Shown: one piece after another, positions 1 to 64,000 of the stretch
How the letters are laid out: each line of letters starts with the position of its first letter
Numbering within the stretch: the stretch's first letter is position 1
NCBI GenBank assembly: GCA_018433595.1
Contig: JAHDQY010000001.1
Coordinates: 1 to 64,000, forward strand
Length of the DNA stretch: 64,000 bases
Reading direction: 5' to 3'
Source of the DNA: Synergistales bacterium
GTDB taxonomy: Bacteria; Synergistota; Synergistia; Synergistales; Aminithiophilaceae
Notes under the pieces: generated by a model
Databases searched by the model: none
What the model was told of the DNA's origin: nothing
Seen by the model: only the letters and a program-made list of their open reading frames with translations
Made by a program: the position numbers and the translations under genes

Positions 1-22
1 GACCCCGCCTCTCCGCTCACTG

Positions 23-877
23 TCAGAAAAGGCTTTCCAGCTCGCGGGCCGTCGTGTCGAGAGCGTCCGAGGCGGTACAGAGCTGTGAGATGAGCGTCTG
101 AAGCCGACTGGTATGGTCCTGCTGCTCCTCGCCCATTCTGGAGATCCTCTGAAGGGGCTCCGTGAGGGCCGGAAGGGCCTGTCCGAAGGAGGAGAGGACC
201 GCCCCGATGGTTCGGGCCGAATGGTCCGTGTCCTCGGCCAGACCTTTCACCTCGCCGGCGACGACGGCAAAACCTCGTCCCGCCTCGCCGGCCCTGGCGG
301 CCTCGATGGCGGCGTTGAGCCCGAGCATCTTCGTCTGTCTGGCGATCGCCTGGATGGAGTGGACGATCTCGTCCATCTTGGCGGCTTTTTCTGTCAGCTC
401 CGTCATCTGGGCCACCAGGGGGGTGAAGGTTTCCTGAACCTCCCGGTTCCCGTCGGCGAGGGAGCCGGACAGCTTTTTCAGGGGATCGACAAGTTCATCG
501 ATTCCCTGACGGAGATTGCCCAGCATCCTGACCTGGTCTTCGACGATCCGGCGGCGCTGTTCCTCCCGGGCGATGATTTCGTAGATGAAGCGGCAGTCCG
601 ATGCCGTCAAAAGGCCCACGTTGTCCGGTTTCCACTGACTGAGCTTTTGTGCGATCTCCGGAACGCCGGTGACCTCCAGCAGGAGATCCATGGGCCGTTC
701 CAGCAGGCGATCCATCTCCCGGGTCGTGAAAATGTCGTGTTCACGAGCCAGCTTGAGGGCGGGTGCGTCGTGATTCCGGTCCATGACGCCGGTAATTTCC
801 AGCTTGAGGTTGAGAAAGTGTTTCAGCAGCGCTTCAGCTCCCTTGCCTCCTCCGACGAAGGCGATCCTGAAGGTCAT
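23..877 (-). CDS. Rossmann-fold sensor fused to a chemoreceptor signalling tip (soluble MCP-like)
   Basis: Two parts are visible in 284 residues. Residues 1-100 look like a nucleotide-binding Rossmann domain, with a glycine-rich [11 protein letters not shown] turn at 8-18 and a VMDRN acidic strand end. From about 160 to the end there is a methyl-accepting chemotaxis signalling hairpin, including [23 protein letters not shown]. There is no membrane segment, HAMP or periplasmic domain, so the protein should be cytoplasmic. The usual role of such a tip is to control CheA/CheW; here the input would be NAD(H) or a similar ligand (inference). The coiled-coil arms are short for an MCP. AAGGAGG precedes the ATG. 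No che genes lie nearby. Confidence 0.8.
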
Positions 878-1216
878 GGCGGCCCCTCCTTATATCGATG
901 ATGGTTTTTCGGCCTCGGGTCCACCGACCGTGGCGGGAGGCAAGGACAGTGTACGATTAAACCGATGGGCCGCCAAGGCCCTCTGTATTTTGTCAACATT
1001 TTATTATGCAACTCTGTTGCGCGATGTGGTCGACTTGCTATAATGCGCAGGGGCATTCCTTATTCGGATCATCCGATGAAGTCGTGTCGTTGAAGAAAGA
1101 TAGACAGTGTATTGACAAAAAGAATAAACAGTATTAGTTATACAAATATCTCCTTGCTCTAGGGTCAGCAGTATAAGAGGTCGGTTCTATCGCCGAAAAG
1201 GAGGAACCTTCAAACC
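878..1216. other. divergent intergenic region before hydE
   Basis: This 339-base gap separates the leftward sensor gene from hydE. Its middle is AT-rich. It holds a TTGACA on each strand (near 990-1000 leftward and 1112-1117 rightward), so it probably carries divergent promoters. No coding sequence with a ribosome site was found. Confidence 0.5.
1112..1143 (+). promoter_or_regulatory. candidate sigma70 promoter for hydE
   Basis: A perfect -35 box TTGACA lies at 1112-1117. The -10 is less clear: TAGTTA at 1135-1140 has the ideal 17-base spacing, and TTATAC at 1138-1143 fits the consensus better but sits 20 bases away. Confidence 0.4.
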
Positions 1217-2257
1217 GTGACGGCAGCAAAAACGGAGATCGCCCGCCTTTTGGCCCGTCCGCTGGAGCACCTTGTGACCGCGGCCGATGCCCTTCGCGCC
1301 GCCCGACATGGGGACGGCGTCTGGATCCGGGGCCTCCTGGAGTTCACCAATCGTTGCCGCTGCAACTGTCTCTACTGCGGTCTTCGTAGCGGAAACGACA
1401 GGATCGCCCGCTACAGCCTGACCGAGGAGGAGATCCTCCGCACCGTTAAGGCGGCCTTTCTTCGGGGAGTGAGGACCTTCGTCCTCCAGGGAGGAGAAGA
1501 TCCGGACTGGACGACGGAACGGCTCTGCCGTCTCGTCGAGGGCATCAAGGGGACGGTTTCCGCCGAGGCTGCCGTTACCCTCAGTTGCGGCATCCGAAGC
1601 AGAAGGGAGTACCGCAGCCTTGCTGAAAGCGGTGCCGATCGCTACCTGCTCCGTTTCGAAACGGCCGATCCGGTCCTTCACGAACGCCTTCGGGAAGGCA
1701 TCCCTCTGGCTCGTCGTCTCGAGGCCCTCTCCGACCTGCGGGAGACGGGTTACGAGGTCGGTTCGGGGTTCATGGTCGGCCTGCCGGGGGAGACGGAGGA
1801 TCTCCGTGCCGCCAATCTCAAGCTCTGCGCCGATCTCGATCTCGACATGGTCGGCATCGGCCCCTTCATCGCCAACCCCGACACGCCGCTGGGCGACCTT
1901 TCTTCGGGGACGTTGGAGGAGACGGTGCGGATGACGGCGGCGTGTCGGATTCTTCTGCCCGACGCCAACATTCCCGCCACCACGGCGGCAGGTTCCCTGG
2001 CCGCAGGTGGCCGAGAGGCGATGCTCGCCGCCGGGGCCAACGTCCTCATGCCGAACGTGACGCCCTTGGCCTATCGGAAGCGTTATCTGCTCTATCCCGG
2101 CAAGGATACGATCAGGCGGGACGGCATTCAGGAGCTGGAGACCATCGCCGGCCGGCTTCAGGAGATGGGAAGGCGGATCGATCTGGGCCGAGGGGATTCG
2201 CCGGCTTTCCGAAGGCGCCTGATAACTCAAAATGAATTTAGAGATGGACAAAACTAA
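1217..2257 (+). CDS. hydE: [FeFe] hydrogenase H-cluster radical SAM maturase HydE
   Basis: HydE is a radical SAM enzyme that helps build the diiron subcluster of [FeFe] hydrogenase. The radical SAM CxxxCxxC motif is formed by C47, C51 and C54 (TNRCRCNCLYCG). The glycine-rich SAM region and the VGLPGETEDL segment typical of the family follow. At 346 residues the length is normal. The start is GTG at 1217, with AAGGAGG about ten bases upstream. It is the first gene of the hydrogenase block; hydG lies on the far side of the structural genes, and hydF is not in this window. Confidence 0.93.
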   Translation: MTAAKTEIARLLARPLEHLVTAADALRAARHGDGVWIRGLLEFTNRCRCNCLYCGLRSGNDRIARYSLTEEEILRTVKAAFLRGVRTFVLQGGEDPDWTTERLCRLVEGIKGTVSAEAAVTLSCGIRSRREYRSLAESGADRYLLRFETADPVLHERLREGIPLARRLEALSDLRETGYEVGSGFMVGLPGETEDLRAANLKLCADLDLDMVGIGPFIANPDTPLGDLSSGTLEETVRMTAACRILLPDANIPATTAAGSLAAGGREAMLAAGANVLMPNVTPLAYRKRYLLYPGKDTIRRDGIQELETIAGRLQEMGRRIDLGRGDSPAFRRRLITQNEFRDGQN

Positions 2258-2475
2258 CCAAAAGGGTACTTTCTGGCAGGCTCCTTTACGTCGGTGGCCG
2301 TTCCTGTTACACCTGTGATGCATGAGATGGGAGAGACTTCCGATTCGTCGTTGAGGGGGCTTGAACCGCGCGGGAGCGACGGGTCGGCCCCCGTGAGCTA
2401 AAAAGGCGCGACCTCAACTTGTGAACGTGAACCCTAACATAAACGTTATTTCAGAGGGGATAAGGAGGAAAGGGA

Positions 2476-2958
2476 ATGAGCACTTGCTGCAAGACGGACC
2501 GCCGCTACGAGGAGCTGACGGCCTTCATTGAAGGCCTGCCCGACAAGAAGGGCGAGCTCATCACCGTTCTCCACAAGGCTCAGGGAGTCTTCGGTTACCT
2601 GCCCCGGGAGGTTCAGGAGTTTGTGGCCGATAAGATGGAGCTCCCTCTCGCCAAGGTCTACGGCGTCGTCAATTTCTACTCGTTCTTTCACATGGAACCG
2701 AAGGGCCGGTTCCCCATCTCGGTCTGCATGGGGACAGCCTGCTACGTCCGCGGCGCTGAAGATGTCGTCGACGAGCTGGAAAAACAGCTCAAAATCAAGG
2801 TGGGAGGCGTCACCGACGACGGCAAGTTCTCCCTCGACACGCTCCGCTGCGTGGGAGCCTGTGGCCTTGCCCCCGTCGTCATCGTAAACGGGAGAGTCTA
2901 CGGTCACGTCACGCCGTCGCAGATCTCGTCCATTCTGGCCGAGCACGCCGACGCCTAG
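2476..2958 (+). CDS. hndA: NuoE-like [2Fe-2S] subunit of NAD(P)-linked [FeFe] hydrogenase (HndA)
   Basis: This 160-residue thioredoxin-fold protein carries four ligand cysteines for one [2Fe-2S] cluster: C84 and C89 (CMGTAC) and C125 and C129 (CVGAC). This is the NuoE/HndA pattern, equivalent to HydC of electron-bifurcating hydrogenases. It docks on the flavoprotein subunit and helps pass electrons between NAD(P)H and the hydrogenase. A strong AAGGAGG lies before the ATG. It opens the hndABCD gene order, and a paralogue starts at 12017. Confidence 0.92.
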   Translation: MSTCCKTDRRYEELTAFIEGLPDKKGELITVLHKAQGVFGYLPREVQEFVADKMELPLAKVYGVVNFYSFFHMEPKGRFPISVCMGTACYVRGAEDVVDELEKQLKIKVGGVTDDGKFSLDTLRCVGACGLAPVVIVNGRVYGHVTPSQISSILAEHADA

Positions 2959-2977
2959 ATTTTGGGGAGGGATCGTC

Positions 2978-3376
2978 ATGGCAAAGATCGGTTCTCTTGA
3001 AGAGCTGCGCAAGTTGAAGGACCAGGTTCGGAACGCTACGGAGCTTCGCGAAAAGGGCCACGATATCGAGAAGCTCATTCAGGTCAAGGTCAGCATGGCC
3101 ACCTGCGGCATCGCTTCAGGCGCCCGGGAGACCCTCGCCGATTTCATGCGGCTGACTCGGGAGAAGGGCATCGAGAACGTCGTCTTCACTCAGACGGGGT
3201 GCATGGGCTACTGTCACAGCGAGCCCACCGTCGAGGTGACCAAGCCCGGCGAGGAGCCCGTCGTTTTCGGCAACGTCAAGGGTGAGAGAGTGCGCGAGAT
3301 CGTCGAGAAGTACATCCTCAAAGGCGAGCTTGTGGCGGACATCATCCCCTCCGCCTACAGGACCATCAACGAATAA
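2978..3376 (+). CDS. hndB: HndB-type (2Fe-2S) ferredoxin-like subunit
   Basis: This 132-residue protein of the thioredoxin-like ferredoxin type has cysteines at 43 (ATCGIASGA), 75 and 79 (TGCMGYCHSEP). It matches the small HndB subunit found between the NuoE-like and NuoF-like subunits of NADP-reducing hydrogenases. It probably adds an electron-transfer step in the complex. It lies 19 bases after hndA and has a paralogue at 12627 with the same N-terminal pattern. Confidence 0.88.
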   Translation: MAKIGSLEELRKLKDQVRNATELREKGHDIEKLIQVKVSMATCGIASGARETLADFMRLTREKGIENVVFTQTGCMGYCHSEPTVEVTKPGEEPVVFGNVKGERVREIVEKYILKGELVADIIPSAYRTINE

Positions 3377-3409
3377 GGCCGCTGCAGAGAAAGGAGAGTG
3401 TCTTCCTCA

Positions 3410-5203
3410 ATGGCTGACGTCAAGATGCACATTCTTGTCTGCGGCGGAACGGGCTGCATGTCCTCTCAAAGCGACAAGATCGTCGACAGCTTTCACCGCT
3501 GTCTCAAGGAACAGGGGCTGGAAGAAGAGGTCAAGGTCCTGACGACGGGCTGTTTCGGCTTCTGCGAGCAGGGCCCCATCGTCAAAGTCGCTCCCGACAA
3601 CACCTTCTACGTCAAGGTGACTCCCGAAGACGCCGAAGAGATCGTCGCCGAGCACGTCATCAAGGGGCGCAAGGTGGAACGGCTCCTTTTCGTCGATCCC
3701 GAGACGGCCGAGCATGTGGCCGACTCGAAGCACATGGAGTTCTACAAGAAGCAGATGCGCGTGGCCCTGCGGAACTGCGGCTTCATCGACCCCGAAAATC
3801 TCGGTGAGTACGTCGCCCGCGACGGCTACCTGGCCCTGGCGCAGGTCCTGGAATCGATGACGCCTCAGGAGGTCGTCGACACGGTCAAGAAGTCGGGTCT
3901 CCGCGGCCGGGGAGGCGGCGGCTTCCCCACCGGGCTCAAGTGGGAGTTCGCCTCCAAGTATCAGGATGATCAGAAGTATGTCATCTGCAATGCCGACGAA
4001 GGCGACCCGGGCGCCTTCATGGACCGCTCCATTCTGGAGGGGGACCCCCACTCCGTCGTCGAGGCCATGGCCATCTGCGGCTATGCCATCGGTGCGAGCA
4101 AGGGCATGGTCTACATCCGGGCCGAATACCCCCTGGCCGTCAGCCGCCTGCGGAAAGCCATCGAGGATGCCCGCGAAGCCGGTCTTCTGGGCGACAACAT
4201 CCTGGGCAGCGGCTTTTCCTTCGACATCGAGCTTCGCTACGGTGCCGGGGCCTTTGTCTGCGGCGAGGAGACGGCGCTCATCCGCTCTCTGGAGGGCGAG
4301 CGCGGCGAGCCGACGAGCAAGCCGCCCTTCCCGGCCGAGAAGGGCTTCTGGGGCAAGCCGTCCAACGTGAACAACGTCGAGACCTTCGCCAATATCCCCG
4401 TCATCTTCCTCAAGGGGGCCGACTGGTTCGCCTCCATCGGCACCGAGAAGAGCAAGGGGACCAAGGTCTTCGCCCTGGCCGGAAAGGTCAACAACGTCGG
4501 CCTCGTCGAGGTCCCCATGGGAACGACCCTGCGGGAGGTCGTCTTCGACATCGGAGGCGGTATCCGGGGCGGCAAGAAGTTCAAGGCCGTCCAGACCGGC
4601 GGTCCCTCCGGCGGCTGCCTCACCGAGAAGCATCTCGACACGCCCATCGATTTCGACAACCTCATCGCCGCCGGTTCCATGATGGGCTCGGGCGGGATGA
4701 TCGTTCTGGACGAGGACAACTGCATGCCTTCGGTGGCCAAGTTCTACCTGGGATTCACCGTGGAGGAATCCTGCGGCAAGTGCACCCCCTGCCGCGTCGG
4801 CAACAAGCGCATGTACGAGCTGCTTGACAAGATCACCAGCGGCCGGGGCACCGAGGCCGACCTGAAGCTCCTCAGGGATCTGGCCGCCACCATCAAGGAC
4901 ACCTCCCTCTGCGGCCTGGGCCAGACGGCTCCCAACCCGGTCCTCTCGACGCTGGACAACTTCCGGGACGAGTACGAGGCCCACGTGAAGGAGAGGCGCT
5001 GTCCCTCAGGCTCCTGCAAGAAGCTCATCTCCTTCGAGATCCTCGCCGACAAGTGCAAGGGCTGCACCCTCTGCGCCCGTGTCTGCCCCGCCGGAGCCAT
5101 CAGCGGCAAGGTCCGTGAGCCCCACGTCATCGATCCGGAGAAGTGCGTCAAATGCGGCGCCTGCAAGGATGCCTGCAAGTTCGGCGCCATTATCAAGAAG
5201 TGA
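3410..5203 (+). CDS. hndC: NuoF-like flavoprotein, NAD(P)H/FMN subunit of the hydrogenase (HndC)
   Basis: The domains in order are an N-terminal thioredoxin-like [2Fe-2S] segment (LVCGGTGCMSS), an FMN/NAD-binding NuoF core (GLRGRGGGGFPTG, then GAGAFVCGEETAL), the ESCGKCTPCR [4Fe-4S] site, and a C-terminal pair of [4Fe-4S] ferredoxin motifs (CKGCTLCARVCP and CVKCGACKDACK). This architecture is that of HydB of the bifurcating hydrogenases. The chosen start is ATG 3410, because AAGGAGAG lies about 12 bases upstream; an in-frame GTG at 3398 sits on top of that ribosome site. The product is 597 residues. Confidence 0.93.
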   Translation: MADVKMHILVCGGTGCMSSQSDKIVDSFHRCLKEQGLEEEVKVLTTGCFGFCEQGPIVKVAPDNTFYVKVTPEDAEEIVAEHVIKGRKVERLLFVDPETAEHVADSKHMEFYKKQMRVALRNCGFIDPENLGEYVARDGYLALAQVLESMTPQEVVDTVKKSGLRGRGGGGFPTGLKWEFASKYQDDQKYVICNADEGDPGAFMDRSILEGDPHSVVEAMAICGYAIGASKGMVYIRAEYPLAVSRLRKAIEDAREAGLLGDNILGSGFSFDIELRYGAGAFVCGEETALIRSLEGERGEPTSKPPFPAEKGFWGKPSNVNNVETFANIPVIFLKGADWFASIGTEKSKGTKVFALAGKVNNVGLVEVPMGTTLREVVFDIGGGIRGGKKFKAVQTGGPSGGCLTEKHLDTPIDFDNLIAAGSMMGSGGMIVLDEDNCMPSVAKFYLGFTVEESCGKCTPCRVGNKRMYELLDKITSGRGTEADLKLLRDLAATIKDTSLCGLGQTAPNPVLSTLDNFRDEYEAHVKERRCPSGSCKKLISFEILADKCKGCTLCARVCPAGAISGKVREPHVIDPEKCVKCGACKDACKFGAIIKK

Positions 5204-5222
5204 TTCGGGGAGGGCAGGCGAA

Positions 5223-6995
5223 ATGCAGCAGATGATCAATCTCAATATCGACGGCAAATACGTGAAGGTGCCCAAGGGCAGCACGATCCTTGAGGCTGCC
5301 CGTAAGCTGGGCATCGATATTCCCACTCTCTGTCACCTCAACCTGGAGGGGACGCCCATGGTGAACCAGGCCGCCTCGTGCCGCATCTGCGTCGTCGAGG
5401 TCAAGGGGCGCCGCAACCTGGCCCCGGCCTGCGCCACCCCCGTCGCCGAGGGGATGGAGGTCCACACCCACACGATCCGGGTGCTTCACGCCAGGCGGAT
5501 GGTCCTGGAGCTGCTCCTTTCGGATCACCCGAAGGACTGTCTCTCCTGCGCCAAGTCCGGAAACTGCGAGCTCCAGGATCTGGCCGAGCGCTTCTGCTTC
5601 CGCGAGAACCGCTTCGAAGGTCCCGATTTCAGCCAGAGCCATTACGTCAAGGACGTCTCTCCGGCACTGATCCGCGACATGGACAAGTGCATCATGTGCC
5701 GTCGCTGCGAGACCATGTGCAATACCGTCCAGACCGTCGGCGCTCTCTCGGGCATCAAACGCGGCTTCGACGCCGTCGTCGCCCCGGCCTTCGAGATGCC
5801 TCTGGAGGAGTCGGTCTGCACCTTCTGCGGCCAGTGCGCCGCCGTCTGCCCCACGGGGGCGCTGGTGGAGCGGGACTACTCCTGGGACGTCATCGAGGCG
5901 CTGGCCGATCCCGATAAGGTCGTCGTCGTCCAGACCGCCCCGGCCGTCCGGGCCGCCCTGGGCGAGGAGTTCGGCTTCGAGCCGGGCACCCTCGTGACGG
6001 GCAGGATGGCCGCCGCACTGCGGGCCCTGGGATTCGACTACGTCTTCGACACGGATTTCGCCGCCGACCTGACCATCATGGAGGAGGGCAGCGAGTTCCT
6101 CGACAGACTGACCCGCCACCTCCAGGGCGACGAGTCGGTGCGGCTGCCCATTCTCACCTCCTGCTGTCCGGCCTGGGTCAAGTTCTTCGAACACCAGTAT
6201 CCCGACATGCTCGATGTCCCTTCGACGGCCAAGTCGCCCCAACAGATGTTCGGCGCCATCGCCAAAAGCTACTTCGCCGAGCAGCTCGGCGTCCCTCGCG
6301 AGAAGCTCGTCGTCGTCTCCGTCATGCCCTGTCTGGCCAAGAAGTATGAGGCCGGCCGGGAGGAGTTCTCCGTCGACGGCAACCGCGACGTCGACATCTC
6401 CATCACCACCCGTGAACTGGGCCACCTGATCAAGCGGGCCAACATCGACTTCGCCAACCTCGCCGACGAGGATTTCGACCGCCCCCTGGGCGAGTCGACG
6501 GGAGCCGCCGTCATTTTCGGAGCGACTGGGGGCGTCATCGAGGCGGCCGTCCGCTCCGCCGCCGAATGGGCCACGGGCAAGCCGCTTGAATCGGTCGACT
6601 TCACGGCCCTCCGCGGCCTCGAAGGCTGCCGCTCCGCCAAGGTGCCCGTGGGGGATCTGACGCTCCATATCGGCATCGCCCACGGTCTGGGCAACGCCCG
6701 CAAGCTTCTCGACTCGATCCGCAAGGGCGAGGTGGAGCCCTTCCACGCCATCGAGATCATGGCCTGCCCCGGCGGCTGCATCGGCGGCGGCGGCCAGCCC
6801 TACCACCACGGCGACATGGGGATCATCAAAAAGCGTGCCGAAGCCATCTACCGCGAAGACGCCGACAAGCCGATCCGCAAGTCCCATGAGAACCCCTACA
6901 TCAAGAAGCTCTACGAGGAGTACCTCGGCAAGCCCTTGGGAGAAAAGTCGCACCACCTGCTTCACACCCACTACTTCAAGCGCCACAAGATCTGA
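5223..6995 (+). CDS. hndD: [FeFe] hydrogenase catalytic subunit (HndD/HydA)
   Basis: This is the catalytic H2-forming or H2-oxidising subunit, 590 residues. An N-terminal [2Fe-2S] domain uses C37, C53, C56 and C70. A His-ligated [4Fe-4S] site follows (H102, C106, C109, C115), then two [4Fe-4S] motifs (CIMCRRCETMC and CTFCGQCAAVC). The three H-cluster signatures are intact: TSCCPAW near 312, MPCLAKK near 368 and MACPGGCIGGGGQP near 513. A small-subunit tail ends HHLLHTHYFK. The start is ATG 5223 after GGGGAGGG; an alternative ATG lies nine bases on. A group A, NAD(P)-linked enzyme is expected with the three preceding genes. Confidence 0.96.
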   Translation: MQQMINLNIDGKYVKVPKGSTILEAARKLGIDIPTLCHLNLEGTPMVNQAASCRICVVEVKGRRNLAPACATPVAEGMEVHTHTIRVLHARRMVLELLLSDHPKDCLSCAKSGNCELQDLAERFCFRENRFEGPDFSQSHYVKDVSPALIRDMDKCIMCRRCETMCNTVQTVGALSGIKRGFDAVVAPAFEMPLEESVCTFCGQCAAVCPTGALVERDYSWDVIEALADPDKVVVVQTAPAVRAALGEEFGFEPGTLVTGRMAAALRALGFDYVFDTDFAADLTIMEEGSEFLDRLTRHLQGDESVRLPILTSCCPAWVKFFEHQYPDMLDVPSTAKSPQQMFGAIAKSYFAEQLGVPREKLVVVSVMPCLAKKYEAGREEFSVDGNRDVDISITTRELGHLIKRANIDFANLADEDFDRPLGESTGAAVIFGATGGVIEAAVRSAAEWATGKPLESVDFTALRGLEGCRSAKVPVGDLTLHIGIAHGLGNARKLLDSIRKGEVEPFHAIEIMACPGGCIGGGGQPYHHGDMGIIKKRAEAIYREDADKPIRKSHENPYIKKLYEEYLGKPLGEKSHHLLHTHYFKRHKI

Positions 6996-7020
6996 TCCGA
7001 CCGGGGTCGACTTCGCCCGA

Positions 7021-7048
7021 GTCCGGCCCCCCTCAAGGGGGGCCGGAC
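7021..7048 (+). terminator. perfect hairpin between hndD and hydG
   Basis: Twelve bases GTCCGGCCCCCC are followed by the loop TCAA and the exact reverse complement. There is only a TT after the stem, so a classical U-tract is absent. It could partly terminate, or stabilise the hndABCD message upstream of hydG. Confidence 0.55.
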
Positions 7049-7083
7049 TTCCAGGGCGACGGGATAGGAAAAGAGGCATGCTC

Positions 7084-8577
7084 ATGGCAGTTGCAACGGA
7101 TGTCCGAAGCTGGATCGCCAACCGCATCAGGCAGGACGAGATCACCCGCTACATGGACGGTGACCGCTGCTTTATCGACGACGGCGCCATCGAAGGGGCC
7201 CTGGAACGGGGCAGGAACCCCGATGCGGGACGGGTTCGGGAGATCCTGGCCAAATCCCTGGCCATCGAGACGCTGACGCTCGACGAGGCTTCCTGCCTCC
7301 TCCACGTCGAAGATCCCGATCTTCAGGAAGAGATGAAGGCGGCCGCCGGTGAAGTCAAGCGTCGCGTCTACGACAACCGCATCGTCACCTTCGCCCCTCT
7401 CTACATGGCCAACCTTTGCGTCAACAACTGCGTCTACTGCGGTTTTCGCCACGAAAACAGCGCGGAGCGGAGAAGGGTCCTCACCATGGAGGAGATCGCC
7501 GAGGAGACCCGGATCCTCGCCGGGACGATCGGCCACAAGCGCCTCATCGTCGTCTACGGAGAGCATCCCGCCAGCGATTACGACTACATCGCCGACTCGA
7601 TCCGGACCATCTATGGCGTCAAAGTCCCCACGAAAAGGGGATACGGCGCCATCCGTCGCGTCAACGTCAACGCCGCCCCCATGGAGATCGCCCACCTCAA
7701 GGTTCTTCACGACGTCGGCATCGGCACCTTCCAGGTCTTTCAGGAGACCTACCACCGCTCCACCTACGAACGGCTCCATCCGGCGGGGACCATCAAGGGC
7801 GACTACCTCTGGCGCCTCTATTCCATGCACCGTGCCCTTGAGGCGGGCGTGGACGATGTGGGCATCGGCGCCCTCTTCGGCCTCCACGACTGGCGCTACG
7901 AGGTCCTGGGGCTCCTCCGGCACGCCTGGGAGCTGGAGGAGAAGTTCGGCATCGGCCCCCACACCATCTCCTTCCCCCGCATTGAGCCCGCCGCCAACAC
8001 GCCCTATGCCGACAGCCCCGAAGCCGTCGTCGACGACGACTCCTTCGCCCGTCTCGTCACGGTCCTGCGCCTGGCCGTTCCCTACACGGGCATGATCCTC
8101 ACGGCCCGGGAGCGGGGCGACCTGCGCCATAAGATCCTCCCTCTGGGCTGCACCCAGGTCGATGCCTCCTCCCGCATCGGCATCGGCGCCTACGCCGACG
8201 TCGAAGAAAAGCAGGAGGGAGAGCGTCAGCAGTTCATCCTGGGTGACACGCGGAGTCTCGACGAAGTGGTCCGCCAGCTGGCCGAGGACGGCTACATCAC
8301 TTCCTTCTGCACGGCGGGCTACCGGTGCGGCCGGACGGGCAGGAAGATCATGGACCTCCTCCGCAGCGGCCGGGAGGGACACTTCTGCAAGCTCAACGCC
8401 GTACTTACCTTCCGGGAGTGGCTTGACGACTTTGCCGGCGAGGCGACGCGGGCTGCCGGAGAAAAGATCATCGTCAGGGAGCTCGATGAGATCTCCCGGC
8501 GTTTCCCCGAGGTCTATCCCAGCCTTTTGGATGCCTATGAGAAGGTGGCTCAGGGTGCCCGGGACATCTATTTCTGA
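7084..8577 (+). CDS. hydG: [FeFe] hydrogenase H-cluster radical SAM maturase HydG
   Basis: HydG cleaves tyrosine to make the CO and CN ligands of the H-cluster. The radical SAM motif is C112, C116 and C119 (LCVNNCVYCGF). The C-terminal cysteine site typical of HydG for its second cluster is present (FCTAGYRCGRTG, later FCKLNA). The product is 497 residues from ATG 7084, which has AAGAGG seven bases upstream; an ATG at 7078 is in frame but too close to it. It follows the hydrogenase genes after a hairpin and overlaps the next small gene. Confidence 0.95.
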   Translation: MAVATDVRSWIANRIRQDEITRYMDGDRCFIDDGAIEGALERGRNPDAGRVREILAKSLAIETLTLDEASCLLHVEDPDLQEEMKAAAGEVKRRVYDNRIVTFAPLYMANLCVNNCVYCGFRHENSAERRRVLTMEEIAEETRILAGTIGHKRLIVVYGEHPASDYDYIADSIRTIYGVKVPTKRGYGAIRRVNVNAAPMEIAHLKVLHDVGIGTFQVFQETYHRSTYERLHPAGTIKGDYLWRLYSMHRALEAGVDDVGIGALFGLHDWRYEVLGLLRHAWELEEKFGIGPHTISFPRIEPAANTPYADSPEAVVDDDSFARLVTVLRLAVPYTGMILTARERGDLRHKILPLGCTQVDASSRIGIGAYADVEEKQEGERQQFILGDTRSLDEVVRQLAEDGYITSFCTAGYRCGRTGRKIMDLLRSGREGHFCKLNAVLTFREWLDDFAGEATRAAGEKIIVRELDEISRRFPEVYPSLLDAYEKVAQGARDIYF

Positions 8578-8839
8578 AAAGGCCCGGGAGACATTCTCCC
8601 TCCTGGCTGAAAACCTTCTGCGCGACCGCGGGGTGGGCATGGAGCTGACGGCCGTCGTCGGACGGCGCTGGTCCGCCGTCGCCGGTCCTCAGGGAGACCT
8701 CCCCCTTGCTTCAGCCGAAAGGCTCCCCCTGGCCGATGGCTGGGGGCTCGTCCTTTACGGGGTTTCCCGCCTTAAGAAGACGGAGCGGGAGGCGCTCCTG
8801 AAGAAGGTCGAAGGAATTCTCTCCGTCGGCCCCGCCTGA
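8555..8839 (+). CDS. small unknown protein overlapping hydG
   Basis: This 94-residue reading frame starts at GTG 8555, inside the end of hydG, with GAGAAGG about eight bases upstream, which suggests translational coupling. The sequence is mixed alpha/beta-like (an amphipathic N-terminal helix with KARETFSLLAENLL, a central MELTAVVGRRWSAVAG strand pair, and a KKTEREALLKKVE helix). It has no cysteines or known motif. ATG 8639 is an alternative start. I do not recognise the family. Its position suggests a part in hydrogenase maturation or control, which is inference. Confidence 0.55.
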   Translation: MPGTSISEKARETFSLLAENLLRDRGVGMELTAVVGRRWSAVAGPQGDLPLASAERLPLADGWGLVLYGVSRLKKTEREALLKKVEGILSVGPA

Positions 8840-8856
8840 TTTTGAAAAGGTTTCGA

Positions 8857-8885
8857 GTGACAAGCGCCGCAGCCGAGGGTAAAAT
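8857..8885 (+). promoter_or_regulatory. sigma70 promoter for the ABC importer operon
   Basis: GTGACA (8857-8862) and TAAAAT (8880-8885) are separated by exactly 17 bases. Each box differs from consensus at one position. The importer genes begin 58 bases downstream. Confidence 0.6.
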
Positions 8886-8942
8886 AGTATGAGACTTCAA
8901 ACACACGTGCCGTCCTGAAGGCAGCGCCGTAGTGAAGGAGCG

Positions 8943-9788
8943 ATGATCGTGGCGGGTATGGAGAAAAGCCAGAGCTGGGTCGGGGCGGGATCAGAGGGTG
9001 AAGGAACCTTCTTCCCGGCCTCTTTCGGCTTGGCCGGGGGCCTTCTTTTCCCTCTTGCCGCCCTGATCGTCTGGTGGATCGGGAGCTCTCTCGGCCTTTG
9101 GAACGCCTTCCTTCTCCCCTCTCCGGCCGGCGTGACTCGGGCAGCCGTGAAACTGGCCGCAAGCGGTGAACTTCTTCACCACATCCTTTCCAGCGCCCTC
9201 CGCATCGCCTGGGGGTTTTCCCTCTCCTGTCTGACTGCCTTCCCGCTCGGCGTTCTTCTGGGGGTTCGTCCCGGCCTGGGGCGCTTTTTCAACCCCACTC
9301 TCGAATTTCTGCGTCACGTTCCGCCGCTGGCCCTTCTTCCGATGCTGATCCTCTGGTTCGGCATCGGAGAGGCCTCCAAGACGGCCGTGATCGTTCTGGC
9401 CACTTTTTTCCCCGTCTTCCTCAATACCGTCGACGGCGTCTCCCGCTGCGACCGGAAGCTGATCGAGGTGGGACGCACCCTGGGACTCACCGAGAGAGAG
9501 CGCTTCCTTCGCATCATCCTTCCGTCGTCCCTTCCATCGGTCCTCACGGGGCTCCGTCTCGGTCTGGGCTACAGCTGGCGGGCCCTCATCGGAGCCGAGC
9601 TTATCGCCGCCTCGTCGGGGCTGGGGTACCTCATCCACGACGCTCAGGCCCTTTCCCGGTCCGACGTCATCGTCGTCGCCATCCTCGTCATGGGCGTTCT
9701 GGGCGCCTTGACGGACGATCTTTTCTTCCGTCTCGCCCGACGCCTTGTCCCCTGGAGAGGAGAGGGCCGTCGTGGCGGGAGGAATTAG
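8943..9788 (+). CDS. ABC importer permease, SsuC/TauC type
   Basis: This inner-membrane permease of 281 residues has about six hydrophobic segments and the cytoplasmic coupling loop VGRTLGLTERERFLRIILPS, the EAA motif of binding-protein-dependent importers. The closest recognisable relatives carry aliphatic sulfonates, taurine, nitrate or thiamine precursors; the substrate cannot be read from the sequence. The start is ATG 8943 after GAAGGAG. It overlaps the ATPase gene by 17 bases. Confidence 0.88.
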   Translation: MIVAGMEKSQSWVGAGSEGEGTFFPASFGLAGGLLFPLAALIVWWIGSSLGLWNAFLLPSPAGVTRAAVKLAASGELLHHILSSALRIAWGFSLSCLTAFPLGVLLGVRPGLGRFFNPTLEFLRHVPPLALLPMLILWFGIGEASKTAVIVLATFFPVFLNTVDGVSRCDRKLIEVGRTLGLTERERFLRIILPSSLPSVLTGLRLGLGYSWRALIGAELIAASSGLGYLIHDAQALSRSDVIVVAILVMGVLGALTDDLFFRLARRLVPWRGEGRRGGRN

Positions 9789-10539
9789 GCTTCAGGGGAT
9801 CACGAAACGCTACCCCCTGGCGGAAGGAGAGATCCGGGCCCTTGACGGTCTTTCCCTTTTTTTCCCCAAGGGGAGCTTCACCGTCGTCCTCGGCAGGAGC
9901 GGTTCCGGCAAGACGACGCTCCTCCGCCTTCTGGCGGGCCTGGAGGAGCCTACGGAGGGGCGGATTCTCTTTTCCGAAGACGTTCGGAGGGGGGGCCGTT
10001 GCGGCGACGGTGTCGGCATCGTCTTTCAGGAACCCCGCCTCATGCCCTGGCTCACCGTCGAAGACAATGTCGCCTTCGCCCTCAAGGGCCGGTTGGAAGA
10101 TGCGGAAATCGCCGCCAGGACGACGTCGATCCTCGCTCTTCTCGGCATGGAGACCTTTCGTTCGGCCTATCCCGACCAGCTTTCCGGCGGCATGGCCCAG
10201 CGCGTCGCCCTGGGGAGGACCTTGGCCTTCGACCCCGAGGTGATTCTCATGGATGAGCCGCTGGGTGCTTTGGATTATTTCACCCGCCGTCGTCTTCAGG
10301 GCGAGATCGCCGGGCTTCATCGTGAGACGGGCAAGACCTTCCTTCTCGTCACTCACGATGTCGAAGAGGCCCTCGCTCTGGGGGACAGGGTCGTCGTTCT
10401 CGAGGCCGGCCGCGTCACCGACTGCTTCTGCATCCCCTTCGACCGGCCCAGGGAGACGGGATGCCCCGAGTTCCTGCCTCTGCGTCGGCGGGTACTGGAA
10501 TCCATCGCCGGAGAGCAATGTCTCACCGGCGGTCACTAA
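9772..10539 (+). CDS. ABC importer ATPase, SsuB/TauB type
   Basis: This is the nucleotide-binding subunit of the importer, about 255 residues. Visible are Walker A GRSGSGKTT, a Q-loop (IVFQEPRLMPW), the signature LSGGMAQR, Walker B VILMDEP and the switch histidine in LLVTHDVEEA. The start is judged to be GTG 9772, preceded by GGAGAGGAGAGGG; a TTG at 9745 would give a longer N-terminus without a good ribosome site. Energy coupling for the permease before it and the binding protein after it is expected. Confidence 0.88.
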   Translation: MAGGIRLQGITKRYPLAEGEIRALDGLSLFFPKGSFTVVLGRSGSGKTTLLRLLAGLEEPTEGRILFSEDVRRGGRCGDGVGIVFQEPRLMPWLTVEDNVAFALKGRLEDAEIAARTTSILALLGMETFRSAYPDQLSGGMAQRVALGRTLAFDPEVILMDEPLGALDYFTRRRLQGEIAGLHRETGKTFLLVTHDVEEALALGDRVVVLEAGRVTDCFCIPFDRPRETGCPEFLPLRRRVLESIAGEQCLTGGH

Positions 10540-10552
10540 GGAGGTTTCTGTC

Positions 10553-11479
10553 ATGCGCAAACTGCTCGCCCCGCTCCTTCTTGTCGCCTTTCTGGCCGCC
10601 CTTCCCGCCGGAGCGGCCGAGACGATCGCTCTGACCTACGTCAAGGCTCCGCTCAACGTGCCTTCCATCGTCGAAAAGAAGCTGGAGCTTTTTGAAAAGG
10701 CCTTCGCCGCCGACGGCCTGACCGTCACCTACCCCGAAATCACCGCGGGGCCGGCCCAGACCCAGGCCATGGCCGCCGGATCGATCCAGTTCGCCAACTG
10801 CCTCGGCGGCACGTCGGCCCTGCTGGCCGCTTCGGCCGGCGTCGATCTCAAGATCATCGCCGTCTACAGCCGGGCGCCCCAGGTTTTCGTCCTCCTGGCC
10901 GGGAATGAGGCCGTCACCTCCGTTGCCGACCTCAAGGGGAAGACGGTGGCCGGCCCCAAGGGGACCGTCCTCCACCAGCTCCTGGCGGCGGCTCTCAAGA
11001 GGGAATCGATGAGCATCGATGACGTCCGGTTCCTCTCCATGGGGCTCCCCGAAGGGGTGGCCGCTCTCCTCTCGGGAAGCGTCGATGCCGCTCTCGCCGC
11101 CGGTCCGGCCGCCTACAAGGCGCAGTCGGCCGGGGCTCATGTCGTCGTCGACGGCCGGGGGCTTGTGGACGCCACGACGGTTATCGCCGTCTCCGGCCCC
11201 TTTTTGAAGGAACACCCCGATCAGGTGCGGCGTTTCCTCGACGTTCACCGTCAGGCCCTTGGCTTCATGAAGGAGAACGAAGCCGAGGCCTTCGCCCTCA
11301 CCGCCGAGGAGACGGGGCTGACGACGGAGGCCGTGGCCGCCATGTTCCCTCTCTATGACTTCGATCCCGAAGTGCGCTCCTCCGACGTGGAGGAGATGAA
11401 AAGGACGCAGGAATTTCTCCTGGAGAACAGCCTCATGGAACGGGCTGTCGACGTGGAGTCTCTCTTTGCCGCCTTTTAG
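10553..11479 (+). CDS. ABC importer periplasmic solute-binding protein, SsuA/NMT1-like
   Basis: This 308-residue exported protein has a clear signal peptide (MRKLLAPLLLVAFLAALPAG, cleavage near AGAAE). The body has the two-lobe binding-protein pattern of the sulfonate/nitrate/thiamine-precursor group, including TAGPAQTQAMAAGSIQFANC and DLKGKTVAGPKGT. AAGGAGG lies before the ATG. No lipobox cysteine is seen. The ligand is unknown. Lying next to hydG may be coincidence, since the promoter at 8857 separates the two units. Confidence 0.85.
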   Translation: MRKLLAPLLLVAFLAALPAGAAETIALTYVKAPLNVPSIVEKKLELFEKAFAADGLTVTYPEITAGPAQTQAMAAGSIQFANCLGGTSALLAASAGVDLKIIAVYSRAPQVFVLLAGNEAVTSVADLKGKTVAGPKGTVLHQLLAAALKRESMSIDDVRFLSMGLPEGVAALLSGSVDAALAAGPAAYKAQSAGAHVVVDGRGLVDATTVIAVSGPFLKEHPDQVRRFLDVHRQALGFMKENEAEAFALTAEETGLTTEAVAAMFPLYDFDPEVRSSDVEEMKRTQEFLLENSLMERAVDVESLFAAF

Positions 11480-11596
11480 GGGATTGCGGCGACAGGCGGA
11501 GGCGGAAGAGGATTTTGCGATCGCCCTGGACGGGAAAGGATCGGGATGGTGTCGCCCTGTGATTGACTGAAATGGCGCGGCTGTCGCTGCGGAACG

Positions 11597-11638
11597 GACC
11601 CGGAGGGTTGTGCGGAGGCGCGCGCGACCCTCCGGGTC
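11597..11638 (+). terminator. hairpin after the importer operon
   Basis: GACCCGGAGGGT and its exact complement enclose an 18-base loop, about 120 bases after the binding-protein gene. A run of T residues does not follow, so termination strength is uncertain. Confidence 0.45.
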
Positions 11639-11664
11639 AAACTGCTTTCGGGCCATCCCGTCCT

Positions 11665-11692
11665 TTGACATCGTGGCCTAAGGTTGTATGAT
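11665..11692 (+). promoter_or_regulatory. strong sigma70 promoter of the formate dehydrogenase operon
   Basis: A perfect TTGACA (11665-11670) is followed after 16 bases by TATGAT (11687-11692). Transcription should start near 11699, just before the palindrome at 11702, leaving a leader of about 320 bases ahead of the first gene. Confidence 0.7.
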
Positions 11693-11701
11693 GTAGCGCG
11701 G

Positions 11702-11729
11702 TCATCTGTGCACTTGAGTGCACAGATGA
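11702..11729. promoter_or_regulatory. perfect palindrome at the transcription start: likely operator
   Basis: TCATCTGTGCAC, spacer TTGA, then the exact reverse complement. The 28-base site lies right after the predicted start point, where a bound repressor would block transcription. It could also fold as a 5' stem-loop in the message. No similar palindrome was seen before the hydrogenase operon. Confidence 0.6.
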
Positions 11730-12016
11730 GCAGGCAGATTTGTTCGGCTTTTTTGGACCAGGGCAAATTCGAAATGAATATAAAGTAAAAACAGGGCAGT
11801 CCTTGCCACCCCTCAAGCGTTGGTGGTATCGTCATAATGCTCTTTTCTTAGGTTCAATGCTTCTCAATAGCGGCGACTCCATTCGGACAGAGAGGTCCGG
11901 AAGGAGCGGTGGAGTTTGTTTGCCTTGCCATGTGCAGATAATCACAATCGGTGAGGCGGCGAGTCGGTGGGGTGTCCGGGTTTTCACCATTTCATTGTGG
12001 TTCTAGGAGGGAGAGC
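11730..12016 (+). other. long leader of the formate dehydrogenase operon
   Basis: This untranslated stretch is AT-rich at 11740-11870 and then structured. A two-part hairpin is visible at 11877-11906, where CTCC pairs with GGAG around an inner stem of CGGAC and GTCCG. No known riboswitch core was recognised and no open frame has a ribosome site. Confidence 0.45.
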
Positions 12017-12487
12017 ATGATAACGACACAGGAGGAGGTCCTCTCCAAGGTCAGGGAGATCGTCGCTCCGTGGAAAGGAAAGGCGGGCGGCCTTATCCCG
12101 ATTCTCCAACAGACTCAGCATGAATTCGGATATCTGCCGCCGGAGGCGGTAGAGGCGATTTCCGAAGAGATGCTGATTCCGTTGGCCGAGATCTACGGAG
12201 TGGCGACGTTCTACGCGCAGTTTCATCTCACGCCTCGGGGACGTCACATCGTTCGCGTCTGCCGGGGAACGGCCTGTCACGTCCGGGGGAGTCTCAAGAT
12301 TCTCGAGAAGCTCAAGAAGAACCTTCACGTCGTGGAAAACGGGACGACGGAAGATCTCCGCTTCACCCTGGAACCGGTGGCCTGTCTCGGAGCCTGCGGT
12401 CTTGCGCCGGTCATGACGATCGATGAGCAGACTTTCGGTCGCGTGACCCCCGATGCGCTGGAAGGCATTCTCGAAAAGTTCGAATAG
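12017..12487 (+). CDS. NuoE-like [2Fe-2S] subunit of the formate dehydrogenase complex
   Basis: This 156-residue paralogue of HndA has ligand cysteines in CRGTAC and CLGAC and the same thioredoxin-like fold. It is the first gene behind the 11665 promoter and begins the order NuoE-HndB-NuoF-FdhA, which mirrors the hydrogenase block. It probably links the flavoprotein subunit to formate oxidation. ATG 12017 follows AGGAGGGAGAG; longer in-frame starts lack a ribosome site. Confidence 0.9.
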   Translation: MITTQEEVLSKVREIVAPWKGKAGGLIPILQQTQHEFGYLPPEAVEAISEEMLIPLAEIYGVATFYAQFHLTPRGRHIVRVCRGTACHVRGSLKILEKLKKNLHVVENGTTEDLRFTLEPVACLGACGLAPVMTIDEQTFGRVTPDALEGILEKFE

Positions 12488-12564
12488 GTTCGATTCGAGA
12501 CTCTCCCAGGCCAAGAGCCGATCCCGCTGTTTCGGGGGAGAAGTCGGCAGTTGAACGATCACAA

Positions 12565-12598
12565 CCGACGGGAGAGCCTGAGGCGTCTCCGCCGTCGG
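12565..12598 (+). other. hairpin between the first two formate-operon genes
   Basis: CCGACGG and CCGTCGG pair around an inner GAGA/TCTC stem in the 139-base gap. No T-run follows. It may set a message-processing or stability point, giving different amounts of the first subunit and the rest. Confidence 0.4.
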
Positions 12599-12626
12599 GA
12601 GAATTGTGGAGTCGGAGGTGGAAAGA

Positions 12627-12998
12627 GTGCCCAAGATCAGGACTCTTGAGGATCTGAAAAAGATCAAAGAGAGCACGATGGATCTGACCGGTGCGCGGTC
12701 CCAGGGGAAGACGCGCATCATCATCGGCATGGGGACCTGCGGAATCGCGGCCGGAGCCCGTGTCGTCATGGAGGCGGTCATGGCCGAGCTCGCCAAGCGC
12801 GGTCTCAAGGATGTTTCCGTCGAGACGACGGGCTGCATCGGCATGTGCCAGGACGAGCCCCTGCTGGATGTCATTCACGCGGGCGAGCCCAGGGTTACCT
12901 ATGGAAAGGTCGCTCCCGAAGACGTTCCCCGCATCATTTCGGAACATGTCGTCAACGGCAGGGTCGTTAACGACAAAGTCATCGGTCGGACGGACTGA
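12627..12998 (+). CDS. HndB-type ferredoxin-like subunit, formate operon copy
   Basis: This 123-residue paralogue of the protein at 2978 has cysteines in GTCGIAAGA and TGCIGMCQDEP. GTG 12627 is chosen because GGAGG lies about eight bases upstream and because VPKIRTLEDLKKIKE then lines up with MAKIGSLEELRKLKD of the first copy; GTG 12606 is upstream in frame. It is probably an electron-transfer subunit of the formate dehydrogenase complex. Confidence 0.85.
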   Translation: MPKIRTLEDLKKIKESTMDLTGARSQGKTRIIIGMGTCGIAAGARVVMEAVMAELAKRGLKDVSVETTGCIGMCQDEPLLDVIHAGEPRVTYGKVAPEDVPRIISEHVVNGRVVNDKVIGRTD

Positions 12999-13011
12999 GG
13001 AGGCGTAATCC

Positions 13012-14805
13012 ATGGGGCTTTACAGATCTCACGTTCTTGTCTGCGGTGGGACGGGCTGCGTTTCCAGCGGCTCCCAGGCGGTGTTGGATGCCTTGAAGAA
13101 AGGCCTGGCCGACAAGGGGCTCGATAAGGAGATTCTTGTCGTCGCCACGGGATGCCACGGCATGTGCGAGATGGGACCCATCGTGGTCGTCTACCCCGAA
13201 GGGACCTTCTACTGCCGCGTCACCGCCGCCGACGTCCCCGAACTGGTCGAAGAGCATCTTTTCAAGGGGCGCATCGTCGATCGGCTCATCTACAAGGGAG
13301 AGGGAACGGTCGCCGACGTCCCTCACTACACGGATATTCCCTTCTACAAAAAGCAGCATCGCATCGCCCTCCGCAACTGCGGCTACATCAATCCCGAGAA
13401 CATCGACGAGTACATCGCCCGAGACGGCTATGTCGCTCTCGTCAAGGCCGTGACGGAGATGACGCCCGACGATGTTATCGAGACGGTCAAGGAATCGGGT
13501 CTGCGCGGCCGGGGGGGCGGCGGATTCCCGACGGGGCTCAAGTGGAGTTTCTGCGCCCGCTCCGCCGGCGACAAGAAGTACGTCATCTGCAACGCTGACG
13601 AAGGCGACCCGGGCGCCTTCATGGACCGTTCCCTTCTCGAAGGCGACCCCCATGCCATTGTCGAAGGCATGCTGCTGGGCGCCTACGCCATGGGGGCCAG
13701 CGAGGGCTACGTCTACTGCCGCGCCGAGTATCCCCTGGCCATCAGGCGTCTGAAGAGGACGATCGAACAGGCGACGGAGTACGGTTTCCTGGGCGACAAC
13801 ATCCTGGGGACGGATTTCAGCTTCCACCTCCACATCAAGGAGGGCGCCGGCGCCTTCGTCTGCGGCGAGGAGACGGCCCTCATGGCCTCCATCGAGGGAC
13901 AGCGGGGCATGCCCCGCCCCCGTCCGCCTTTCCCGGCCAACAAGGGACTCTGGGGCAAGCCGACGAACATCAACAACGTCGAGACCTGGGCCAATGTCGC
14001 CTCCATCATCCGTAACGGAGGAGCCTGGTATGCGGCCCTGGGGACCGAAAAGTCCAAGGGGACCAAGGTCTTCGCCCTCACCGGCAAGGTCAATCACACC
14101 GGCCTCGTCGAGGTTCCCATGGGAACGACGATCCGCGAGATCGTCTTCGAGATAGGCGGCGGCATCCTGAACGGCAAAAAGTTCAAGGCCGTTCAGATCG
14201 GCGGTCCTTCCGGCGGCTGTCTGACCGAGGAGCATCTTGACATTCCCATCAGCTACGAGTCTCTCTCCCAGGTGGGCGCCATCATGGGCTCGGGCGGTCT
14301 CGTCGTCATGGACGAGGACAACTGCATGGTCGACGTGGCCAAGTTCTTCCTCGAGTTCACTCAGGCCGAGTCCTGCGGCAAATGCCCTCCCTGCCGGGAG
14401 GGGACGAAGAAGATGCTCGACATCCTCGGCCGCATCGTCGCGGGCAAGGGCACGCCGGAAGATCTTGACTCGCTGCAGTATCTGGGCACCATGATCAAGG
14501 AGACCTCTCTCTGCGGTCTCGGCCAGACGGCTCCTAACCCGGTTCTGACGACGCTGCGCTACTTCCGCGACGAATACGAGGCTCATATCAACGAAAAGCG
14601 CTGCCCTGCAGGAGCCTGCGTGGAACTGGCACGCTACGTCATCGATGCTAAGAAGTGCATCGGGTGCACCAAGTGTGCCAAGGTATGCCCCGTCGGGGCC
14701 ATCTCCGGCACGGTGAAGCAGCCTCACGTCATCGATCAGGACAAGTGCATCAAGTGCGGCGCCTGCGCGGAGGCCTGCCCCGTGAAGGCCATCGACAGAC
14801 GGTAA
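13012..14805 (+). CDS. NuoF-like flavoprotein subunit of the formate dehydrogenase complex
   Basis: This 597-residue protein has the same architecture as the hydrogenase HndC: an N-terminal [2Fe-2S] thioredoxin-like part (LVCGGTGCVSSG), the FMN/NAD core (GLRGRGGGGFPTG, GAGAFVCGEETAL), an ESCGKCPPCREG [4Fe-4S] site and two C-terminal [4Fe-4S] motifs (CIGCTKCAKVCP, CIKCGACAEACP). It should carry the NAD(P)(H) site and possibly the bifurcating flavin. GAGGAGG precedes the ATG. Confidence 0.92.
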   Translation: MGLYRSHVLVCGGTGCVSSGSQAVLDALKKGLADKGLDKEILVVATGCHGMCEMGPIVVVYPEGTFYCRVTAADVPELVEEHLFKGRIVDRLIYKGEGTVADVPHYTDIPFYKKQHRIALRNCGYINPENIDEYIARDGYVALVKAVTEMTPDDVIETVKESGLRGRGGGGFPTGLKWSFCARSAGDKKYVICNADEGDPGAFMDRSLLEGDPHAIVEGMLLGAYAMGASEGYVYCRAEYPLAIRRLKRTIEQATEYGFLGDNILGTDFSFHLHIKEGAGAFVCGEETALMASIEGQRGMPRPRPPFPANKGLWGKPTNINNVETWANVASIIRNGGAWYAALGTEKSKGTKVFALTGKVNHTGLVEVPMGTTIREIVFEIGGGILNGKKFKAVQIGGPSGGCLTEEHLDIPISYESLSQVGAIMGSGGLVVMDEDNCMVDVAKFFLEFTQAESCGKCPPCREGTKKMLDILGRIVAGKGTPEDLDSLQYLGTMIKETSLCGLGQTAPNPVLTTLRYFRDEYEAHINEKRCPAGACVELARYVIDAKKCIGCTKCAKVCPVGAISGTVKQPHVIDQDKCIKCGACAEACPVKAIDRR

Positions 14806-14850
14806 CAGGCAACAGATTCAGGGGGAAAATGGTTTGGGGGGTAAAAAGGC

Positions 14851-17562
14851 ATGCAAGGCATAGATCTGACAATCAACGGCAAGAAGGTCGTCGCCGAGCC
14901 AGGGATGACGATTCTTCAGGCCGCCCGAAAAGCCGGCATTCACATCCCGACGCTCTGCGAGCATCCGGCCCTTCCCGTCGCGGGAGCCTGCCGGGTCTGT
15001 CTCGTGGAGGTCGAAAAGAACCCGAAGCTTCTTACGGCCTGCTCTTCGCCGGTGGCGCCGGGCATGGTCATCCACACCCATTCTCCTAGGGTGCTGGAGG
15101 CGCGAAAGGCTGTCGTCGAACTGATTCTCATCCGTCACCCTCTGGACTGCTTCTCTTGTCCCAGCAACGGCAAGTGCGAGCTCCAGGAGGTGGCCTACGA
15201 GCTGGGAATCAGGGACTCTTCCTTCAAGGAAGAAGGGGATACCTGCAACAGCTACGCCCTTGAGGACGCCAATCCCTTCTACGTGCGGGACATGAACAAG
15301 TGCATCCTCTGCGGCCGCTGCATCCGGGCCTGCGACAGCCTCGCCCGCTACCACGCCATCGACTTCCAGAATCGCGGCATCAAGGCGATGGTTCAGCCTC
15401 CGGTCGGCCGGGACCTGGAACACTCCGACTGCACCTTCTGCGGCCAGTGCGTTCAGCTCTGTCCCGTCGGAGCCCTTTCCGAGAAGGCCTCGGCCGGCCA
15501 GGGCCGCCCTTGGGAGCTCGAGTCCGTCAAGTCGACCTGTTCCTACTGCGGCGTCGGCTGCGAGCTCAATATCCAGGTCAACAGGAAAACGGGCCGCATC
15601 GCCAACGTGACGACGGACTACCAGAGTCCCACGGGCATCAACGAGGGGCGCTGCTGCGTCAAGGGACGCTTCGCCTGGCAGTACGTCCACAGCGAGGATC
15701 GTCTCACCAGGCCTCTCATCAAGGAAAACGGCTCTTTCCGTGAAGCCGGCTGGGCCGAGGCCCTCAGCGTCATCGCCGGAAGAATGAACGCCATCAAAGA
15801 GGATTTCGGATCCGACGCCGTCGGCTTCTTCTCCTCGGCCCGATGCACCAACGAGGAGAATTTCCTCCTCCAGCGCCTTTCGAGGGAGGTGATGGGCACA
15901 AACAACGTCGATCACTGTGCCCATCTGTGACATTCCGCCACGGTGAAAGGTCTCGGTGAGACCTTCGGAAGCGGCGCCATGACCAACGATTTCAAATCCA
16001 TCAAAGAGGCCGACGTGCTTTTCGTCGTCGGTTCCAACACGACGGAGACCCATCCCGTCATCGGCTCCTGGATCAAGGAGCGCAAGGCCGACGGGGCCAA
16101 GCTCATCGTCTGTGATCCTCGGAAGATCGAGCTGGCCAAGTACGCCGACGTCTACATCCGCCACAACAGCGGCAGCGACGTGGCCCTCGTCAACGGCATG
16201 ATGCACGTCATCCTCCGGGACAACCTCCACAACGCGGCCTTCATCGACGAGCGCGTCGAGAACTTCGAGGCTCTCAGGAAGGTCGTCGAGGAGTACACTC
16301 CCGAGAAGACGAGCGAGATCACCGGCGTTCCGGCCGAGCTCATTGAAGCGGCCGCCCGCACCTACGCCGCCGGTCCCAACTCGGCCATCTTCTACACCAT
16401 GGGCATCACTCAGCACCAGTCGGGGACGGACAACGTCCGCTCCCTGGCGAACCTGGCCCTCCTCTGCGGCATGCTGGGCCGTCCCGGCACGGGCGTCAAC
16501 CCCCTGCGGGGACAGAACAACGTCCAGGGCGCCTGCGATATGGGGGCTCTCCCCAACGTCTTCACGGGCTACCAGAAGGTCGAGAACGCCGATGTCCGGT
16601 CCAGGATGAGCGGTCTCTGGAAATGCGGCGAACTTCCCGCCGCCCCCGGCCTGACGCTGGTGAAGATGATGGAGGCCGCCGGCACGGGCGACCTCAAGTG
16701 CCTCTACATCATGGGCGAGAACCCCATGGTGACCGATCCCGACACGAACCATGTCCGCCACGCCCTGGAGAACCTGGAGTTCCTCGTCGTCCAGGACATC
16801 TTCCTCACCGAGACGGCTCAGCTGGCTGACGTCGTTCTTCCCGCTGCCTGCTGGGCCGAGAAGGAAGGAACCTACACCAACACGACCCGTACGGTCCAGC
16901 GCGTCCGCAAGGCCGTCGAGGCTCCCGGCGAGGCCCGCTCCGACTGGGAGATTCTCACCGATCTGGCGAATCGGCTCGGCGCCGCCTGGGAGTTCAAGAG
17001 CGCTTCGGAGGTTTTCGACGCCATCGCCGCCTGCACGCCCAGCTATGCCGGCATGAGCCACGAGCGCCTCGACGAGGGGCCGCTCTCCTGGCCCTGTCCC
17101 GCCGTCGATCATCCCGGGACGCCCAACCTTCATGTGGGCAGGTTCTCCCGCCCCAACGGCAAGGCGACCTTTGTCCCCTGCGAGTGGAAGGAGCCTCACG
17201 AGTGGCCCGACGAGGAATTCCCCTTCCTGGCCACGACGGGTCGCATCCTGTACCACTATCACTCGGGCAGCATGAGCCGTCGCAGCGCCCCCGGCGAATT
17301 CGTCAGGGAGCTCTTCATCGAGATCAACCCGAAAGACGCCGAGGCGCTCCATGTGGAAGAGGATGCCATGATCCGCGTCACCTCACGCCGCGGCTCCGTT
17401 TCGGGCAAGGCGAAGATCACCGACCGGGTGCCGCCGAAGATGGTCTTCCTGCCCTTCCACTTCGCCGAGGCCGGAGCCAACGTTCTGACGGCGGCCGTCA
17501 TCGACCCCGATTCGGAGACGCCGGCCTACAAGATCAACGCCGTCAAGGTCGAAACGGCCTAG
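14851..17562 (+). CDS. fdhA: selenocysteine formate dehydrogenase, alpha subunit (UGA at residue 360 read through)
   Basis: This is a 903-residue Mo/W-bisPGD formate dehydrogenase, oxidising formate or reducing CO2. The N-terminus is NuoG/HydA-like: a [2Fe-2S] cluster (C36, C47, C50, C64), a His/Cys [4Fe-4S] site (H96, C100, C103, C109) and two [4Fe-4S] motifs (C151-C161, C194-C204). The molybdopterin domain begins with CSYCGVGC at 230. The in-frame TGA at 15928-15930 sits in VDHCAHL-U-HSATVKGL, exactly the active-site selenocysteine context of formate dehydrogenases, and the same frame stays open for 543 more codons. A dinucleotide-binding C-terminal domain ends the protein. The two halves must be joined; an automatic call would split them. 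Confidence 0.95.
15928..15974 (+). promoter_or_regulatory. selenocysteine UGA codon with SECIS-like hairpin
   Basis: The TGA is at 15928. After 16 bases, AAGGTCTC (15947-15954), loop GGT and GAGACCTT (15958-15965) form a perfect eight-pair stem. Outer CCGC (15935-15938) can pair with GCGG (15971-15974). Position and size match bacterial SECIS elements that recruit SelB inside the coding region. Confidence 0.85.
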
Positions 17563-17584
17563 TTTCAGTGCTTTCGTGAAAGTC

Positions 17585-17614
17585 GGTGGACCCGGGGAAC
17601 TTCCCGGGTCCACC
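17585..17614 (+). terminator. perfect hairpin between fdhA and the formate channel gene
   Basis: GGTGGACCCGGG, a six-base loop GAACTT, then the exact complement, with TTG after it. The weak T-run suggests partial termination or mRNA stabilisation, which would lower channel and mobA expression relative to the enzyme. Confidence 0.55.
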
Positions 17615-17665
17615 TTGAGCAAGAGGTGCTTTTCAGACGCAATCACTGAGAGGAGGATTTCTGTA

Positions 17666-18493
17666 ATGAACTTCAAGACTCCCGTTGAACTCGCCAAAGG
17701 CGCCTGCGCGGCCGCCAAGGCCAAAAGCAGCTGGACGGTCCCCCAGATGATTCTGATGGGCATTCTCGCGGGGTCCTACATCGCCTTCGGCGGCTTCCTC
17801 ATGACCGTCGTCACCCAGGATCTGGCCAAGTTCGCCGGCGTCGGGGCGTCCAAATTCCTCGGAGGAGCGGTTTTCTCCGTCGGCCTCATGCTTGTCGTTA
17901 TCGCCGGCGGCGAACTCTTCACGGGCAACTGCATGATGCCCCTGGGGACCTTCGCCGGATGTGCCCCCTTCGGCGGCGTCGCCCGCAACTGGTTCTGGGT
18001 CTACATCTCCAATTTCCTCGGCTCCGTCCTCGTCGCCTTTTTCATCTATCAGTCCGGTCTCTGGAAAGGCGCTGTCGGCGTCAACGCCCTCAATATCGCC
18101 GTCGGCAAGACGAGTATCCCCCTTTCCGAGGCTTTCTTCCGCGGGATCCTCTGCAACTGGCTCGTTGTTCTCGCCGTCTGGATGAGCATGGCCGCCACGG
18201 ATATCGTGGGCAAGATTTTCGCCATCTTCTTCCCCATCATGGCCTTTGTCGCCTCCGGTTTCGAACACAGCATCGCCAACATGTACATGATCACCCTTGG
18301 CCTTTTCATCAAAGGCGACGCCGCTTTTGTCGCCGCCTCGGGCATCCCGGCCGAGAAGCTGGCCAATCTCTCCGTCGGCGGCTTTTTCCACAATCTCATT
18401 CCCGTCACGCTGGGCAACATGGTCGGCGGCATCCTTTTCGTGGCCGTCTTCTACTTCCTCGTCTTCCGCAACAAGCTGGAGGAAATGAACTAG
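17666..18493 (+). CDS. focA: formate channel of the FocA/FNT family
   Basis: This 275-residue integral membrane protein has six hydrophobic segments. Family marks are IAFGGFLMTVVTQD near the first helix break, GNCMMPLG, and GFEHSIANMYMI, which carries the conserved pore histidine. FNT channels move formate or related anions across the inner membrane. Its place right after fdhA supports formate as the substrate. AGAGGAGG precedes ATG 17666. Confidence 0.9.
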   Translation: MNFKTPVELAKGACAAAKAKSSWTVPQMILMGILAGSYIAFGGFLMTVVTQDLAKFAGVGASKFLGGAVFSVGLMLVVIAGGELFTGNCMMPLGTFAGCAPFGGVARNWFWVYISNFLGSVLVAFFIYQSGLWKGAVGVNALNIAVGKTSIPLSEAFFRGILCNWLVVLAVWMSMAATDIVGKIFAIFFPIMAFVASGFEHSIANMYMITLGLFIKGDAAFVAASGIPAEKLANLSVGGFFHNLIPVTLGNMVGGILFVAVFYFLVFRNKLEEMN

Positions 18494-19126
18494 GTGAAGC
18501 TCCGAACCGCAAGGCTCCCCGTTTCCGCCGTCATTTTGGGCGGCGGCCAAGGGAGGCGGATGGGAGGGAACAAGCTCTTCCTCTCCGTCGACGGAACGCT
18601 TCTCCTGGAGCGGGTTCTGGATCGTCTTGTTCCCTCCTTCCAGGAGGTCGTCATTGCGGTGGGACCTGAGGACGAGGAGCCGCTGCGGCGGCTCCTCGGT
18701 TCCGTTTCACGGCGGCTTTCCCTGAAGATCGCCGTTGACGCCAGGCCCGGCTGGGGCCCCCTCGAAGGGCTGGCGGCGGCCTTGAGGGCGATGGAAAGCG
18801 AGTGGGCCTTCGTCGTCGGCTGCGACATGCCCTGGATCCAGGAGGCCGTCTTCAGGGAGATGTGGAATTGCCGTCGGGAAGGCAGCGACGTGCTCTGCGC
18901 CCGCATCGACGGCTATCTGGTCCCTCTCCACGCCTTTTACCGGAAGAGCTGTCTCGGGGCCGTCGGGAAGGCCCTGGCCGCCGGAGAGCGGCGGCTCAAG
19001 GCCTTCTATGACGATGCCAGGATCACCGTCGTCGAAGAAGAGGCCCTTCGCCCTCTCCCCGGCTATCGCCGTTCCTTCCGGGGGCTCAACACGCCGGAAG
19101 AGCTTCGTGACTGGGTCACGCTCTGA
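18494..19126 (+). CDS. mobA: molybdenum cofactor guanylyltransferase MobA
   Basis: MobA attaches GMP to molybdopterin to form the bis-MGD cofactor that formate dehydrogenase needs. The N-terminal LGGGQGRRMGGNK is the nucleotidyltransferase P-loop-like motif, GCDMPW holds the metal-binding aspartate, and LNTPEEL closes the fold. The product is 210 residues. The start is GTG immediately after the focA stop, with GGAGGA within the focA end. Cotranscription with focA is likely. Confidence 0.88.
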   Translation: MKLRTARLPVSAVILGGGQGRRMGGNKLFLSVDGTLLLERVLDRLVPSFQEVVIAVGPEDEEPLRRLLGSVSRRLSLKIAVDARPGWGPLEGLAAALRAMESEWAFVVGCDMPWIQEAVFREMWNCRREGSDVLCARIDGYLVPLHAFYRKSCLGAVGKALAAGERRLKAFYDDARITVVEEEALRPLPGYRRSFRGLNTPEELRDWVTL

Positions 19127-19171
19127 TCCGGTATCTCCTCCAGCCCCAAGGTCCCATGCGGCGGAGAGACT

Positions 19172-19966
19172 CTAGAGTCCGTTCCGGGGCGCCAGCTCCC
19201 TGATTCTCTCAGGAGCGCTGTAGACGTTCATCCGTCCGTCGCGGACGAAGCCGATGAGCGTGATGTTGCCGGTGTCGGCGGCCTCGATGCCTGACCCGGT
19301 GGCGGCCGAAACGCTGGCCAGAAGAGGGATGGCGGCCCCGACGGCCTTGTAGACCATATCGGCGGGCAGCCGTCCCGAAAGAGCCATGAAGCACTCCCCC
19401 AGGTCGATCCCTTCCCGTACCGCCCAGCCCACGGCCTTGTCCATGGCGTTGTGACGTCCCACGTCTTCGACGCGGAAGAGATTCCCGTCGCGGTGATGGG
19501 CCAGAAGGGCGACGTGGGCGCTCCCGGTGCGCCGGAAGAGCGGCGCTTCGGCCAGGGCATCCACGGCCGCTTCGACGGCGGCGAAGGGGACGGCCCAATT
19601 GACGGTCAGACGCCCTTGCCGGTCTTCACGGAAGACGTCGCCCTCGATGAGACGCGTCGAGGCCGTGTGGATGATGCGGCTTCTCAGGGGAAGACCGTTG
19701 CGGGCTGTCGTCCGACGCAGGGAGATTCTCTCGGGCCCGACCTCGACGGAGGCCACATCGGCGAGGCCGGTGATCATCCGCCGGCAGAAAAGGTGTCCCA
19801 TCGCCCAGAGCGCTTCATCTCCGGGCGAAAGGATGACGGCGGCCTCTTCCTTTCCGTCCACTTCGAGAACCAGGGGCTTTTCCAGCAGCACCTCGTCGAC
19901 CCGCCTCTCCGCCTTTCCCGAGGCGAAAACCTTCCAGACGCTCCTGTTCCCCACGGCCTCATCCAT
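19172..19966 (-). CDS. fdhD: FdhD-family formate dehydrogenase sulfur-transfer protein
   Basis: FdhD passes sulfur from a cysteine desulfurase to the bis-MGD cofactor of formate dehydrogenase. Family motifs visible are ALWAMGHLF, the VEDVGRHNAMDKAVGWA segment, SGRLPADMVYKA and a TLIGFVRDGRMNVY end. At 264 residues it is full-length. The CxxC loop of well-studied FdhD proteins is absent: the matching region reads SRIIHTASTRLIEG, and only two cysteines exist elsewhere (LFCRRM and GECFMAL). It is convergent with mobA. AAGGGGG lies before ATG 19966. Confidence 0.88.
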   Translation of the reverse strand: MDEAVGNRSVWKVFASGKAERRVDEVLLEKPLVLEVDGKEEAAVILSPGDEALWAMGHLFCRRMITGLADVASVEVGPERISLRRTTARNGLPLRSRIIHTASTRLIEGDVFREDRQGRLTVNWAVPFAAVEAAVDALAEAPLFRRTGSAHVALLAHHRDGNLFRVEDVGRHNAMDKAVGWAVREGIDLGECFMALSGRLPADMVYKAVGAAIPLLASVSAATGSGIEAADTGNITLIGFVRDGRMNVYSAPERIRELAPRNGL

Positions 19967-20173
19967 TGTTACGTTCCCCCTTGTTGATCGTTGTCATGGA
20001 GACCACCTTGAAAAGCCGGCGACCGGACTCCATCATCCCAGTATAGGTGACGGAGGATCCTGCAGGTCCCGCTGTCTCCTGCTTTTAGAGCGATCTTTTG
20101 ATCAGGCTGAAGACGATTGATGGGCGTCGCGATCGGCTTCTACCGGTTAGGCTGAGGTTTTGCGGCCCGGCCG

Positions 20174-21331
20174 CTACTCTCTGCGGCACAGCAAGAAGAA
20201 AGGGATCGCGGCAAGCTGCAGGATCACTGAAAGCACGACCGCCGCGACAACGGAGCTTCCGTAGAGCAGGCCGAACAGTGCGCTCCCCACGAACCAGCTC
20301 ACTCCGTAGAAGACGTTGAATATGCCGTAGGCCGTCGCCCGCTTCTCTTTCGGCGTGAGGTTTCCGATGGCCGCCCTCATGATGGATTCCTGGGCTCCCG
20401 TGCCGATTCCCCAGAGGAGTACCCCAGCAATCACCGTGCCGGAATTGCCGAGAAAGGCGAGGGGTGCAAAAAGAGAGGCGAGAAGAGTGGAGAGGATGAG
20501 GACCGGGATTCCCCTCCGGTCGTACCATCTGCCGAAAAGAAGGGCCGTCAGGGCGTCGACGCCCATCGCCGCCGCGTAGAGCGCCGCGATCCGGGAGAGA
20601 GGGAGGCTGCCTTGGCGTCCGATGTGATAGGCGATGAGGGGGAAATCGACGAATCCTGCCGCTGCCAGAGATGCGGCGGCGATGTAGATCCAGAAGAGTC
20701 GAGGAAGCTTTCCGGCTCCGCAGGATTTTTCCGTCTCGGCTTCAAAGGTTTCCGGCCGAGGAAAACGGACGCGGGCGGATACCAGAATGAGCAGGGCGGC
20801 GAGGGCAGGGAGGAGCAGGAAGGCGAATCCACGGCGGTAGGACCCCCCCGATGCCATGATGAACGCGATGGAGAGCGGACCGATCACCGCACCGATCTGG
20901 TCGAGCGCTTCATGAAGGCCGAAGCCGACCCCTCGCCCCATCTCGGCCGTCGCATGGGAGAGCATGGCATCGCGGGCGGGGCTTCTGACGGCTTTTCCCG
21001 CGCGCTCCAGGATCATGAGAAAGGCTGCCAAGGGCCAGCTTCCCGCCAGCGCCAGAAGGGGAATCGCCAGGAGATTCACGACGTAGCCTACACCCGTGAG
21101 GAGCCAGTAGCGTTTTGTCCTGTCGCTGATATGGCCCGAGAGGAGCCTGAGGGCGTAGCCGACGAACTCGCCGAAGCCGGAGACGATCCCAACCGCGACG
21201 GCGCTGGCCCCGAGAGAGCCGAGGAAGGGACCCGTGACGCTCCTCGCGCCTTCGTAGGTCATATCGGAAAAAAGGCTTACAGCTCCGAGGAGCAGGACAA
21301 ATTGGAAAGCTTTGGAGTTATCCGGTTTCAA
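20174..21331 (-). CDS. major facilitator superfamily transporter
   Basis: This 385-residue polytopic protein has about twelve hydrophobic segments. The MFS loop 2-3 signature appears as GHISDRTKRYWLL and a related GRWYDRRGIPV occurs in the second half. A long family-like stretch LERAGKAVRSPARDAMLS is seen near residue 110. The substrate is unknown; an efflux role is common for this group. The start is TTG 21331 with GGGGAAGG upstream. It lies alone between fdhD and a phosphatase gene. Confidence 0.82.
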   Translation of the reverse strand: MKPDNSKAFQFVLLLGAVSLFSDMTYEGARSVTGPFLGSLGASAVAVGIVSGFGEFVGYALRLLSGHISDRTKRYWLLTGVGYVVNLLAIPLLALAGSWPLAAFLMILERAGKAVRSPARDAMLSHATAEMGRGVGFGLHEALDQIGAVIGPLSIAFIMASGGSYRRGFAFLLLPALAALLILVSARVRFPRPETFEAETEKSCGAGKLPRLFWIYIAAASLAAAGFVDFPLIAYHIGRQGSLPLSRIAALYAAAMGVDALTALLFGRWYDRRGIPVLILSTLLASLFAPLAFLGNSGTVIAGVLLWGIGTGAQESIMRAAIGNLTPKEKRATAYGIFNVFYGVSWFVGSALFGLLYGSSVVAAVVLSVILQLAAIPFFLLCRRE

Positions 21332-21385
21332 CGGTCGTCACCTTCCCCGGTCGTGCCGCCGGACAAGGGGGCATGGATCGGCGCC

Positions 21386-22081
21386 TCAGGATCCGGCGCT
21401 GTCGAGCCAATCGAGGAAGGCCCGGGCGGTGAACGCTCTCATGCCTTCCTCGAAGAACAGGTCGGCCTTGAAAAAAACCTCGTCGCTGACGGGCAGAAGG
21501 GTCGGGATGGCCACGACGGGCATTCCCGCCCGAAAAGCCGCCTCGACGCCGTGGGACGAGTCCTCGACGACGACGAGAGACTCCGGTTCGAGACCGAGCC
21601 GCGAAGCGGCCTCGATGAAGATGTCCGGCTCCGGCTTGGGCTGTTTTACCTCCTCGGAGGAGACGAGAGCCTCGAAGGAAGAGAGGATGCCGACCTGGGC
21701 GAGGACCTCCTCGATCACCTTGGGAGACGATCCCGAAGCGACGGCCAGGGAAAGTCCTCTCTCCCGAAGGCGGGGCAGAAGCGCGGCCATTTCGGGGAAG
21801 AGGGGGGTCTTTTTTCGGGCGAGCTCCATGTAGATCGCGTTTTTCTTCACCAGAAGTGTCGCCGCATCGTCAGGGAGCCGGAAGGCCTCCTGGATCTCCT
21901 CCATCATCCTGGCGTTGCCGTAGCCCACGTAGCGTTGCTTCATCTCCTCCGTGAAGGTGATGCCGTAGTGAGCCATCAGGCGCCGGTCGGCCTCCATGTA
22001 GTTGGGTTCGCTGTCGACGAGGGTGCCGTCGAGATCGAAGATGACGCCCTTGATCGGGCCTTTCGGTGACTTCATGCCCAT
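21386..22081 (-). CDS. HAD-superfamily phosphatase, beta-phosphoglucomutase-like
   Basis: This cytoplasmic HAD hydrolase of about 231 residues has motif I FDLDGTLVDSE (nucleophile and acid/base aspartates), a helical cap, motif II VASGSSPK, motif III KPEPD and motif IV VVVEDSSHGV. It resembles the phosphoglycolate phosphatase and beta-phosphoglucomutase group; the substrate is not predictable. ATG 22081 has AAGGAGG close upstream; ATG 22075 is equally possible. Confidence 0.82.
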   Translation of the reverse strand: MGMKSPKGPIKGVIFDLDGTLVDSEPNYMEADRRLMAHYGITFTEEMKQRYVGYGNARMMEEIQEAFRLPDDAATLLVKKNAIYMELARKKTPLFPEMAALLPRLRERGLSLAVASGSSPKVIEEVLAQVGILSSFEALVSSEEVKQPKPEPDIFIEAASRLGLEPESLVVVEDSSHGVEAAFRAGMPVVAIPTLLPVSDEVFFKADLFFEEGMRAFTARAFLDWLDSAGS

Positions 22082-22207
22082 TTCGCCTCCTTGCCTGTGG
22101 CCCCAATGTCGGGCCTGCAAGGGCATTCTCACCTGAAAAGGGCTCTTGAGCAAGCCCAAGGCCCCTCGATGTTGCCATCGGGGCAACTCCGGCCTTTTGT
22201 GAAGGCG

Positions 22208-22236
22208 TTGACAGAACGGGGCCAAGTAGTTATAAA
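22208..22236 (+). promoter_or_regulatory. strong promoter for the sensory hydrogenase operon
   Basis: TTGACA (22208-22213), exactly 17 bases, then TATAAA (22231-22236). The first gene starts 30 bases later, with GGAGGAGG in between. Confidence 0.72.
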
Positions 22237-22265
22237 ATTCTCAAACGGATGGAGGAGGTCGAGGC

Positions 22266-22526
22266 ATGAAAAAAAGCCTCTCTATCACTCTCTGCATGGG
22301 GAGTTCCTGCTTTGCCCGCGGCAACGGCGTCAGCCTGGAGGTGCTGGAGCGCCTTATCGAAGATAGAAACCTTCAGGGAGAGGTGGAGCTCCGAGGCAGC
22401 CGCTGTGAAGGATGTTGCACGGAGGGGCCGAATCTCCGCATCGGCGATCGTCTCTATCACCGGGTCGCCGCCGAAGACCTCGAAAGGATTTTGGACGAGG
22501 TGTTGAACGGGAAGGACGGTCTCTGA
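22266..22526 (+). CDS. small (2Fe-2S) thioredoxin-like ferredoxin
   Basis: This 86-residue NuoE C-domain-like protein has cysteines in CMGSSC and GCC (SRCEGCCTEGPN), fitting one [2Fe-2S] cluster. It is the first gene of the sensory hydrogenase operon, two bases from the next gene. It probably exchanges electrons with the HydS-like protein. The start is ATG after GGAGGAGG. Confidence 0.82.
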   Translation: MKKSLSITLCMGSSCFARGNGVSLEVLERLIEDRNLQGEVELRGSRCEGCCTEGPNLRIGDRLYHRVAAEDLERILDEVLNGKDGL

Positions 22527-22527
22527 G

Positions 22528-24249
22528 ATGGAAGCCCTCTATCCCGTTTTCACGACCCGCAACGACTGTCAGGACTGCTACAAGTGTCTCCGGGCCTGCC
22601 CCGTCAAGGCCATACGGGTCGAGGGCGGTCATGCCATGGTGGTTCCCGACCTCTGCGTGGCCTGCGGCACTTGCGTCGAGGTCTGTCCCGTGGGGGCGAA
22701 AAAGATCCGTGACGATCGTTCCAGGGTCAGGGCTCTGCTCGATGAGGGCCGCTTCGTCTGCGTCTCTCTGGCTCCTTCGTGGGTCGCTGATTTTCCCGGT
22801 CTTTCCCCGCAGAAGATCGTGGCGGCCCTGAAAGCCCTCGGCTTCGACAGGGTGAGCGAGACGGCCCTGGGGGCTCAGGAGGTGAGCGCCGCTCTGGCGA
22901 GACGCCTTGCCTCGGCTGCGCCCGGCCTCTACCTTTCCACGGCCTGTCCCAGCGCCGTGGCCTATGTGGAAAAGTATCTGCCGCGACTGGCCTCCTCTCT
23001 CCTGCCCCTTCCCTCTCCTCTTCTGGCCCATGCCGCCCTTCTCAAGGAGCGCTACGGCGAAGGGACGGCCGTCGTCTTCTTCGGTCCCTGCATCGCCAAG
23101 AAGAGCGAGAGCGACAGTCACCCCGAGCTGGTCGAGGGAGTGCTGACCTTCGACGACCTGCGCCGGTGGCTCGAAGAGGAGTCGATCTCCTTCGACGACC
23201 TTCAGCCTGGCCCTGAGGACCGTTTTCTCCCCGAACCTTCGGAAGAGGGGGCCCTCTATCCCATCGAGGGAGGGATGAACGAGACGATCCGGGCCCATGG
23301 CGGCCTGGAGGGAGTGCGTCTTTTTTCGATCACGGGGCTGGAAAACATGGACCGCTTTCTCAAGGGGCTGCGGCCGGAGGAGCTCCCCCACCCCGTTTTC
23401 GTGGAGTGCCTCGCCTGTCCCGGCGGCTGCATCAACGGCCCCTGTTCCAACAGGGAGGAGCCGGCCCTGCTTCACCGGTCCCGCGTGGAGGCCTTCGCCG
23501 AAATGCCGCCCCTCCCCATCAGGCGGCCCTTTTGGCGGATCCCCGAGCTGGACTACCCTTCCTGCGCCGTCAAGTCGGTGGACATTTCCGAAAGGGAGAT
23601 CGCCGAGGCTCTGGCCCAGGTCGGCAAATTCGCTTCCGAAGACGAGCTCAACTGCGGCGGCTGCGGTTACGACAGCTGCCGCGCCTTCGCCCGGGCGCTG
23701 ATTATGGGTCGTGCCGAGCCGACGATGTGCGTCTCCCACATGAGAAAACAGGCCCAGAAGAAAGCCAATGCCCTGCTGCGCTGCCTGCCGGCGGGCGTCG
23801 TCATCGTCGATGCCGATCTGGAGATTGACGAATGCAACAGACGCTTCGCCGAACTCTTCGGCAAGGAGACGCTTCTCGTCTACGAGATCTACCCCGGCCT
23901 CAAGGGGTGCCGGCTGGCCAAGGTCCTTCCCTTCTCCCATCTTTTCAGGATCGCCCTGGAGACCGGCAAGGACATCCATTTCGACCACCTCCGTCACGGC
24001 GATCTCCTTTTCGACGTCACGATCTTCACCATCGATCCGGGACAGACCGTGGGGGCCGTCATCCTCGACGTGACCCGCCGCGAAATCAAGCGGGACCAGA
24101 TCGCCCAGCGGGCCAACGAGGTCATCCGCAAGAACCTCTCGACGGTTCAGGAGATCGCCTGCCGCCTCGGCGAACACATGGCCGAGACGGAGATTCTTCT
24201 GCGCTCCATCGCCGAAGGTTACGGCGACGAAGGAGGAGAAGACCGTTGA
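22528..24249 (+). CDS. hydS: sensory [FeFe] hydrogenase (HydS-like) with PAS domain
   Basis: In 573 residues the order is two [4Fe-4S] motifs (CQDCYKCLRACP, CVACGTCVEVCP), an H-cluster domain, an extra cysteine-rich cluster site (CGGCGYDSC) and a PAS-like domain from about 410. The H-cluster loops differ from catalytic enzymes: STACPSA replaces TSCCP, FGPCIAKK replaces MPC, and CLACPGGCINGPC is retained. This is the pattern of sensory group C/D enzymes, which probably sense H2 or redox state and signal through a partner. The next gene is a phosphatase. Confidence 0.88.
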   Translation: MEALYPVFTTRNDCQDCYKCLRACPVKAIRVEGGHAMVVPDLCVACGTCVEVCPVGAKKIRDDRSRVRALLDEGRFVCVSLAPSWVADFPGLSPQKIVAALKALGFDRVSETALGAQEVSAALARRLASAAPGLYLSTACPSAVAYVEKYLPRLASSLLPLPSPLLAHAALLKERYGEGTAVVFFGPCIAKKSESDSHPELVEGVLTFDDLRRWLEEESISFDDLQPGPEDRFLPEPSEEGALYPIEGGMNETIRAHGGLEGVRLFSITGLENMDRFLKGLRPEELPHPVFVECLACPGGCINGPCSNREEPALLHRSRVEAFAEMPPLPIRRPFWRIPELDYPSCAVKSVDISEREIAEALAQVGKFASEDELNCGGCGYDSCRAFARALIMGRAEPTMCVSHMRKQAQKKANALLRCLPAGVVIVDADLEIDECNRRFAELFGKETLLVYEIYPGLKGCRLAKVLPFSHLFRIALETGKDIHFDHLRHGDLLFDVTIFTIDPGQTVGAVILDVTRREIKRDQIAQRANEVIRKNLSTVQEIACRLGEHMAETEILLRSIAEGYGDEGGEDR

Positions 24250-25424
24250 CGACGGACTCCCTCTTTCTGGAGGTCGGCTGCGCCCAGCGCGTCAAGGAGG
24301 GGGAGCGGATCTGTGGCGACAGCTTCTTTTCCCGCAAAATCCAGGAGGAAAACCGCGTCCTCTCCGTCCTCTCCGACGGATTGGGGAGCGGCGTCAAGGC
24401 CAACATCCTCTCGTCCATGACGGCGACCATGGCGCTGCGCTTCGTGGCGAGCAACATGGAGTTTCTCCATTCCGCCGAGATCATGATGGAAGCCCTCCCC
24501 GTCTGCAGCGTCCGCCGCATTAGCTATGCCACCTTCACCATCGTCGACTCCGTTCTCCACGGCTGGACGAAAATCATCGAGATGGACAACCCCGGCTTCC
24601 TTCTCATCCGTGACGGCGCCGTCCTTCCCGCCGAGAAACGTCGCATGTCGTCGCCCAAGTGGCGCAATCGGAAGATCTACCTCAGCGAAATCGTCACCCG
24701 TCCCGAGGATCGTATCGTCCTCTTTTCCGACGGCGTCACCCAGGCGGGCATGGGCTCCTGGCCGACCCCCCTGGGATGGCGCGAGGAAGGGTGCGCCGAT
24801 CTCCTCCTGCGGGAGACGGCCAGAAATCCACGGATTTCGGCACGGCGGCTGGCACGGGCCGTCGTGGACGGCGCCTTCAGCCGCGAGCCGGACGGCAAGG
24901 CCGGTGACGACATCACCTGCGCCGTCATGTACTTCCGCTCTCCCCGCCGCCTCCTGCTTCTGACGGGCCCTCCCTTCGCCCGCGAGCGGGACGGCGAGTA
25001 CGCTCACCTTCTCGACGGCTTCGAGGGGAAAAAGGTTCTCTGCGGCGGAACGACGGCCGATATCGTCGCCCGTGAACTGGATCGCCCCATCGAAACGGAC
25101 CTGAACGCTCCCCGAGGCGGTCTGCCGCCCGTCGCCGTCATGGAGGGCGTCGATCTCGTCACCGAGGGGATTCTCACGCTGACGCGGAGCTGCCGCTACC
25201 TTGAAGAGGGCCTCCCGCCGGCGGAAGACAGCGGCGCCGTACGTCTCGTCAACCTTCTCCTCGAAAGCGACGTCATCGACTTCGTTGTCGGAACCCGCAT
25301 CAACGAGGCTCACCAGGACCCCTCCCTGCCCACGGAGCTGGAGATGCGCCGCAGCATCGTCCGCTCCATCGCCCGTCTTCTGGAGGAAAAACACCTCAAG
25401 AGAACGACGATCCGCTTCATCTGA
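24246..25424 (+). CDS. SpoIIE/PP2C-type serine phosphatase paired with the sensory hydrogenase
   Basis: This 392-residue protein has PP2C marks: LSVLSDGLGSG near residue 40, VLFSDGVTQAG mid-domain and DDITCAVMYF with the metal aspartates. After about residue 240 there is an extra domain containing VLCGGTTADIVAREL, related to a region often found after such phosphatases. The start is TTG 24246, overlapping the hydS stop, with GAAGGAGG nine bases upstream. Coupling to hydS suggests that it is the output of H2 sensing, dephosphorylating an unidentified protein. Confidence 0.82.
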   Translation: MTTDSLFLEVGCAQRVKEGERICGDSFFSRKIQEENRVLSVLSDGLGSGVKANILSSMTATMALRFVASNMEFLHSAEIMMEALPVCSVRRISYATFTIVDSVLHGWTKIIEMDNPGFLLIRDGAVLPAEKRRMSSPKWRNRKIYLSEIVTRPEDRIVLFSDGVTQAGMGSWPTPLGWREEGCADLLLRETARNPRISARRLARAVVDGAFSREPDGKAGDDITCAVMYFRSPRRLLLLTGPPFARERDGEYAHLLDGFEGKKVLCGGTTADIVARELDRPIETDLNAPRGGLPPVAVMEGVDLVTEGILTLTRSCRYLEEGLPPAEDSGAVRLVNLLLESDVIDFVVGTRINEAHQDPSLPTELEMRRSIVRSIARLLEEKHLKRTTIRFI

Positions 25425-25477
25425 GAGAGCCGCCCCGGTTTTCCCGACTCCGGAAAGGAAACGGCAGCTCCTTGAAA

Positions 25478-25486
25478 TGCTAGAAT
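25478..25486 (+). promoter_or_regulatory. extended -10 promoter before the YqjD-like gene
   Basis: TGCTAGAAT is a consensus-like extended -10 element. No convincing -35 box lies 17 bases before it, as is usual for extended -10 promoters. Confidence 0.4.
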
Positions 25487-25527
25487 GAATAAAGAAAGTA
25501 TCCTTGCAGAAAAAGGAGGGGGCTTTC

Positions 25528-25827
25528 ATGGCGGAGACGAGGACCCCCGAGGAGCGGGAAGGGGAGCTCGCGGCCCGATTGGAGACACTTGCGGAGGAGG
25601 TGGCGGCGCTCCGAAACCTCGTGGAGCAGGAGGCAAGACAGCGGATATCCGGACCGGAAGCCGATCGCGTCGAAGATCTTCTGGAAGAGGCGGGGCGGCG
25701 CATGACGGCCCTCTGGAACCGGGGCATGAAAGAGGTGGCTCAGTCGGGACGGGAATCCCCCCTGACCACGGCGGCCCTGGCCTTCGGAGCGGGACTCCTC
25801 CTGGGAGCCCTGACGCGGCGGAAATAA
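25528..25827 (+). CDS. DUF883/YqjD-like membrane-anchored coiled-coil protein
   Basis: This 99-residue protein has a long charged coiled coil (LAARLETLAEEVAALRNLV) and one C-terminal hydrophobic segment with glycine spacing (ALAFGAGLLLGAL) ending in TRRK. This is the plan of the ElaB/YqjD family, tail-anchored inner-membrane proteins that in E. coli bind ribosomes in stationary phase. ATG 25528 has AAAGGAGG upstream. It is followed at once by a YqjE-like gene. Confidence 0.72.
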   Translation: MAETRTPEEREGELAARLETLAEEVAALRNLVEQEARQRISGPEADRVEDLLEEAGRRMTALWNRGMKEVAQSGRESPLTTAALAFGAGLLLGALTRRK

Positions 25828-25828
25828 G

Positions 25829-26107
25829 ATGGAGTCCCTGGCCCGCCTGGTGGTGACCTTCTGCGACCTCCTGGAGGCCGAGGCCCGGCTCCTCCGCCGC
25901 AGAGCGGTGGAGGCGGCCGGGGGCGTGGCCCTCGTCCTGCTGGCGCTCTTCTGCGCCGCCCTGGGGGTGGCCTTCATGGGAAAGGGGCTCTATCTCCTTC
26001 TCTCGCGCCACTGGGGGCCCCTGGCCGCCTCGGGCGCTTCGGGGGCCGCCTTTCTCCTTTCGGGAGGGGTGCTGTGGTGGATCGCCCGCAGAGATGCACG
26101 CAGCTAG
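25829..26107 (+). CDS. YqjE-like membrane protein (phage-holin-family superfamily 3 type)
   Basis: This 92-residue protein has an N-terminal amphipathic helix (VTFCDLLEAEARLLRRRAVEA) and two hydrophobic segments (GVALVLLALFCAALGVAFM and GAAFLLSGGVLWWIA). The layout matches YqjE, which travels with YqjD. The ribosome site is weak and the gene begins one base after the previous stop, so translation may be coupled. Confidence 0.68.
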   Translation: MESLARLVVTFCDLLEAEARLLRRRAVEAAGGVALVLLALFCAALGVAFMGKGLYLLLSRHWGPLAASGASGAAFLLSGGVLWWIARRDARS

Positions 26108-26352
26108 AGGCGGACCAGGCCAAGGCGCGCTTCCTTGAAGCCGCCCGCGAGGCCGATCCTCTGGATTCGATCCGGCGTCATCCCTGGAGGACGCTGGGAG
26201 GGTCGATAGCGGCCGGCTTTCTTTTGGGGAGGATCGGCTTCCTCCCTCGCCTGCCGTCGTCCTTTCTGCCGGGTGTCGGGCTCCTGGTGCCGTCTCTGTC
26301 CCGTCTTCTCGCCCGAAGAACGACCCGGCGGAGAACGGATGGGAGCGGATAG
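26074..26352 (+). CDS. third member of the YqjD/YqjE-like trio
   Basis: This 92-residue protein starts at GTG 26074 or 26077 inside the previous gene, with GGGAGGGG upstream. The segment HPWRTLGGSIAAGFLLGRIG repeats the glycine-rich anchor pattern of DUF883 proteins. The tail is basic (ARRTTRRRT). The position corresponds to YqjK in E. coli, but similarity is limited. Confidence 0.58.
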   Translation: MVDRPQRCTQLEADQAKARFLEAAREADPLDSIRRHPWRTLGGSIAAGFLLGRIGFLPRLPSSFLPGVGLLVPSLSRLLARRTTRRRTDGSG

Positions 26353-26519
26353 CGGTTCCACGGCGACGCCTTCTCCATCTCACGGAACGGACTTCCCTTG
26401 AAGCCTCTCGGTCGAAAAGAACGGTTCGGAAAAAGAGCGAAGAAGTCTTCTCAGCGCGGGCGCTTGACGGCGCAGGGCGAAAAAAGATGCTTTTTGGGGA
26501 ATGCCGAGGAGGAAGGAAG

Positions 26520-27320
26520 ATGCAGGGAAAGTTCAGACTCAAAGAGGATCACGTCTACAAAATGCCCGTGCACTTCGGGGGCAGCCCTTTTTACCCGGTG
26601 CGGACCGTCTACGGGGACATGACCATCATCTCCGTGCAGTACGAGACCGAAGAGGAGGCGCTGCTTCAGCTTCTTCCGGAGGACTTCGACCTCCTGGAAC
26701 CGCTGGTGAACGTGCAGTACGCGAACTGCCGCGAGGTGGACTGGATGGCGGGCGGCGAGTACCGGCTCATCCAGGCGAGCGTGCCGGCCCGGTACCGGGG
26801 CAACGACGAGGGGCTTCTCGGCGAATACGTGCTCGTCATCTGGGAGAACAAGGCCTGCCCCATTATCGGGGGGCGCGAGGAGGACGGCATGCCGAAGATT
26901 TTCGCCGACATCCCCGTTGAACGCCATGTCGGGGATCGCTGGCATACCGGCGCGAGCTACGAGACGCATCAGTTCCTGTCCCTCGAATTCCGCAAGCAAG
27001 GTGCCCTCAGCGAAAAAGACATCGAGAAGAAGAACGAGCACCCCGGGATCAACTACTTCGGGTGGCGCTACCTGCCCAACCTCGGCAAGGGCGGCGCGGC
27101 CTTGAGCCACGCGACGCTCTACCCGCAGGAGATGACGGCCGATCAGATCTGGACCGGCGAGGGCGAAATCCGATGGACGCGGCTCACCCAGGCTCAGCAT
27201 CCGCTTCAGTTCTACATCATCGACGCGTTGGCGGGGTTGCCCCTGCTGAAATACACGGGGGCGGCGATGATGAAGGGCACGTCCCGGCTCAACGTCGGCG
27301 ACTCCAGACGTCTACCGTAA
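26520..27320 (+). CDS. acetoacetate decarboxylase-family protein
   Basis: This 266-residue protein fits the acetoacetate decarboxylase fold. The segment ENKACPIIGGREEDGMPKIFADI matches the region around the Schiff-base lysine, here the K of GMPK; the lysine that normally follows it is isoleucine. Enzymes of this family decarboxylate acetoacetate, but many relatives act as hydratases or aldolases, so the reaction is uncertain. ATG 26520 has GAGGAGGAAGG. It is followed 15 bases later by an SDR gene. Confidence 0.75.
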   Translation: MQGKFRLKEDHVYKMPVHFGGSPFYPVRTVYGDMTIISVQYETEEEALLQLLPEDFDLLEPLVNVQYANCREVDWMAGGEYRLIQASVPARYRGNDEGLLGEYVLVIWENKACPIIGGREEDGMPKIFADIPVERHVGDRWHTGASYETHQFLSLEFRKQGALSEKDIEKKNEHPGINYFGWRYLPNLGKGGAALSHATLYPQEMTADQIWTGEGEIRWTRLTQAQHPLQFYIIDALAGLPLLKYTGAAMMKGTSRLNVGDSRRLP

Positions 27321-27335
27321 AAGGAGGGCTTTGTG

Positions 27336-28142
27336 ATGGTCGGATATTTCAAAGGCAAGGTAGCCGTCGTGACCGGTGCCGCCTCGGGCATCGGCCTGGG
27401 ATTGACCGAGCATCTGCTTGCGCGGGGAGCCAAGGCCGTCTTCATGGGCGACGTGAAGGCGGAAAACCTTACGAGGGAATCGGAGCGGCTGAGTCACCAG
27501 TACCCGGACAGGGTTTTTCCCATGCTCACCGATGTCACCCGGCTTGATCAGGTTGCGGAGCTGATCGGCGCCGCCAAAGCCTCCGACGGCCACCTCGATT
27601 TCGTCTTCAACAACGCTGGCATGGGCATGACGCTTCCGACGGAACAGATCACCTTCGACATCTGGAGATTCATTGTCGACCTGAACGTGATGGGCGTCGT
27701 TCACGGCACCTACACCGCGATACCCATCATGCGGGAGCAGGGAGCCGGTCACATCGTGAACACCGCCTCTGTGGCGGGGCTCGTGCCGATCCCCTATCAG
27801 GCCGTGTATACCGCGAGCAAGAGCGCGGTGATCTCCATGACGGAGAGCCTCCAGTACGAGCTGAACGCCGAGGGCCTTCAGTTCAGCGTCTTCTGTCCGG
27901 GCAACGTCAGAACGGCCATCTTCGCAGAGATAACGCCCCCGGCCGACGCGATCAGCGTGGATGAAGCCGTCGACTACATTCTCGACGAGGTCGAGAAAAA
28001 ATCTCTGGTCATCGCCTTTCCGCAGACGGCGCGGGACATCAGCGCTCTTTACAGAAGCGACAGAGAGGAATTCGATCAGCAGATGTTCAAACTGGCCGCG
28101 GAACGCCGCGAGAATTACCGTACCAAGGGGACCTATTGTTAG
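27336..28142 (+). CDS. short-chain dehydrogenase/reductase
   Basis: This is a classical SDR of 268 residues. It has the cofactor motif TGAASGIG, NNAG after strand 4, the catalytic serine in NTASVAG and YTASK with the catalytic tyrosine and lysine. The product probably reduces or oxidises a carbonyl using NAD(P)(H). ATG 27336 is preferred over the adjacent GTG 27333 because AAAAGGAGGG lies eight bases before it. It is cotranscribed with the decarboxylase-like gene, so the two may share a small keto substrate. Confidence 0.85.
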   Translation: MVGYFKGKVAVVTGAASGIGLGLTEHLLARGAKAVFMGDVKAENLTRESERLSHQYPDRVFPMLTDVTRLDQVAELIGAAKASDGHLDFVFNNAGMGMTLPTEQITFDIWRFIVDLNVMGVVHGTYTAIPIMREQGAGHIVNTASVAGLVPIPYQAVYTASKSAVISMTESLQYELNAEGLQFSVFCPGNVRTAIFAEITPPADAISVDEAVDYILDEVEKKSLVIAFPQTARDISALYRSDREEFDQQMFKLAAERRENYRTKGTYC

Positions 28143-28201
28143 GACCTGGCGGCCCCGACTTTGAACCCAGGGCATCTTACGGCTCAGAAAGGCACGTCCG
28201 C

Positions 28202-29404
28202 ATGGCAGAACATACGTTATTGGACAAGGCGGATCTCTCCCTTGATGTGGTTATTCTGCTGGTTGTCGGAATGACGATGCTTATTGCCGGGGTTTTGTTT
28301 TTTCCGGTATCGGCGGGAATGATTCCTTATTATGAGAACGGCTTGTACGGGCTGCTCCTGTTCATCTTCGCCCTGCAGATCGTCATGCTCGGGAAAACTC
28401 CCTTTGGAGACAGGTCCCGGTCGAAGCCGCTGCTTGTTGTCGGGGCGGCCATCGCGGCTGTCGGAATCGTCACGTGTTTTATCCCGGGTATTTTTGTCGA
28501 TGCCCCTCGCGTTCTTCTGTCGATCTGTTTCGGGCCTGGCGGCCTGGCCCTTCTGTTGCAGATGCTTTTTGCCAAAGAAAAGCTCCGGGCCTGGATAAAA
28601 TACGGAGGTATTTTCAGGCATCTCATTTTGGGATGCGGATCCGTCTATCTGCTGTCGATTCTGGTCGGCGTGCTCGCCTGGACGCATTCTTCGCTGCTCG
28701 TCCGGATGACGGCGGCGGTGGTGCTGCTCCACGGGATATCGATCCTCTACCTTGCTGTCGTTCTTCAAAAAATCTACAGGGACTACCCCCAGGCGAAAAA
28801 ATCTTTTGACATGGACACGGGCCTTGCGCCTGACAAGGCCATGATCATGATGACGGGTTTTTTCATGCTGATCCTGGGGGTGCTGCTGGTTCCTGTCACC
28901 TTAGGCGCCCTTCCCTTCTCCGGGAGCGCTCAGCTCGGGCTTCTGATGATTATTTTCTCCATTCAGATGCTCGCGTTCGGGAGCACCCCGATCGGCTCCT
29001 TCACCCGCTCCCGGCTTGTCGTTCTGTCCGGTCTTTTCTTTGCGGCGCTTGGAATCGTGTCGTGCATTGTTCCGGGAGTTTTAGTGCCCGGTCTTACGGT
29101 CCTCGTGGGCGTTTTGAACATCCTGGGAGGCATCCTCGGCGTCTGGAGAATTGCCGCCCCCTTGCTGAAAAAACCGGAACGTCCGCGGGAGCCTCTCCCT
29201 CGGATCCTGGTCAGTCTGTACGCGACTCAATTGACCATGAATCTTCTGTCGATCCTCTTCGGCACGTCGATGCTCGTTTCCAGGCTTATCCCGGGGATGG
29301 TTGTCGGCGTGATCCTCGCCGCCAACGGGTGCATCCTCCTGTTTTTGCTGCACCTCCTCGTCGTTCTGGAAGGCATGCAAAACAGGGAAAAAGCTTTGGC
29401 GTGA
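28202..29404 (+). CDS. unknown polytopic membrane protein with an internal duplication
   Basis: This 400-residue protein has about ten to twelve hydrophobic segments. Two homologous halves are visible: residues about 10-125 and 205-320 share the pattern GVLFFPV/GVLLVPV, LGKTPFG/FGSTPIG and GIVTCFIPGIFV/GIVSCIVPGVLV. I do not recognise the family. ATG 28202 is chosen after a weak AGAAAGG; a longer form without a ribosome site is possible. It follows the SDR gene in the same direction and may transport or modify the product of that pair (inference). Confidence 0.68.
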   Translation: MAEHTLLDKADLSLDVVILLVVGMTMLIAGVLFFPVSAGMIPYYENGLYGLLLFIFALQIVMLGKTPFGDRSRSKPLLVVGAAIAAVGIVTCFIPGIFVDAPRVLLSICFGPGGLALLLQMLFAKEKLRAWIKYGGIFRHLILGCGSVYLLSILVGVLAWTHSSLLVRMTAAVVLLHGISILYLAVVLQKIYRDYPQAKKSFDMDTGLAPDKAMIMMTGFFMLILGVLLVPVTLGALPFSGSAQLGLLMIIFSIQMLAFGSTPIGSFTRSRLVVLSGLFFAALGIVSCIVPGVLVPGLTVLVGVLNILGGILGVWRIAAPLLKKPERPREPLPRILVSLYATQLTMNLLSILFGTSMLVSRLIPGMVVGVILAANGCILLFLLHLLVVLEGMQNREKALA

Positions 29405-29422
29405 CCTTTTCAAGGTTTCTCT

Positions 29423-30278
29423 TCAGCCGAAGCAGACCCGGTTTTTGCCCGATCTCTTGGCCCGATAGAGAGCCTCGTCGGCGCGACGGAGGAGGCTCTC
29501 CGGGCTTTCCGAACCGTTGAAGGCGGCGCCTCCGAGGCTGGCCGTGACGTTCAGGCGGAGTCCCCCCGAGAGGATCGGCTCATCGGCGACGGCTCGGCGG
29601 ACCCGTTCGAGAATCTCCCGTGCCTCGTCGGCGACGCCCGGGAGAATGACAAGAAACTCCTCGCCGCCGTAACGGCCGACCTCGTCGTAGTCGCGTAGCG
29701 CCGCTGTTATGCGCCGTGCCGTTTCGTGGAGGACGACGTCTCCCGGCAGGTGACCGTAGGTGTCGTTCAGTTTCTTGAAGTCATCCAGGTCGACCATGGC
29801 GACGGCTAGAGGTGATGCGAGGCGACAGGAGCGGGAGATCTCCTTGTCGAGGCGGGCCAGGATCGCCCCCCGGTTGAGGAGCCCCGTGAGGCCGTCGTGA
29901 GCGGCCTGGTGGCGGAGCCGGCTCTGAAGTTCCAGAATCCGACGACCCGCCTGGACGCGCATCTTGAGCTCCTGGGCGTCGAAGGGCTTGGTGATGTAGT
30001 CGTCGGCTCCGGCCTCCAGGCCGGCGACGACGCTCGCCGGATCGCCCTGGACGGTGAGAAGGATGACGTAACGGTAGCGTTCCTCCGGGTTCCACCGCAG
30101 GCGGCGGCAGATTTCAGGCCCCTCCATTCCGGGCATGATCCAGTCGATCACGGCCAGAGGAGGGGCCTCTTCCTCCTGAAGGATCTTCCAGGCCTCTTCT
30201 CCCGTCTCGGCCGTCACAACGTCGTAGCCCCACTGTTTCAGAAGCGAGGCGACCATGAAGCGTGTCGTTCTGTCGTCT

Positions 30279-30298
<20 letters not shown>
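29423..30298 (-). CDS. response regulator with diguanylate cyclase (REC-GGDEF)
   Basis: This 291-residue cytoplasmic protein has an N-terminal receiver with phospho-accepting D52 (VIDWIMPG) and a GGDEF domain whose active site reads RYGGEEF, expected to be active. The inhibitory site RxxD (RDYD) lies five residues before it, so product feedback by c-di-GMP is likely. GTG 30298, inside the kinase gene's end, follows GGGAGGGG; a longer frame lacks one. It is probably the output of the hybrid kinase upstream. Confidence 0.9.
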
Positions 30299-32446
<2,148 letters not shown>

Positions 32447-32450
<4 letters not shown>

Positions 32451-33694
32451 GATGTTCCTTCGCCTCCGAAGAAGACGTTCACGATTTCCGCGATCTGGCG
32501 CTCTCCCTGGGTGATGATTCCCTGAAGGGCCTCCACTTCGAGGCCGAGGCTTTCCCAGGCCCCCCTCTCGAGGGGTGGGACGAAAAGGGAACCGCTGGTG
32601 CCGATCTGCAGGGCGATCGAGAGGATGTCGGCGACATGGAGCCGGGCCGCTCCGTCGGGCGCCGTCGTTTCCGCAAAATTGTGGTGGAAACCCACCAGAT
32701 CGGGTATCGGGTCGGGGATGCGCCATGACGCCAGCAGGGTACGGCCCAGTGCGGCGTGGTCGAAGCCGAAAAGATCCCGCTCCGCCTCATGAAGGGGGAT
32801 CCGGAGACGCCTCGAAAGGCGCAGGGCACCGGTCATCTCCCGGGGGAGGCGTCGGTAGAGAACGAGTCTTCCCAGATCATGAAAGAGGCCCGCCAGAAAG
32901 AATCGCTCCTCCTGCCGGACCTCGCGCGAGGGGACGAGGAGGCGGGAGAAGACACCGCAGGCCACGGCATGTTCCCAGAAGGGTCTCATGCTCACGTATT
33001 CGGAGGGGACGTCCCGGAAGACACTCATCGTCGAAGCGGCCAGAGCCAGATTGGAGAGCTCCGTCGTTCCGATGATGGCGATGGCCCGGGGAATGGATTC
33101 GATGGGTTGGGGAAAGCCGTAGAAGGAGCTGTTGACAAGCCGCAGCAGGCGCGCCGAAAGGCTCGGATCCTTGCCGACGACCTCGGCGAGGTGGACGGCC
33201 GAGGCATAGGGCGTCTCCAGGAGCTCTCGGATCTTGAAGTAGATGTCGGGGAAGGAGGCCAGACGGATCTCTCCCCGGATCAGCCCGTCCGGAGTCAGGC
33301 CGGGCCGATGGCGGCGCAGGGTGTCGAGGCTGCCGCTTTCAAAGGAGATCGGGTCCGGTCGGAAGCCCGATTCCATCCGGGCGGCGAGGCGGCCGCTGCA
33401 GACCCTGAAGAGCTCGGCCATGACGGGATGGCCCCTCCGGGGAGCGGGGAAAAGGGTTTCAAGGAAGGCTTCGGCCTGACGGCGTATCGCTTCTGAAGCG
33501 CGGCGTTCCTCTTCGATCCGCTCGTCGTCGCTTCCCTCGATCTCGGCGGAGAAGATGCCCCAGATCTTGAGCATGCGGATCTGTTTGGCCGTCAGGGCCG
33601 CACCCCGGGGAAGCACGAAACGACCCGCCGAATCCTTCAGGTCTTCAGCGAGAGTCATGCCCTCCTTCAGGTTGGCCGTCGCGACACGTCCCAT
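32447..33694 (-). CDS. HDOD-domain signalling protein
   Basis: This 415-residue protein has an HDOD domain from about 130 (LLETPYASAVHLAEVVGKDPSLSARLLRLVNSS is its typical entry), with a leftover HD pair in GLFHDLGRLVLY. The N-terminal part (VATANLKEGMTLAEDL) resembles segments preceding HD-type signalling domains. HDOD proteins are regulatory rather than reliably enzymatic. ATG 33694 follows GAGGAGA. It heads the operon with the hybrid kinase and diguanylate cyclase. Confidence 0.85.
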
Positions 33695-33731
33695 GGCTGT
33701 CTCCTCAAAAGTCTTCACCTGCCGCAAGGCA

Positions 33732-33765
33732 CCGCCGAGACTTTCTTACGGGAATGCCTCGGCGG
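33732..33765 (-). terminator. hairpin downstream of glnS
   Basis: CCGCCGAG and CTCGGCGG enclose 18 bases in the 98-base gap between glnS and the HDOD gene. No T-run follows on the minus strand, so this is only a possible terminator. Confidence 0.35.
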
Positions 33766-33792
33766 CTCGTGTCGGGCAGCTCCGGACGGGGG

Positions 33793-35469
33793 TCAGCCTT
33801 TTTTCAGAACCTTGCCCCAACTGTCTTTGAGGGAGACGGTCCGGTTGAAAACGAGATGGTCGGGGCGGCTGTCGTCATCGACGCGGAAATAGCCGTGGCG
33901 GAGGAACTGTAAACGGTCGCCCTGCCGTGCCGTTGCCAGCCCGGGCTCGACGAGGGCCGAGACGACCTTGAGGGAATCGGCGTTGAGGTAGTCCCGGTAG
34001 TCCTTGCCCTCCTCCATGGTGTCCATGTCCTTCAGGGTGAAGAGGTGGTCGTAGAGCCGGACTTCGGCTCTGACGGCATGAGGGGCCGAAACCCAGTGAA
34101 GGGTCCCCCGGACCTTGCGGCCGTCAGGGGCCTCTCCTCCTCGACTCTCCGGGTCGTAGCGGCAGCGGAGCTCGGCGATTTCGCCCGAGGCGTCACGGAT
34201 CACGTCGGTGCAGGTGACGAGGTAGGCGTGTTTGAGGCGCACCTCGCTGCCCGGCGAGAGGCGGAAGAACTTCTTCGGCGGGTTTTCCATGAAGTCGTCC
34301 CGTTCGATGTAGATCTCCCGGCAGAAGGGGATCCTGCGGTGCGTCGCCTCTGCGGCCTCGGGGTTGTCGAGGGCCTCAAGCTCCTCGACCTTCCCTTCGG
34401 GGTAGTTTTCGATGACGATCTTGAGGGGGTCAAGGACGGCCATGACTCGGTCGGCGTCGCGGTTGAGCTCCTCGCGGATGCAGAAGTTGAGGAACTCGAT
34501 GTCGACGAGGCTGTTGGCCTTGGAGACGCCGATCTCGCTGCAGAAGCGCCGGATGGCCGACGGGGTGTAGCCGCGGCGGCGGAGGCCGCTGATCGTCGGC
34601 ATGCGGGGATCGTCCCATCCCGAGACGTAGCCTTCGTTCACGAGCTGGAGCAGCCTGCGCTTGCTCATGACGGTGTAACTCAGATTGAGTCGGGCGAACT
34701 CGTACTGGTGCGGCCGGGAGGGGGCGGAGACGTTCTCGATGAACCAGTCGTAAAGGGGGCGATGGTCGGCGAACTCAAGAGTGCAGATCGAATGCGTCAC
34801 GCCCTCGATGGCGTCCTCGTAGCCGTGGGCGAAGTCGTACATGGGATAGATGCACCAGCCGTCGCCGGTGCGGTGGTGGCTCTGCTTCAGGATGCGGTAC
34901 ATGACGGGGTCCCGCATGTTGAGATTGGGGTGGCCCATGTCGATCCTGGCCCGGAGGACGCGCTCCCCCTCGTCGAACTCCCCCTCTTTCATGCGTCGGA
35001 AGAGGTCGAGGTTCTCCTCGACGGACCGGTTCCTCCAGGGGGAATCCTTGCCCGGTTCCGTCAGCGTTCCCCGAGTCCTGCGGATCTCCTCGGCGCTCTG
35101 GTCGTCGACGTAGGCCTTGCCGGCCTCGATCAGCTCAAGGGCCCACCGATGGAACTGTTCGAAATAGTCCGAGGCGAAGCACAGCTTGGCCCAGCGGAAG
35201 CCGAGCCAGCTCACGTCCTTTTTGATGGACTCGACGTACTCCGTCTCCTCCTTGGTGGGATTGGTGTCGTCGAAGCGGAGATTGCATTCGCCGGCGAACT
35301 GTTCGGCCAGCCCGAAATTGAGACAGATCGATTTGGCGTGTCCGATGTGAAGGTAGCCGTTAGGTTCCGGGGGGAAGCGGGTGATGATCTTGGACACCCG
35401 CCCCGACTCCAGATCGTCACGGATGATCTGTTCGATGAAGCTGCCTCCCTGCTGTGTCCGTTCTTCCAT
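33793..35469 (-). CDS. glnS: glutaminyl-tRNA synthetase
   Basis: This class I synthetase of 558 residues charges tRNA-Gln with glutamine. The HIGH region is [14 protein letters not shown] and the KMSKS-like loop is VMSKRRL. The GlnRS-type DDTNP and [17 protein letters not shown] segments distinguish it from glutamyl enzymes, and a C-terminal beta-barrel anticodon domain is present. ATG 35469 has GGAGGAGAG upstream. Direct glutaminylation may stand beside, or replace, the amidotransferase route. Confidence 0.95.
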
Positions 35470-35549
35470 AGAGCTCTCCTCCGTTTTTGATGCTCTGTCG
35501 CTTGAGACCATTCTACCCGTCTCCTGCCATTCCATCAAAAAAAGCAGGT

Positions 35550-37055
35550 TCAGCTTCTGCCGTTTCCGGAGCTTTTCCTCTCCCGGTCGCGGAGAACCCG
35601 ACGGAGCACCTTGCCCAGGGGGGAGCGGGGCAGCTCTTCGACGAACTCGATCTTGCGGGGAATTTTGAAATGGGCCAGCCGCCCGCGGCAGAAGCGGAGC
35701 AGCTCGCGCATGTCGGGACGCTCGATGCCGTCCTGAAGGACGACGAAGGCCTTGGGCACCTCGCCGCTGGTGGCGTTGGGACTCCCGATGACTGAGGCCT
35801 CCCGGACAGCGGGGTGCTGGGTCAGGACCGACTCGACCTCCTGGGGGTAGACGTTGAAGCCGCCGACGATGATCATGTCCGTCGCCCTGTCGAGGATGGT
35901 GAGGTAGCCGTCGTCAAGGCGGGCCACGTCGCCCGTGTTGAGCCATCCCTCCTGGAAGCGTCCGGCCGTCTCTTCGGGGCTCCGGTAATAGCCGGCCATG
36001 ACGGAGGGGCCCTTCACCCAGAGGACGCCCTCGCCTCCTTCGGGCAGCACCTCCCCCTCGTCGTTGCGGATTTCGTAGCTGTAGCCGGGGATGACCGGGC
36101 CGACCGTGCCGAGACGGCGCTCGGCGTAGCTGGTGTTGACGGCCACCAGGGGAGAGCACTCCGTCAGCCCGTACCCTTCCAGGATGGGCAGCCTCAGGTG
36201 GGTCCGGGCCTTTTCATCCAGGCCGACCGGCACCTTGTCGCCGCCGACGAGGAGGGTCCGCAGGCTTTCGGGGGCCCTTCCCTGACGGGCGGCGGCGGAG
36301 CAGAGGAGGGAAATCATCGTCGGTACGGCGATGATGACGGTGCACCGTGCCGCTTCGAGGGCCGCCACCGTCTCCGCCACGGGGAGGAAGGAGGGGAGGA
36401 CGACCTCCCGATAGCCCGCGACGAGGGGGAGAATGGAGCAGAGGCCGAAGCCTAAGGAATGGAAATTGGGCAGGGCGTTGAGAAGGGTCTCATCGGGCCC
36501 CAGCGCATCGATGAAGGTCAGGGCCGTCTCGATGTTGTTTTTCAGATTGCCGTGACTCAGGGGGACGGCCTTGGGGCGCCCCGTCGTTCCTGAAGTGCAG
36601 TAGATGACGGCTAGCTCGGCTTCGTCGAGGGAGGTCTCCCGGCAGCGGATCTCCGGCAGGGGGCTGTCGATGGAAGCGGCGAAAGCCGGGAGGCCCAGCG
36701 GTTCGAAAAGAGGTAGCTGATCGGAGGCATAATCGGGGAGGATCAGCGCCGAGGGTTCCAGGAGCGTCAGCGTCGAGGCGATCGCCTCCCGTCCTCCCAG
36801 CGGATTGAGAGGGACGACGGATCCGCCCAGGCTCCAGGCCGCCAGCGAGAGGGCGATGGCCAGGGGCGAGTTGGGCAGCATGAAGGCCAGCCGCTGTCCC
36901 TTTTGAAACCTCCCTCTTTCCAACGTCTCCCGACAGGATTGAATCAGGTCGATGAAGCGTGGGGCGTTCCACCAGTCGCCCCTCCACCAGAGAAGAGGGG
37001 TGTCTCCCTGGGTCTCCAGCTTGGCAAAGACGGTTTTTTCCAGTCTCTCCGTCAT
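35550..37055 (-). CDS. AMP-forming acyl-CoA synthetase-like ligase
   Basis: This ANL-superfamily enzyme of 501 residues has the A3 loop [17 protein letters not shown], the A5 motif YGLTECSP, the A7/A8 hinge region ([32 protein letters not shown]) and a C-terminal lysine in [11 protein letters not shown]. It should activate a carboxylic acid as acyl-AMP and transfer it to CoA. Chain-length preference cannot be told. AAGGAGG lies before ATG 37055. It has a long upstream leader with a terminator and lies 80 bases before glnS. Confidence 0.87.
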
Positions 37056-37100
37056 GGCAAGGCCTCCTTGTCGAAATCGTCAGGAATCAAGAACGGACCA

Positions 37101-37142
37101 AGAAAAAGTGCGCCTCAGGCCGGCCATGACCGGCCCAGGCGC
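37101..37142 (-). terminator. rho-independent terminator inside the acyl-CoA synthetase leader
   Basis: Read leftward, GCGCCTGGGCCGG, a short loop and CCGGCCTGAGGCGC fold into a stem with one bulge, followed by ACTTTTTCTT. It lies only 45 bases before the acyl-CoA synthetase ATG, so it either ends a separate small transcript or attenuates the gene. Confidence 0.65.
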
Positions 37143-37337
37143 CGAAGGGATCACGTCATCTCGATCTCTCCGATTCTCGTCTCTTCCGAGGTGCTATAAA
37201 CGAAGCGGTTCCCGCCGTTCGTGACGACGCAGCGGCCCACCCGGGCTGCGGGCGCCCCGCGGTCCGCGCCGAGCCCTTCCTGCACTCGGTGCGATGCCGG
37301 ATCACTCGAGAGCGTGACGCTTCCAAAAATCGAGAGA
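37101..37337 (-). ncRNA. candidate attenuator leader or small RNA of about 235 bases
   Basis: A leftward TATAAT and the terminator at 37101 bracket a GC-rich, self-complementary stretch. No known riboswitch core (T-box, SAM, glycine, c-di-GMP, cobalamin) was recognised. The unit could be a regulated leader of the acyl-CoA synthetase gene or an independent RNA. Confidence 0.3.
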
Positions 37338-37343
37338 CATTTT

Positions 37344-37349
37344 ATTATA
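37344..37349 (-). promoter_or_regulatory. leftward -10 box, overlapping a rightward one
   Basis: Read leftward the bases are a perfect TATAAT; read rightward, TATTAT at 37343-37348 could serve xth. No good -35 box is evident for either direction, so divergent, mutually exclusive promoters are suggested but not proved. Confidence 0.4.
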
Positions 37350-37412
37350 TAGGCAGTGAGGATGCTATTATCCCCTTTAGACAAAAAAATTGCCCTGAAG
37401 GAGGCGGATTTT

Positions 37413-38198
37413 TTGGCCCGTTTTTCCGTGGCGACCTTCAACGTCAATTCCGTCCGCTCCCGGCTTCCCGTTCTGGAGCGGTGGCTTCCCGCGAACCCCG
37501 TCGATATTCTCTGCCTCCAGGAGACGAAAGTCGTCGATGAGGACTTTCCCGTCGAGGCCTTCGCCGATCTCGGCTACCGGGTGGTCTTCCGGGGGCAGAA
37601 GGCCTACAGCGGCGTGGCCCTGGCCAGCCGGTCGGAGCCGGATGAGGTTTCCTGCGGTTTCGACGACGGCCTTGATCCCGATGACGGTCCCCGCCTCATC
37701 CGGGCCCGCTTCGGCGATCTTGTAGTCGTCAACACCTATGTTCCTCAGGGCAAGAGCATCGACCACCCGGACTTCGAATACAAGAAGGCCTTTCTCCGGC
37801 GCCTGGCGGCCCTCTTCGACAGAGATCTGGCTCATGGTGGCCCCCTCCTCTGGGTGGGCGATCTCAACGTGGCTCCCACCGAGGACGATGTGACCCACCC
37901 GGCCAACAAGAAAGACCACGTCTGCTTTCACCTCTCCATCCGGGAGCTCTACGCCGAGGTCGTCGAGGGGCGCTTCGTCGACGTCTTCCGCCGCCACCGT
38001 CCCGGCCCGGGGGAGTTCTCCTTCTGGGATTACCGGATCAAGAACGCTCTGGAGCGAAACATCGGCTGGCGCATCGATCACGTCCTGGCCACGCCCGATC
38101 TGGCCGAACGCTCCGTCGACTGCTATGCTGACCGTGAGCCCCGCGGCTGGGAGAGGCCGTCGGACCATACCGTCGTCGTCGCCTGTTTCGAACGATGA
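37413..38198 (+). CDS. xth: exodeoxyribonuclease III
   Basis: This AP endonuclease/3'-5' exonuclease of the ExoIII family is about 261 residues from TTG 37413, which has GAAGGAGG eight bases upstream and gives the usual N-terminus RFSVATFNVNSVRSRL. Conserved sites visible are LQETKV (metal glutamate), the GDLNVAP segment and SDHTVVVA (catalytic aspartate-histidine). It repairs abasic sites in DNA. The next gene overlaps its stop by four bases. Confidence 0.93.
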   Translation: MARFSVATFNVNSVRSRLPVLERWLPANPVDILCLQETKVVDEDFPVEAFADLGYRVVFRGQKAYSGVALASRSEPDEVSCGFDDGLDPDDGPRLIRARFGDLVVVNTYVPQGKSIDHPDFEYKKAFLRRLAALFDRDLAHGGPLLWVGDLNVAPTEDDVTHPANKKDHVCFHLSIRELYAEVVEGRFVDVFRRHRPGPGEFSFWDYRIKNALERNIGWRIDHVLATPDLAERSVDCYADREPRGWERPSDHTVVVACFER

Positions 38199-39076
38199 GG
38201 CAGGAGGTATCCTTGCCGGGAACCGTCGGCGAATGGGTCCAGGGGTGGCTTCTTCCCGACGGGGAGGCGCTGGTCAGCCTCGTCGTCCCCTGGAGGGGAA
38301 CGGTTCTCGTCGGCGAAGACCTTAAGGAGCCTCTGCCTTCAAAGGCCGGTCGGGCCCTTGTCCTGGCCAGGGAACGGCTGGGTCTTTCCGCCCTGGGGGC
38401 CCGCCTGGAAAACCCCCTGCCCATCGGAAAGGGTCTGGCCTCGTCGACGGTCGACGTCTGCGGCGTCCTGGCGGCCGCCTCCCGCCTCGGCTCCGCGATC
38501 TGGAGCGACGAGGAGATCTTCGCCCTGGGCTGCTCCGTCGAGCCTTCCGACGGCATCATCTTTCCCGGCCTGGCTCTCGTCGATCATCTTCGGGGGCGTC
38601 TGATCGAGCGACTGCCCTCCCCGCCGCCTCTTGTGGCCGTAGCTCTCATCCCGCCCCGCGGCCTCGACACCGAGGCCTACCGCCGCGATCCCTCCTTTCT
38701 GGAGTGCCTCCGCCGGCGGGCTTCGGAGCACCGCCGCGCTTACGGCCTGCTGCGTCGCGGGCTTTTGGCCGGAGATGCGGCCCTTGCCGCCCAGGGTGCC
38801 ACCCTCTCGGCGCGGACCCAGCAGGGCCTGGCGCCGCGCCCGGAGTGGCCCCTTCTGGAGCGGGGGCTCGGCCTTCCCGGCTCTCTCGGCATCGCCCTGG
38901 CCCATTCGGGAACGGCCGCAGCCCTTCTCCTGCGTGATCGTAGGTCCGCCGAGGCGGCCTGCTCTCTCTTCCGGGCATCCTTCGACGGTGATGTTGCCCT
39001 CTTCGAGCCCTGCGGAGGAGGCGCGCTCTATGTCCGAGAGGAAACCCCTCTCCCGGACCGGCCGGGCAAGGGCTGA
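38195..39076 (+). CDS. GHMP kinase, PduX-like (putative L-threonine kinase)
   Basis: This 293-residue protein has the GHMP phosphate-binding loop PIGKGLASST near residue 75 and a PGTVGEWVQG N-terminus like the PduX family, which makes L-threonine phosphate for the nucleotide loop of cobalamin. The C-terminal GHMP motif is suggested by LGIALAHSGTAAALLL. ATG 38195 overlaps the xth stop; TTG 38213 has an excellent AGGAGG and would start right at PGT. No other cobalamin genes are beside it. Confidence 0.72.
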   Translation: MRQEVSLPGTVGEWVQGWLLPDGEALVSLVVPWRGTVLVGEDLKEPLPSKAGRALVLARERLGLSALGARLENPLPIGKGLASSTVDVCGVLAAASRLGSAIWSDEEIFALGCSVEPSDGIIFPGLALVDHLRGRLIERLPSPPPLVAVALIPPRGLDTEAYRRDPSFLECLRRRASEHRRAYGLLRRGLLAGDAALAAQGATLSARTQQGLAPRPEWPLLERGLGLPGSLGIALAHSGTAAALLLRDRRSAEAACSLFRASFDGDVALFEPCGGGALYVREETPLPDRPGKG

Positions 39077-39110
39077 GGGGGAAAGAGATAACCATAAGGA
39101 GGTGCTTCTC

Positions 39111-40205
39111 GTGAAGAAGGTTTTCAAGGGACTGTTTGTTCTCGCCATCGCCCTGTCGCTTTCAGCTCTCGCCGTCTCGGCACAGGCGGCCGCCTATCGC
39201 GCCGACAGCAGCCGGACGGGGCTTTTCGCTCCGGGGCCGGCCGTCACCGGCCGGCCCCTCTGGTCCTTCGATGCGGAAGGGGCCGTCACGGCCTCGCCCA
39301 TCCTGGACGGTTCGACGCTCTACGTGGGCAGCCAGGGCGGCTGGGTCTACGCCCTCGATGCCGCCACGGGCCGTAAGGTCTGGGCCTCTCAGGTGGAGGG
39401 GTCCGTCGTCGCTTCTGCGGCTCTCGCTGACGGCAGGCTCTACGTCGGAACCGATTCGGGGACCTTTTTCTGCCTCGACGCCGCTACGGGCAAGGCCCTC
39501 TGGCGATACAGCGGCGACTGGTCCTTCCGCTCCTCACCGGCCGCTTCGGGCGGCGTCGTCTACGTCGGGGATCTCGGCGGCACCGTCATGGCCTTCAGAG
39601 CCTCGACGGGGACGCCTCTCTGGCGCTTCGCCTCGGACCGGTGGTTTTCGGCCACGCCCCTTCCCGAAGGGGATCTCGTCTTCGTCGGCAGTCACGGAGG
39701 GCGCTTCTCGGCCCTCGACGCCGCCACGGGCAAGGAGAGCTGGGGCGGTGCCACCGGCGGTCCCGTCGACGTGACGGCCTCCCATCGTGACGGCATCGTC
39801 TACTACGGCAGCGCCGACGGCTGTCTCTACGCCGTGCAGGTCCACAAGGTCATCCCTCTCTGGCAATCCTGTGTCGGCGACGGCATTTCAACGGCTGTCG
39901 CCCTATCGGGCAACCGGGCCTTTTTCGGGACCTTCGGCGGCGGCCTCTACGCCCTCGATCTGGCCGCCAGGGGGCGCCTCCTATGGCGCTTTTCCGCCGA
40001 GGGAGCCATCCTCTCCGACCCCGCCGTCGACGGCGGGCAGGTCTGCTTCGGCGGTGCCGACGGCAAGATCCATGCCCTCGACGTCGCCTCGGGCAGGGAG
40101 CTCTGGAGCTACGATGCCGGTGCCGAGATCGTCGCCGGCCCCGTCCTCTGGAAGGGGACGCTCATCTACGGCACCACTGACGGCGTCATCGGCGCCCTGC
40201 GGTAG
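39111..40205 (+). CDS. exported eight-bladed PQQ-repeat beta-propeller protein
   Basis: This 364-residue protein has a signal peptide (FVLAIALSLSALAVSAQA) and no lipobox. Eight repeats of about 40 residues follow, each with an LYVG- or VYVG-like strand, a GG or DG turn, ALDAATG and a closing tryptophan. This is the PQQ/YVTN-like propeller pattern related to BamB. The catalytic aspartate and Ca-site residues of quinoprotein dehydrogenases are not evident, so a binding or scaffold role is more likely. GTG 39111 follows AAGGAGG. Confidence 0.82.
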   Translation: MKKVFKGLFVLAIALSLSALAVSAQAAAYRADSSRTGLFAPGPAVTGRPLWSFDAEGAVTASPILDGSTLYVGSQGGWVYALDAATGRKVWASQVEGSVVASAALADGRLYVGTDSGTFFCLDAATGKALWRYSGDWSFRSSPAASGGVVYVGDLGGTVMAFRASTGTPLWRFASDRWFSATPLPEGDLVFVGSHGGRFSALDAATGKESWGGATGGPVDVTASHRDGIVYYGSADGCLYAVQVHKVIPLWQSCVGDGISTAVALSGNRAFFGTFGGGLYALDLAARGRLLWRFSAEGAILSDPAVDGGQVCFGGADGKIHALDVASGRELWSYDAGAEIVAGPVLWKGTLIYGTTDGVIGALR

Positions 40206-40232
40206 GGGACCCTGTCGCGGTTGAGCTATCGT

Positions 40233-40261
40233 TTGACAATTCAAGAGCCTTTTGCTAAACT
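40233..40261 (+). promoter_or_regulatory. strong promoter upstream of a terminator
   Basis: TTGACA (40233-40238), 17 bases, TAAACT (40256-40261). The expected start is near 40268. A terminator follows about 40 bases on, before the next gene. Confidence 0.65.
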
Positions 40262-40267
40262 TTGTTC

Positions 40268-40350
40268 CGTCGATAATGTGGGGTTCATAGTTCAACTGTC
40301 CCTGTCGAGAGGGGCATGCCACTGATGCTGGCCTGCCCCTCTCTGTTTTA
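40268..40350 (+). ncRNA. candidate small RNA or attenuator leader (about 80 bases)
   Basis: It runs from the predicted start behind a near-consensus promoter to a strong terminator-type hairpin. The unpaired 5' part contains GGTTCATAGTTCAACTGTCC. It may be an independent small RNA, or a leader controlling the ThDP decarboxylase operon at 40430. Confidence 0.4.
40307..40350 (+). terminator. rho-independent terminator-type hairpin
   Basis: GAGAGGGGCA and TGCCCCTCTC pair exactly around a 17-base loop, followed by TGTTTTA. It can end read-through from the propeller gene and also the short transcript from the 40233 promoter. Confidence 0.7.
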
Positions 40351-40429
40351 TGAGCGTCGGGCCTTGCAGGCGGCGCGCTCTTTGATCCAGGCGTCATAAC
40401 CGTTTGATGCTCAAAGGAAAGGTGATCGG

Positions 40430-42040
40430 ATGAACGTACGAACAGGAGCGGCACAGGCCGTAAAAACCCTGGAGACCCTTGGCGCCGATGTCGTCTTCGG
40501 CATTCCCGGCATCCACAACCTCGATCTTTACGATGCCCTTCTCGATTCCCCTCTCAGACATATCGCCACCCGCCACGAACAGGGAGCGGCCTTCGCCGCC
40601 GACGGCTATGCCCGCCTCACCGGTCGACCCGGCGTCGCCCTTCTCATCACCGGGCCGGGCCTGACCAATGCCCTCACGGCCATGGCTCAGGCCTATCACG
40701 ATTCGGTCCCTCTTCTCGTCCTTTCCAGTGACGTTCCCCGGGCCTATGGCGGAGGGAGGAGGGGTTTCCTCCACGAACTGCGCGATTCCCAGGGAATGGC
40801 CCGCCTCGTCTGCAAGGAAAGCCTTTCCGTGGCCGACCTCTCCGACATCGCTCCGGCCCTTTCCCGAGCCTGGAGAATCTGCCTTCAAGGCCGCCCCGGT
40901 CCGGTTCACGTCGAAATTCCCCTGGATCTCCTTTCCCGGGCGATTCCCTTCGAAGATCCGCGCCCCCTGGCCGAAACGTACCCGCCGCCTCTTCCGCCCC
41001 TTGATGAGGCTGTCGACCTCCTTCGCGAAGCCTCCCAGGTGGCCGTCATCGCCGGCGGAGGAGCTCGAAGGGCTGCGGGACCCCTGGCATCGCTGGTCGA
41101 ACGTCTCGGATCGCCCCTGGCGACGACCTGTGCAGGCAAGGGTATTCTCGATGAAAGGCATCCCTTGAGCCTGGGAACGACGCTTCATATGGCTCCGGTC
41201 CGGGCCTTTCTCGAATCCTCCGACATCCTTCTCGTCATCGGATCCGAACTTTCCCCCACCGATCTCTGGGAAGCTCCCCTTCGCCCACGCGGCAAGATCA
41301 TCCGCATCGATCTCGATCCGGCCCATTTCATAGCCGAACCCCGAACCGATGTCCCTCTCGTTGCCGATGCGAAAGCCGCCATCGAGGCCCTTGCAGCGGC
41401 TCTCCCCGAAAAAACCGTCCCCTTGGAAGGTCGGAGCGAAATGGTGAGGCGCCTCCTTGCCGAGGCTCGATCCTCTCTGCCCGCCCTCACCGGCTTCGGC
41501 CCTCTTTTCGGCGAGGCCGAAGTCTTTCTCGGCGCTCTTCGCGGGGCGATGCCCGAGGAGGGAACTCTTTTTGCCGACATGACGACGCCGGCCTATCTGG
41601 CGCTGAGCGAATTTCCCGTTTTCAGCCCGGGCCGGTTCTTCCATCCCGTCGGTTTCGGGACCCTGGGATGGGCCTTGCCGGCGGCTCTCGGCGCCCGTGC
41701 CGCCGACCGGGAGCGCCCCGTCGTCGTTCTTGCCGGCGACGGAGGCTTTCAGTTCACTCTGCCCGAGCTGGCCCTTTCCGTCGAGGAGAGGCTTCCCCTC
41801 GTCATCGTCCTCTGGAACGACGGCGGCTTCGGCGAGATCCGCCGCAACGAGGAGGCCCGTCACCGGGGGAGGACGATCGCCGTCGATCATCGCACCCCTG
41901 ATTTCGTCGCCCTGGCCCGGGCTTACGGAATCGGCGCTTTCGGCGTCTCCTCCCCTTCGGATCTGGAGATGCATCTGGCCGAGGCTTTAGCCTCGCATCG
42001 GACGACGCTGATCGACTACCGCGTCGGAGGTGGCCGTTGA
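40430..42040 (+). CDS. ThDP-dependent decarboxylase/acetolactate-synthase-like, AruI type
   Basis: This 536-residue enzyme has the three-domain thiamine-diphosphate plan: the N-terminal catalytic glutamate in RHEQGAAFAADGYAR, a central domain and the cofactor motif AGDGGFQFTLPEL...LWNDGGFGEI. The GIPGIHNLDLYDAL opening and GGRRGFLHEL resemble 5-guanidino-2-oxopentanoate decarboxylase (AruI) more than biosynthetic acetolactate synthase. It probably decarboxylates a 2-oxo acid. It overlaps the aminotransferase gene, which could supply that 2-oxo acid. Confidence 0.8.
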   Translation: MNVRTGAAQAVKTLETLGADVVFGIPGIHNLDLYDALLDSPLRHIATRHEQGAAFAADGYARLTGRPGVALLITGPGLTNALTAMAQAYHDSVPLLVLSSDVPRAYGGGRRGFLHELRDSQGMARLVCKESLSVADLSDIAPALSRAWRICLQGRPGPVHVEIPLDLLSRAIPFEDPRPLAETYPPPLPPLDEAVDLLREASQVAVIAGGGARRAAGPLASLVERLGSPLATTCAGKGILDERHPLSLGTTLHMAPVRAFLESSDILLVIGSELSPTDLWEAPLRPRGKIIRIDLDPAHFIAEPRTDVPLVADAKAAIEALAAALPEKTVPLEGRSEMVRRLLAEARSSLPALTGFGPLFGEAEVFLGALRGAMPEEGTLFADMTTPAYLALSEFPVFSPGRFFHPVGFGTLGWALPAALGARAADRERPVVVLAGDGGFQFTLPELALSVEERLPLVIVLWNDGGFGEIRRNEEARHRGRTIAVDHRTPDFVALARAYGIGAFGVSSPSDLEMHLAEALASHRTTLIDYRVGGGR

Positions 42041-43173
42041 TGACGATCAGAGGCCTGCGTGAAGCCGTCACCCGGGTTCAGCCCTATGTGCCGGGCAAAA
42101 CCATCGAAGAGGTGAGGCGCACTCTCGGTCTGGAAGAGATCATCAAGCTCGGTTCCAACGAGAACCCCTACGGCCCCTTCCCCGAGTCGATCCGGGCCAT
42201 GGCGGAAGAGCTGCACAACCTCAACCGCTACCCCGACGTCTCCTTCGAGCGGATCAAGGCGCTCCTCGGCGATCTCCAGGGTCTTCCGCCCCGGTGTTTC
42301 GCCCTTTCCCACGGTGCCGAGGGCATGCTTCAGACCATGGGCAAGTGCTTCATCGAGCCCGGCGACGAGGTCATCCTGCCGGCGGCCACCTACAGCCTCT
42401 ACCTGGAGATCACCCGTCTCATGGGGGGCATCCCCGTGGCCGTACCGCTGGCCGAGGGTTTTCGGGCCGATCCGGAGGCGATCCTCAGGGCCGTCGGACC
42501 CAGGACGAAACTGATCTGGCTGGCCAACCCCAACAATCCCACGGGGACGGCCTGTGACGTCCGAGCCCTGGAGAGGCTCATCCGGTCCCTGCCCCGGGAC
42601 GTCTGGCTCATCCTCGACGAGGCCTATGCCGAATTCGCCGCCGGCGCTCTCCTGCCCGACCGGCGGCGGCTCATCGAAGAGGGGCGCAATGTCATCGCCA
42701 TCCGGACCTTCTCCAAGGCCTGGGGGCTGGCCGGCGCCCGCCTCGGCTACGCCATGGCCCGGCCCGAGATGGTGACCGTCATCGACACCGTCAGCGAGCC
42801 CTTCAACGCCAACCGCGTCGCCCTCGCCGGGGCTCAGGCCGCCCTCGCCGAGGGACGGAGCTCCTACGAGAAGGCCTTGGCCACGATCCTCGCCGACCGG
42901 GCCTGGCTCGCCGCCGAGCTGGAGAAACGGGGTTGCACCGTCGTTCCCTCACAGACGAACTTCCTCTTCTTCGAGACGCCCTACAGCGCGCCCGAACTCT
43001 CCCAGGCCCTTCTCGAGCGGGGCGTCATCGTCCGGTCCTGCGAGGGCTGGGGCTTCGATCGGGCGATCCGGGTCAGTGTCGGCACCACCGAAGAGACGAG
43101 GCGCTTCGTCTCCCTTTTCGGCGCCGTGCTCGGTGATTTTTGCAAGGGGGTGAAGCGCCATGGTCGAATTTGA
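42040..43173 (+). CDS. HisC-like class I/II aminotransferase
   Basis: This PLP enzyme of 377 residues has KLGSNENPYGPFP, NRYPD, LANPNNPTGT, LDEAYAEF and FSKAWGLAGARLGY with the PLP lysine. The pattern is histidinol-phosphate aminotransferase-like. The absence of other histidine genes and the decarboxylase/transporter neighbours suggest a catabolic amino acid transaminase. ATG 42040 shares its first base with the previous stop and follows GGAGG. It overlaps the next gene by 14 bases. Confidence 0.85.
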   Translation: MTIRGLREAVTRVQPYVPGKTIEEVRRTLGLEEIIKLGSNENPYGPFPESIRAMAEELHNLNRYPDVSFERIKALLGDLQGLPPRCFALSHGAEGMLQTMGKCFIEPGDEVILPAATYSLYLEITRLMGGIPVAVPLAEGFRADPEAILRAVGPRTKLIWLANPNNPTGTACDVRALERLIRSLPRDVWLILDEAYAEFAAGALLPDRRRLIEEGRNVIAIRTFSKAWGLAGARLGYAMARPEMVTVIDTVSEPFNANRVALAGAQAALAEGRSSYEKALATILADRAWLAAELEKRGCTVVPSQTNFLFFETPYSAPELSQALLERGVIVRSCEGWGFDRAIRVSVGTTEETRRFVSLFGAVLGDFCKGVKRHGRI

Positions 43174-44290
43174 GGCGGTCAGCAAGGTCTATGAGGACGG
43201 AACCCGAGCCGTCGACGCCCTGGACCTTTCCATTGCCAAGGGCGAATTCGCCGTCCTCATCGGCCCGTCGGGCTGCGGCAAGACGACGAGCCTGAAGATG
43301 GTCAACCGCCTTGAGGAATGCACGGAGGGGAGCATTCTCGTCGACGGCAGGGACATCCAGGATGTCGATCCCGTGACGCTGCGCCGGGGCATCGGCTATG
43401 TCGTTCAGGACATCGCCCTCATGCCCCACCTTTCGGTGGGGGAGAACATCGCCACCGTCCCTCGCCTTCTGGGCTGGAAGAAGGACCGGATCGCCGGGCG
43501 CGTTGACGAGCTTCTCGCCATGGCCGGCCTGGAACCGAAAAAATACCGCTACCGCCTCCCCGATCAGCTCTCGGGCGGCCAGAAACAGCGTATCGGCGTC
43601 CTCCGGGCCCTGGCGGCCGATCCCGACGTCATCCTCATGGACGAACCCTTCGGTGCCCTCGATCCCCTGAGCCGGGACAAACTTCAGACGGAGCTGCTGG
43701 AGATGCAGAAGGCCGTCAGAAAGACGATCCTCTTCGTCACCCACGATATGGACGAGGCTCTCAAAATGGCCGACAAGGTCATTCTCATGCGTCGGGGCAG
43801 GATCGAACAGATGGGTTCTCCCGCCGAAATTCAGGAAAACCCCGCCAGCGACTTCGTCCGCAGCTTCCTCGGCGAAGACCGCCTGGCCAAGATCACGCCC
43901 GACATGAGCGTCGAGAGCCTCGTGCAGGAACCCTACCTGCGTGTCCTGGCGGCGCAGAAGGCCTCCGCCGTCCTTGATCAGATGGAGGATCTCAATCTCG
44001 ACACGGCCCAGGTCGTCGACGACAAGGGCAAGTGGGTCGGAATGGTCGTTCCCAAACGGGCCCGGGCCCTGGCCCGCAACGGCGGCACCATCGCCCGGGC
44101 GGTGCGAAAAGACCGGCGGCTTGACATCGGCACGGCGACCATCAGCGATGCCGCGGCCATGCTGGCCGATCTCGACCTGCCCGTCCCGATCCTTGACGGA
44201 CAGGGCCGACTGCTGGGCATCGTCGACTCCTCAAGCATCGCACGACTGGCCATCGGCCGGCTCTGCCGCAAAGGAGGTGAGGTGCAATGA
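43160..44290 (+). CDS. quaternary-amine ABC importer ATPase with CBS domains (OpuCA/ProV type)
   Basis: This 376-residue ATPase has Walker A GPSGCGKTT, the signature LSGGQKQR and Walker B VILMDEP, then a C-terminal CBS pair (about 255-375; LDQMEDLNLDTAQVVDD and ILDGQGRLLGIVDSS). In OpuA/OpuC transporters CBS domains sense ionic strength or c-di-AMP. Family substrates are glycine betaine, carnitine, choline and similar compounds; the real ligand here is unknown. Confidence 0.9.
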   Translation: MVEFEAVSKVYEDGTRAVDALDLSIAKGEFAVLIGPSGCGKTTSLKMVNRLEECTEGSILVDGRDIQDVDPVTLRRGIGYVVQDIALMPHLSVGENIATVPRLLGWKKDRIAGRVDELLAMAGLEPKKYRYRLPDQLSGGQKQRIGVLRALAADPDVILMDEPFGALDPLSRDKLQTELLEMQKAVRKTILFVTHDMDEALKMADKVILMRRGRIEQMGSPAEIQENPASDFVRSFLGEDRLAKITPDMSVESLVQEPYLRVLAAQKASAVLDQMEDLNLDTAQVVDDKGKWVGMVVPKRARALARNGGTIARAVRKDRRLDIGTATISDAAAMLADLDLPVPILDGQGRLLGIVDSSSIARLAIGRLCRKGGEVQ

Positions 44291-45105
44291 CGCAGCGCAG
44301 CCTCTGGGACCTTTTCATCACCTTTGTGGTCCGCTCCTACCCGCGGATCCTCATGTTGACCTGGCAGCACCTCTACATCTCCGGGATCGCCCTGGCCATC
44401 ACTTTGGCCATCTGCATTCCCCTGGGCATCTACCTGACGAGAAACGAGAAGCTGGCCCCCTACGTCATCGGCCTGGCCAACGTCTTTCAGACTATTCCGA
44501 GCCTGGCTCTGCTGGGCTTTCTGATCTTCATCTTCGGCATCGGCAACGACAACGCCATCGCCGCCCTGATCCTCTATGCCATGCTGCCCGTGATCCAGAA
44601 CACCTACACGGGGCTCAGGAACGTCCCCTCCTCGCTGATTCAGGCCGCCCGGGGCATGGGCATGACGGAACGCCAGATCCTCCTCAAGGTCCAGCTGCCT
44701 TTGGCCCGACCCGTTCTCATCGCCGGCATCCGCGTCGCCACCGTCTGGGTCATCGGCACGGCCACCCTGGCTTCGGCCATCGGCGGCGGCGGGCTGGGGC
44801 GGCTCATCTTCTCGGGGCTTGCCTCGATCCGCAACGAGGTTATCCTGGCCGGCGCCATCCCGGCGACGCTGCTGGCCCTCATGGCCGATCAGCTCCTTAA
44901 GAAACTGGAAAACTACTACAGCCCTGAGATAAGGGCCAGGCGGTTAGCCAAGCTGGGTCCCCTTGAGCCGGACGAGATCTGGGACAGCGATCTTGACGAA
45001 ACGGTCATCACTGAAGAATTCGAGGAGACGACGGAAGAGAGCGTCGAGACGTCCTCTGAGGGAACGTCCGATCTCGACAGGACGAAAGGAGAGGATGCTT
45101 CATGA
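44287..45105 (+). CDS. quaternary-amine ABC importer permease (OpuCB/ProW type)
   Basis: This 272-residue membrane protein has about six segments and the coupling motif AARGMGMTERQILLKVQLPLA. After the membrane part there is a long acidic tail (from about 215) rich in glutamate, aspartate and threonine, which ordinary OpuCB proteins lack. It overlaps its neighbours by four bases on both sides (ATGA), so it is tightly coupled. Confidence 0.9.
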   Translation: MTQRSLWDLFITFVVRSYPRILMLTWQHLYISGIALAITLAICIPLGIYLTRNEKLAPYVIGLANVFQTIPSLALLGFLIFIFGIGNDNAIAALILYAMLPVIQNTYTGLRNVPSSLIQAARGMGMTERQILLKVQLPLARPVLIAGIRVATVWVIGTATLASAIGGGGLGRLIFSGLASIRNEVILAGAIPATLLALMADQLLKKLENYYSPEIRARRLAKLGPLEPDEIWDSDLDETVITEEFEETTEESVETSSEGTSDLDRTKGEDAS

Positions 45106-46034
45106 AAAACGGGACGAAACGGTGGGTCACGGCACTGCTTTCGCTGACGCTGGCCCTCGTCTTCTGCGCCGTGCCGCTGACGGCGGCTTCTGCCGAAGAG
45201 GATCCCATGAACTACAAGGGAAGAGTGCGCATCGGCGCCCAGCGGGTCAACGAGGCCATCATTCTGGCCTGGATCGCCGGCCTCCTCGTCGAGGAACATT
45301 CCGGCCTCAAGGCCGAGATGATGACCGAATTCGCCGCCTCCTCGGTGGTCCATCAGGCCATGGTCGCCGGCGAACTCGACGTCTACGTCTCCTGGACGGG
45401 GACGCAGCTCACGGGGATCCTCCGCTACGAGGGGCCCAACCTGTCCAAGGAGGAGACCTTCCGCCGCGTCAAGGAGGGCTTCGAGGAGCAGTTCGGCTAC
45501 ACCTGGGCCAGGCCTCTGGGTTTCAGCAACACCTACGTCATGACGGTACGCCGCGAGACGGCCGAGAAGTACAACCTCAAGAAGGCCTCCGACCTGGCCC
45601 CTTACGCCAAAGACTGGAAACTCGGCTGCGACGAGAACTTCGACACCCGGCCCGACGCCTACCCCGGCTGGTCCGAGCTCTACGGCATCAGATTCAGGGA
45701 CGTCCTGCCCATGCAGTACTCCATCATGTACCGGGCCATCGACAACAGGGAAGTGGACGTCATCCCCGCCTACTCGACGGACTCCCGCATCCCCAAAATG
45801 GACCTGGTCATGCTCGAAGACGACAAGGAGTTCTTCCCCGACTACAGCGCCGGCTACATCATCGACATGAAGCTTCTCGAGAAATTTCCCAAGGTCCTGG
45901 GGATCATCGAGAAGGTGAGCGGCACCATCGACGAGGAGACGATGGCCAGGATGAACAGCCGTCACGACGACGGAGACGAAGCCGAGGACATCGCCCGCGA
46001 TTACCTCGCCAGCGTGGGGCTGATCGGCAAATAG
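45102..46034 (+). CDS. quaternary-amine ABC importer substrate-binding protein (OpuAC type)
   Basis: This 310-residue exported protein has a signal peptide (LLSLTLALVFCAVPLTAASA), and the mature part starts with GRVRIGAQRVNEA, as in the OpuAC family. Segments such as AGELDVYVSWTGTQL and DVIPAYSTDSRI are typical for the family and include candidate aromatic cage residues. No lipobox was seen. The gene ends the operon that begins with the decarboxylase. Confidence 0.88.
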   Translation: MKNGTKRWVTALLSLTLALVFCAVPLTAASAEEDPMNYKGRVRIGAQRVNEAIILAWIAGLLVEEHSGLKAEMMTEFAASSVVHQAMVAGELDVYVSWTGTQLTGILRYEGPNLSKEETFRRVKEGFEEQFGYTWARPLGFSNTYVMTVRRETAEKYNLKKASDLAPYAKDWKLGCDENFDTRPDAYPGWSELYGIRFRDVLPMQYSIMYRAIDNREVDVIPAYSTDSRIPKMDLVMLEDDKEFFPDYSAGYIIDMKLLEKFPKVLGIIEKVSGTIDEETMARMNSRHDDGDEAEDIARDYLASVGLIGK

Positions 46035-46140
46035 CTCCCTTTGCGTCGCCGACGGCTTCAGAGTGGATGTGGCACATGCCCCGGTTGTTGGTGCCGTAGG
46101 TCAAAGCCAGGAGCTTGCCCGACCGGGTGCGGCAGGTTCC
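46035..46140 (-). pseudogene. inverted fragment of an aldehyde:ferredoxin oxidoreductase-like gene
   Basis: Read leftward, these bases encode GKLLALTYGTNNRGMCHIH followed by SEAVGDAKGA. This resembles an internal segment of tungsten aldehyde:ferredoxin oxidoreductases, where a cysteine follows an NxRG turn. There is no start codon and it abuts the stop of the binding-protein gene. Confidence 0.5.
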
Positions 46141-46309
46141 ATCCTTCGGCCGCTACGCCGGCGAGGGGCGCTGCGCCATCGCCGACTATGAGGGCATGAT
46201 GGCCGACTACTACGAGGCCCGGGGCTGGGACGAGGCGGGGTGCTCCAAGAAGGAGACCCTGTGCCGTCTCGGACTCTTCCTTCAGGGATTCTCGATGGCG
46301 AACCGGTAG
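46115..46309 (+). pseudogene. C-terminal remnant of an aldehyde:ferredoxin oxidoreductase-like gene
   Basis: The frame MPDRVRQVPSFGRYAGEGRC... continues with ADYEGMMADYYEARGWDEAG and CSKKETLCRLGL, which matches the C-terminal end of AOR-family enzymes (a DYYELRGWD-type motif). Everything upstream is missing or inverted, so this is a decayed or rearranged gene. It overlaps the end of the GNAT gene. Confidence 0.6.
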
Positions 46310-46806
46310 AGCTCCAGCAAGGGGCCGTCATCGGCGAGCCGCACCGTTCCCTGGCGGCTGAACCCCAGCCGCGTCAGCAGGCCGATGGAGGGGCTGTTCC
46401 TGCCGTCGACGACGGCACCGAGCCTTTTCAGGCCGAGTCGCCCCCTGGCGTCGTCGATGACCGCTTCGGCGGCCTCCCGGGCGTAGCCCCGTCCCTGCCA
46501 GGGAGGCAGGTAGGCGAAGCCCAGGTCGGGGTCGTCCAGGGCGGGGCGCTTGACGAGGCCGCAGATGCCCATGGGTTCGCCGGTGAGGCGCTCCTCGACG
46601 AGATCGAGGGCGAAACCCAGCCTTTTGCGGCTCTCCATGGGACCTTCTTCGATATAGGTCCTGGCCTCGTCGAGGGTTCTCACCCCCTTGTCACCGATAA
46701 ACTCCAGGAAAGAGGGGTCGTTGAGGAGTTTGAGGATAAAAGGTCCGTCGTCGGGGAGAAGGGGACGGATGCGAAGGCGTTCCGTTTCCAGCGCCACGTT
46801 GATCAC
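46282..46806 (-). CDS. GNAT acetyltransferase, RimJ/RimL-like
   Basis: This 174-residue protein starts LETERLRIRPLLPDDGP, typical of RimJ/RimL-type acetyltransferases, and has the acetyl-CoA loop LPPWQGRGYAREAAEAV. It transfers an acetyl group to a protein N-terminus or small molecule; the target is unknown. The start is GTG 46806 with a weak ribosome site. Confidence 0.82.
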   Translation of the reverse strand: MINVALETERLRIRPLLPDDGPFILKLLNDPSFLEFIGDKGVRTLDEARTYIEEGPMESRKRLGFALDLVEERLTGEPMGICGLVKRPALDDPDLGFAYLPPWQGRGYAREAAEAVIDDARGRLGLKRLGAVVDGRNSPSIGLLTRLGFSRQGTVRLADDGPLLELYRFAIENP

Positions 46807-46938
46807 CGGCCTTTGCGGGATAAATTCCTCAGGTCAGGGGACGGATCTTCTTTCCGTCTTCCTCAGGATAGCCTAGAAGGGATTCGCCGCAGGCGCAACC
46901 GCCGTTCGAAAGCGGATCAGGAAGGGAGGCAGCAGAGG

Positions 46939-47493
46939 ATGAACAAGAGCGCATTGGTGCCCCTTGCCGAGGGGTTCGAGGAGATCGAGGCCGTCACCGT
47001 CATCGACGTCCTGAGGCGCGCCGGGGTGACCGTTGTCACGGCCTCCGTCGGAGAGGGGCCCGTCAAAGGAGCCCACGGCCTCGCCGTCGGCACCGACACG
47101 AGGCTGGAGGCCTGTCGGGACAGGGCCTTCGACCTTATCGTCCTGCCCGGGGGGATGCCCGGTGCCACTCACCTGGCCCGGTCCCGGACTCTCGAAGTGA
47201 TGGTGAAACGCCACGCCGGCGAAGGTCGGCTTCTGGCGGCCATCTGCGCCGCTCCGGCCGTCGTCCTCCATTCGTGGGGCCTTCTCAAAGGTAAGGGCAA
47301 GGTCGCCGTCTACCCGGCCTTCCGGGACGACCTCGACGGGGAGAACCGCTCCGACGAAAGGCTCTGCCTCGGTCCGAATCTCGTCACGGCGGCCGGTCCC
47401 GGTGTGGCCATGAAGTTCGCCCTGGCCCTCGTCCGTCTCCTTGGAGGGCGGGAAAAGGCCGACGAGCTGGCCCGGGCCATGCTCGTCGGCTGA
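46939..47493 (+). CDS. DJ-1/PfpI-family protein
   Basis: This 184-residue protein of the DJ-1/ThiJ superfamily has EGFEEIE near the N-terminus with the conserved glutamate, LPGGMPGATHL, and the nucleophile elbow AAICAAPAVVL with a reactive cysteine. Relatives act as glyoxalases, deglycases or oxidative-stress proteins; the precise role is unknown. ATG 46939 has AGAGG nearby. It stands between oppositely oriented genes. Confidence 0.87.
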   Translation: MNKSALVPLAEGFEEIEAVTVIDVLRRAGVTVVTASVGEGPVKGAHGLAVGTDTRLEACRDRAFDLIVLPGGMPGATHLARSRTLEVMVKRHAGEGRLLAAICAAPAVVLHSWGLLKGKGKVAVYPAFRDDLDGENRSDERLCLGPNLVTAAGPGVAMKFALALVRLLGGREKADELARAMLVG

Positions 47494-47515
47494 AGTCTCT
47501 TTCGCCCTTCTCCGC

Positions 47516-47995
47516 TCAGTCCAGTTCGATTCGGAGAAGGACGTCCCTGCCGGCCGAGACGGACCCCGTGGCGGCCGCGAAGGACTTGAGGCGGTCGCCG
47601 CCGGTGATCACGACGGGGGTCACTGCCGAAGGGGCCTTGGCGGCGATAAGGGCGGGATCGAAGCGGACGATGGCCTGACCGGCCTTGACCTGGTCGCCCT
47701 TGGAGGCGAGACGGGTGAATCCCTCCCCCTGGAGGGCCACCGTCTCGATGCCGATGTGAACCAGCAGCTCGATCCCTTCAGGGCTCCTGATGCCGAAGGC
47801 ATGTCCCGTGGAGAAGAAGACGACGAGCTCTCCGTCGCAGGGGGCCACGACGAGCCCGTCGCCGTCGGGTTCGATGGCGACGCCGTCGCCGACCATGCGC
47901 CCCGAAAAGACGGGGTCGGGCACCTCCTCGATAGGGATCACCCGTCCCGAGAGGGGAGCCAGAACGTCGAGGTGCCTTCGGGTCCGACAGAACAT
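47516..47995 (-). CDS. crr: PTS glucose-family EIIA component
   Basis: This 159-residue phosphocarrier has the active-site histidine in ELLVHIGIETV and the partner histidine region STGHAFGI. It passes phosphate from HPr to the EIIB domain of the GlcNAc transporter encoded at 50899. It is the last gene of the amino-sugar operon, six bases after the previous one. Confidence 0.9.
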   Translation of the reverse strand: MFCRTRRHLDVLAPLSGRVIPIEEVPDPVFSGRMVGDGVAIEPDGDGLVVAPCDGELVVFFSTGHAFGIRSPEGIELLVHIGIETVALQGEGFTRLASKGDQVKAGQAIVRFDPALIAAKAPSAVTPVVITGGDRLKSFAAATGSVSAGRDVLLRIELD

Positions 47996-48001
47996 GGCGC
48001 C

Positions 48002-48985
48002 CTACCGGACCGTCGAGGCGGCCATGCGCCGCCAGGCGTGACGGCGGCCACGGATGGCGATGGAGTAGGCCAGGATGTTCTCCGGCACGGCGATGCCGGG
48101 ATAGCCCGAATCGCCGATGTGGTGCAGGTCGGCGCCGCAGCTTTTGGCCCAGAGGGCGATCTGGCGGATCGTCGCCTCGTCGGAGCCCTCCTGGGAGGTG
48201 CCGATCGTCGTCATGGCGAGAGCTCTTCCGCCGTGAACGGCGTCGATGAGGCCGCGCACCTGTTCGACGGAGACGCCGGGGACCGTCCCCGGCGCGGGGA
48301 GCAGCACGATGTCGGCTCCGGCCTCGACAAGGCGGGTGACGACGGCTTCGTCGGCGATATCCCGCCCCGCCTCGCCGGGCGATCCGGCGGCGTGCATCTT
48401 CCCGGCGGCGAGGATCATGTCGGGACCGACGGCGCCGCGAAGGGCCCCCAAGGCTTCGACGATGGAGGCCAGGGTGACTCCCGTGGCCGGGTTTCCCGTA
48501 AGGACGATCATGTCCGCGCCCTGCTCCCTGGCGAGCAGGGCGTTTTCCGTCGTGGCCCGGCGCCCCTCGGGAACCCTGGCCCGGGGGCCCAGGACGGCTT
48601 CCTCGGCGTCGACAGGCTCGAGATTGACGGCGACGGGGCGCCCCACAAGGGCCTTGAGGGCGGCGATGCTTCCGGGATCGCCCTTGCCCTCGCCGTAGCC
48701 CGAGGCGTTGCGGTAGGTGCGGAGGAAAAATCCGTCGTCGTCTCCCGCGGAAGCGATCCCCTCGATGCGGGGAGAGCGGACGTCGAACATATTGAGCAGG
48801 ATCAGGTCGGCTCCGAAGGCCCGGGCCAGCTCGGCGTTGGTCACGTCGCCCAGCAGCGGGGGCGACGGGGCGATGATTTCGGCGACGAGGGTGCGCCCCT
48901 CGGCGGCCCGGATGCTCTCCAGCAGCTCCCGTCCCGTCATGCGGGCCAGGTCGGAGGCATCGGCATCGAGCATGCGTCGTACCAT
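48002..48985 (-). CDS. PTS-associated predicted TIM-barrel protein of unknown function
   Basis: This 327-residue protein has barrel-like repeats: VAEIIAPSPPLLGDVTNAE, GADLILLNMFDVRSP, AVNLEPVD, DMIVLTGNPATG and GADIVLLPAPGTVPGV. Similar proteins, sometimes labelled haloacid dehalogenase-like or DUF7916, are found beside sugar PTS genes. No catalytic assignment is possible. ATG 48985 follows GGAGAGGAGA. Its place between nagB and the EIIA gene suggests an amino-sugar or salvage role. Confidence 0.68.
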   Translation of the reverse strand: MVRRMLDADASDLARMTGRELLESIRAAEGRTLVAEIIAPSPPLLGDVTNAELARAFGADLILLNMFDVRSPRIEGIASAGDDDGFFLRTYRNASGYGEGKGDPGSIAALKALVGRPVAVNLEPVDAEEAVLGPRARVPEGRRATTENALLAREQGADMIVLTGNPATGVTLASIVEALGALRGAVGPDMILAAGKMHAAGSPGEAGRDIADEAVVTRLVEAGADIVLLPAPGTVPGVSVEQVRGLIDAVHGGRALAMTTIGTSQEGSDEATIRQIALWAKSCGADLHHIGDSGYPGIAVPENILAYSIAIRGRRHAWRRMAASTVR

Positions 48986-48999
48986 GGCGGTCTCCTCTC

Positions 49000-49728
49000 C
49001 TATCGCAGCAGCCGCGCTGCGGCCTCGTCGACGATGGCCGTGGCGTCGGGGTGCAGTTGCAGCACCGAAGCGGGCAATTCGGGCGTAACCGGACCCAGGA
49101 CGGCGCCCCGGAGCGCCTCGGCCTTCTCCGGGCCCGAGGCCAGCAGGAGGAGGCTCCGGGCCCTCATGATGGTCCTGATCCCCATGGTGACGGCCCTTTT
49201 GGGAACCTTGCCGGCGTCGGAGAAGAACCGGGCGTTGGCCTCGATGGTGCTGCTGTCGAGGCGGACGCAGTGGGTTCCCTTTTCGAACTTCACGTCGGGC
49301 TCGTTGAAGCCGATGTGCCCGTCGCGGCCGAGGCCCAGGATCTGGAGGTCGATTCCCCCGGCCCGCTCGATGGAGGCCTCGTAGCGCCGGCACTCGGCGG
49401 CCATGTCCGAAGCGTCCCCGTCGGGAAGGTGGCGTCGTTCGGGAGGGACGTTGACGAAGCGGAAGAAATGCTCCTCCATGTAGCGGTGGTAGCTGTCGGG
49501 GTCTTCAGGCGCCAGGCCGATGTACTCGTCGAGGTTGAAGGTCGATACGCCGGAAAAATCGATGTCTCCCGACCGATGGAGCCGCACCAGCTCCCGGTAG
49601 AGCCCTTTGGGAGTGTCGCCGGTGGCGAGGCCCAGAACGCAGTCGGGTTTCAGGATGATGCGGCCGGCGACGACATAGGCCGCCTTGCGGCTCATCTGGT
49701 CATAGTCCGCTGCCATCACGACGTGCAT
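49000..49728 (-). CDS. nagB: glucosamine-6-phosphate deaminase
   Basis: NagB converts glucosamine-6-phosphate to fructose-6-phosphate and ammonia. The 242-residue protein has LGLATGDTPKGLYREL, FNLDEYIGL with the catalytic aspartate, LGLGRDGHIGFNEP with the catalytic histidine, and TMGIRTIMRA. ATG 49728 overlaps the nagA end by 13 bases; a GGGAGG lies about 13 bases upstream. Confidence 0.94.
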   Translation of the reverse strand: MHVVMAADYDQMSRKAAYVVAGRIILKPDCVLGLATGDTPKGLYRELVRLHRSGDIDFSGVSTFNLDEYIGLAPEDPDSYHRYMEEHFFRFVNVPPERRHLPDGDASDMAAECRRYEASIERAGGIDLQILGLGRDGHIGFNEPDVKFEKGTHCVRLDSSTIEANARFFSDAGKVPKRAVTMGIRTIMRARSLLLLASGPEKAEALRGAVLGPVTPELPASVLQLHPDATAIVDEAAARLLR

Positions 49729-50858
49729 GGGCGTCGAAAGACCTCCCTTCCTCCAACGAAGGTTTTTTTCACCTGCCAGGCCTCGTCGAGAAGGACGAAA
49801 TCGGCCCGGCATCCCGGTTCGAGACGGCCCCGGGCCCTCTCCCCGAGGAGACGGGCCGGATTTTCCGAGACGAGGCGCACCGCCTCCCAGAGGGGGAGCC
49901 CCGTCTCGGAAGCGAAATTGACCAGGGCCTGATCGAGGGTGAGGACGCTTCCGGCCAGGGTGCCGTCGGCCAGCGTCGCCTCGGCTCCGTGGACGGATAC
50001 GCTCTGTCCGCCCAGCTCCCACTCCCCTTCTCCGAGGCCGGCTCCGCGCATGGCATCGGAGATGAGGACGATCCGGCCCGACCCCTTCGCCTTGAGGACG
50101 AGGCGGAAGACGGCCCGATGGGAGTGGACGCCGTCGGCGATGAACTCGCAGAAGACGTCGGCGTCCAGGGCCGCTCCGGCGAGGCCGGGGGTTCGGTGGT
50201 GAAAGGGAGCCATGCCGTTGAAAAGATGGGTGACGCTGGAGGCCCCCCGGCGGAAGGCCTCCATGGCCTGTTCGTAGGTGGCCGACGAGTGCCCCAGCGA
50301 GGCGACGATCCCCTCTTCGGCGAGGGCCGCCAGGAAACGCCCCCCGTCGTCCTCTTCGGGCGCGAAGGTCACCAGGCGCAGCACGTCGCGATGGCGACGG
50401 ACGAAATCGGGATCGGGGCGCCTCAGAAAGGTTCCGTCCTGGGCGCCGAGGCGGGCGGCGCTGAGATAGGGGCCTTCCAGGTGGGCTCCCAGCACCCGGG
50501 CGCCCTCCCATTCCTGGTTCATGGCTTGTCGGATTCCGGCCAGAGCCGCTTCGATGCGGGCTTCGTCCGTGGTCATGGTGGTCGGGCAGAAGGCGGTGAC
50601 GCCGTGGGCGGCGAGGCTTCGGGCGATGGTCTCCAGGGGGGCGGGGCCGCCGTCCATGGCATCGACGCCGCAGGCGCCGTGGACGTGAACATCGATGAAT
50701 CCGGGGGCCGCCCAGGCGCCTTCCGCGTCGACCGTCTCGACTCCGCCGGGGAGATCCTGCTCGGAGAGGACGGCCTCGATCCGCTCGCCAAAGAGAAGGG
50801 CCGCCCCCTCGACCCAGGTCTTTCCCGTGACGAGTTTGCCTCCTGCAATCGCCTTCAT
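49716..50858 (-). CDS. nagA: N-acetylglucosamine-6-phosphate deacetylase
   Basis: NagA removes acetate from GlcNAc-6-phosphate, feeding NagB. The 380-residue amidohydrolase has GFIDVHVHG, the metal glutamate in HLEGPYLS, GHSSAT and THLFNGM histidines, and the catalytic aspartate in LISDAM. ATG 50858 follows GGAGG. It lies between the PTS transporter gene and nagB. Confidence 0.94.
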   Translation of the reverse strand: MKAIAGGKLVTGKTWVEGAALLFGERIEAVLSEQDLPGGVETVDAEGAWAAPGFIDVHVHGACGVDAMDGGPAPLETIARSLAAHGVTAFCPTTMTTDEARIEAALAGIRQAMNQEWEGARVLGAHLEGPYLSAARLGAQDGTFLRRPDPDFVRRHRDVLRLVTFAPEEDDGGRFLAALAEEGIVASLGHSSATYEQAMEAFRRGASSVTHLFNGMAPFHHRTPGLAGAALDADVFCEFIADGVHSHRAVFRLVLKAKGSGRIVLISDAMRGAGLGEGEWELGGQSVSVHGAEATLADGTLAGSVLTLDQALVNFASETGLPLWEAVRLVSENPARLLGERARGRLEPGCRADFVLLDEAWQVKKTFVGGREVFRRPCTS

Positions 50859-50898
50859 CGCCGTCGCCTCCGCTTCGCCTGATCGCGCTTTTGCGAGC

Positions 50899-52281
50899 CT
50901 ATTTCTTCATGTGCCGCTTCATGGCGTCCGCCAGCAGCTCCGCCTTGGTGCCGATGACGATCTGCATGGTCCTGGCGTCGGGGCGGATGAGCCCCGTGGC
51001 GCCGAGAGCCCGGATCCGGGCGTCGTCGACGAGGGAGCCGTCCTTCAGAACGAGGCGCAGGCGGGTGATGCAGGCGTCGATCTGCTCGACGTTTTCCGCC
51101 CCGCCCAGCCGGGCGACGTACTCTTCGGCCAGCTGAGCCAGATCGGCCGCCGAGACGGCCTTTGCCGTCGCCCCCGTCGCCTCGGCCTCTCGGCCCGGTG
51201 TGGGAAGATCCATGGCCTTGATGATGAAGACGAAAAGGAAGTAGTAGACGACGGCGAAAGCCAGGCCGATGGGGATGATCATCCATCCCTTGGTGGAGAG
51301 GCCGTAATTGAGGAAGTAGTCGATGGCGCCGGCCGAGAAGCCGAATCCGTGATGGACGCCGAACATCTCGCAGAGGGCCAGGGAGGCGCCGGAGAGGAGC
51401 GAGTGAGCCACGTAAAGGACGGGGGCGAGGAACATGAAGGCGAATTCGATGGGTTCGGTGATGCCCGTGAGAAAGGAGGTGAGGGCGACGCTGAGGAGGA
51501 TGCCCGCCACGGCCTTTTTGTTCTCCGAGCGGGAGGTGGTGTACATGGCGAGAGCCGCCGCGGGCAGGGCGAACATCATGATGGGGAAAAAGCCCGTCAT
51601 GAAGATTCCCGCCGTTGGGTCTCCGGCGAAGAAGCGATGGAGATCGCCCGTGACGATCTTGCCTGCGGCGTCGGTGTAATCGCCGAAGACGAACCAGACG
51701 AGGCTGTTCAGGACATGATGGAGGCCGACGGGAATGAGGAGGCGGTTCAGGGTGCCGAAGGCGAAGGCGCCCAGCAGGCCGGCTCCGATGATCCACTGCC
51801 CCACGCCGTGGATGGCGTTCTGAATGGGGGGCCAGAGGTAGCCGAAGACGAGGGCCAGCGCGATGCTGGCGGCGGAGGCGGCGATGGGGACGAAGCGCTT
51901 GCCGCCGAAGAAACCGAGGAAATCGGGAAGCTTGATATCGTGGTACCTGTTGTAGAGAAGCCCCGCCACGATGCCGGAGATGATGCCCGCCAGAACGCCC
52001 ATGTTGATCGTCTCGTTGATCGTGACGACGGCCTTGGTGAGCGTCAGGTAACCCACGGCCCCGGCGAGGGCGGCCGCGCCGCCGCCGTCGAAGGCGATTC
52101 CCACGGCGACGCCGATGGCGAAAAGGAGTGCCAGATTGTCGAAAATGGCCGCCCCGGCCTGCATGACGAAGGGAATGTCGAGAACGTCTCCGGCCCCCAG
52201 TCTGAGGAGCAATGCCGCCGCCGGGAGGACCGCCACAGGAAGCATCAACGCCTTGCCTAGCTTCTGCAACCTTCCGAGCAT
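50899..52281 (-). CDS. nagE: PTS N-acetylglucosamine-type EIIBC transporter
   Basis: This 460-residue protein has an EIIC membrane domain with about ten helices (LMLPVAVLPAAALLLRLGAG, GITEPIEFAFMF) and a C-terminal EIIB domain with the phospho-cysteine in IDACITRLRL. It imports and phosphorylates GlcNAc or a related hexose. EIIA is encoded separately at 47516. ATG 52281 is preferred over GTG 52290 because GAGGAAGG then lies eight bases away. Confidence 0.9.
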   Translation of the reverse strand: MLGRLQKLGKALMLPVAVLPAAALLLRLGAGDVLDIPFVMQAGAAIFDNLALLFAIGVAVGIAFDGGGAAALAGAVGYLTLTKAVVTINETINMGVLAGIISGIVAGLLYNRYHDIKLPDFLGFFGGKRFVPIAASAASIALALVFGYLWPPIQNAIHGVGQWIIGAGLLGAFAFGTLNRLLIPVGLHHVLNSLVWFVFGDYTDAAGKIVTGDLHRFFAGDPTAGIFMTGFFPIMMFALPAAALAMYTTSRSENKKAVAGILLSVALTSFLTGITEPIEFAFMFLAPVLYVAHSLLSGASLALCEMFGVHHGFGFSAGAIDYFLNYGLSTKGWMIIPIGLAFAVVYYFLFVFIIKAMDLPTPGREAEATGATAKAVSAADLAQLAEEYVARLGGAENVEQIDACITRLRLVLKDGSLVDDARIRALGATGLIRPDARTMQIVIGTKAELLADAMKRHMKK

Positions 52282-52331
52282 TCGTAACACCTTCCTCTAT
52301 AGGTATTGGGGAGTTCCGCTCCCCTGCAAGC

Positions 52332-53066
52332 CTAAATTCCGAAGGCGATCTCGTACTTGAAGCGCTTGCCTCTGTAGATGCACTTGGAGTATTCCACAGC
52401 GACCTGGGGCTCGGCGTAGGCGACGCGTCGGAAGAGGAGAACGGGCGTTCCTGGATCGAGATCGAGCTGTCCGGCCTCGAAATCGGAGCAGAGGACGGGC
52501 TCGATCGTCTGGCGGGCGTGAGAGAGCCTCATGGAGAAATCCGTTCTCATGAGGTCGTAAAGGGACCTTCCTTCAAGAAGATCGCGGGAGAGCCCGGGAA
52601 AGCGGCAGCGGGGGACCCAGGCGTTTTCCAGAGAGAAGGGCTCCCCTTCGACGTAGCGCAGGCGCAGGATGTTGAAGACCGTCGCCTCCTGAGGCGACAG
52701 ATCCAGGACCTCCCGTATGGTGCGTGAGGCCTCTTCCTCGCCGAAGGCGAGGATCCGCGTCCAGGCCTCCAGCCCCGCCGCGCGGATGTTATCGGAAAAG
52801 CCGGTCAGACACGACGAGGTGCACGTCGGCTTGGGGGAGGCGACGAACGTCCCCCGTCCCCGCTCTCGGTAGAGGACGCCCTCGTGGACGAGAGCCGACA
52901 CGGCCTTGCTCGCCGTCATGCGGCTGATGCCGAAGCGTTCGCAGATGTCGCGCTCGGAAGGGATGGAATCGCCCGGCGCCAGATCATCGTCATCGACCAT
53001 CGTCTGAAGGATCTCTTTCAGCTGGTAGTAGAGCGGAACGACACTCTCTTTGTCCAGTTTGCGCAC
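52332..53066 (-). CDS. nagR: GntR/HutC-family repressor, NagR-like
   Basis: This 244-residue regulator has an N-terminal winged helix (VVPLYYQLKEIL, SERDICERFGISRMTASKAV, YRERGRGTFV) and a C-terminal UTRA effector domain. It probably binds GlcN-6-P or GlcNAc-6-P and controls the amino-sugar operon it heads. GTG 53066 is chosen: AAGGGGGAG lies six bases before it, and the length then equals that of NagR proteins. An operator-like site lies 41 bases upstream. Confidence 0.88.
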   Translation of the reverse strand: MRKLDKESVVPLYYQLKEILQTMVDDDDLAPGDSIPSERDICERFGISRMTASKAVSALVHEGVLYRERGRGTFVASPKPTCTSSCLTGFSDNIRAAGLEAWTRILAFGEEEASRTIREVLDLSPQEATVFNILRLRYVEGEPFSLENAWVPRCRFPGLSRDLLEGRSLYDLMRTDFSMRLSHARQTIEPVLCSDFEAGQLDLDPGTPVLLFRRVAYAEPQVAVEYSKCIYRGKRFKYEIAFGI

Positions 53067-53106
53067 GGGAGACTCCCCCTTGACCATCCAAGTGGCATAG
53101 ATGTCA

Positions 53107-53122
53107 TGTGGACTATACCACA
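53107..53122. promoter_or_regulatory. NagR/DasR-type operator
   Basis: TGTGGACTATACCACA has inverted TGTGG/CCACA arms. Its core TGGACTATACCA matches ten of twelve positions of the DasR/NagR consensus TGGTCTAGACCA. It covers the leftward -10 box, giving autoregulation of the nag operon. Confidence 0.72.
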
Positions 53123-53140
53123 ACGGGGGCAACTTGTCCT
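53112..53140 (-). promoter_or_regulatory. promoter of the nag operon
   Basis: Read leftward, AGGACA (53135-53140), 17 bases and TATAGT (53112-53117). The -10 box lies inside the NagR-type palindrome. Confidence 0.5.
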
Positions 53141-53156
53141 GACCTTGACAGCGGGG

Positions 53157-53185
53157 TTTCTTCCTCTCGGGAGAACGGCTATAAT
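53157..53185 (+). promoter_or_regulatory. promoter of the corrinoid protein gene
   Basis: A perfect TATAAT lies at 53180-53185. The -35 position at the normal spacing is only TTTCTT; a perfect TTGACA exists at 53145 but is too far away (29 bases). Confidence 0.5.
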
Positions 53186-53225
53186 TTAACGAGTCATCTT
53201 GGTTTTGATCGGAAGGATGAGTGCA

Positions 53226-53864
53226 ATGGATCTGTCCCCCTTGGACCGTGTCGCCGAGAGCGTGCTTGGAGGCAAGGAAGAAGAGACCCGTCATGAAGTT
53301 CTGACCGCCCTAGGGGCAGGTGTCGCTCCCAGACGGGTCCTCGAAGAAGGTCTTCTGGCCGCCATGGACGAGGTCGGTGTCCGCTTCAGGGAGGGGGAAA
53401 TGACGGTTCCGGAAGTGGTCTTGGCCGCCAAGGCCATGCAGTCCGGCCTCGAGGTCCTTCGGCCTCTTCTTCGGGACGAGGAAAACAGGGGAAAGGGGAC
53501 CGTTCTGACCGTTACCGTCGAGGGCGACCTTCACGACCTCGGCGTCAAGCTTGTGGGAATGATGCTCGAAGCGTCCGGCTTCGAGGTGATCAACATGGGG
53601 GTGGACGTTCCGGCCCAGGCCATCGTCGATAAGGTGAAGGAAGTGAACCCCCGGATCCTGGCCCTTTCGGCCATGCTGACGACGACGATGAAAAACATGA
53701 AACAGGTGGTGGACCTGCTGCGCGAAGAGGGACTGGAAGAGCGCGTCGTCATCATGGTCGGCGGCGTTCCCCTTTCTCCGGAAATCGCGCGCAAGCTGGG
53801 AGCCCATTACTCGGCCGATGCCGGCGAAGCCGTCGATGTCGCCAAAAGGCTTCTAGGTCTCTGA
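53226..53864 (+). CDS. orphan corrinoid (cobalamin-binding) methyl-carrier protein
   Basis: This 212-residue protein has a four-helix N-terminal part and a B12-binding domain with DLHDLG, the DxHxxG cobalt-ligand motif, and later ALSAMLTTTMKNM and VGGVPLS. Such proteins carry methyl groups for MtaB/MtbB/MttB-type methyltransferases. No methyltransferase or reactivase gene is adjacent, and the flanking genes point elsewhere. ATG 53226 has GGAAGG nine bases upstream. Confidence 0.9.
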   Translation: MDLSPLDRVAESVLGGKEEETRHEVLTALGAGVAPRRVLEEGLLAAMDEVGVRFREGEMTVPEVVLAAKAMQSGLEVLRPLLRDEENRGKGTVLTVTVEGDLHDLGVKLVGMMLEASGFEVINMGVDVPAQAIVDKVKEVNPRILALSAMLTTTMKNMKQVVDLLREEGLEERVVIMVGGVPLSPEIARKLGAHYSADAGEAVDVAKRLLGL

Positions 53865-53922
53865 TCGCTTCTTTTCCAGCTTCTTGTCGTCGCCCGACGC
53901 GACCGACTTCGTGAATATCCCT

Positions 53923-53966
53923 AAAGGCAGTGGGGCCGGACGCTGACGTCCGGCCCCACTGCCTTT
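53923..53966. terminator. bidirectional terminator between convergent genes
   Basis: A perfect 20-pair stem starts AAAGGCAGTGGGG, with loop CTGA; it ends in TTTGTTT on the plus strand and in TTTAGGG read leftward. It serves the corrinoid gene and the symporter gene. Confidence 0.85.
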
Positions 53967-53991
53967 GTTTCGATGGAAATCAAGGCCGTTT

Positions 53992-55263
53992 TTATGCTGG
54001 CTGTGCGGGGTGAATCGCCTTTTTCAGCCAATCCTTGCCTTCGACGAGGCGGGTGATGACCATTGCAGAAGCCGTGTCACCGCAGGAGCTGATCATTGTT
54101 GCGGCCGGATCGACGAGCCATCCGATTGTTGCAATAATGCCGAATGCCTCGGGAGGGAATCCATACATGCTGACAATGAGCATCTCGGCGATCATCCCGC
54201 CCCCTGGAATTCCGGACATGACGACGCCTCCCATAACGGTGATCAGCAATGCCGTTGCGTAGGTCCCCCAACCGGTGAAAGGCATCCCGAAAAGCCCGAA
54301 AAGGAAGGAGATTTTGAGAATGCCGCTGAGGCAGGCAGCCTCCATGTGGGCCGTCGCTCCGACGGGAAGCACCACTTCACGGATCTCCTTGGGAATGCCG
54401 ATTCGTGCTGCGGCTTCAAGGTTGACGGGAAGGTTGGCAATGCTGCTCTGTGTTCCGACCGCAGTTACAGAGGGGGCGATGATGTTTTTCCAGAAACGGC
54501 GCACCCCGTCGCTGTTGCCTCCGATATAAGCGTAAATGGAGAAGGCGATGAAATAATAGGCGAAGAGTACGGAGTGGTAGATCAGCATGCTTCTGGCATA
54601 GGAACCCAGAAGATTGGGGCCGAAATCGCCGACTAGGGCGGCAAAGAAGGCTGCAAGTCCGATAGGAGCGTAATACATGACAAGTTTTACAATATTCATC
54701 ACGGCTTCAGTCAGACGATCGAACATCTGGGCTACGGGTCGTCCTCGTTCTCCCATCATGTTGATGGCAATCCCAAGCAAAATGCAGAACACGATTAGGG
54801 GTAGCATGTGACTTTTTGAAAGGAGCATGTGAAAGTCTGTTACAGTAAAAGCTTTTACAAGCTGTTCCGAGGTGTTTAGAGTTTTAATTGATTCGACTGC
54901 TTCCATTTCAATTTCAAATCCTAGAGCCGGTGGGAATATTTTGACGACTGCCAGCATGCACAAGGCAGCAATTGTTGAAGTGACAGCAAAAACCAAAAAC
55001 ATACTCCACATTAATTTCTTAAGCTTTTTAAAGTCAGAAAAATTAGCAATTGCACTTGTTACGCTGAAAAGAACTACTGGAACCACAAGCATAAACAATA
55101 AATTCATGAACACTTCGCCAAATGGACGTAATGCGACAGCTTTTTCTCCAAATGTTATTCCGATAAAACACCCAACGGCTATTGAAGTCAATAAAATAGC
55201 AGGAAATTTGTAGTTTTTCCAAAAGCTACTAAAAAAGGATGATTTTTTGCCGTTAGTTATCAT
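53992..55263 (-). CDS. Na+/H+-coupled dicarboxylate/amino acid symporter (DAACS family)
   Basis: This 423-residue polytopic protein of the GltP/DctA/SstT family shows VGTQSSIANLP (hairpin 1), LPVGATAHMEAA, SGIPGGGMI (hairpin 2) and DPAATMISSCGDTASAMVI, the substrate and sodium sites. It is adjacent to a D-cysteine desulfhydrase-type enzyme, so an amino acid such as cysteine, serine or alanine is a reasonable substrate. The first half of the gene is AT-rich compared with the rest. Confidence 0.88.
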   Translation of the reverse strand: MITNGKKSSFFSSFWKNYKFPAILLTSIAVGCFIGITFGEKAVALRPFGEVFMNLLFMLVVPVVLFSVTSAIANFSDFKKLKKLMWSMFLVFAVTSTIAALCMLAVVKIFPPALGFEIEMEAVESIKTLNTSEQLVKAFTVTDFHMLLSKSHMLPLIVFCILLGIAINMMGERGRPVAQMFDRLTEAVMNIVKLVMYYAPIGLAAFFAALVGDFGPNLLGSYARSMLIYHSVLFAYYFIAFSIYAYIGGNSDGVRRFWKNIIAPSVTAVGTQSSIANLPVNLEAAARIGIPKEIREVVLPVGATAHMEAACLSGILKISFLFGLFGMPFTGWGTYATALLITVMGGVVMSGIPGGGMIAEMLIVSMYGFPPEAFGIIATIGWLVDPAATMISSCGDTASAMVITRLVEGKDWLKKAIHPAQPA

Positions 55264-55276
55264 GATTGCATCTCCT

Positions 55277-56266
55277 TTACTTATATTTTAGAAAATGGCT
55301 TTGACCAAATATAGCCGGAGTACCTCCGGTATGGAGAATGCAAGATGCTTCTTCTTCTGGTATGACTCCTTTTTTTAGTAAATCTATAGCTCCAGTAAAA
55401 ACTTTAGCATTATAAGTAGTTTCTACTGTGATTCCCTCTAGTTTACCCAGGGTGTAAATGGTTTTTATTGAATCTTCGGTAGGTATAGCATATCCGTCTC
55501 CTAAATACCCTTCGTGACAAGATATTATGCTCATTGGGTCTATGGGTAAGGTCATATTGAGTTTTTTGTCTAAGTCTTTCATTATTTTTTCTATAATGCT
55601 CATTATTTTGTTAATAGGATACTCAACTGTTATCAGATGAACCTTAAAGGCATTGCCGTGCATGGCAAGGCCATAAATAAACCCTGCTTCGGTTGGTCCC
55701 GCTGATCCGCAAAGAAAGATATGACGAAGATCAATTTGACGATTTTCAGCCTGAGCATGCAATTCAAAGGCTGCATTGATGTACCCAAGTGCTCCTGTCG
55801 CCGGATCATCGATAAAATAGGGATGATGACCTTTTTTTGAAAGTTCTTTCGCATAGTCTCTTGCGATGTCGTTGCGCTCTTCCTCAGATATCCTGCCGAC
55901 GAAATGGATTTCAGCTCCAAATAAATGATTCAACAAAAGATTGCCGGTCCATTCACATTGGTTGGAATCGTCGTTATGGAATATGACGCATTTCATTCCG
56001 ATCTTGGCTGCTGCTGCTGCTGCAAGTCTGCACTGATTGGACGGTGGCATGCCGGTGACGACAATGACGTCGGCGCCTTCCGCTTTTGCCTGTCCCAGCC
56101 AAAATTCCAGGCTGCGGATCTTGTTGCCGCCCATGCCGAGAGGCATGCAGTCGTCGCGCTTGACGTAGAGAGGGCCGCAGCCGATCTCCTTTTGGAGCCT
56201 CGACAGCGGCTCCAGCGGTGTGGGGCCGTCAAGCAGCCTCACTCGGGGAATACCGGAAAAAAGCAT
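55277..56266 (-). CDS. dcyD: D-cysteine desulfhydrase/ACC deaminase-family PLP enzyme
   Basis: This fold-type II PLP enzyme of 329 residues has the PLP lysine in GMGGNKIRSLEF, a VTGMPPSNQCRLAAAAAA segment and the CGSAGPTEAG phosphate loop. The length and pattern fit D-cysteine desulfhydrase, which forms pyruvate, ammonia and sulfide; ACC deaminase is the main alternative. The first 300 coding bases are GC-rich and the rest strongly AT-rich. It is followed by the symporter and preceded by ridA in one leftward unit. Confidence 0.82.
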   Translation of the reverse strand: MLFSGIPRVRLLDGPTPLEPLSRLQKEIGCGPLYVKRDDCMPLGMGGNKIRSLEFWLGQAKAEGADVIVVTGMPPSNQCRLAAAAAAKIGMKCVIFHNDDSNQCEWTGNLLLNHLFGAEIHFVGRISEEERNDIARDYAKELSKKGHHPYFIDDPATGALGYINAAFELHAQAENRQIDLRHIFLCGSAGPTEAGFIYGLAMHGNAFKVHLITVEYPINKIMSIIEKIMKDLDKKLNMTLPIDPMSIISCHEGYLGDGYAIPTEDSIKTIYTLGKLEGITVETTYNAKVFTGAIDLLKKGVIPEEEASCILHTGGTPAIFGQSHFLKYK

Positions 56267-56286
56267 GACTCCACCTCCTTGTGGCG

Positions 56287-56673
56287 CTACGGCCGGTCGC
56301 GGTAGGCGATGGCCTCGATTTCGACCAGACAGTCCTTGGGCAGTCTCGACACTTCGACGCAGGAGCGGGCCGGGCAGTCGTGAGAAAAGAATCGTCCGTA
56401 GATGCCGTTGACGGTGGCGAAGTTGTTCATGTTGCTGACGAAAACGGTTGTTTTCACGACGTCATCGAAGGACATTCCGGCCGCTTCCAGGACGGCGCCC
56501 AGGTTTTTCAGGGCGCGGTCGGTCTGTGTCTCGATGTCGGGACCGGCGATCTTGCCCGTCTCCGGGTCCAGGGGGATCTGCCCCGAGGAGAAGAGCCAGT
56601 TTCCTGCCAGCAGGGCCTGAGAATAGGGTCCGATGGCCGCAGGAGCTTTTGAGGTTGCGACGACATGCTTCAA
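56287..56673 (-). CDS. ridA: RidA enamine/imine deaminase
   Basis: RidA hydrolyses reactive 2-aminoacrylate and related imines released by PLP enzymes. The 128-residue protein has AIGPYSQALLAGNWLFSSGQIPLDP, VVKTTVFVSNM and CVEVSRLPKDCLVEIEAIA, including the active-site arginine. The start is TTG 56673, with AAGGAGG ten bases upstream. Its neighbour dcyD would generate 2-aminoacrylate, which explains the pairing. Confidence 0.92.
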   Translation of the reverse strand: MKHVVATSKAPAAIGPYSQALLAGNWLFSSGQIPLDPETGKIAGPDIETQTDRALKNLGAVLEAAGMSFDDVVKTTVFVSNMNNFATVNGIYGRFFSHDCPARSCVEVSRLPKDCLVEIEAIAYRDRP

Positions 56674-56696
56674 CGAAAATGCGCCTCCTTGCAGAA

Positions 56697-57362
56697 TTAG
56701 CGGCCGTTGCCGCTTTTTTTGATCTGATCCAGGTAGCCGTAGAGGGTGAATTTGGAGATTTCGAGCCGGGAGGCGACGAGGTCGATGGCCCCCTTGACCA
56801 GGAAGAGTCCCCTGTTGTCCAGCTCCTCCACGATCGCCATCTTGTCGGGCTTTTCCAATCGGGAAGGCGGCATGGCCTGGCGGCGGAGCGTCTCTTCCAG
56901 GATCGTCCCCACCACTTCGGTGACGTCGCTCGAGAACTGCTCCCGAGGCTCGTCGTTTTCTTCGCCGCAGGGGACGGCGCAGAACTCCTTCAGGGCCTCG
57001 GCGCTGAAAAGGAACGCTTCGATGCAGAAGTTGATGCACAGACAGCCGATGACATGTCCCTCTCCGTCGCGGATGAAGGTGGTCGAGGATTTGAGCTGCT
57101 TTCCGTCTTTCGTGGTCGTGCCGTAGTGGTAGCTGTCGGCGACATCGTCGCCGTGGCGCTTGATCAGGTTGAGGACGTAGTTGGTGATCGGTGCCCCCAG
57201 GGGGCGATCGGTCAGGGAGCCGCTGATGGCGATGAGCGAGCTCTGGGGATGACGGAGATCGTGAAGGGCCACTTCGCAGTTGGAACCGAACTGGCTTGCC
57301 ACCGTCTCCAAGACGGGAACGAAAGGAGCCAGAAGAGGGTCGATCGAATCAAGTCGTTTCAT
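56697..57362 (-). CDS. YheO/DauR-type PAS-HTH transcriptional regulator
   Basis: This 221-residue protein has an N-terminal PAS-like YheO domain (FGSNCEVALHDLRHPQSSLIAI) and a C-terminal HTH (GAIDLVASRLEISKFTLYGYLDQIKK). Relatives control D-amino acid catabolism. It heads the leftward unit with ridA, dcyD and the symporter, so it is the likely regulator. ATG 57362 follows GGAGG. Confidence 0.85.
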   Translation of the reverse strand: MKRLDSIDPLLAPFVPVLETVASQFGSNCEVALHDLRHPQSSLIAISGSLTDRPLGAPITNYVLNLIKRHGDDVADSYHYGTTTKDGKQLKSSTTFIRDGEGHVIGCLCINFCIEAFLFSAEALKEFCAVPCGEENDEPREQFSSDVTEVVGTILEETLRRQAMPPSRLEKPDKMAIVEELDNRGLFLVKGAIDLVASRLEISKFTLYGYLDQIKKSGNGR

Positions 57363-57410
57363 GTCTACCTCCAAAAAATTGTCCGCATAAAATTTATTGG
57401 GAGCAATACC

Positions 57411-57439
57411 AGCTTACCGGACGAGCCCGGCCATGTCAA
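57411..57439 (-). promoter_or_regulatory. promoter of the D-cysteine cluster
   Basis: Read leftward, a perfect TTGACA (57434-57439), 17 bases and TAAGCT (57411-57416). The -10 is weak, which fits an activator-dependent or regulated promoter. Confidence 0.5.
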
Positions 57440-57545
57440 CATTTTTTTGTTCATCAAAAAATATTTTGTCAGAGGATCTCCGCGGGAAGAAAAAAGAACC
57501 TGCCGGAGGGGATCATCCGCAACGATCGGGCGCGGCTGCCATGAC

Positions 57546-57580
57546 AAAACCCGGAAGGGGGAGTTCCCCTTCCGGGTTTT
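57546..57580. terminator. terminator after the thiazole synthase gene
   Basis: AAAACCCGGAAGGGG, loop GAGTT, then the exact complement ending in TTTT. On the minus strand it ends the thiazole synthase transcript; it can work in both directions. Confidence 0.82.
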
Positions 57581-57605
57581 GGTATCCTGTTGTCTCCTCC
57601 GACAC

Positions 57606-58385
57606 TCAGGCGGTTTTTTGCAGGATGAGGTCGGCCGCCTTCCTGCCGGAAAGTAGCATGCCTCCGAAAATGGGGCCCATTCTGGGGCCGCCGAATGCGG
57701 CGTTGCAGGCCATTCCGGAAACGAAGAGCCCTGGGTAGGCTTCCCGGGTGTTTTGCACTGTCATCCGTTCCGCCTCTTCGGGAGCCATGAATTTTTCTCC
57801 CTCAAGGTGTCCCGAGGGTGTCAGCAGCCTGCCGGGGGTCTTCTTCTCGATCATGGCGGCCACTTCCGTGTCGTGCCCCGTGGCGTCGATGACGAAACGG
57901 GACCGGATCGACAGGGGGTCCACGTGAAGGCCCGTCATCTCGATGGAGCTCCAGTTGATGACGAGCCCGCTGATGCGGTCTTCCCGGACGACGACATCTT
58001 CGATGCTGATGCCGTTGAAGACCTTCATGCCGGCTTTGACGGCCTTGCTCGCGATCGTCGTGACCGCCTCGACGGAGTCGGCTCTGTAGTAGCCGGGAGC
58101 TTCCGAGGCGACGGTTCTCACGTCCAACTCTTCCAGGAGCTCTCGGGCGTCTTCCTGAATGACGATTTCGTTGAAGAGCATTCCGCCGCCCCACATGCCT
58201 CCGCCGACGGAAAGCTTGCGCTCGAAGAGGGCGACTTTGGCTCCGCCCTTGGCCAGAAAGTAGCCGGCGACGAGCCCCGATGGGCCGCCGCCGACGATGG
58301 CGACGTCCAGCTCGAGCGCGGATGACAGTTTTCTGAAAAAACCTTCGATGATGGTCCTGGAGATGGCGATTTCGTCCAATTGCAT
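57606..58385 (-). CDS. thi4: Thi4-type thiazole synthase, likely sulfide-dependent
   Basis: This 259-residue protein makes the thiazole part of thiamine from NAD and glycine. Visible are VGGGPSGLVAGY (dinucleotide site), ERKLSVGGGMWGGG, IDATGHDTEV (H171) and FGGPRMGPIFGGMLLSG. The only cysteine (GMACNAAFGG) is near the C-terminus, and none lies where the suicidal yeast enzyme has its sulfur-donating cysteine, so a catalytic sulfide-using type is inferred, as in methanogens. A TPP riboswitch controls it. Confidence 0.9.
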   Translation of the reverse strand: MQLDEIAISRTIIEGFFRKLSSALELDVAIVGGGPSGLVAGYFLAKGGAKVALFERKLSVGGGMWGGGMLFNEIVIQEDARELLEELDVRTVASEAPGYYRADSVEAVTTIASKAVKAGMKVFNGISIEDVVVREDRISGLVINWSSIEMTGLHVDPLSIRSRFVIDATGHDTEVAAMIEKKTPGRLLTPSGHLEGEKFMAPEEAERMTVQNTREAYPGLFVSGMACNAAFGGPRMGPIFGGMLLSGRKAADLILQKTA

Positions 58386-58497
58386 GACCTTTCCCCTTTC
58401 TGCCCGCCCTTTCGTGCGGTTTCAGCGGCTTGGTGAATCACTTGAAGAGAGGCGCCTTTCGGATCGTTAGCGGCGGAATATTCGGCAGGACATCAAC

Positions 58498-58520
58498 AAA
58501 AAAGCCGCCCTCATGGCGGC
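58498..58520 (-). terminator. expression platform terminator of the TPP riboswitch
   Basis: Read leftward, GCCGCC, a short loop and GGCGGC are followed by six T residues. It lies 35 bases after the TPP aptamer and 113 bases before the thiazole synthase start. Confidence 0.82.
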
Positions 58521-58554
58521 AATCGAGAACCGGTCCGGTTGTCCCTGTCCTCGT

Positions 58555-58635
58555 TCGCCATTCCCTCCGCCGGTATGATCCGGATCAGGTTCTAGGGGTG
58601 CGTCTCAGCTCGATGGGTCGAGCGCCCCCTGGCGA
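58555..58635 (-). promoter_or_regulatory. TPP (THI-element) riboswitch
   Basis: Read leftward, P1 is TCGCCA/TGGCGA. The conserved GCTGAGACGC, ACCC, GAACCTGATCCGGATCATACCGGCG and AGGGA blocks of the thiamine pyrophosphate aptamer are all present in order. Binding of TPP should favour the downstream terminator and shut off thiazole synthesis. Confidence 0.95.
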
Positions 58636-58708
58636 TGACTCTGCGGTTCCATTACTACCGCCGATTTCGCTGTCTGTCAAGCTCGGCGGCCGTCTTGCAG
58701 CAGGTTTT

Positions 58709-59413
58709 TCAGTTGCCGGCGACGCACCAGACGGAGAGGGCCGTGCGGCTCGTCACCAGTTTCGCATGTCCCTCCATTTCGACGACGAGATCACGTGAGC
58801 CTTCGCAGCCCAGAGGGATGAGGCAGCGGACGGAGGTTCCGGGGATGAGCCCGAGGCAGCGCCCCGTCTCACGGGCGGTTTCGTCTCCCAGGAGGTGCTT
58901 CACCAGGCCTTGCTCGCCTTTTTTGAGGAGGCTCAACGGGAAGGGTAACGCTTCTTTTTCGAGGGCCCGTTTTTTTACGAGCTCTCGGAGAAACTGCCTT
59001 TCAAAGCGGCTTTCCAAAATATCCATGACGCTGAGGAGGTGCCGCTCCGTCTCGATATCGATGTGGTGTTCCATCTCGCAGGCCAGTCGGGCGGCGCGGT
59101 CAGGGGGAAGAGAGAGGACATTGCCGATGAAATCGCAGAGAAAGCGGTGGCGCCGGTAGATGCGGAGAGCTTGCCCGCGTCCCTTTTCGGTGAGGTGGAT
59201 CTTGCCGTATTGCATCTGGAAGACAAACCCGGTCTCCCGGAGACGCCGGATGCAGGAGACGACGGAAGGCTTGCTGATGCCGAGCCTCGAAGCCAGAACG
59301 GTGACGCTCACATCAAGCCCTTCCAGCTCCAGAACAAGGGCGGCCTCCAGATAGTCTTCCATTCTCCGGGTCAGCCTCGTTTCCGCAAGCTTTCTGCGTT
59401 CCGGGCCAGTCAA
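58709..59413 (-). CDS. DtxR/MntR-family metal-dependent regulator
   Basis: This 234-residue protein has an N-terminal winged helix (RMEDYLEAALVLE, LASRLGISKPSVVSCIRRLRETGF), the metal-binding dimerisation helices (RHRFLCDFIGNVL, ACEMEHHID) and a FeoA/SH3-like C-terminal part (GTSVRCLIPLG). It should sense Fe2+ or Mn2+ and control the nearby Feo-type uptake genes. The start is TTG 59413; the ribosome site is weak. Confidence 0.88.
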   Translation of the reverse strand: MTGPERRKLAETRLTRRMEDYLEAALVLELEGLDVSVTVLASRLGISKPSVVSCIRRLRETGFVFQMQYGKIHLTEKGRGQALRIYRRHRFLCDFIGNVLSLPPDRAARLACEMEHHIDIETERHLLSVMDILESRFERQFLRELVKKRALEKEALPFPLSLLKKGEQGLVKHLLGDETARETGRCLGLIPGTSVRCLIPLGCEGSRDLVVEMEGHAKLVTSRTALSVWCVAGN

Positions 59414-59499
59414 GGCCGCATTCCATCCTTTCGGTGGGCCTTTTTGATACGGGCGTGCCCCTTGTCGTTTTTCATCGCTTACCCTTCGCTTTCTTTAAG

Positions 59500-60513
59500 C
59501 TAAGAGAGCAGGCGTCGAGAGGCGAGGATCCGCTCCGGGAGGCTCTCGTGGTCAGGCGGTTCTTTTCGGAGTGCCGTTTCGGTGTGATCGGGAAAGGCGC
59601 GGCAAAGGGCGATGATTTCCTCCAGATGGCGAAGGAAAAGGTCGACGACGGAGGGGTCGAAATGGCGCCCTCGTTCTTCGATGAGGGTTTCGACAATGCG
59701 GTCCGGCGGCCAGGGGGCTTTATAAACCCTGCGGTTTGCCAGGGCGTCGAAAACGTCGGCGACCGCCACAATGCGGGCTTCCTGAGAAATGGCATTGCCG
59801 GCGAGGCCCTGAGGATAGCCGCTGCCGTCCCATTTTTCATGATGTTCCAGGGCGATAACGGCGGCCAGGTCGAAAAGAGACCCTCCGGAGGAGCACAGGA
59901 TCTTGTGTCCCAGCGTCGTGTGTCTTTTGACGATCTCGAATTCCTCGGGCGTCAATTTTCCCTCTTTGTTGAGAATGGCTTCGGGAGTGCCGATTTTACC
60001 CACATCATGAAGAGAGGAAGCCAGCCCGATAAGACCGGCCTCCTCTTCGATGTAGCCCATTTTGCAGGCCAGATACTCCGTGACGGCGGCGACTCGCCGG
60101 ACATGATTGGCCGTCTCGTGAGAGCGGCTTTCGATGACTTCGCCCAGGGTGAAGGCGATCTCGGAACGGGTTTGTTTCAGCTCGGCGTTGAGGAGGTCTC
60201 TTTCCTTCTCGGCCTTTTGGGCCCGCCTCAGCTGCGCCTGCAACTCCCTGGTTTTAAGGGATACGCGTCGCTTCAGGGAGACGACCCAGAACAGGGCTGT
60301 CACGGCAACGGTTCCGAGAACCTTCAGTCCCCGCTCCAGTCGCTCGCTATCGACGCTTTCGTCGAAGGAGCTTTCCGTGGAGTCGCGGACGAACAGCTGC
60401 GGCGCCTTTACCGGGAGGTCATTGGCGAAGATCGGCGATGCGAAAAGGGCCGACGCAAGGACGAGAAACAGCACCGGCAACAGCCGTGATGACCGAGGGC
60501 CTTGCGCCGGCAT
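59500..60513 (-). CDS. HD-GYP domain protein, membrane-anchored c-di-GMP phosphodiesterase candidate
   Basis: This 337-residue protein has an N-terminal signal or membrane segment (LLPVLFLVLASALFASPIFA), a short extracytoplasmic stretch, a second membrane helix (VLGTVAVTALFWVVSL), a coiled coil and an HD-GYP domain with SLHDVGKIGTP and HHEKWDGSGYP. The metal ligands look complete, so c-di-GMP hydrolysis is likely. The sensory part is unusually short. Confidence 0.87.
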   Translation of the reverse strand: MPAQGPRSSRLLPVLFLVLASALFASPIFANDLPVKAPQLFVRDSTESSFDESVDSERLERGLKVLGTVAVTALFWVVSLKRRVSLKTRELQAQLRRAQKAEKERDLLNAELKQTRSEIAFTLGEVIESRSHETANHVRRVAAVTEYLACKMGYIEEEAGLIGLASSLHDVGKIGTPEAILNKEGKLTPEEFEIVKRHTTLGHKILCSSGGSLFDLAAVIALEHHEKWDGSGYPQGLAGNAISQEARIVAVADVFDALANRRVYKAPWPPDRIVETLIEERGRHFDPSVVDLFLRHLEEIIALCRAFPDHTETALRKEPPDHESLPERILASRRLLS

Positions 60514-60523
60514 CGCTGTCGGT

Positions 60524-61315
60524 CTAGCCGTCGATGTGGAAAGTGAGCGTGGTGATGAGGACGCGCTCGTCGGCCTTGGTTTTGTCCGGATGATCCAGCT
60601 TGTGTTCGACCATGGCGATCCAGTATCCCGCCTTCAGCGGAATGATGTCGATCCTGCCTTTGAGGTCGGTCCTTCCCTGAAAGGCCTTGTACTCCCTGTC
60701 GGAAAAGCCGGCGAAGGTGGCGACGACTTCAGCCGTTTTGACGGGTTTGCCGTCGAAAAGAATCTGGACGGGGAACTTCTCTCCGGCCCGGACCTTGGCG
60801 GGGTTGGCCAGAGGGACGATCTCCAGGTCCTGGCCGACGGGTCTGGTGACGAAGTCCTCCGCTCCGCCACTTCCGACGATGGTCTTGGCGTGCATGGAGA
60901 CCTCTTCGCAGTAGGTCGCGTCGGGGCGCTGGGTGCGGTCGGTCTGGGACCAGCCCCCTTCGCCCTTGGACCAGAAGGTGGGAAGATAGGTGCCCACTAC
61001 CATGGCGCTGCCGTCTTTCAGGTCGCATTTCCCCTGGAAGGCGTAGTTTTCTCCGACCTGATCGAGCTTGACGACTCCGTCGGGCGTTATCAGTTGAAGG
61101 GCGTCGAAGAGCTTCAGGCGATCCTGGGCGATCGGTTCGGGGTGGGGAAAGTTGTGACCGTAGCCCATTTCGGCCTTGATGACGCCCCCTGAGGGCTTGG
61201 AGGCGTTGATCCAGAAGTCATGAGCCTGTGCGCGAGGTGCGGCCATCAGGAAAGGAAGGACGGCGATGGCGAGGGCAAGGGGAAGCTTTCCGCTTTTTTT
61301 CAGTGACAGGAACAA
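60524..61315 (-). CDS. exported DUF4198-family protein, first copy
   Basis: This protein of about 263 residues has a signal peptide (LPLALAIAVLPFLMAAPRAQA) and a mature N-terminus AHDFWINASKP rich in His, Asp and Trp. DUF4198 proteins are periplasmic and often lie beside metal transporters (nickel, cobalt, iron). The start is taken as TTG 61315, seven bases after AAGGAGGG. It is ten bases from the HD-GYP gene and close to a second member of the family. Confidence 0.75.
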   Translation of the reverse strand: MFLSLKKSGKLPLALAIAVLPFLMAAPRAQAHDFWINASKPSGGVIKAEMGYGHNFPHPEPIAQDRLKLFDALQLITPDGVVKLDQVGENYAFQGKCDLKDGSAMVVGTYLPTFWSKGEGGWSQTDRTQRPDATYCEEVSMHAKTIVGSGGAEDFVTRPVGQDLEIVPLANPAKVRAGEKFPVQILFDGKPVKTAEVVATFAGFSDREYKAFQGRTDLKGRIDIIPLKAGYWIAMVEHKLDHPDKTKADERVLITTLTFHIDG

Positions 61316-61478
61316 GGCGAAACCCTCCTTAACGTGGGTTCCCGTGGCCCATCGGCTGAGGAGACCCGTTTTGTTTGATTTGTGAAACTTAAAAAAGGTC
61401 GCGGTGATTCGCAAAAAGCTGCGTCAAGGCGCCTTGCGGGTGGAAAGAAAGGGCCGCGTCGCCGGGCGAGGGGCGAAA

Positions 61479-62279
61479 CTACTTCATGTCCCGGGCCTGG
61501 ACCCAGATGAGGGCGTCCTGACCCAGTTCGGCTCCTTTGTACTCCATCGTTTTGACTCCCAGGGCGGCGAATCCCCACCAGCCGGCGCGAGGGATGGCGT
61601 AGACGAAGGTTCCGTTGGCGTCGGCCCGGATCGTCTGGGTGACGAAGCTGTCCTGGGGAGCCTCGACTTCGGCCTTTTCAGCGAATCGGTTGGCCTTCAG
61701 GTCGGGCCTGTGATTGAGGAACTCCACCTCGACCTCCGCGAAGGGGACGGGCTTCCCGTCGGCTTTGACGACGCCGCTGAACACGTTGCCCGTCCAGAGG
61801 GCATAGGGTTTGGCCAGGGGCACGATCTCGACGGGAAGTCCGATTTCGGCGTCCCAGTCGGTCGGCACTCCCGCCACGTTGACGATGATCTTGGTGCACT
61901 GCTGCATCCAGATCTCTTCGGAAGGCTCATAGTAAGGCGCGGGGACGAGACCGAAGACGAAGTCTCCCATGCCGCGAAGCTTGATCTTGGCCTCGTAGGC
62001 CTTGCCCGCATTGGAAAGGCCGCTCCAGGAGATGGGGTTCAGGCTCGTCCTCAGCTCCGTCTTCTTCTCCTTGTTGACCATGAAAAACTGCTCGACGCCG
62101 GCCATGTCCATGGTGTGGCCCGCTTCGAAGGGGTGAGTGAAGACGATCTTCAGATCCAGCTCTTCCGGTCGCTCCAGGGCGCTTTCCGGGGTGTAGACCA
62201 TCTGAAAGTGGGCGAAGGCGGGAAAGGCGAAAGAAGCGACGGCGAGAGCCGCGATGAGGGGGATCATTTTTCTGCGCAT
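61479..62279 (-). CDS. exported DUF4198-family protein, second copy
   Basis: This 266-residue protein has a signal peptide (MIPLIAALAVASFAFPAFA); the mature protein starts AHFQMVYTP. It resembles DUF4198 periplasmic proteins, with beta-rich segments KPVPFAEVEVEFLNHRP and AGWWGFAALGVK shared in outline with the first copy. A metal-binding or metal-delivery role beside feoB is inferred. Confidence 0.75.
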   Translation of the reverse strand: MRRKMIPLIAALAVASFAFPAFAHFQMVYTPESALERPEELDLKIVFTHPFEAGHTMDMAGVEQFFMVNKEKKTELRTSLNPISWSGLSNAGKAYEAKIKLRGMGDFVFGLVPAPYYEPSEEIWMQQCTKIIVNVAGVPTDWDAEIGLPVEIVPLAKPYALWTGNVFSGVVKADGKPVPFAEVEVEFLNHRPDLKANRFAEKAEVEAPQDSFVTQTIRADANGTFVYAIPRAGWWGFAALGVKTMEYKGAELGQDALIWVQARDMK

Positions 62280-62365
62280 TTGCCTGAGAACACATCCTTT
62301 CGCTTGAATAAGGGGGCGGGGCGAGGGGGCGCCCCGCCGAAGAAAGGGAGGGAGGTGGTGAAGGG

Positions 62366-62692
62366 CTACTTGATGTCTTCGCCCTTGATGAGGATCACGT
62401 GACCGGGGCCGGCGTTGAATTCGACCTCGAAGGGGACTTGGGGTTTCTCGAAGGTGAATTCGCTGAACTCATCCATGGCGCCTTCGATGAGGATCTTGCC
62501 GTCGGGAGTGCGGACGGTCATCTTGACGCCGGCTGCCGAGGAGCCGTCGGAGAAACCGCCTTCACAGGTCACGGTTCCGTCGTCGTTGAGGCAGGCCATG
62601 CAGATCGGAGTGTGGGCGAAGGCGGCGCCTGCAAGGAGGAAGGAGATCGCCAAGACCGCAAGGGCGACAAGGGCTTTTTTTCGGTTCTTCAT
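62366..62692 (-). CDS. small exported cysteine-containing protein
   Basis: This 108-residue protein has a signal peptide (ALVALAVLAISFLLAGAAFA). The mature part starts AHTPICMACLNDDGTVTCEGG, with a CxxC and a third cysteine next to a histidine, a plausible metal site. The remainder is a short beta-rich domain. GGAGGTGATG precedes ATG 62692, directly after the feoB stop, so it belongs to the iron-uptake unit. I do not recognise a named family. Confidence 0.72.
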   Translation of the reverse strand: MKNRKKALVALAVLAISFLLAGAAFAHTPICMACLNDDGTVTCEGGFSDGSSAAGVKMTVRTPDGKILIEGAMDEFSEFTFEKPQVPFEVEFNAGPGHVILIKGEDIK

Positions 62693-62698
62693 TTAACA

Positions 62699-64000
62699 TC
62701 ACCTCCTTTCGGCGCAGATCACTGTTTCATCGTCGTACTCCGCGTCTTCTTTCGGGGAAAGAAGGCCGAGGAGAACCGTTACCGCCAGAGCGAGGCCGTA
62801 GAAGGCCCAGGCCGCCGGAAATCCCGTCAGGCCCAGCATCCGCCCTCCGGTGAAGACCAAGGAGGCCGCGGCCAGTCCCAGCACGATGGGATAGAGAAGC
62901 GAGAAGAGAGCCCATTTCCAGCTGTGCGTTTCGACTTTCACCATGAGCAGCGTAGCGATGCAGGGCGGGTAGAAGGCCATGAAGAGCATCAGGGCCAGGG
63001 CGTGAAGGGGGGTGAATCCCGTCTCCTGCTCCCGCATGCGCGCACCGAGCGATCGGCTGTCGTCATCGCCCTGGGGGCGATAGATGACGCCCAGCGTGGC
63101 GACGCTGCTCTCCTTGGCCGCCAGCGAGCTGAGAAGGGCCACGTTGACTTTCCAGCTGAAACCCGCAAATCGCGTCACGGGTTCGAGGGCCTGTCCCATC
63201 CGGCCCAGGATGCTGCTGTCGAGCCGGGCCGAGCTGTAATCGTGGATCAGCGTGAGCCTGTCGCGCCGGAGCGTCTTATAGGCCCGGTCGAGAGTTTTGC
63301 CGTCGTCGCCGCGGAGCTGAATCAGGGAGAAGAGCTCCGGATCGGCGGCGAACTTCCGCTTCACGGCCGCGTCGCTCATGCCGGCCATACGGGCCTGACG
63401 GTAGCGCTCCTGGACGTCGAGATACTTCAGGAAGGTCTCTTCGTCGGCCAGCTGCGCCGCATAGGGGGTCGGCTCGATCGCCTTCAGGAAAGACGAGCGG
63501 ATCTCGTCGGCCCGAAGGGCGAAGGCCTCCATGGCGGGAGCAGGCAGCTTCGGGTAGTGGGTGAGGAAGAAAACGGCCACGGCCACGAGGGCGATGACGG
63601 TGAGAATCTTCCTGCAGAAGAGCCAGGTCCTTTCTACGGAGCGCTGGACGACGCCGAAGAGCGTCGGAACGTGGTAGGACGGCATCTCCATGACGAAGGG
63701 GGAGCTGGGATGCTTGCGGAGGATCGTCAGGGTCAGGACCTTGGCCACGGCCAGGGCCACAATGAGAGTGACGGTGGAGATGAACACCATCATCGCGCCC
63801 TGATGGGAGGCGAAAAAGACGCTCACCAGCAGCGTGTAGAGGGGGATCTTGGCCATGCAGTTCATCAGGGGGACGACGAGGATCGTCGCCAGCCGGGCCT
63901 TCTCGTCGGCGATGACGCGGGTGGCCATGACGCCGGGGACGGCGCACCCGCCGACGAAAACGCCGCCGAGAATGAGGGGGAGCGTCGATTGGCCGTGGAG
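62699..64000 (-). CDS. feoB: ferrous iron transporter FeoB, C-terminal membrane part (gene continues beyond the window)
   Basis: The reading frame runs off the right edge; 433 residues of the C-terminal half are present. The gate motifs GCAVPGVMATR and FSWKVNVALLSSLAAKESSVATLGVIY are typical of FeoB. FeoB imports Fe2+ through the inner membrane; the GTPase domain lies outside the window. An ATG at 63928 should not be taken as the start. Between the gates there is a soluble insert (about 63180-63560) rich in charged residues. Confidence 0.92.
   Translation of the reverse strand, partial: LHGQSTLPLILGGVFVGGCAVPGVMATRVIADEKARLATILVVPLMNCMAKIPLYTLLVSVFFASHQGAMMVFISTVTLIVALAVAKVLTLTILRKHPSSPFVMEMPSYHVPTLFGVVQRSVERTWLFCRKILTVIALVAVAVFFLTHYPKLPAPAMEAFALRADEIRSSFLKAIEPTPYAAQLADEETFLKYLDVQERYRQARMAGMSDAAVKRKFAADPELFSLIQLRGDDGKTLDRAYKTLRRDRLTLIHDYSSARLDSSILGRMGQALEPVTRFAGFSWKVNVALLSSLAAKESSVATLGVIYRPQGDDDSRSLGARMREQETGFTPLHALALMLFMAFYPPCIATLLMVKVETHSWKWALFSLLYPIVLGLAAASLVFTGGRMLGLTGFPAAWAFYGLALAVTVLLGLLSPKEDAEYDDETVICAERR

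Follow-up and report, generated by a model that had tools for sequence, protein, structure and literature searches.

A conserved operon of anaerobic bacteria that probably imports a cationic amino acid and converts it to a betaine-like acid

Why should a decarboxylase and an aminotransferase be encoded together with an importer of the osmoprotectant type? The five genes that raise this question follow one another on the plus strand at 40430-46034 of the window, the whole 64,000-nucleotide stretch of Synergistales DNA analysed here. Their overlaps of 1, 14, 4 and 4 bases bear out the coupling by 1-14 bases described in the original prediction, and all five reading frames are open, each matching its expected family by profile score. 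The first gene (40430..42040) encodes an AruI-related ThDP-dependent 2-oxo-acid decarboxylase (THDP) with TPP_enzyme N, M and C domains and a predicted structure with a pLDDT of 88.1. A TGATG junction with the 1-base overlap joins it to the gene for a HisC-like class I/II aminotransferase (HISC; 42040..43173; Aminotran_1_2/HisC match), for which we adopted the ATG at 42040 over the earlier TTG at 42037 given by a mechanical reading frame call. The 14-base overlap leads into a ProV/OpuC-type ATPase with a C-terminal CBS match (43160..44290), and the 4-base overlaps into an OpuC-type permease whose C-terminal tail is acidic (44287..45105; BPD_transp_1) and then an OpuAC-type binding protein (45102..46034) recognised by profile, structure comparison and residue alignment. 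Upstream on the plus strand lies a sigma-70-like promoter match (40233..40261; TTGACA-17-TAAACT with TG before the second hexamer) that agrees at 10 of 12 positions, a consensus match only, with one found against 0.6 expected in shuffles. Scanned with Rfam, the DNA upstream of the operon in the window gave no match, and terminators in the operon region showed no excess (3 found, 4.2 expected).

The five-gene set is present in 20 of the 185 genomes of Synergistota, the phylum of the window, and at 12 loci outside it in Bacillota (Clostridia) and Spirochaetota. Two gene orders occur among the loci, and since the set is kept where the order differs, the link between the genes is functional; their co-occurrence is not due to chance. 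A plain compatible-solute importer was rejected because it leaves enzymes kept across phyla unexplained. A riboswitch in one relative suggests that the enzymes may themselves make a compatible solute. Arginase-family genes (PF00491) occur in 93 of the 185 genomes and do not discriminate operon carriers. MttB demethylases (PF06253), a sign of betaine breakdown, occur in 20 of the 185 but among operon genomes only in G017 and G018, arguing that MttB and the operon are not linked. A ThDP gene of 34-35% identity that lies close to an Opu-type importer in G106 and G109 (L088, L089) was set aside as probably serving isoleucine/valine synthesis, because its neighbour, read by eye, is ketol-acid-reductoisomerase-like.

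An aldehyde oxidiser stands beside the set at many of these loci. A ferredoxin-dependent enzyme, aldehyde:ferredoxin oxidoreductase (AOR), adjoins it in 11 of the 20 Synergistota genomes and at 1 of the 12 other loci, with 5 of the 20 Synergistota operons having no neighbouring AOR. The neighbouring Synergistota AORs form one clade, 52-58% identical between families, and a more distant AOR (35% identity) is found at L097. Outside Synergistota a betaine-aldehyde-dehydrogenase-like ALDH lies beside the set at 8 of the 12 loci; when six neighbouring ALDHs were scanned, betaine-aldehyde dehydrogenase was the best NCBIfam model for five and the second for the sixth. At L102 a putrescine-aminotransferase-like gene is also near the set. 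Three congeners of the window's organism carry an intact AOR 3' of the operon. In the window this gene is broken and only scraps are left at 46063-46276, namely an inverted 65-base piece on the minus strand (46063..46127, residues 434-454; 97-98% to the congeners by blastn) with a 21-residue translation identical to theirs, and a C-terminal piece on the plus strand (46115..46276, residues 566-619) 76% identical to a congener's intact gene. A different oxidiser must therefore serve in this organism, for example the only full-length ALDH of its genome. The original prediction had overlooked both the oxidiser and its remnant.

The gene set, its coupling and conservation, the co-localised aldehyde oxidisers and the cage conserved in the binding protein are directly established, and these parts of a conserved, transferable cassette of anaerobes point to a single chemistry. 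We propose that the operon probably imports a cationic and most plausibly quaternary-ammonium amino acid and converts it to a betaine-like acid. The order of reactions we infer is that the OpuC-type importer would take in the amino acid with its quaternary ammonium (or sulfonium) group in an aromatic cage, the HisC-like enzyme would transfer the alpha-amino group to an acceptor and the AruI-like ThDP enzyme would decarboxylate the resulting 2-oxo acid. The omega-cationic aldehyde would then be oxidised by the neighbouring AOR (with ferredoxin) or ALDH (with NAD), giving a betaine-like acid one carbon shorter that may be kept as an osmolyte or excreted. That an imported cationic compound resembling an amino acid is transaminated and then decarboxylated as a 2-oxo acid had been suggested before, and this agrees with the genes present, with their conservation and with the aldehyde oxidiser of the relatives. 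Such a reading would give a function to genes that otherwise look by score like acetolactate synthase, HisC and an osmoprotectant importer.

The closest named model of the decarboxylase is NF005712 (5-guanidino-2-oxopentanoate decarboxylase, AruI), so the AruI likeness first noted stands as a nearest match, but the score of 497.3 bits is 2.7 bits under the cut-off of 500; two aerobic relatives scanned against the same model reach 640.7 and 710.3 bits. A 2-ketoarginine decarboxylase model was matched by all 21 of the 21 decarboxylases of alignment A5, and by scores and tree the enzyme clusters with AruI and not with the aromatic 2-oxo-acid decarboxylases. The Aromatoleum decarboxylase of anaerobic phenylalanine degradation belongs to another branch. 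Judged from its sequence, the window's enzyme is an anaerobic sister of AruI (2-ketoarginine decarboxylase) in a separate clade. The tree used every second row (29 of 57) of a comparison group that includes one or more off-target ThDP proteins (such as L125_18, at 27% to the window's decarboxylase and on a long branch), and L104 fell outside the operon clade. A biosynthetic branched-chain role was rejected, the decarboxylase scoring outside the acetolactate synthases. Relatives of the enzyme adjoin importers of cationic ligands, of ArgT type in L170 and Pot type in L116. Glu469 is invariant in A5 and also present in the ArgT-linked L170; Arg472, found in 95% of the 22 operon rows at a position where Asp is commonest in relatives, would be unexpected with a cationic substrate should its side chain point into the pocket.

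These relationships raise the strongest competing explanation, that arginine itself or a methylated form of it is the substrate and the operon a variant of the AruH/AruI route leading to 4-guanidinobutyrate. An OpuC-type importer would then have been recruited for the guanidinium group. The AruH/AruI pathway of Pseudomonas (AspC/IlvB1 in Sinorhizobium) shares with the operon transamination, ThDP-dependent decarboxylation of a cationic amino acid, aldehyde oxidation and a homologous decarboxylase, and its logic, like that of anaerobic phenylalanine degradation, means that the route cannot be called undescribed as had been claimed. The AruH/AruI systems differ in their importers (ArgT or Pot type), in the aminotransferase branch and, for one relative, in having a ureohydrolase close by. 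For the Sinorhizobium enzyme 5-amino-2-oxopentanoate is the preferred substrate by a factor of seven (PMC7268258), and the AruI family thus accepts varied cationic 2-oxo acids. Arginine is favoured by the closest named model, by the shared Glu469 and by an arginase-family gene abutting a relative in L130. It is disfavoured by the 2.7-bit shortfall beside the much higher scores of the two aerobic relatives and by the lack of any ureohydrolase seen next to the operons; in the genome of the window the single arginase-family gene scores best as formimidoylglutamase, below that model's cut-off, and of six other genomes with the operon two lack such a gene altogether. The ligands in solved structures related to the binding protein are quaternary ammonium or similar compounds, never arginine. 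We regard arginine and its methylated forms as unlikely; arginine derivatives and S-methylmethionine are kept as alternative candidate substrates.

The importer families were recovered by profile as predicted, the CBS domain weakly. The ATPase scores 344.1 bits against the ProV-type betaine/proline/choline model TIGR01186 (cut-off 326.6) and its C-terminal CBS match 27.3 bits (cut-off 24). The binding protein reaches 186 bits against OpuAC (PF04069; gathering score 21.2) and 88.5 bits, well under the cut-off of 400, against the OsmF glycine betaine binding protein (NF049931). The operon binding proteins fall into a single clade (SH-aLRT 99). For residue counts 41 operon proteins were reduced to 26 and 16 others to 14 at 95% identity, leaving out fragments of 240 residues or fewer and L203, which was found later. 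With cage positions transferred by spacing from PMC9732360, the four-aromatic cage and Asn base of cluster F-III are present: Trp98, Tyr145, Tyr248 and Asn143 in 26/26 rows and Tyr224 in 25/26. The fold (Z 28-35) and cage are shared with EgtUC, OpuBC, OpuCC and AfProX of this cluster, from which the operon protein differs by the cage Trp, by Gln in place of the betaine-carboxylate Lys (Gln also occurs in OpuBC) and by new residues Asn50, Asn179, Asp181, Trp190 and Tyr206. Asn50, Trp98, Asn179, Trp190 and Tyr206 are clade-specific in all 26 non-redundant rows and Asp181 in 25. The EgtU ergothioneine signature, a cage Phe and Gly at 244, is replaced by Trp98 and Val49, the latter in 35 of the 41 operon proteins.

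One part of the pocket argues against an amino acid ligand. Arg183 (24/26) and Thr101 (25/26) are kept, and their EgtU counterparts hold a carboxylate beside the quaternary nitrogen, suggesting a short betaine, a kind of compound not open to transamination. The importer might instead serve for a common osmolyte (glycine betaine, carnitine or choline) and the enzymes for fermenting some other amino acid, the two being joined by shared demand or a Stickland-like pairing. Besides the cage, Thr101 and Arg183, all as in osmolyte binders, the CBS match and one riboswitch are consistent with this: at L103 (Sedimentibacter) a c-di-AMP riboswitch and a terminator precede the operon, hinting at osmolyte control, at one locus among the 24 sources scanned with Rfam, in none of which a guanidine riboswitch was found. 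Yet the linkage outlasts transfer between phyla and reordering, and the pocket is altered at six positions relative to other binding proteins, which makes this arrangement distinctly improbable.

Lower still we place the making of DMSP as a compatible solute from S-methylmethionine by import, transamination, decarboxylation and BADH-type oxidation. The BADH-type ALDHs beside the set and the L103 riboswitch would suit it, as would the spacing of carboxylate and sulfonium, which equals that in gamma-butyrobetaine, a type of ligand known for OpuC. No DMSP-related neighbour was seen, however, and it is not evident how protein-fermenting, partly thermophilic Synergistota would be supplied with this plant compound; we give it little chance.

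The aminotransferase scores 291.3 bits against the HisC model TIGR01141 (cut-off 276.55). A second hisC elsewhere in the genome scores higher (332.7 bits), so the operon enzyme is probably not the biosynthetic one, and a histidine-biosynthetic role for the operon was rejected. Among solved structures the aminotransferase is closest to HisC and phenylalanine aminotransferase, and both an ALDH (PDH) and a tungsten AOR oxidise phenylacetaldehyde in Aromatoleum (PMC6365974), but degradation of a histidine- or aromatic-type amino acid is equally improbable given a decarboxylase that groups with AruI and a binding protein of the quaternary-ammonium class. The Aromatoleum pathway resembles the operon loci in the alternative use of ALDH or AOR, and differs in its aromatic substrate and in having no known OpuC importer.

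For the favoured quaternary-ammonium amino acid, the likeliest single pair, put forward tentatively and held to be less likely than not, is Ne-trimethyllysine and 5-trimethylammoniovalerate (delta-valerobetaine). Transamination and decarboxylation, followed by an aldehyde oxidation linked to ferredoxin or NAD, would carry out this conversion independently of oxygen. The same substrate and product are linked by DavB and DavA, of which DavB is a monooxygenase (PMC8976029, PMC11773067); the operon route would be oxygen-free and use other enzymes. Delta-valerobetaine, a metabolite of microbes, has been linked to obesity and heart disease. Mouse and human studies tie it to the gut microbiota (PMC8976029, PMC11773067). 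If trimethyllysine is the substrate, the operon would be an anaerobic source of this compound, for which the described monooxygenase-first route is awkward in the anoxic gut. With another cationic amino acid it would still give Synergistota, Clostridia and Spirochaetota a route for fermentation or for making an osmolyte. Our literature search did not find the pairing of transamination and decarboxylation with a quaternary-ammonium importer in print. In Bacillus, OpuB and OpuC import choline and GbsAB converts it to glycine betaine, likewise combining an OpuC-type importer of a quaternary-ammonium precursor with a betaine-aldehyde-type dehydrogenase and a carboxylated product. There the aldehyde arises from choline through an alcohol dehydrogenase, whereas in the operon it would arise from an amino acid through transaminase and decarboxylase.

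The five genes lie on the plus strand at 40430-46034 with successive overlaps of 1, 14, 4 and 4 bases, bearing out the original prediction of a coupled operon with overlaps of 1-14 bases. Matches to family profiles assign them to an AruI-related ThDP decarboxylase, a HisC-like aminotransferase, a ProV-type ATPase (whose CBS match is weak), a single permease and an OpuAC-type binding protein. The genome (2.53 Mb in 72 contigs) contains a second hisC that scores 332.7 bits against 291.1 for the operon aminotransferase, and the latter is thus probably not the biosynthetic HisC. Upstream of the operon a GHMP-kinase-like gene (38195-39076, plus strand) without an NCBIfam match is retained in congeners, where it is accompanied by a repeat-protein gene whose product by eye resembles a PQQ-type beta-propeller. 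A TPP riboswitch is found at 58544-58639 on the minus strand (72.3 bits).

The AruI-like assignment of the decarboxylase stands for the family, as all 21 aligned operon proteins match the 5-guanidino-2-oxopentanoate decarboxylase model, but the window's own copy falls 2.7 bits under its cut-off. In a quick tree, which has one stray row (L104), the operon enzymes and the lone Acetomicrobium-type enzymes described below group apart from aerobic AruI relatives, with a support of 86 for the joint branch. Importers of the ArgT and Pot types lie beside relatives in Chromobacterium (L170) and Rhizobium (L116) respectively, and an arginase-family gene beside one in Cryobacterium (L130). A Sinorhizobium relative prefers 5-amino-2-oxopentanoate over 2-ketoarginine (excerpts of PMC7268258). 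The model match, the cation importers near relatives and the Sinorhizobium preference point to a cationic 2-oxo acid as the likely substrate.

The model of the binding protein (mean pLDDT 88.1) matched the structures of AfProX, OpuBC, OpuCC and EgtU with Z scores of 28-35. According to excerpts of PMC9732360, the EgtU cage consists of F293, Y341, Y419 and Y443 with N339, and K242, T296 and R379 contact the carboxylate. The counterparts in the window's protein, mapped by spacing and not from a printed alignment, are W98, Y145, Y224, Y248, N143, Q47, T101 and R183. We compared 26 non-redundant operon proteins, which form a single clade (SH-aLRT 99), with 14 other Synergistota homologues. The cage is retained in the 26 (Y224 in 25), whereas six positions are switched: Thr50 to Asn, Tyr98 to Trp, Glu179 (11 of 14) to Asn, the variable position 181 to Asp (25 of 26), 190 to Trp and 206 to Tyr. 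Lys47 is replaced by Gln, as in OpuBC. Our reading is that the cage would hold a quaternary ammonium or similar cation and that the switched residues may provide a new polar site for the head group. The unchanged R183 and T101 favour a carboxylate close to the cage and tell against a long ligand.

A binding protein of at least 55% identity is present in 20 of 185 Synergistota genomes, 19 of which have a decarboxylase match of at least 43% (in the twentieth, G175, the contig stops short of this gene). The aminotransferase is likewise found in 19 and is missing from G020, which has two binding proteins; the congener G023 carries a tandem second copy (L062:14884-16904) that is 72% identical to the window's. 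In some Synergistota (L079 to L081) a protein of 98-103 residues, OB-fold-like by eye only, is encoded between the aldehyde:ferredoxin oxidoreductase (AOR) and the decarboxylase, and in some a relative follows the binding protein. Four further genomes have the decarboxylase without an adjoining importer, namely G028, where an AOR alone accompanies it, and the Acetomicrobium-type G013, G015 and G016. E469, invariant in the operon enzymes, is Ile in the lone Acetomicrobium-type enzymes, which probably have a new function. Their loci (L095, L096 and L065-L067) lack both importer and aminotransferase and by eye adjoin a nicotinamidase-like gene, and a putative active-site stretch FGEIRR has become FGILKN. 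Among 84,980 species genomes searched, we examined the best 80 of 337 decarboxylase relatives and found the set in 11, all outside Synergistota (one, L110, ends after the aminotransferase); a twelfth locus, L203, was found among 391 sampled genomes of the Sedimentibacter class. The set is rare in this class (2 of 391 genomes) and in Spirochaetota (2 of 392), the query genome being counted in both. The gene order in L105, L106 and L203 is importer before enzymes. That the set persists despite transfer and reordering speaks for a single function of importer and enzymes.

An AOR adjoins the operon in 11 of the 20 Synergistota genomes (G017, G018, G020, G021, G022, G023, G024, G025, G040, G041 and G119; that of G018 is interrupted by the contig end), with 52-58% identity between families for the ten intact copies and that of G028. 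By our arithmetic, which takes three intact AORs per 2.5 Mb, chance would place one within 10 kb in about 1% of genomes. In G179 a more distant AOR (35-38%) faces the operon, five genomes (G120, G175, G178, G182 and G183) have none adjoining it, and G037 and G180, where contigs end, were left out of this judgement. At 8 of the 12 loci outside the phylum (L103, L105, L106, L112, L113, L115, L138 and L203) an aldehyde dehydrogenase (ALDH) adjoins the set; L097 has an AOR of only 35% identity, L107 has no clear neighbour and L110 is cut. In L102 (10752-12122; a Clostridia MAG) a putrescine-aminotransferase-like gene takes the oxidiser's place and precedes genes for an IclR regulator and formate-tetrahydrofolate ligase. 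Betaine-aldehyde dehydrogenase is the best NCBIfam model for five of six scanned operon ALDHs and the second for that of L103, all six scoring below its cut-off. From the differing AORs and the ALDHs we infer that three or more lineages have contributed an aldehyde oxidiser, which is what production of an aldehyde by the set would predict.

Three congeners of the window's genome have intact copies of the AOR, which is here reduced to scraps at 46063-46276: a C-terminal piece (46115-46276) and an inverted 65-base piece (46063-46127) that abut with about 10 bases in common, an arrangement expected from template switching or from an assembly chimera. As the three other AORs of this genome are only 24-28% identical, the operon's own AOR is lost, unless the assembly misses it. 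The sole full-length ALDH, 47-56% identical to the operon ALDHs, could stand in for it.

Ne-trimethyllysine is widespread, is freed from proteins and combines a quaternary ammonium with a free alpha-amino group. It is our favoured single candidate for the imported substrate, though with a fairly low probability; transamination, decarboxylation and aldehyde oxidation would convert it to delta-valerobetaine. Arginine or its methyl derivatives are the rival that the AruI-type match would favour, set against the quaternary-ammonium reading of the cage. S-methylmethionine, which would give DMSP, is a further rival. A plain osmolyte importer beside unrelated enzymes would suit the structural matches of the binding protein, but is at odds with the joint survival of the set. 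Aromatic or imidazole amino acids, for which a HisC-like aminotransferase might speak, agree poorly with a cationic 2-oxo acid. Excerpts of PMC8976029 and PMC11773067 describe delta-valerobetaine formation from trimethyllysine by gut microbes, with DavB (lysine 2-monooxygenase) and DavA as the enzymes shown; DavB is a monooxygenase, whereas the proposed operon route would be oxygen-free. Our literature search found no such oxygen-free conversion, which, if true, would be new to us. The route had been predicted to be undescribed, yet the individual parts and the logic of the chain are already known, the latter being common to the arginine transaminase pathway and to anaerobic phenylalanine degradation with PDH and AOR (excerpts of PMC6365974). 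Our searches also found neither this chain combined with a quaternary-ammonium importer nor the three-phylum spread of the set and the AOR/ALDH swap.

No guanidinobutyrase was seen beside the operons, the sole arginase-family gene of the window's genome has formimidoylglutamase as its best model (187.7 bits; cut-off 229.15), and 18 of the 20 operon genomes lack MttB demethylases. Degradation of the product by the guanidinobutyrase or MttB routes is therefore improbable. OpuB or OpuC together with GbsAB handle choline for osmotic balance. In Sedimentibacter acidaminivorans a c-di-AMP riboswitch (L103:8751-8886; 107.6 bits, gathering 38), found at this locus only among 24 sources scanned, is followed by a strong terminator hairpin with a U-run (-17.3 kcal/mol, z -5.4) and directly by the operon (region 8751-8950). 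The riboswitch suggests that in this species the operon may likewise serve osmotic balance, c-di-AMP controlling osmolyte and potassium homeostasis (abstracts of PMC5919688 and PMC8517857).
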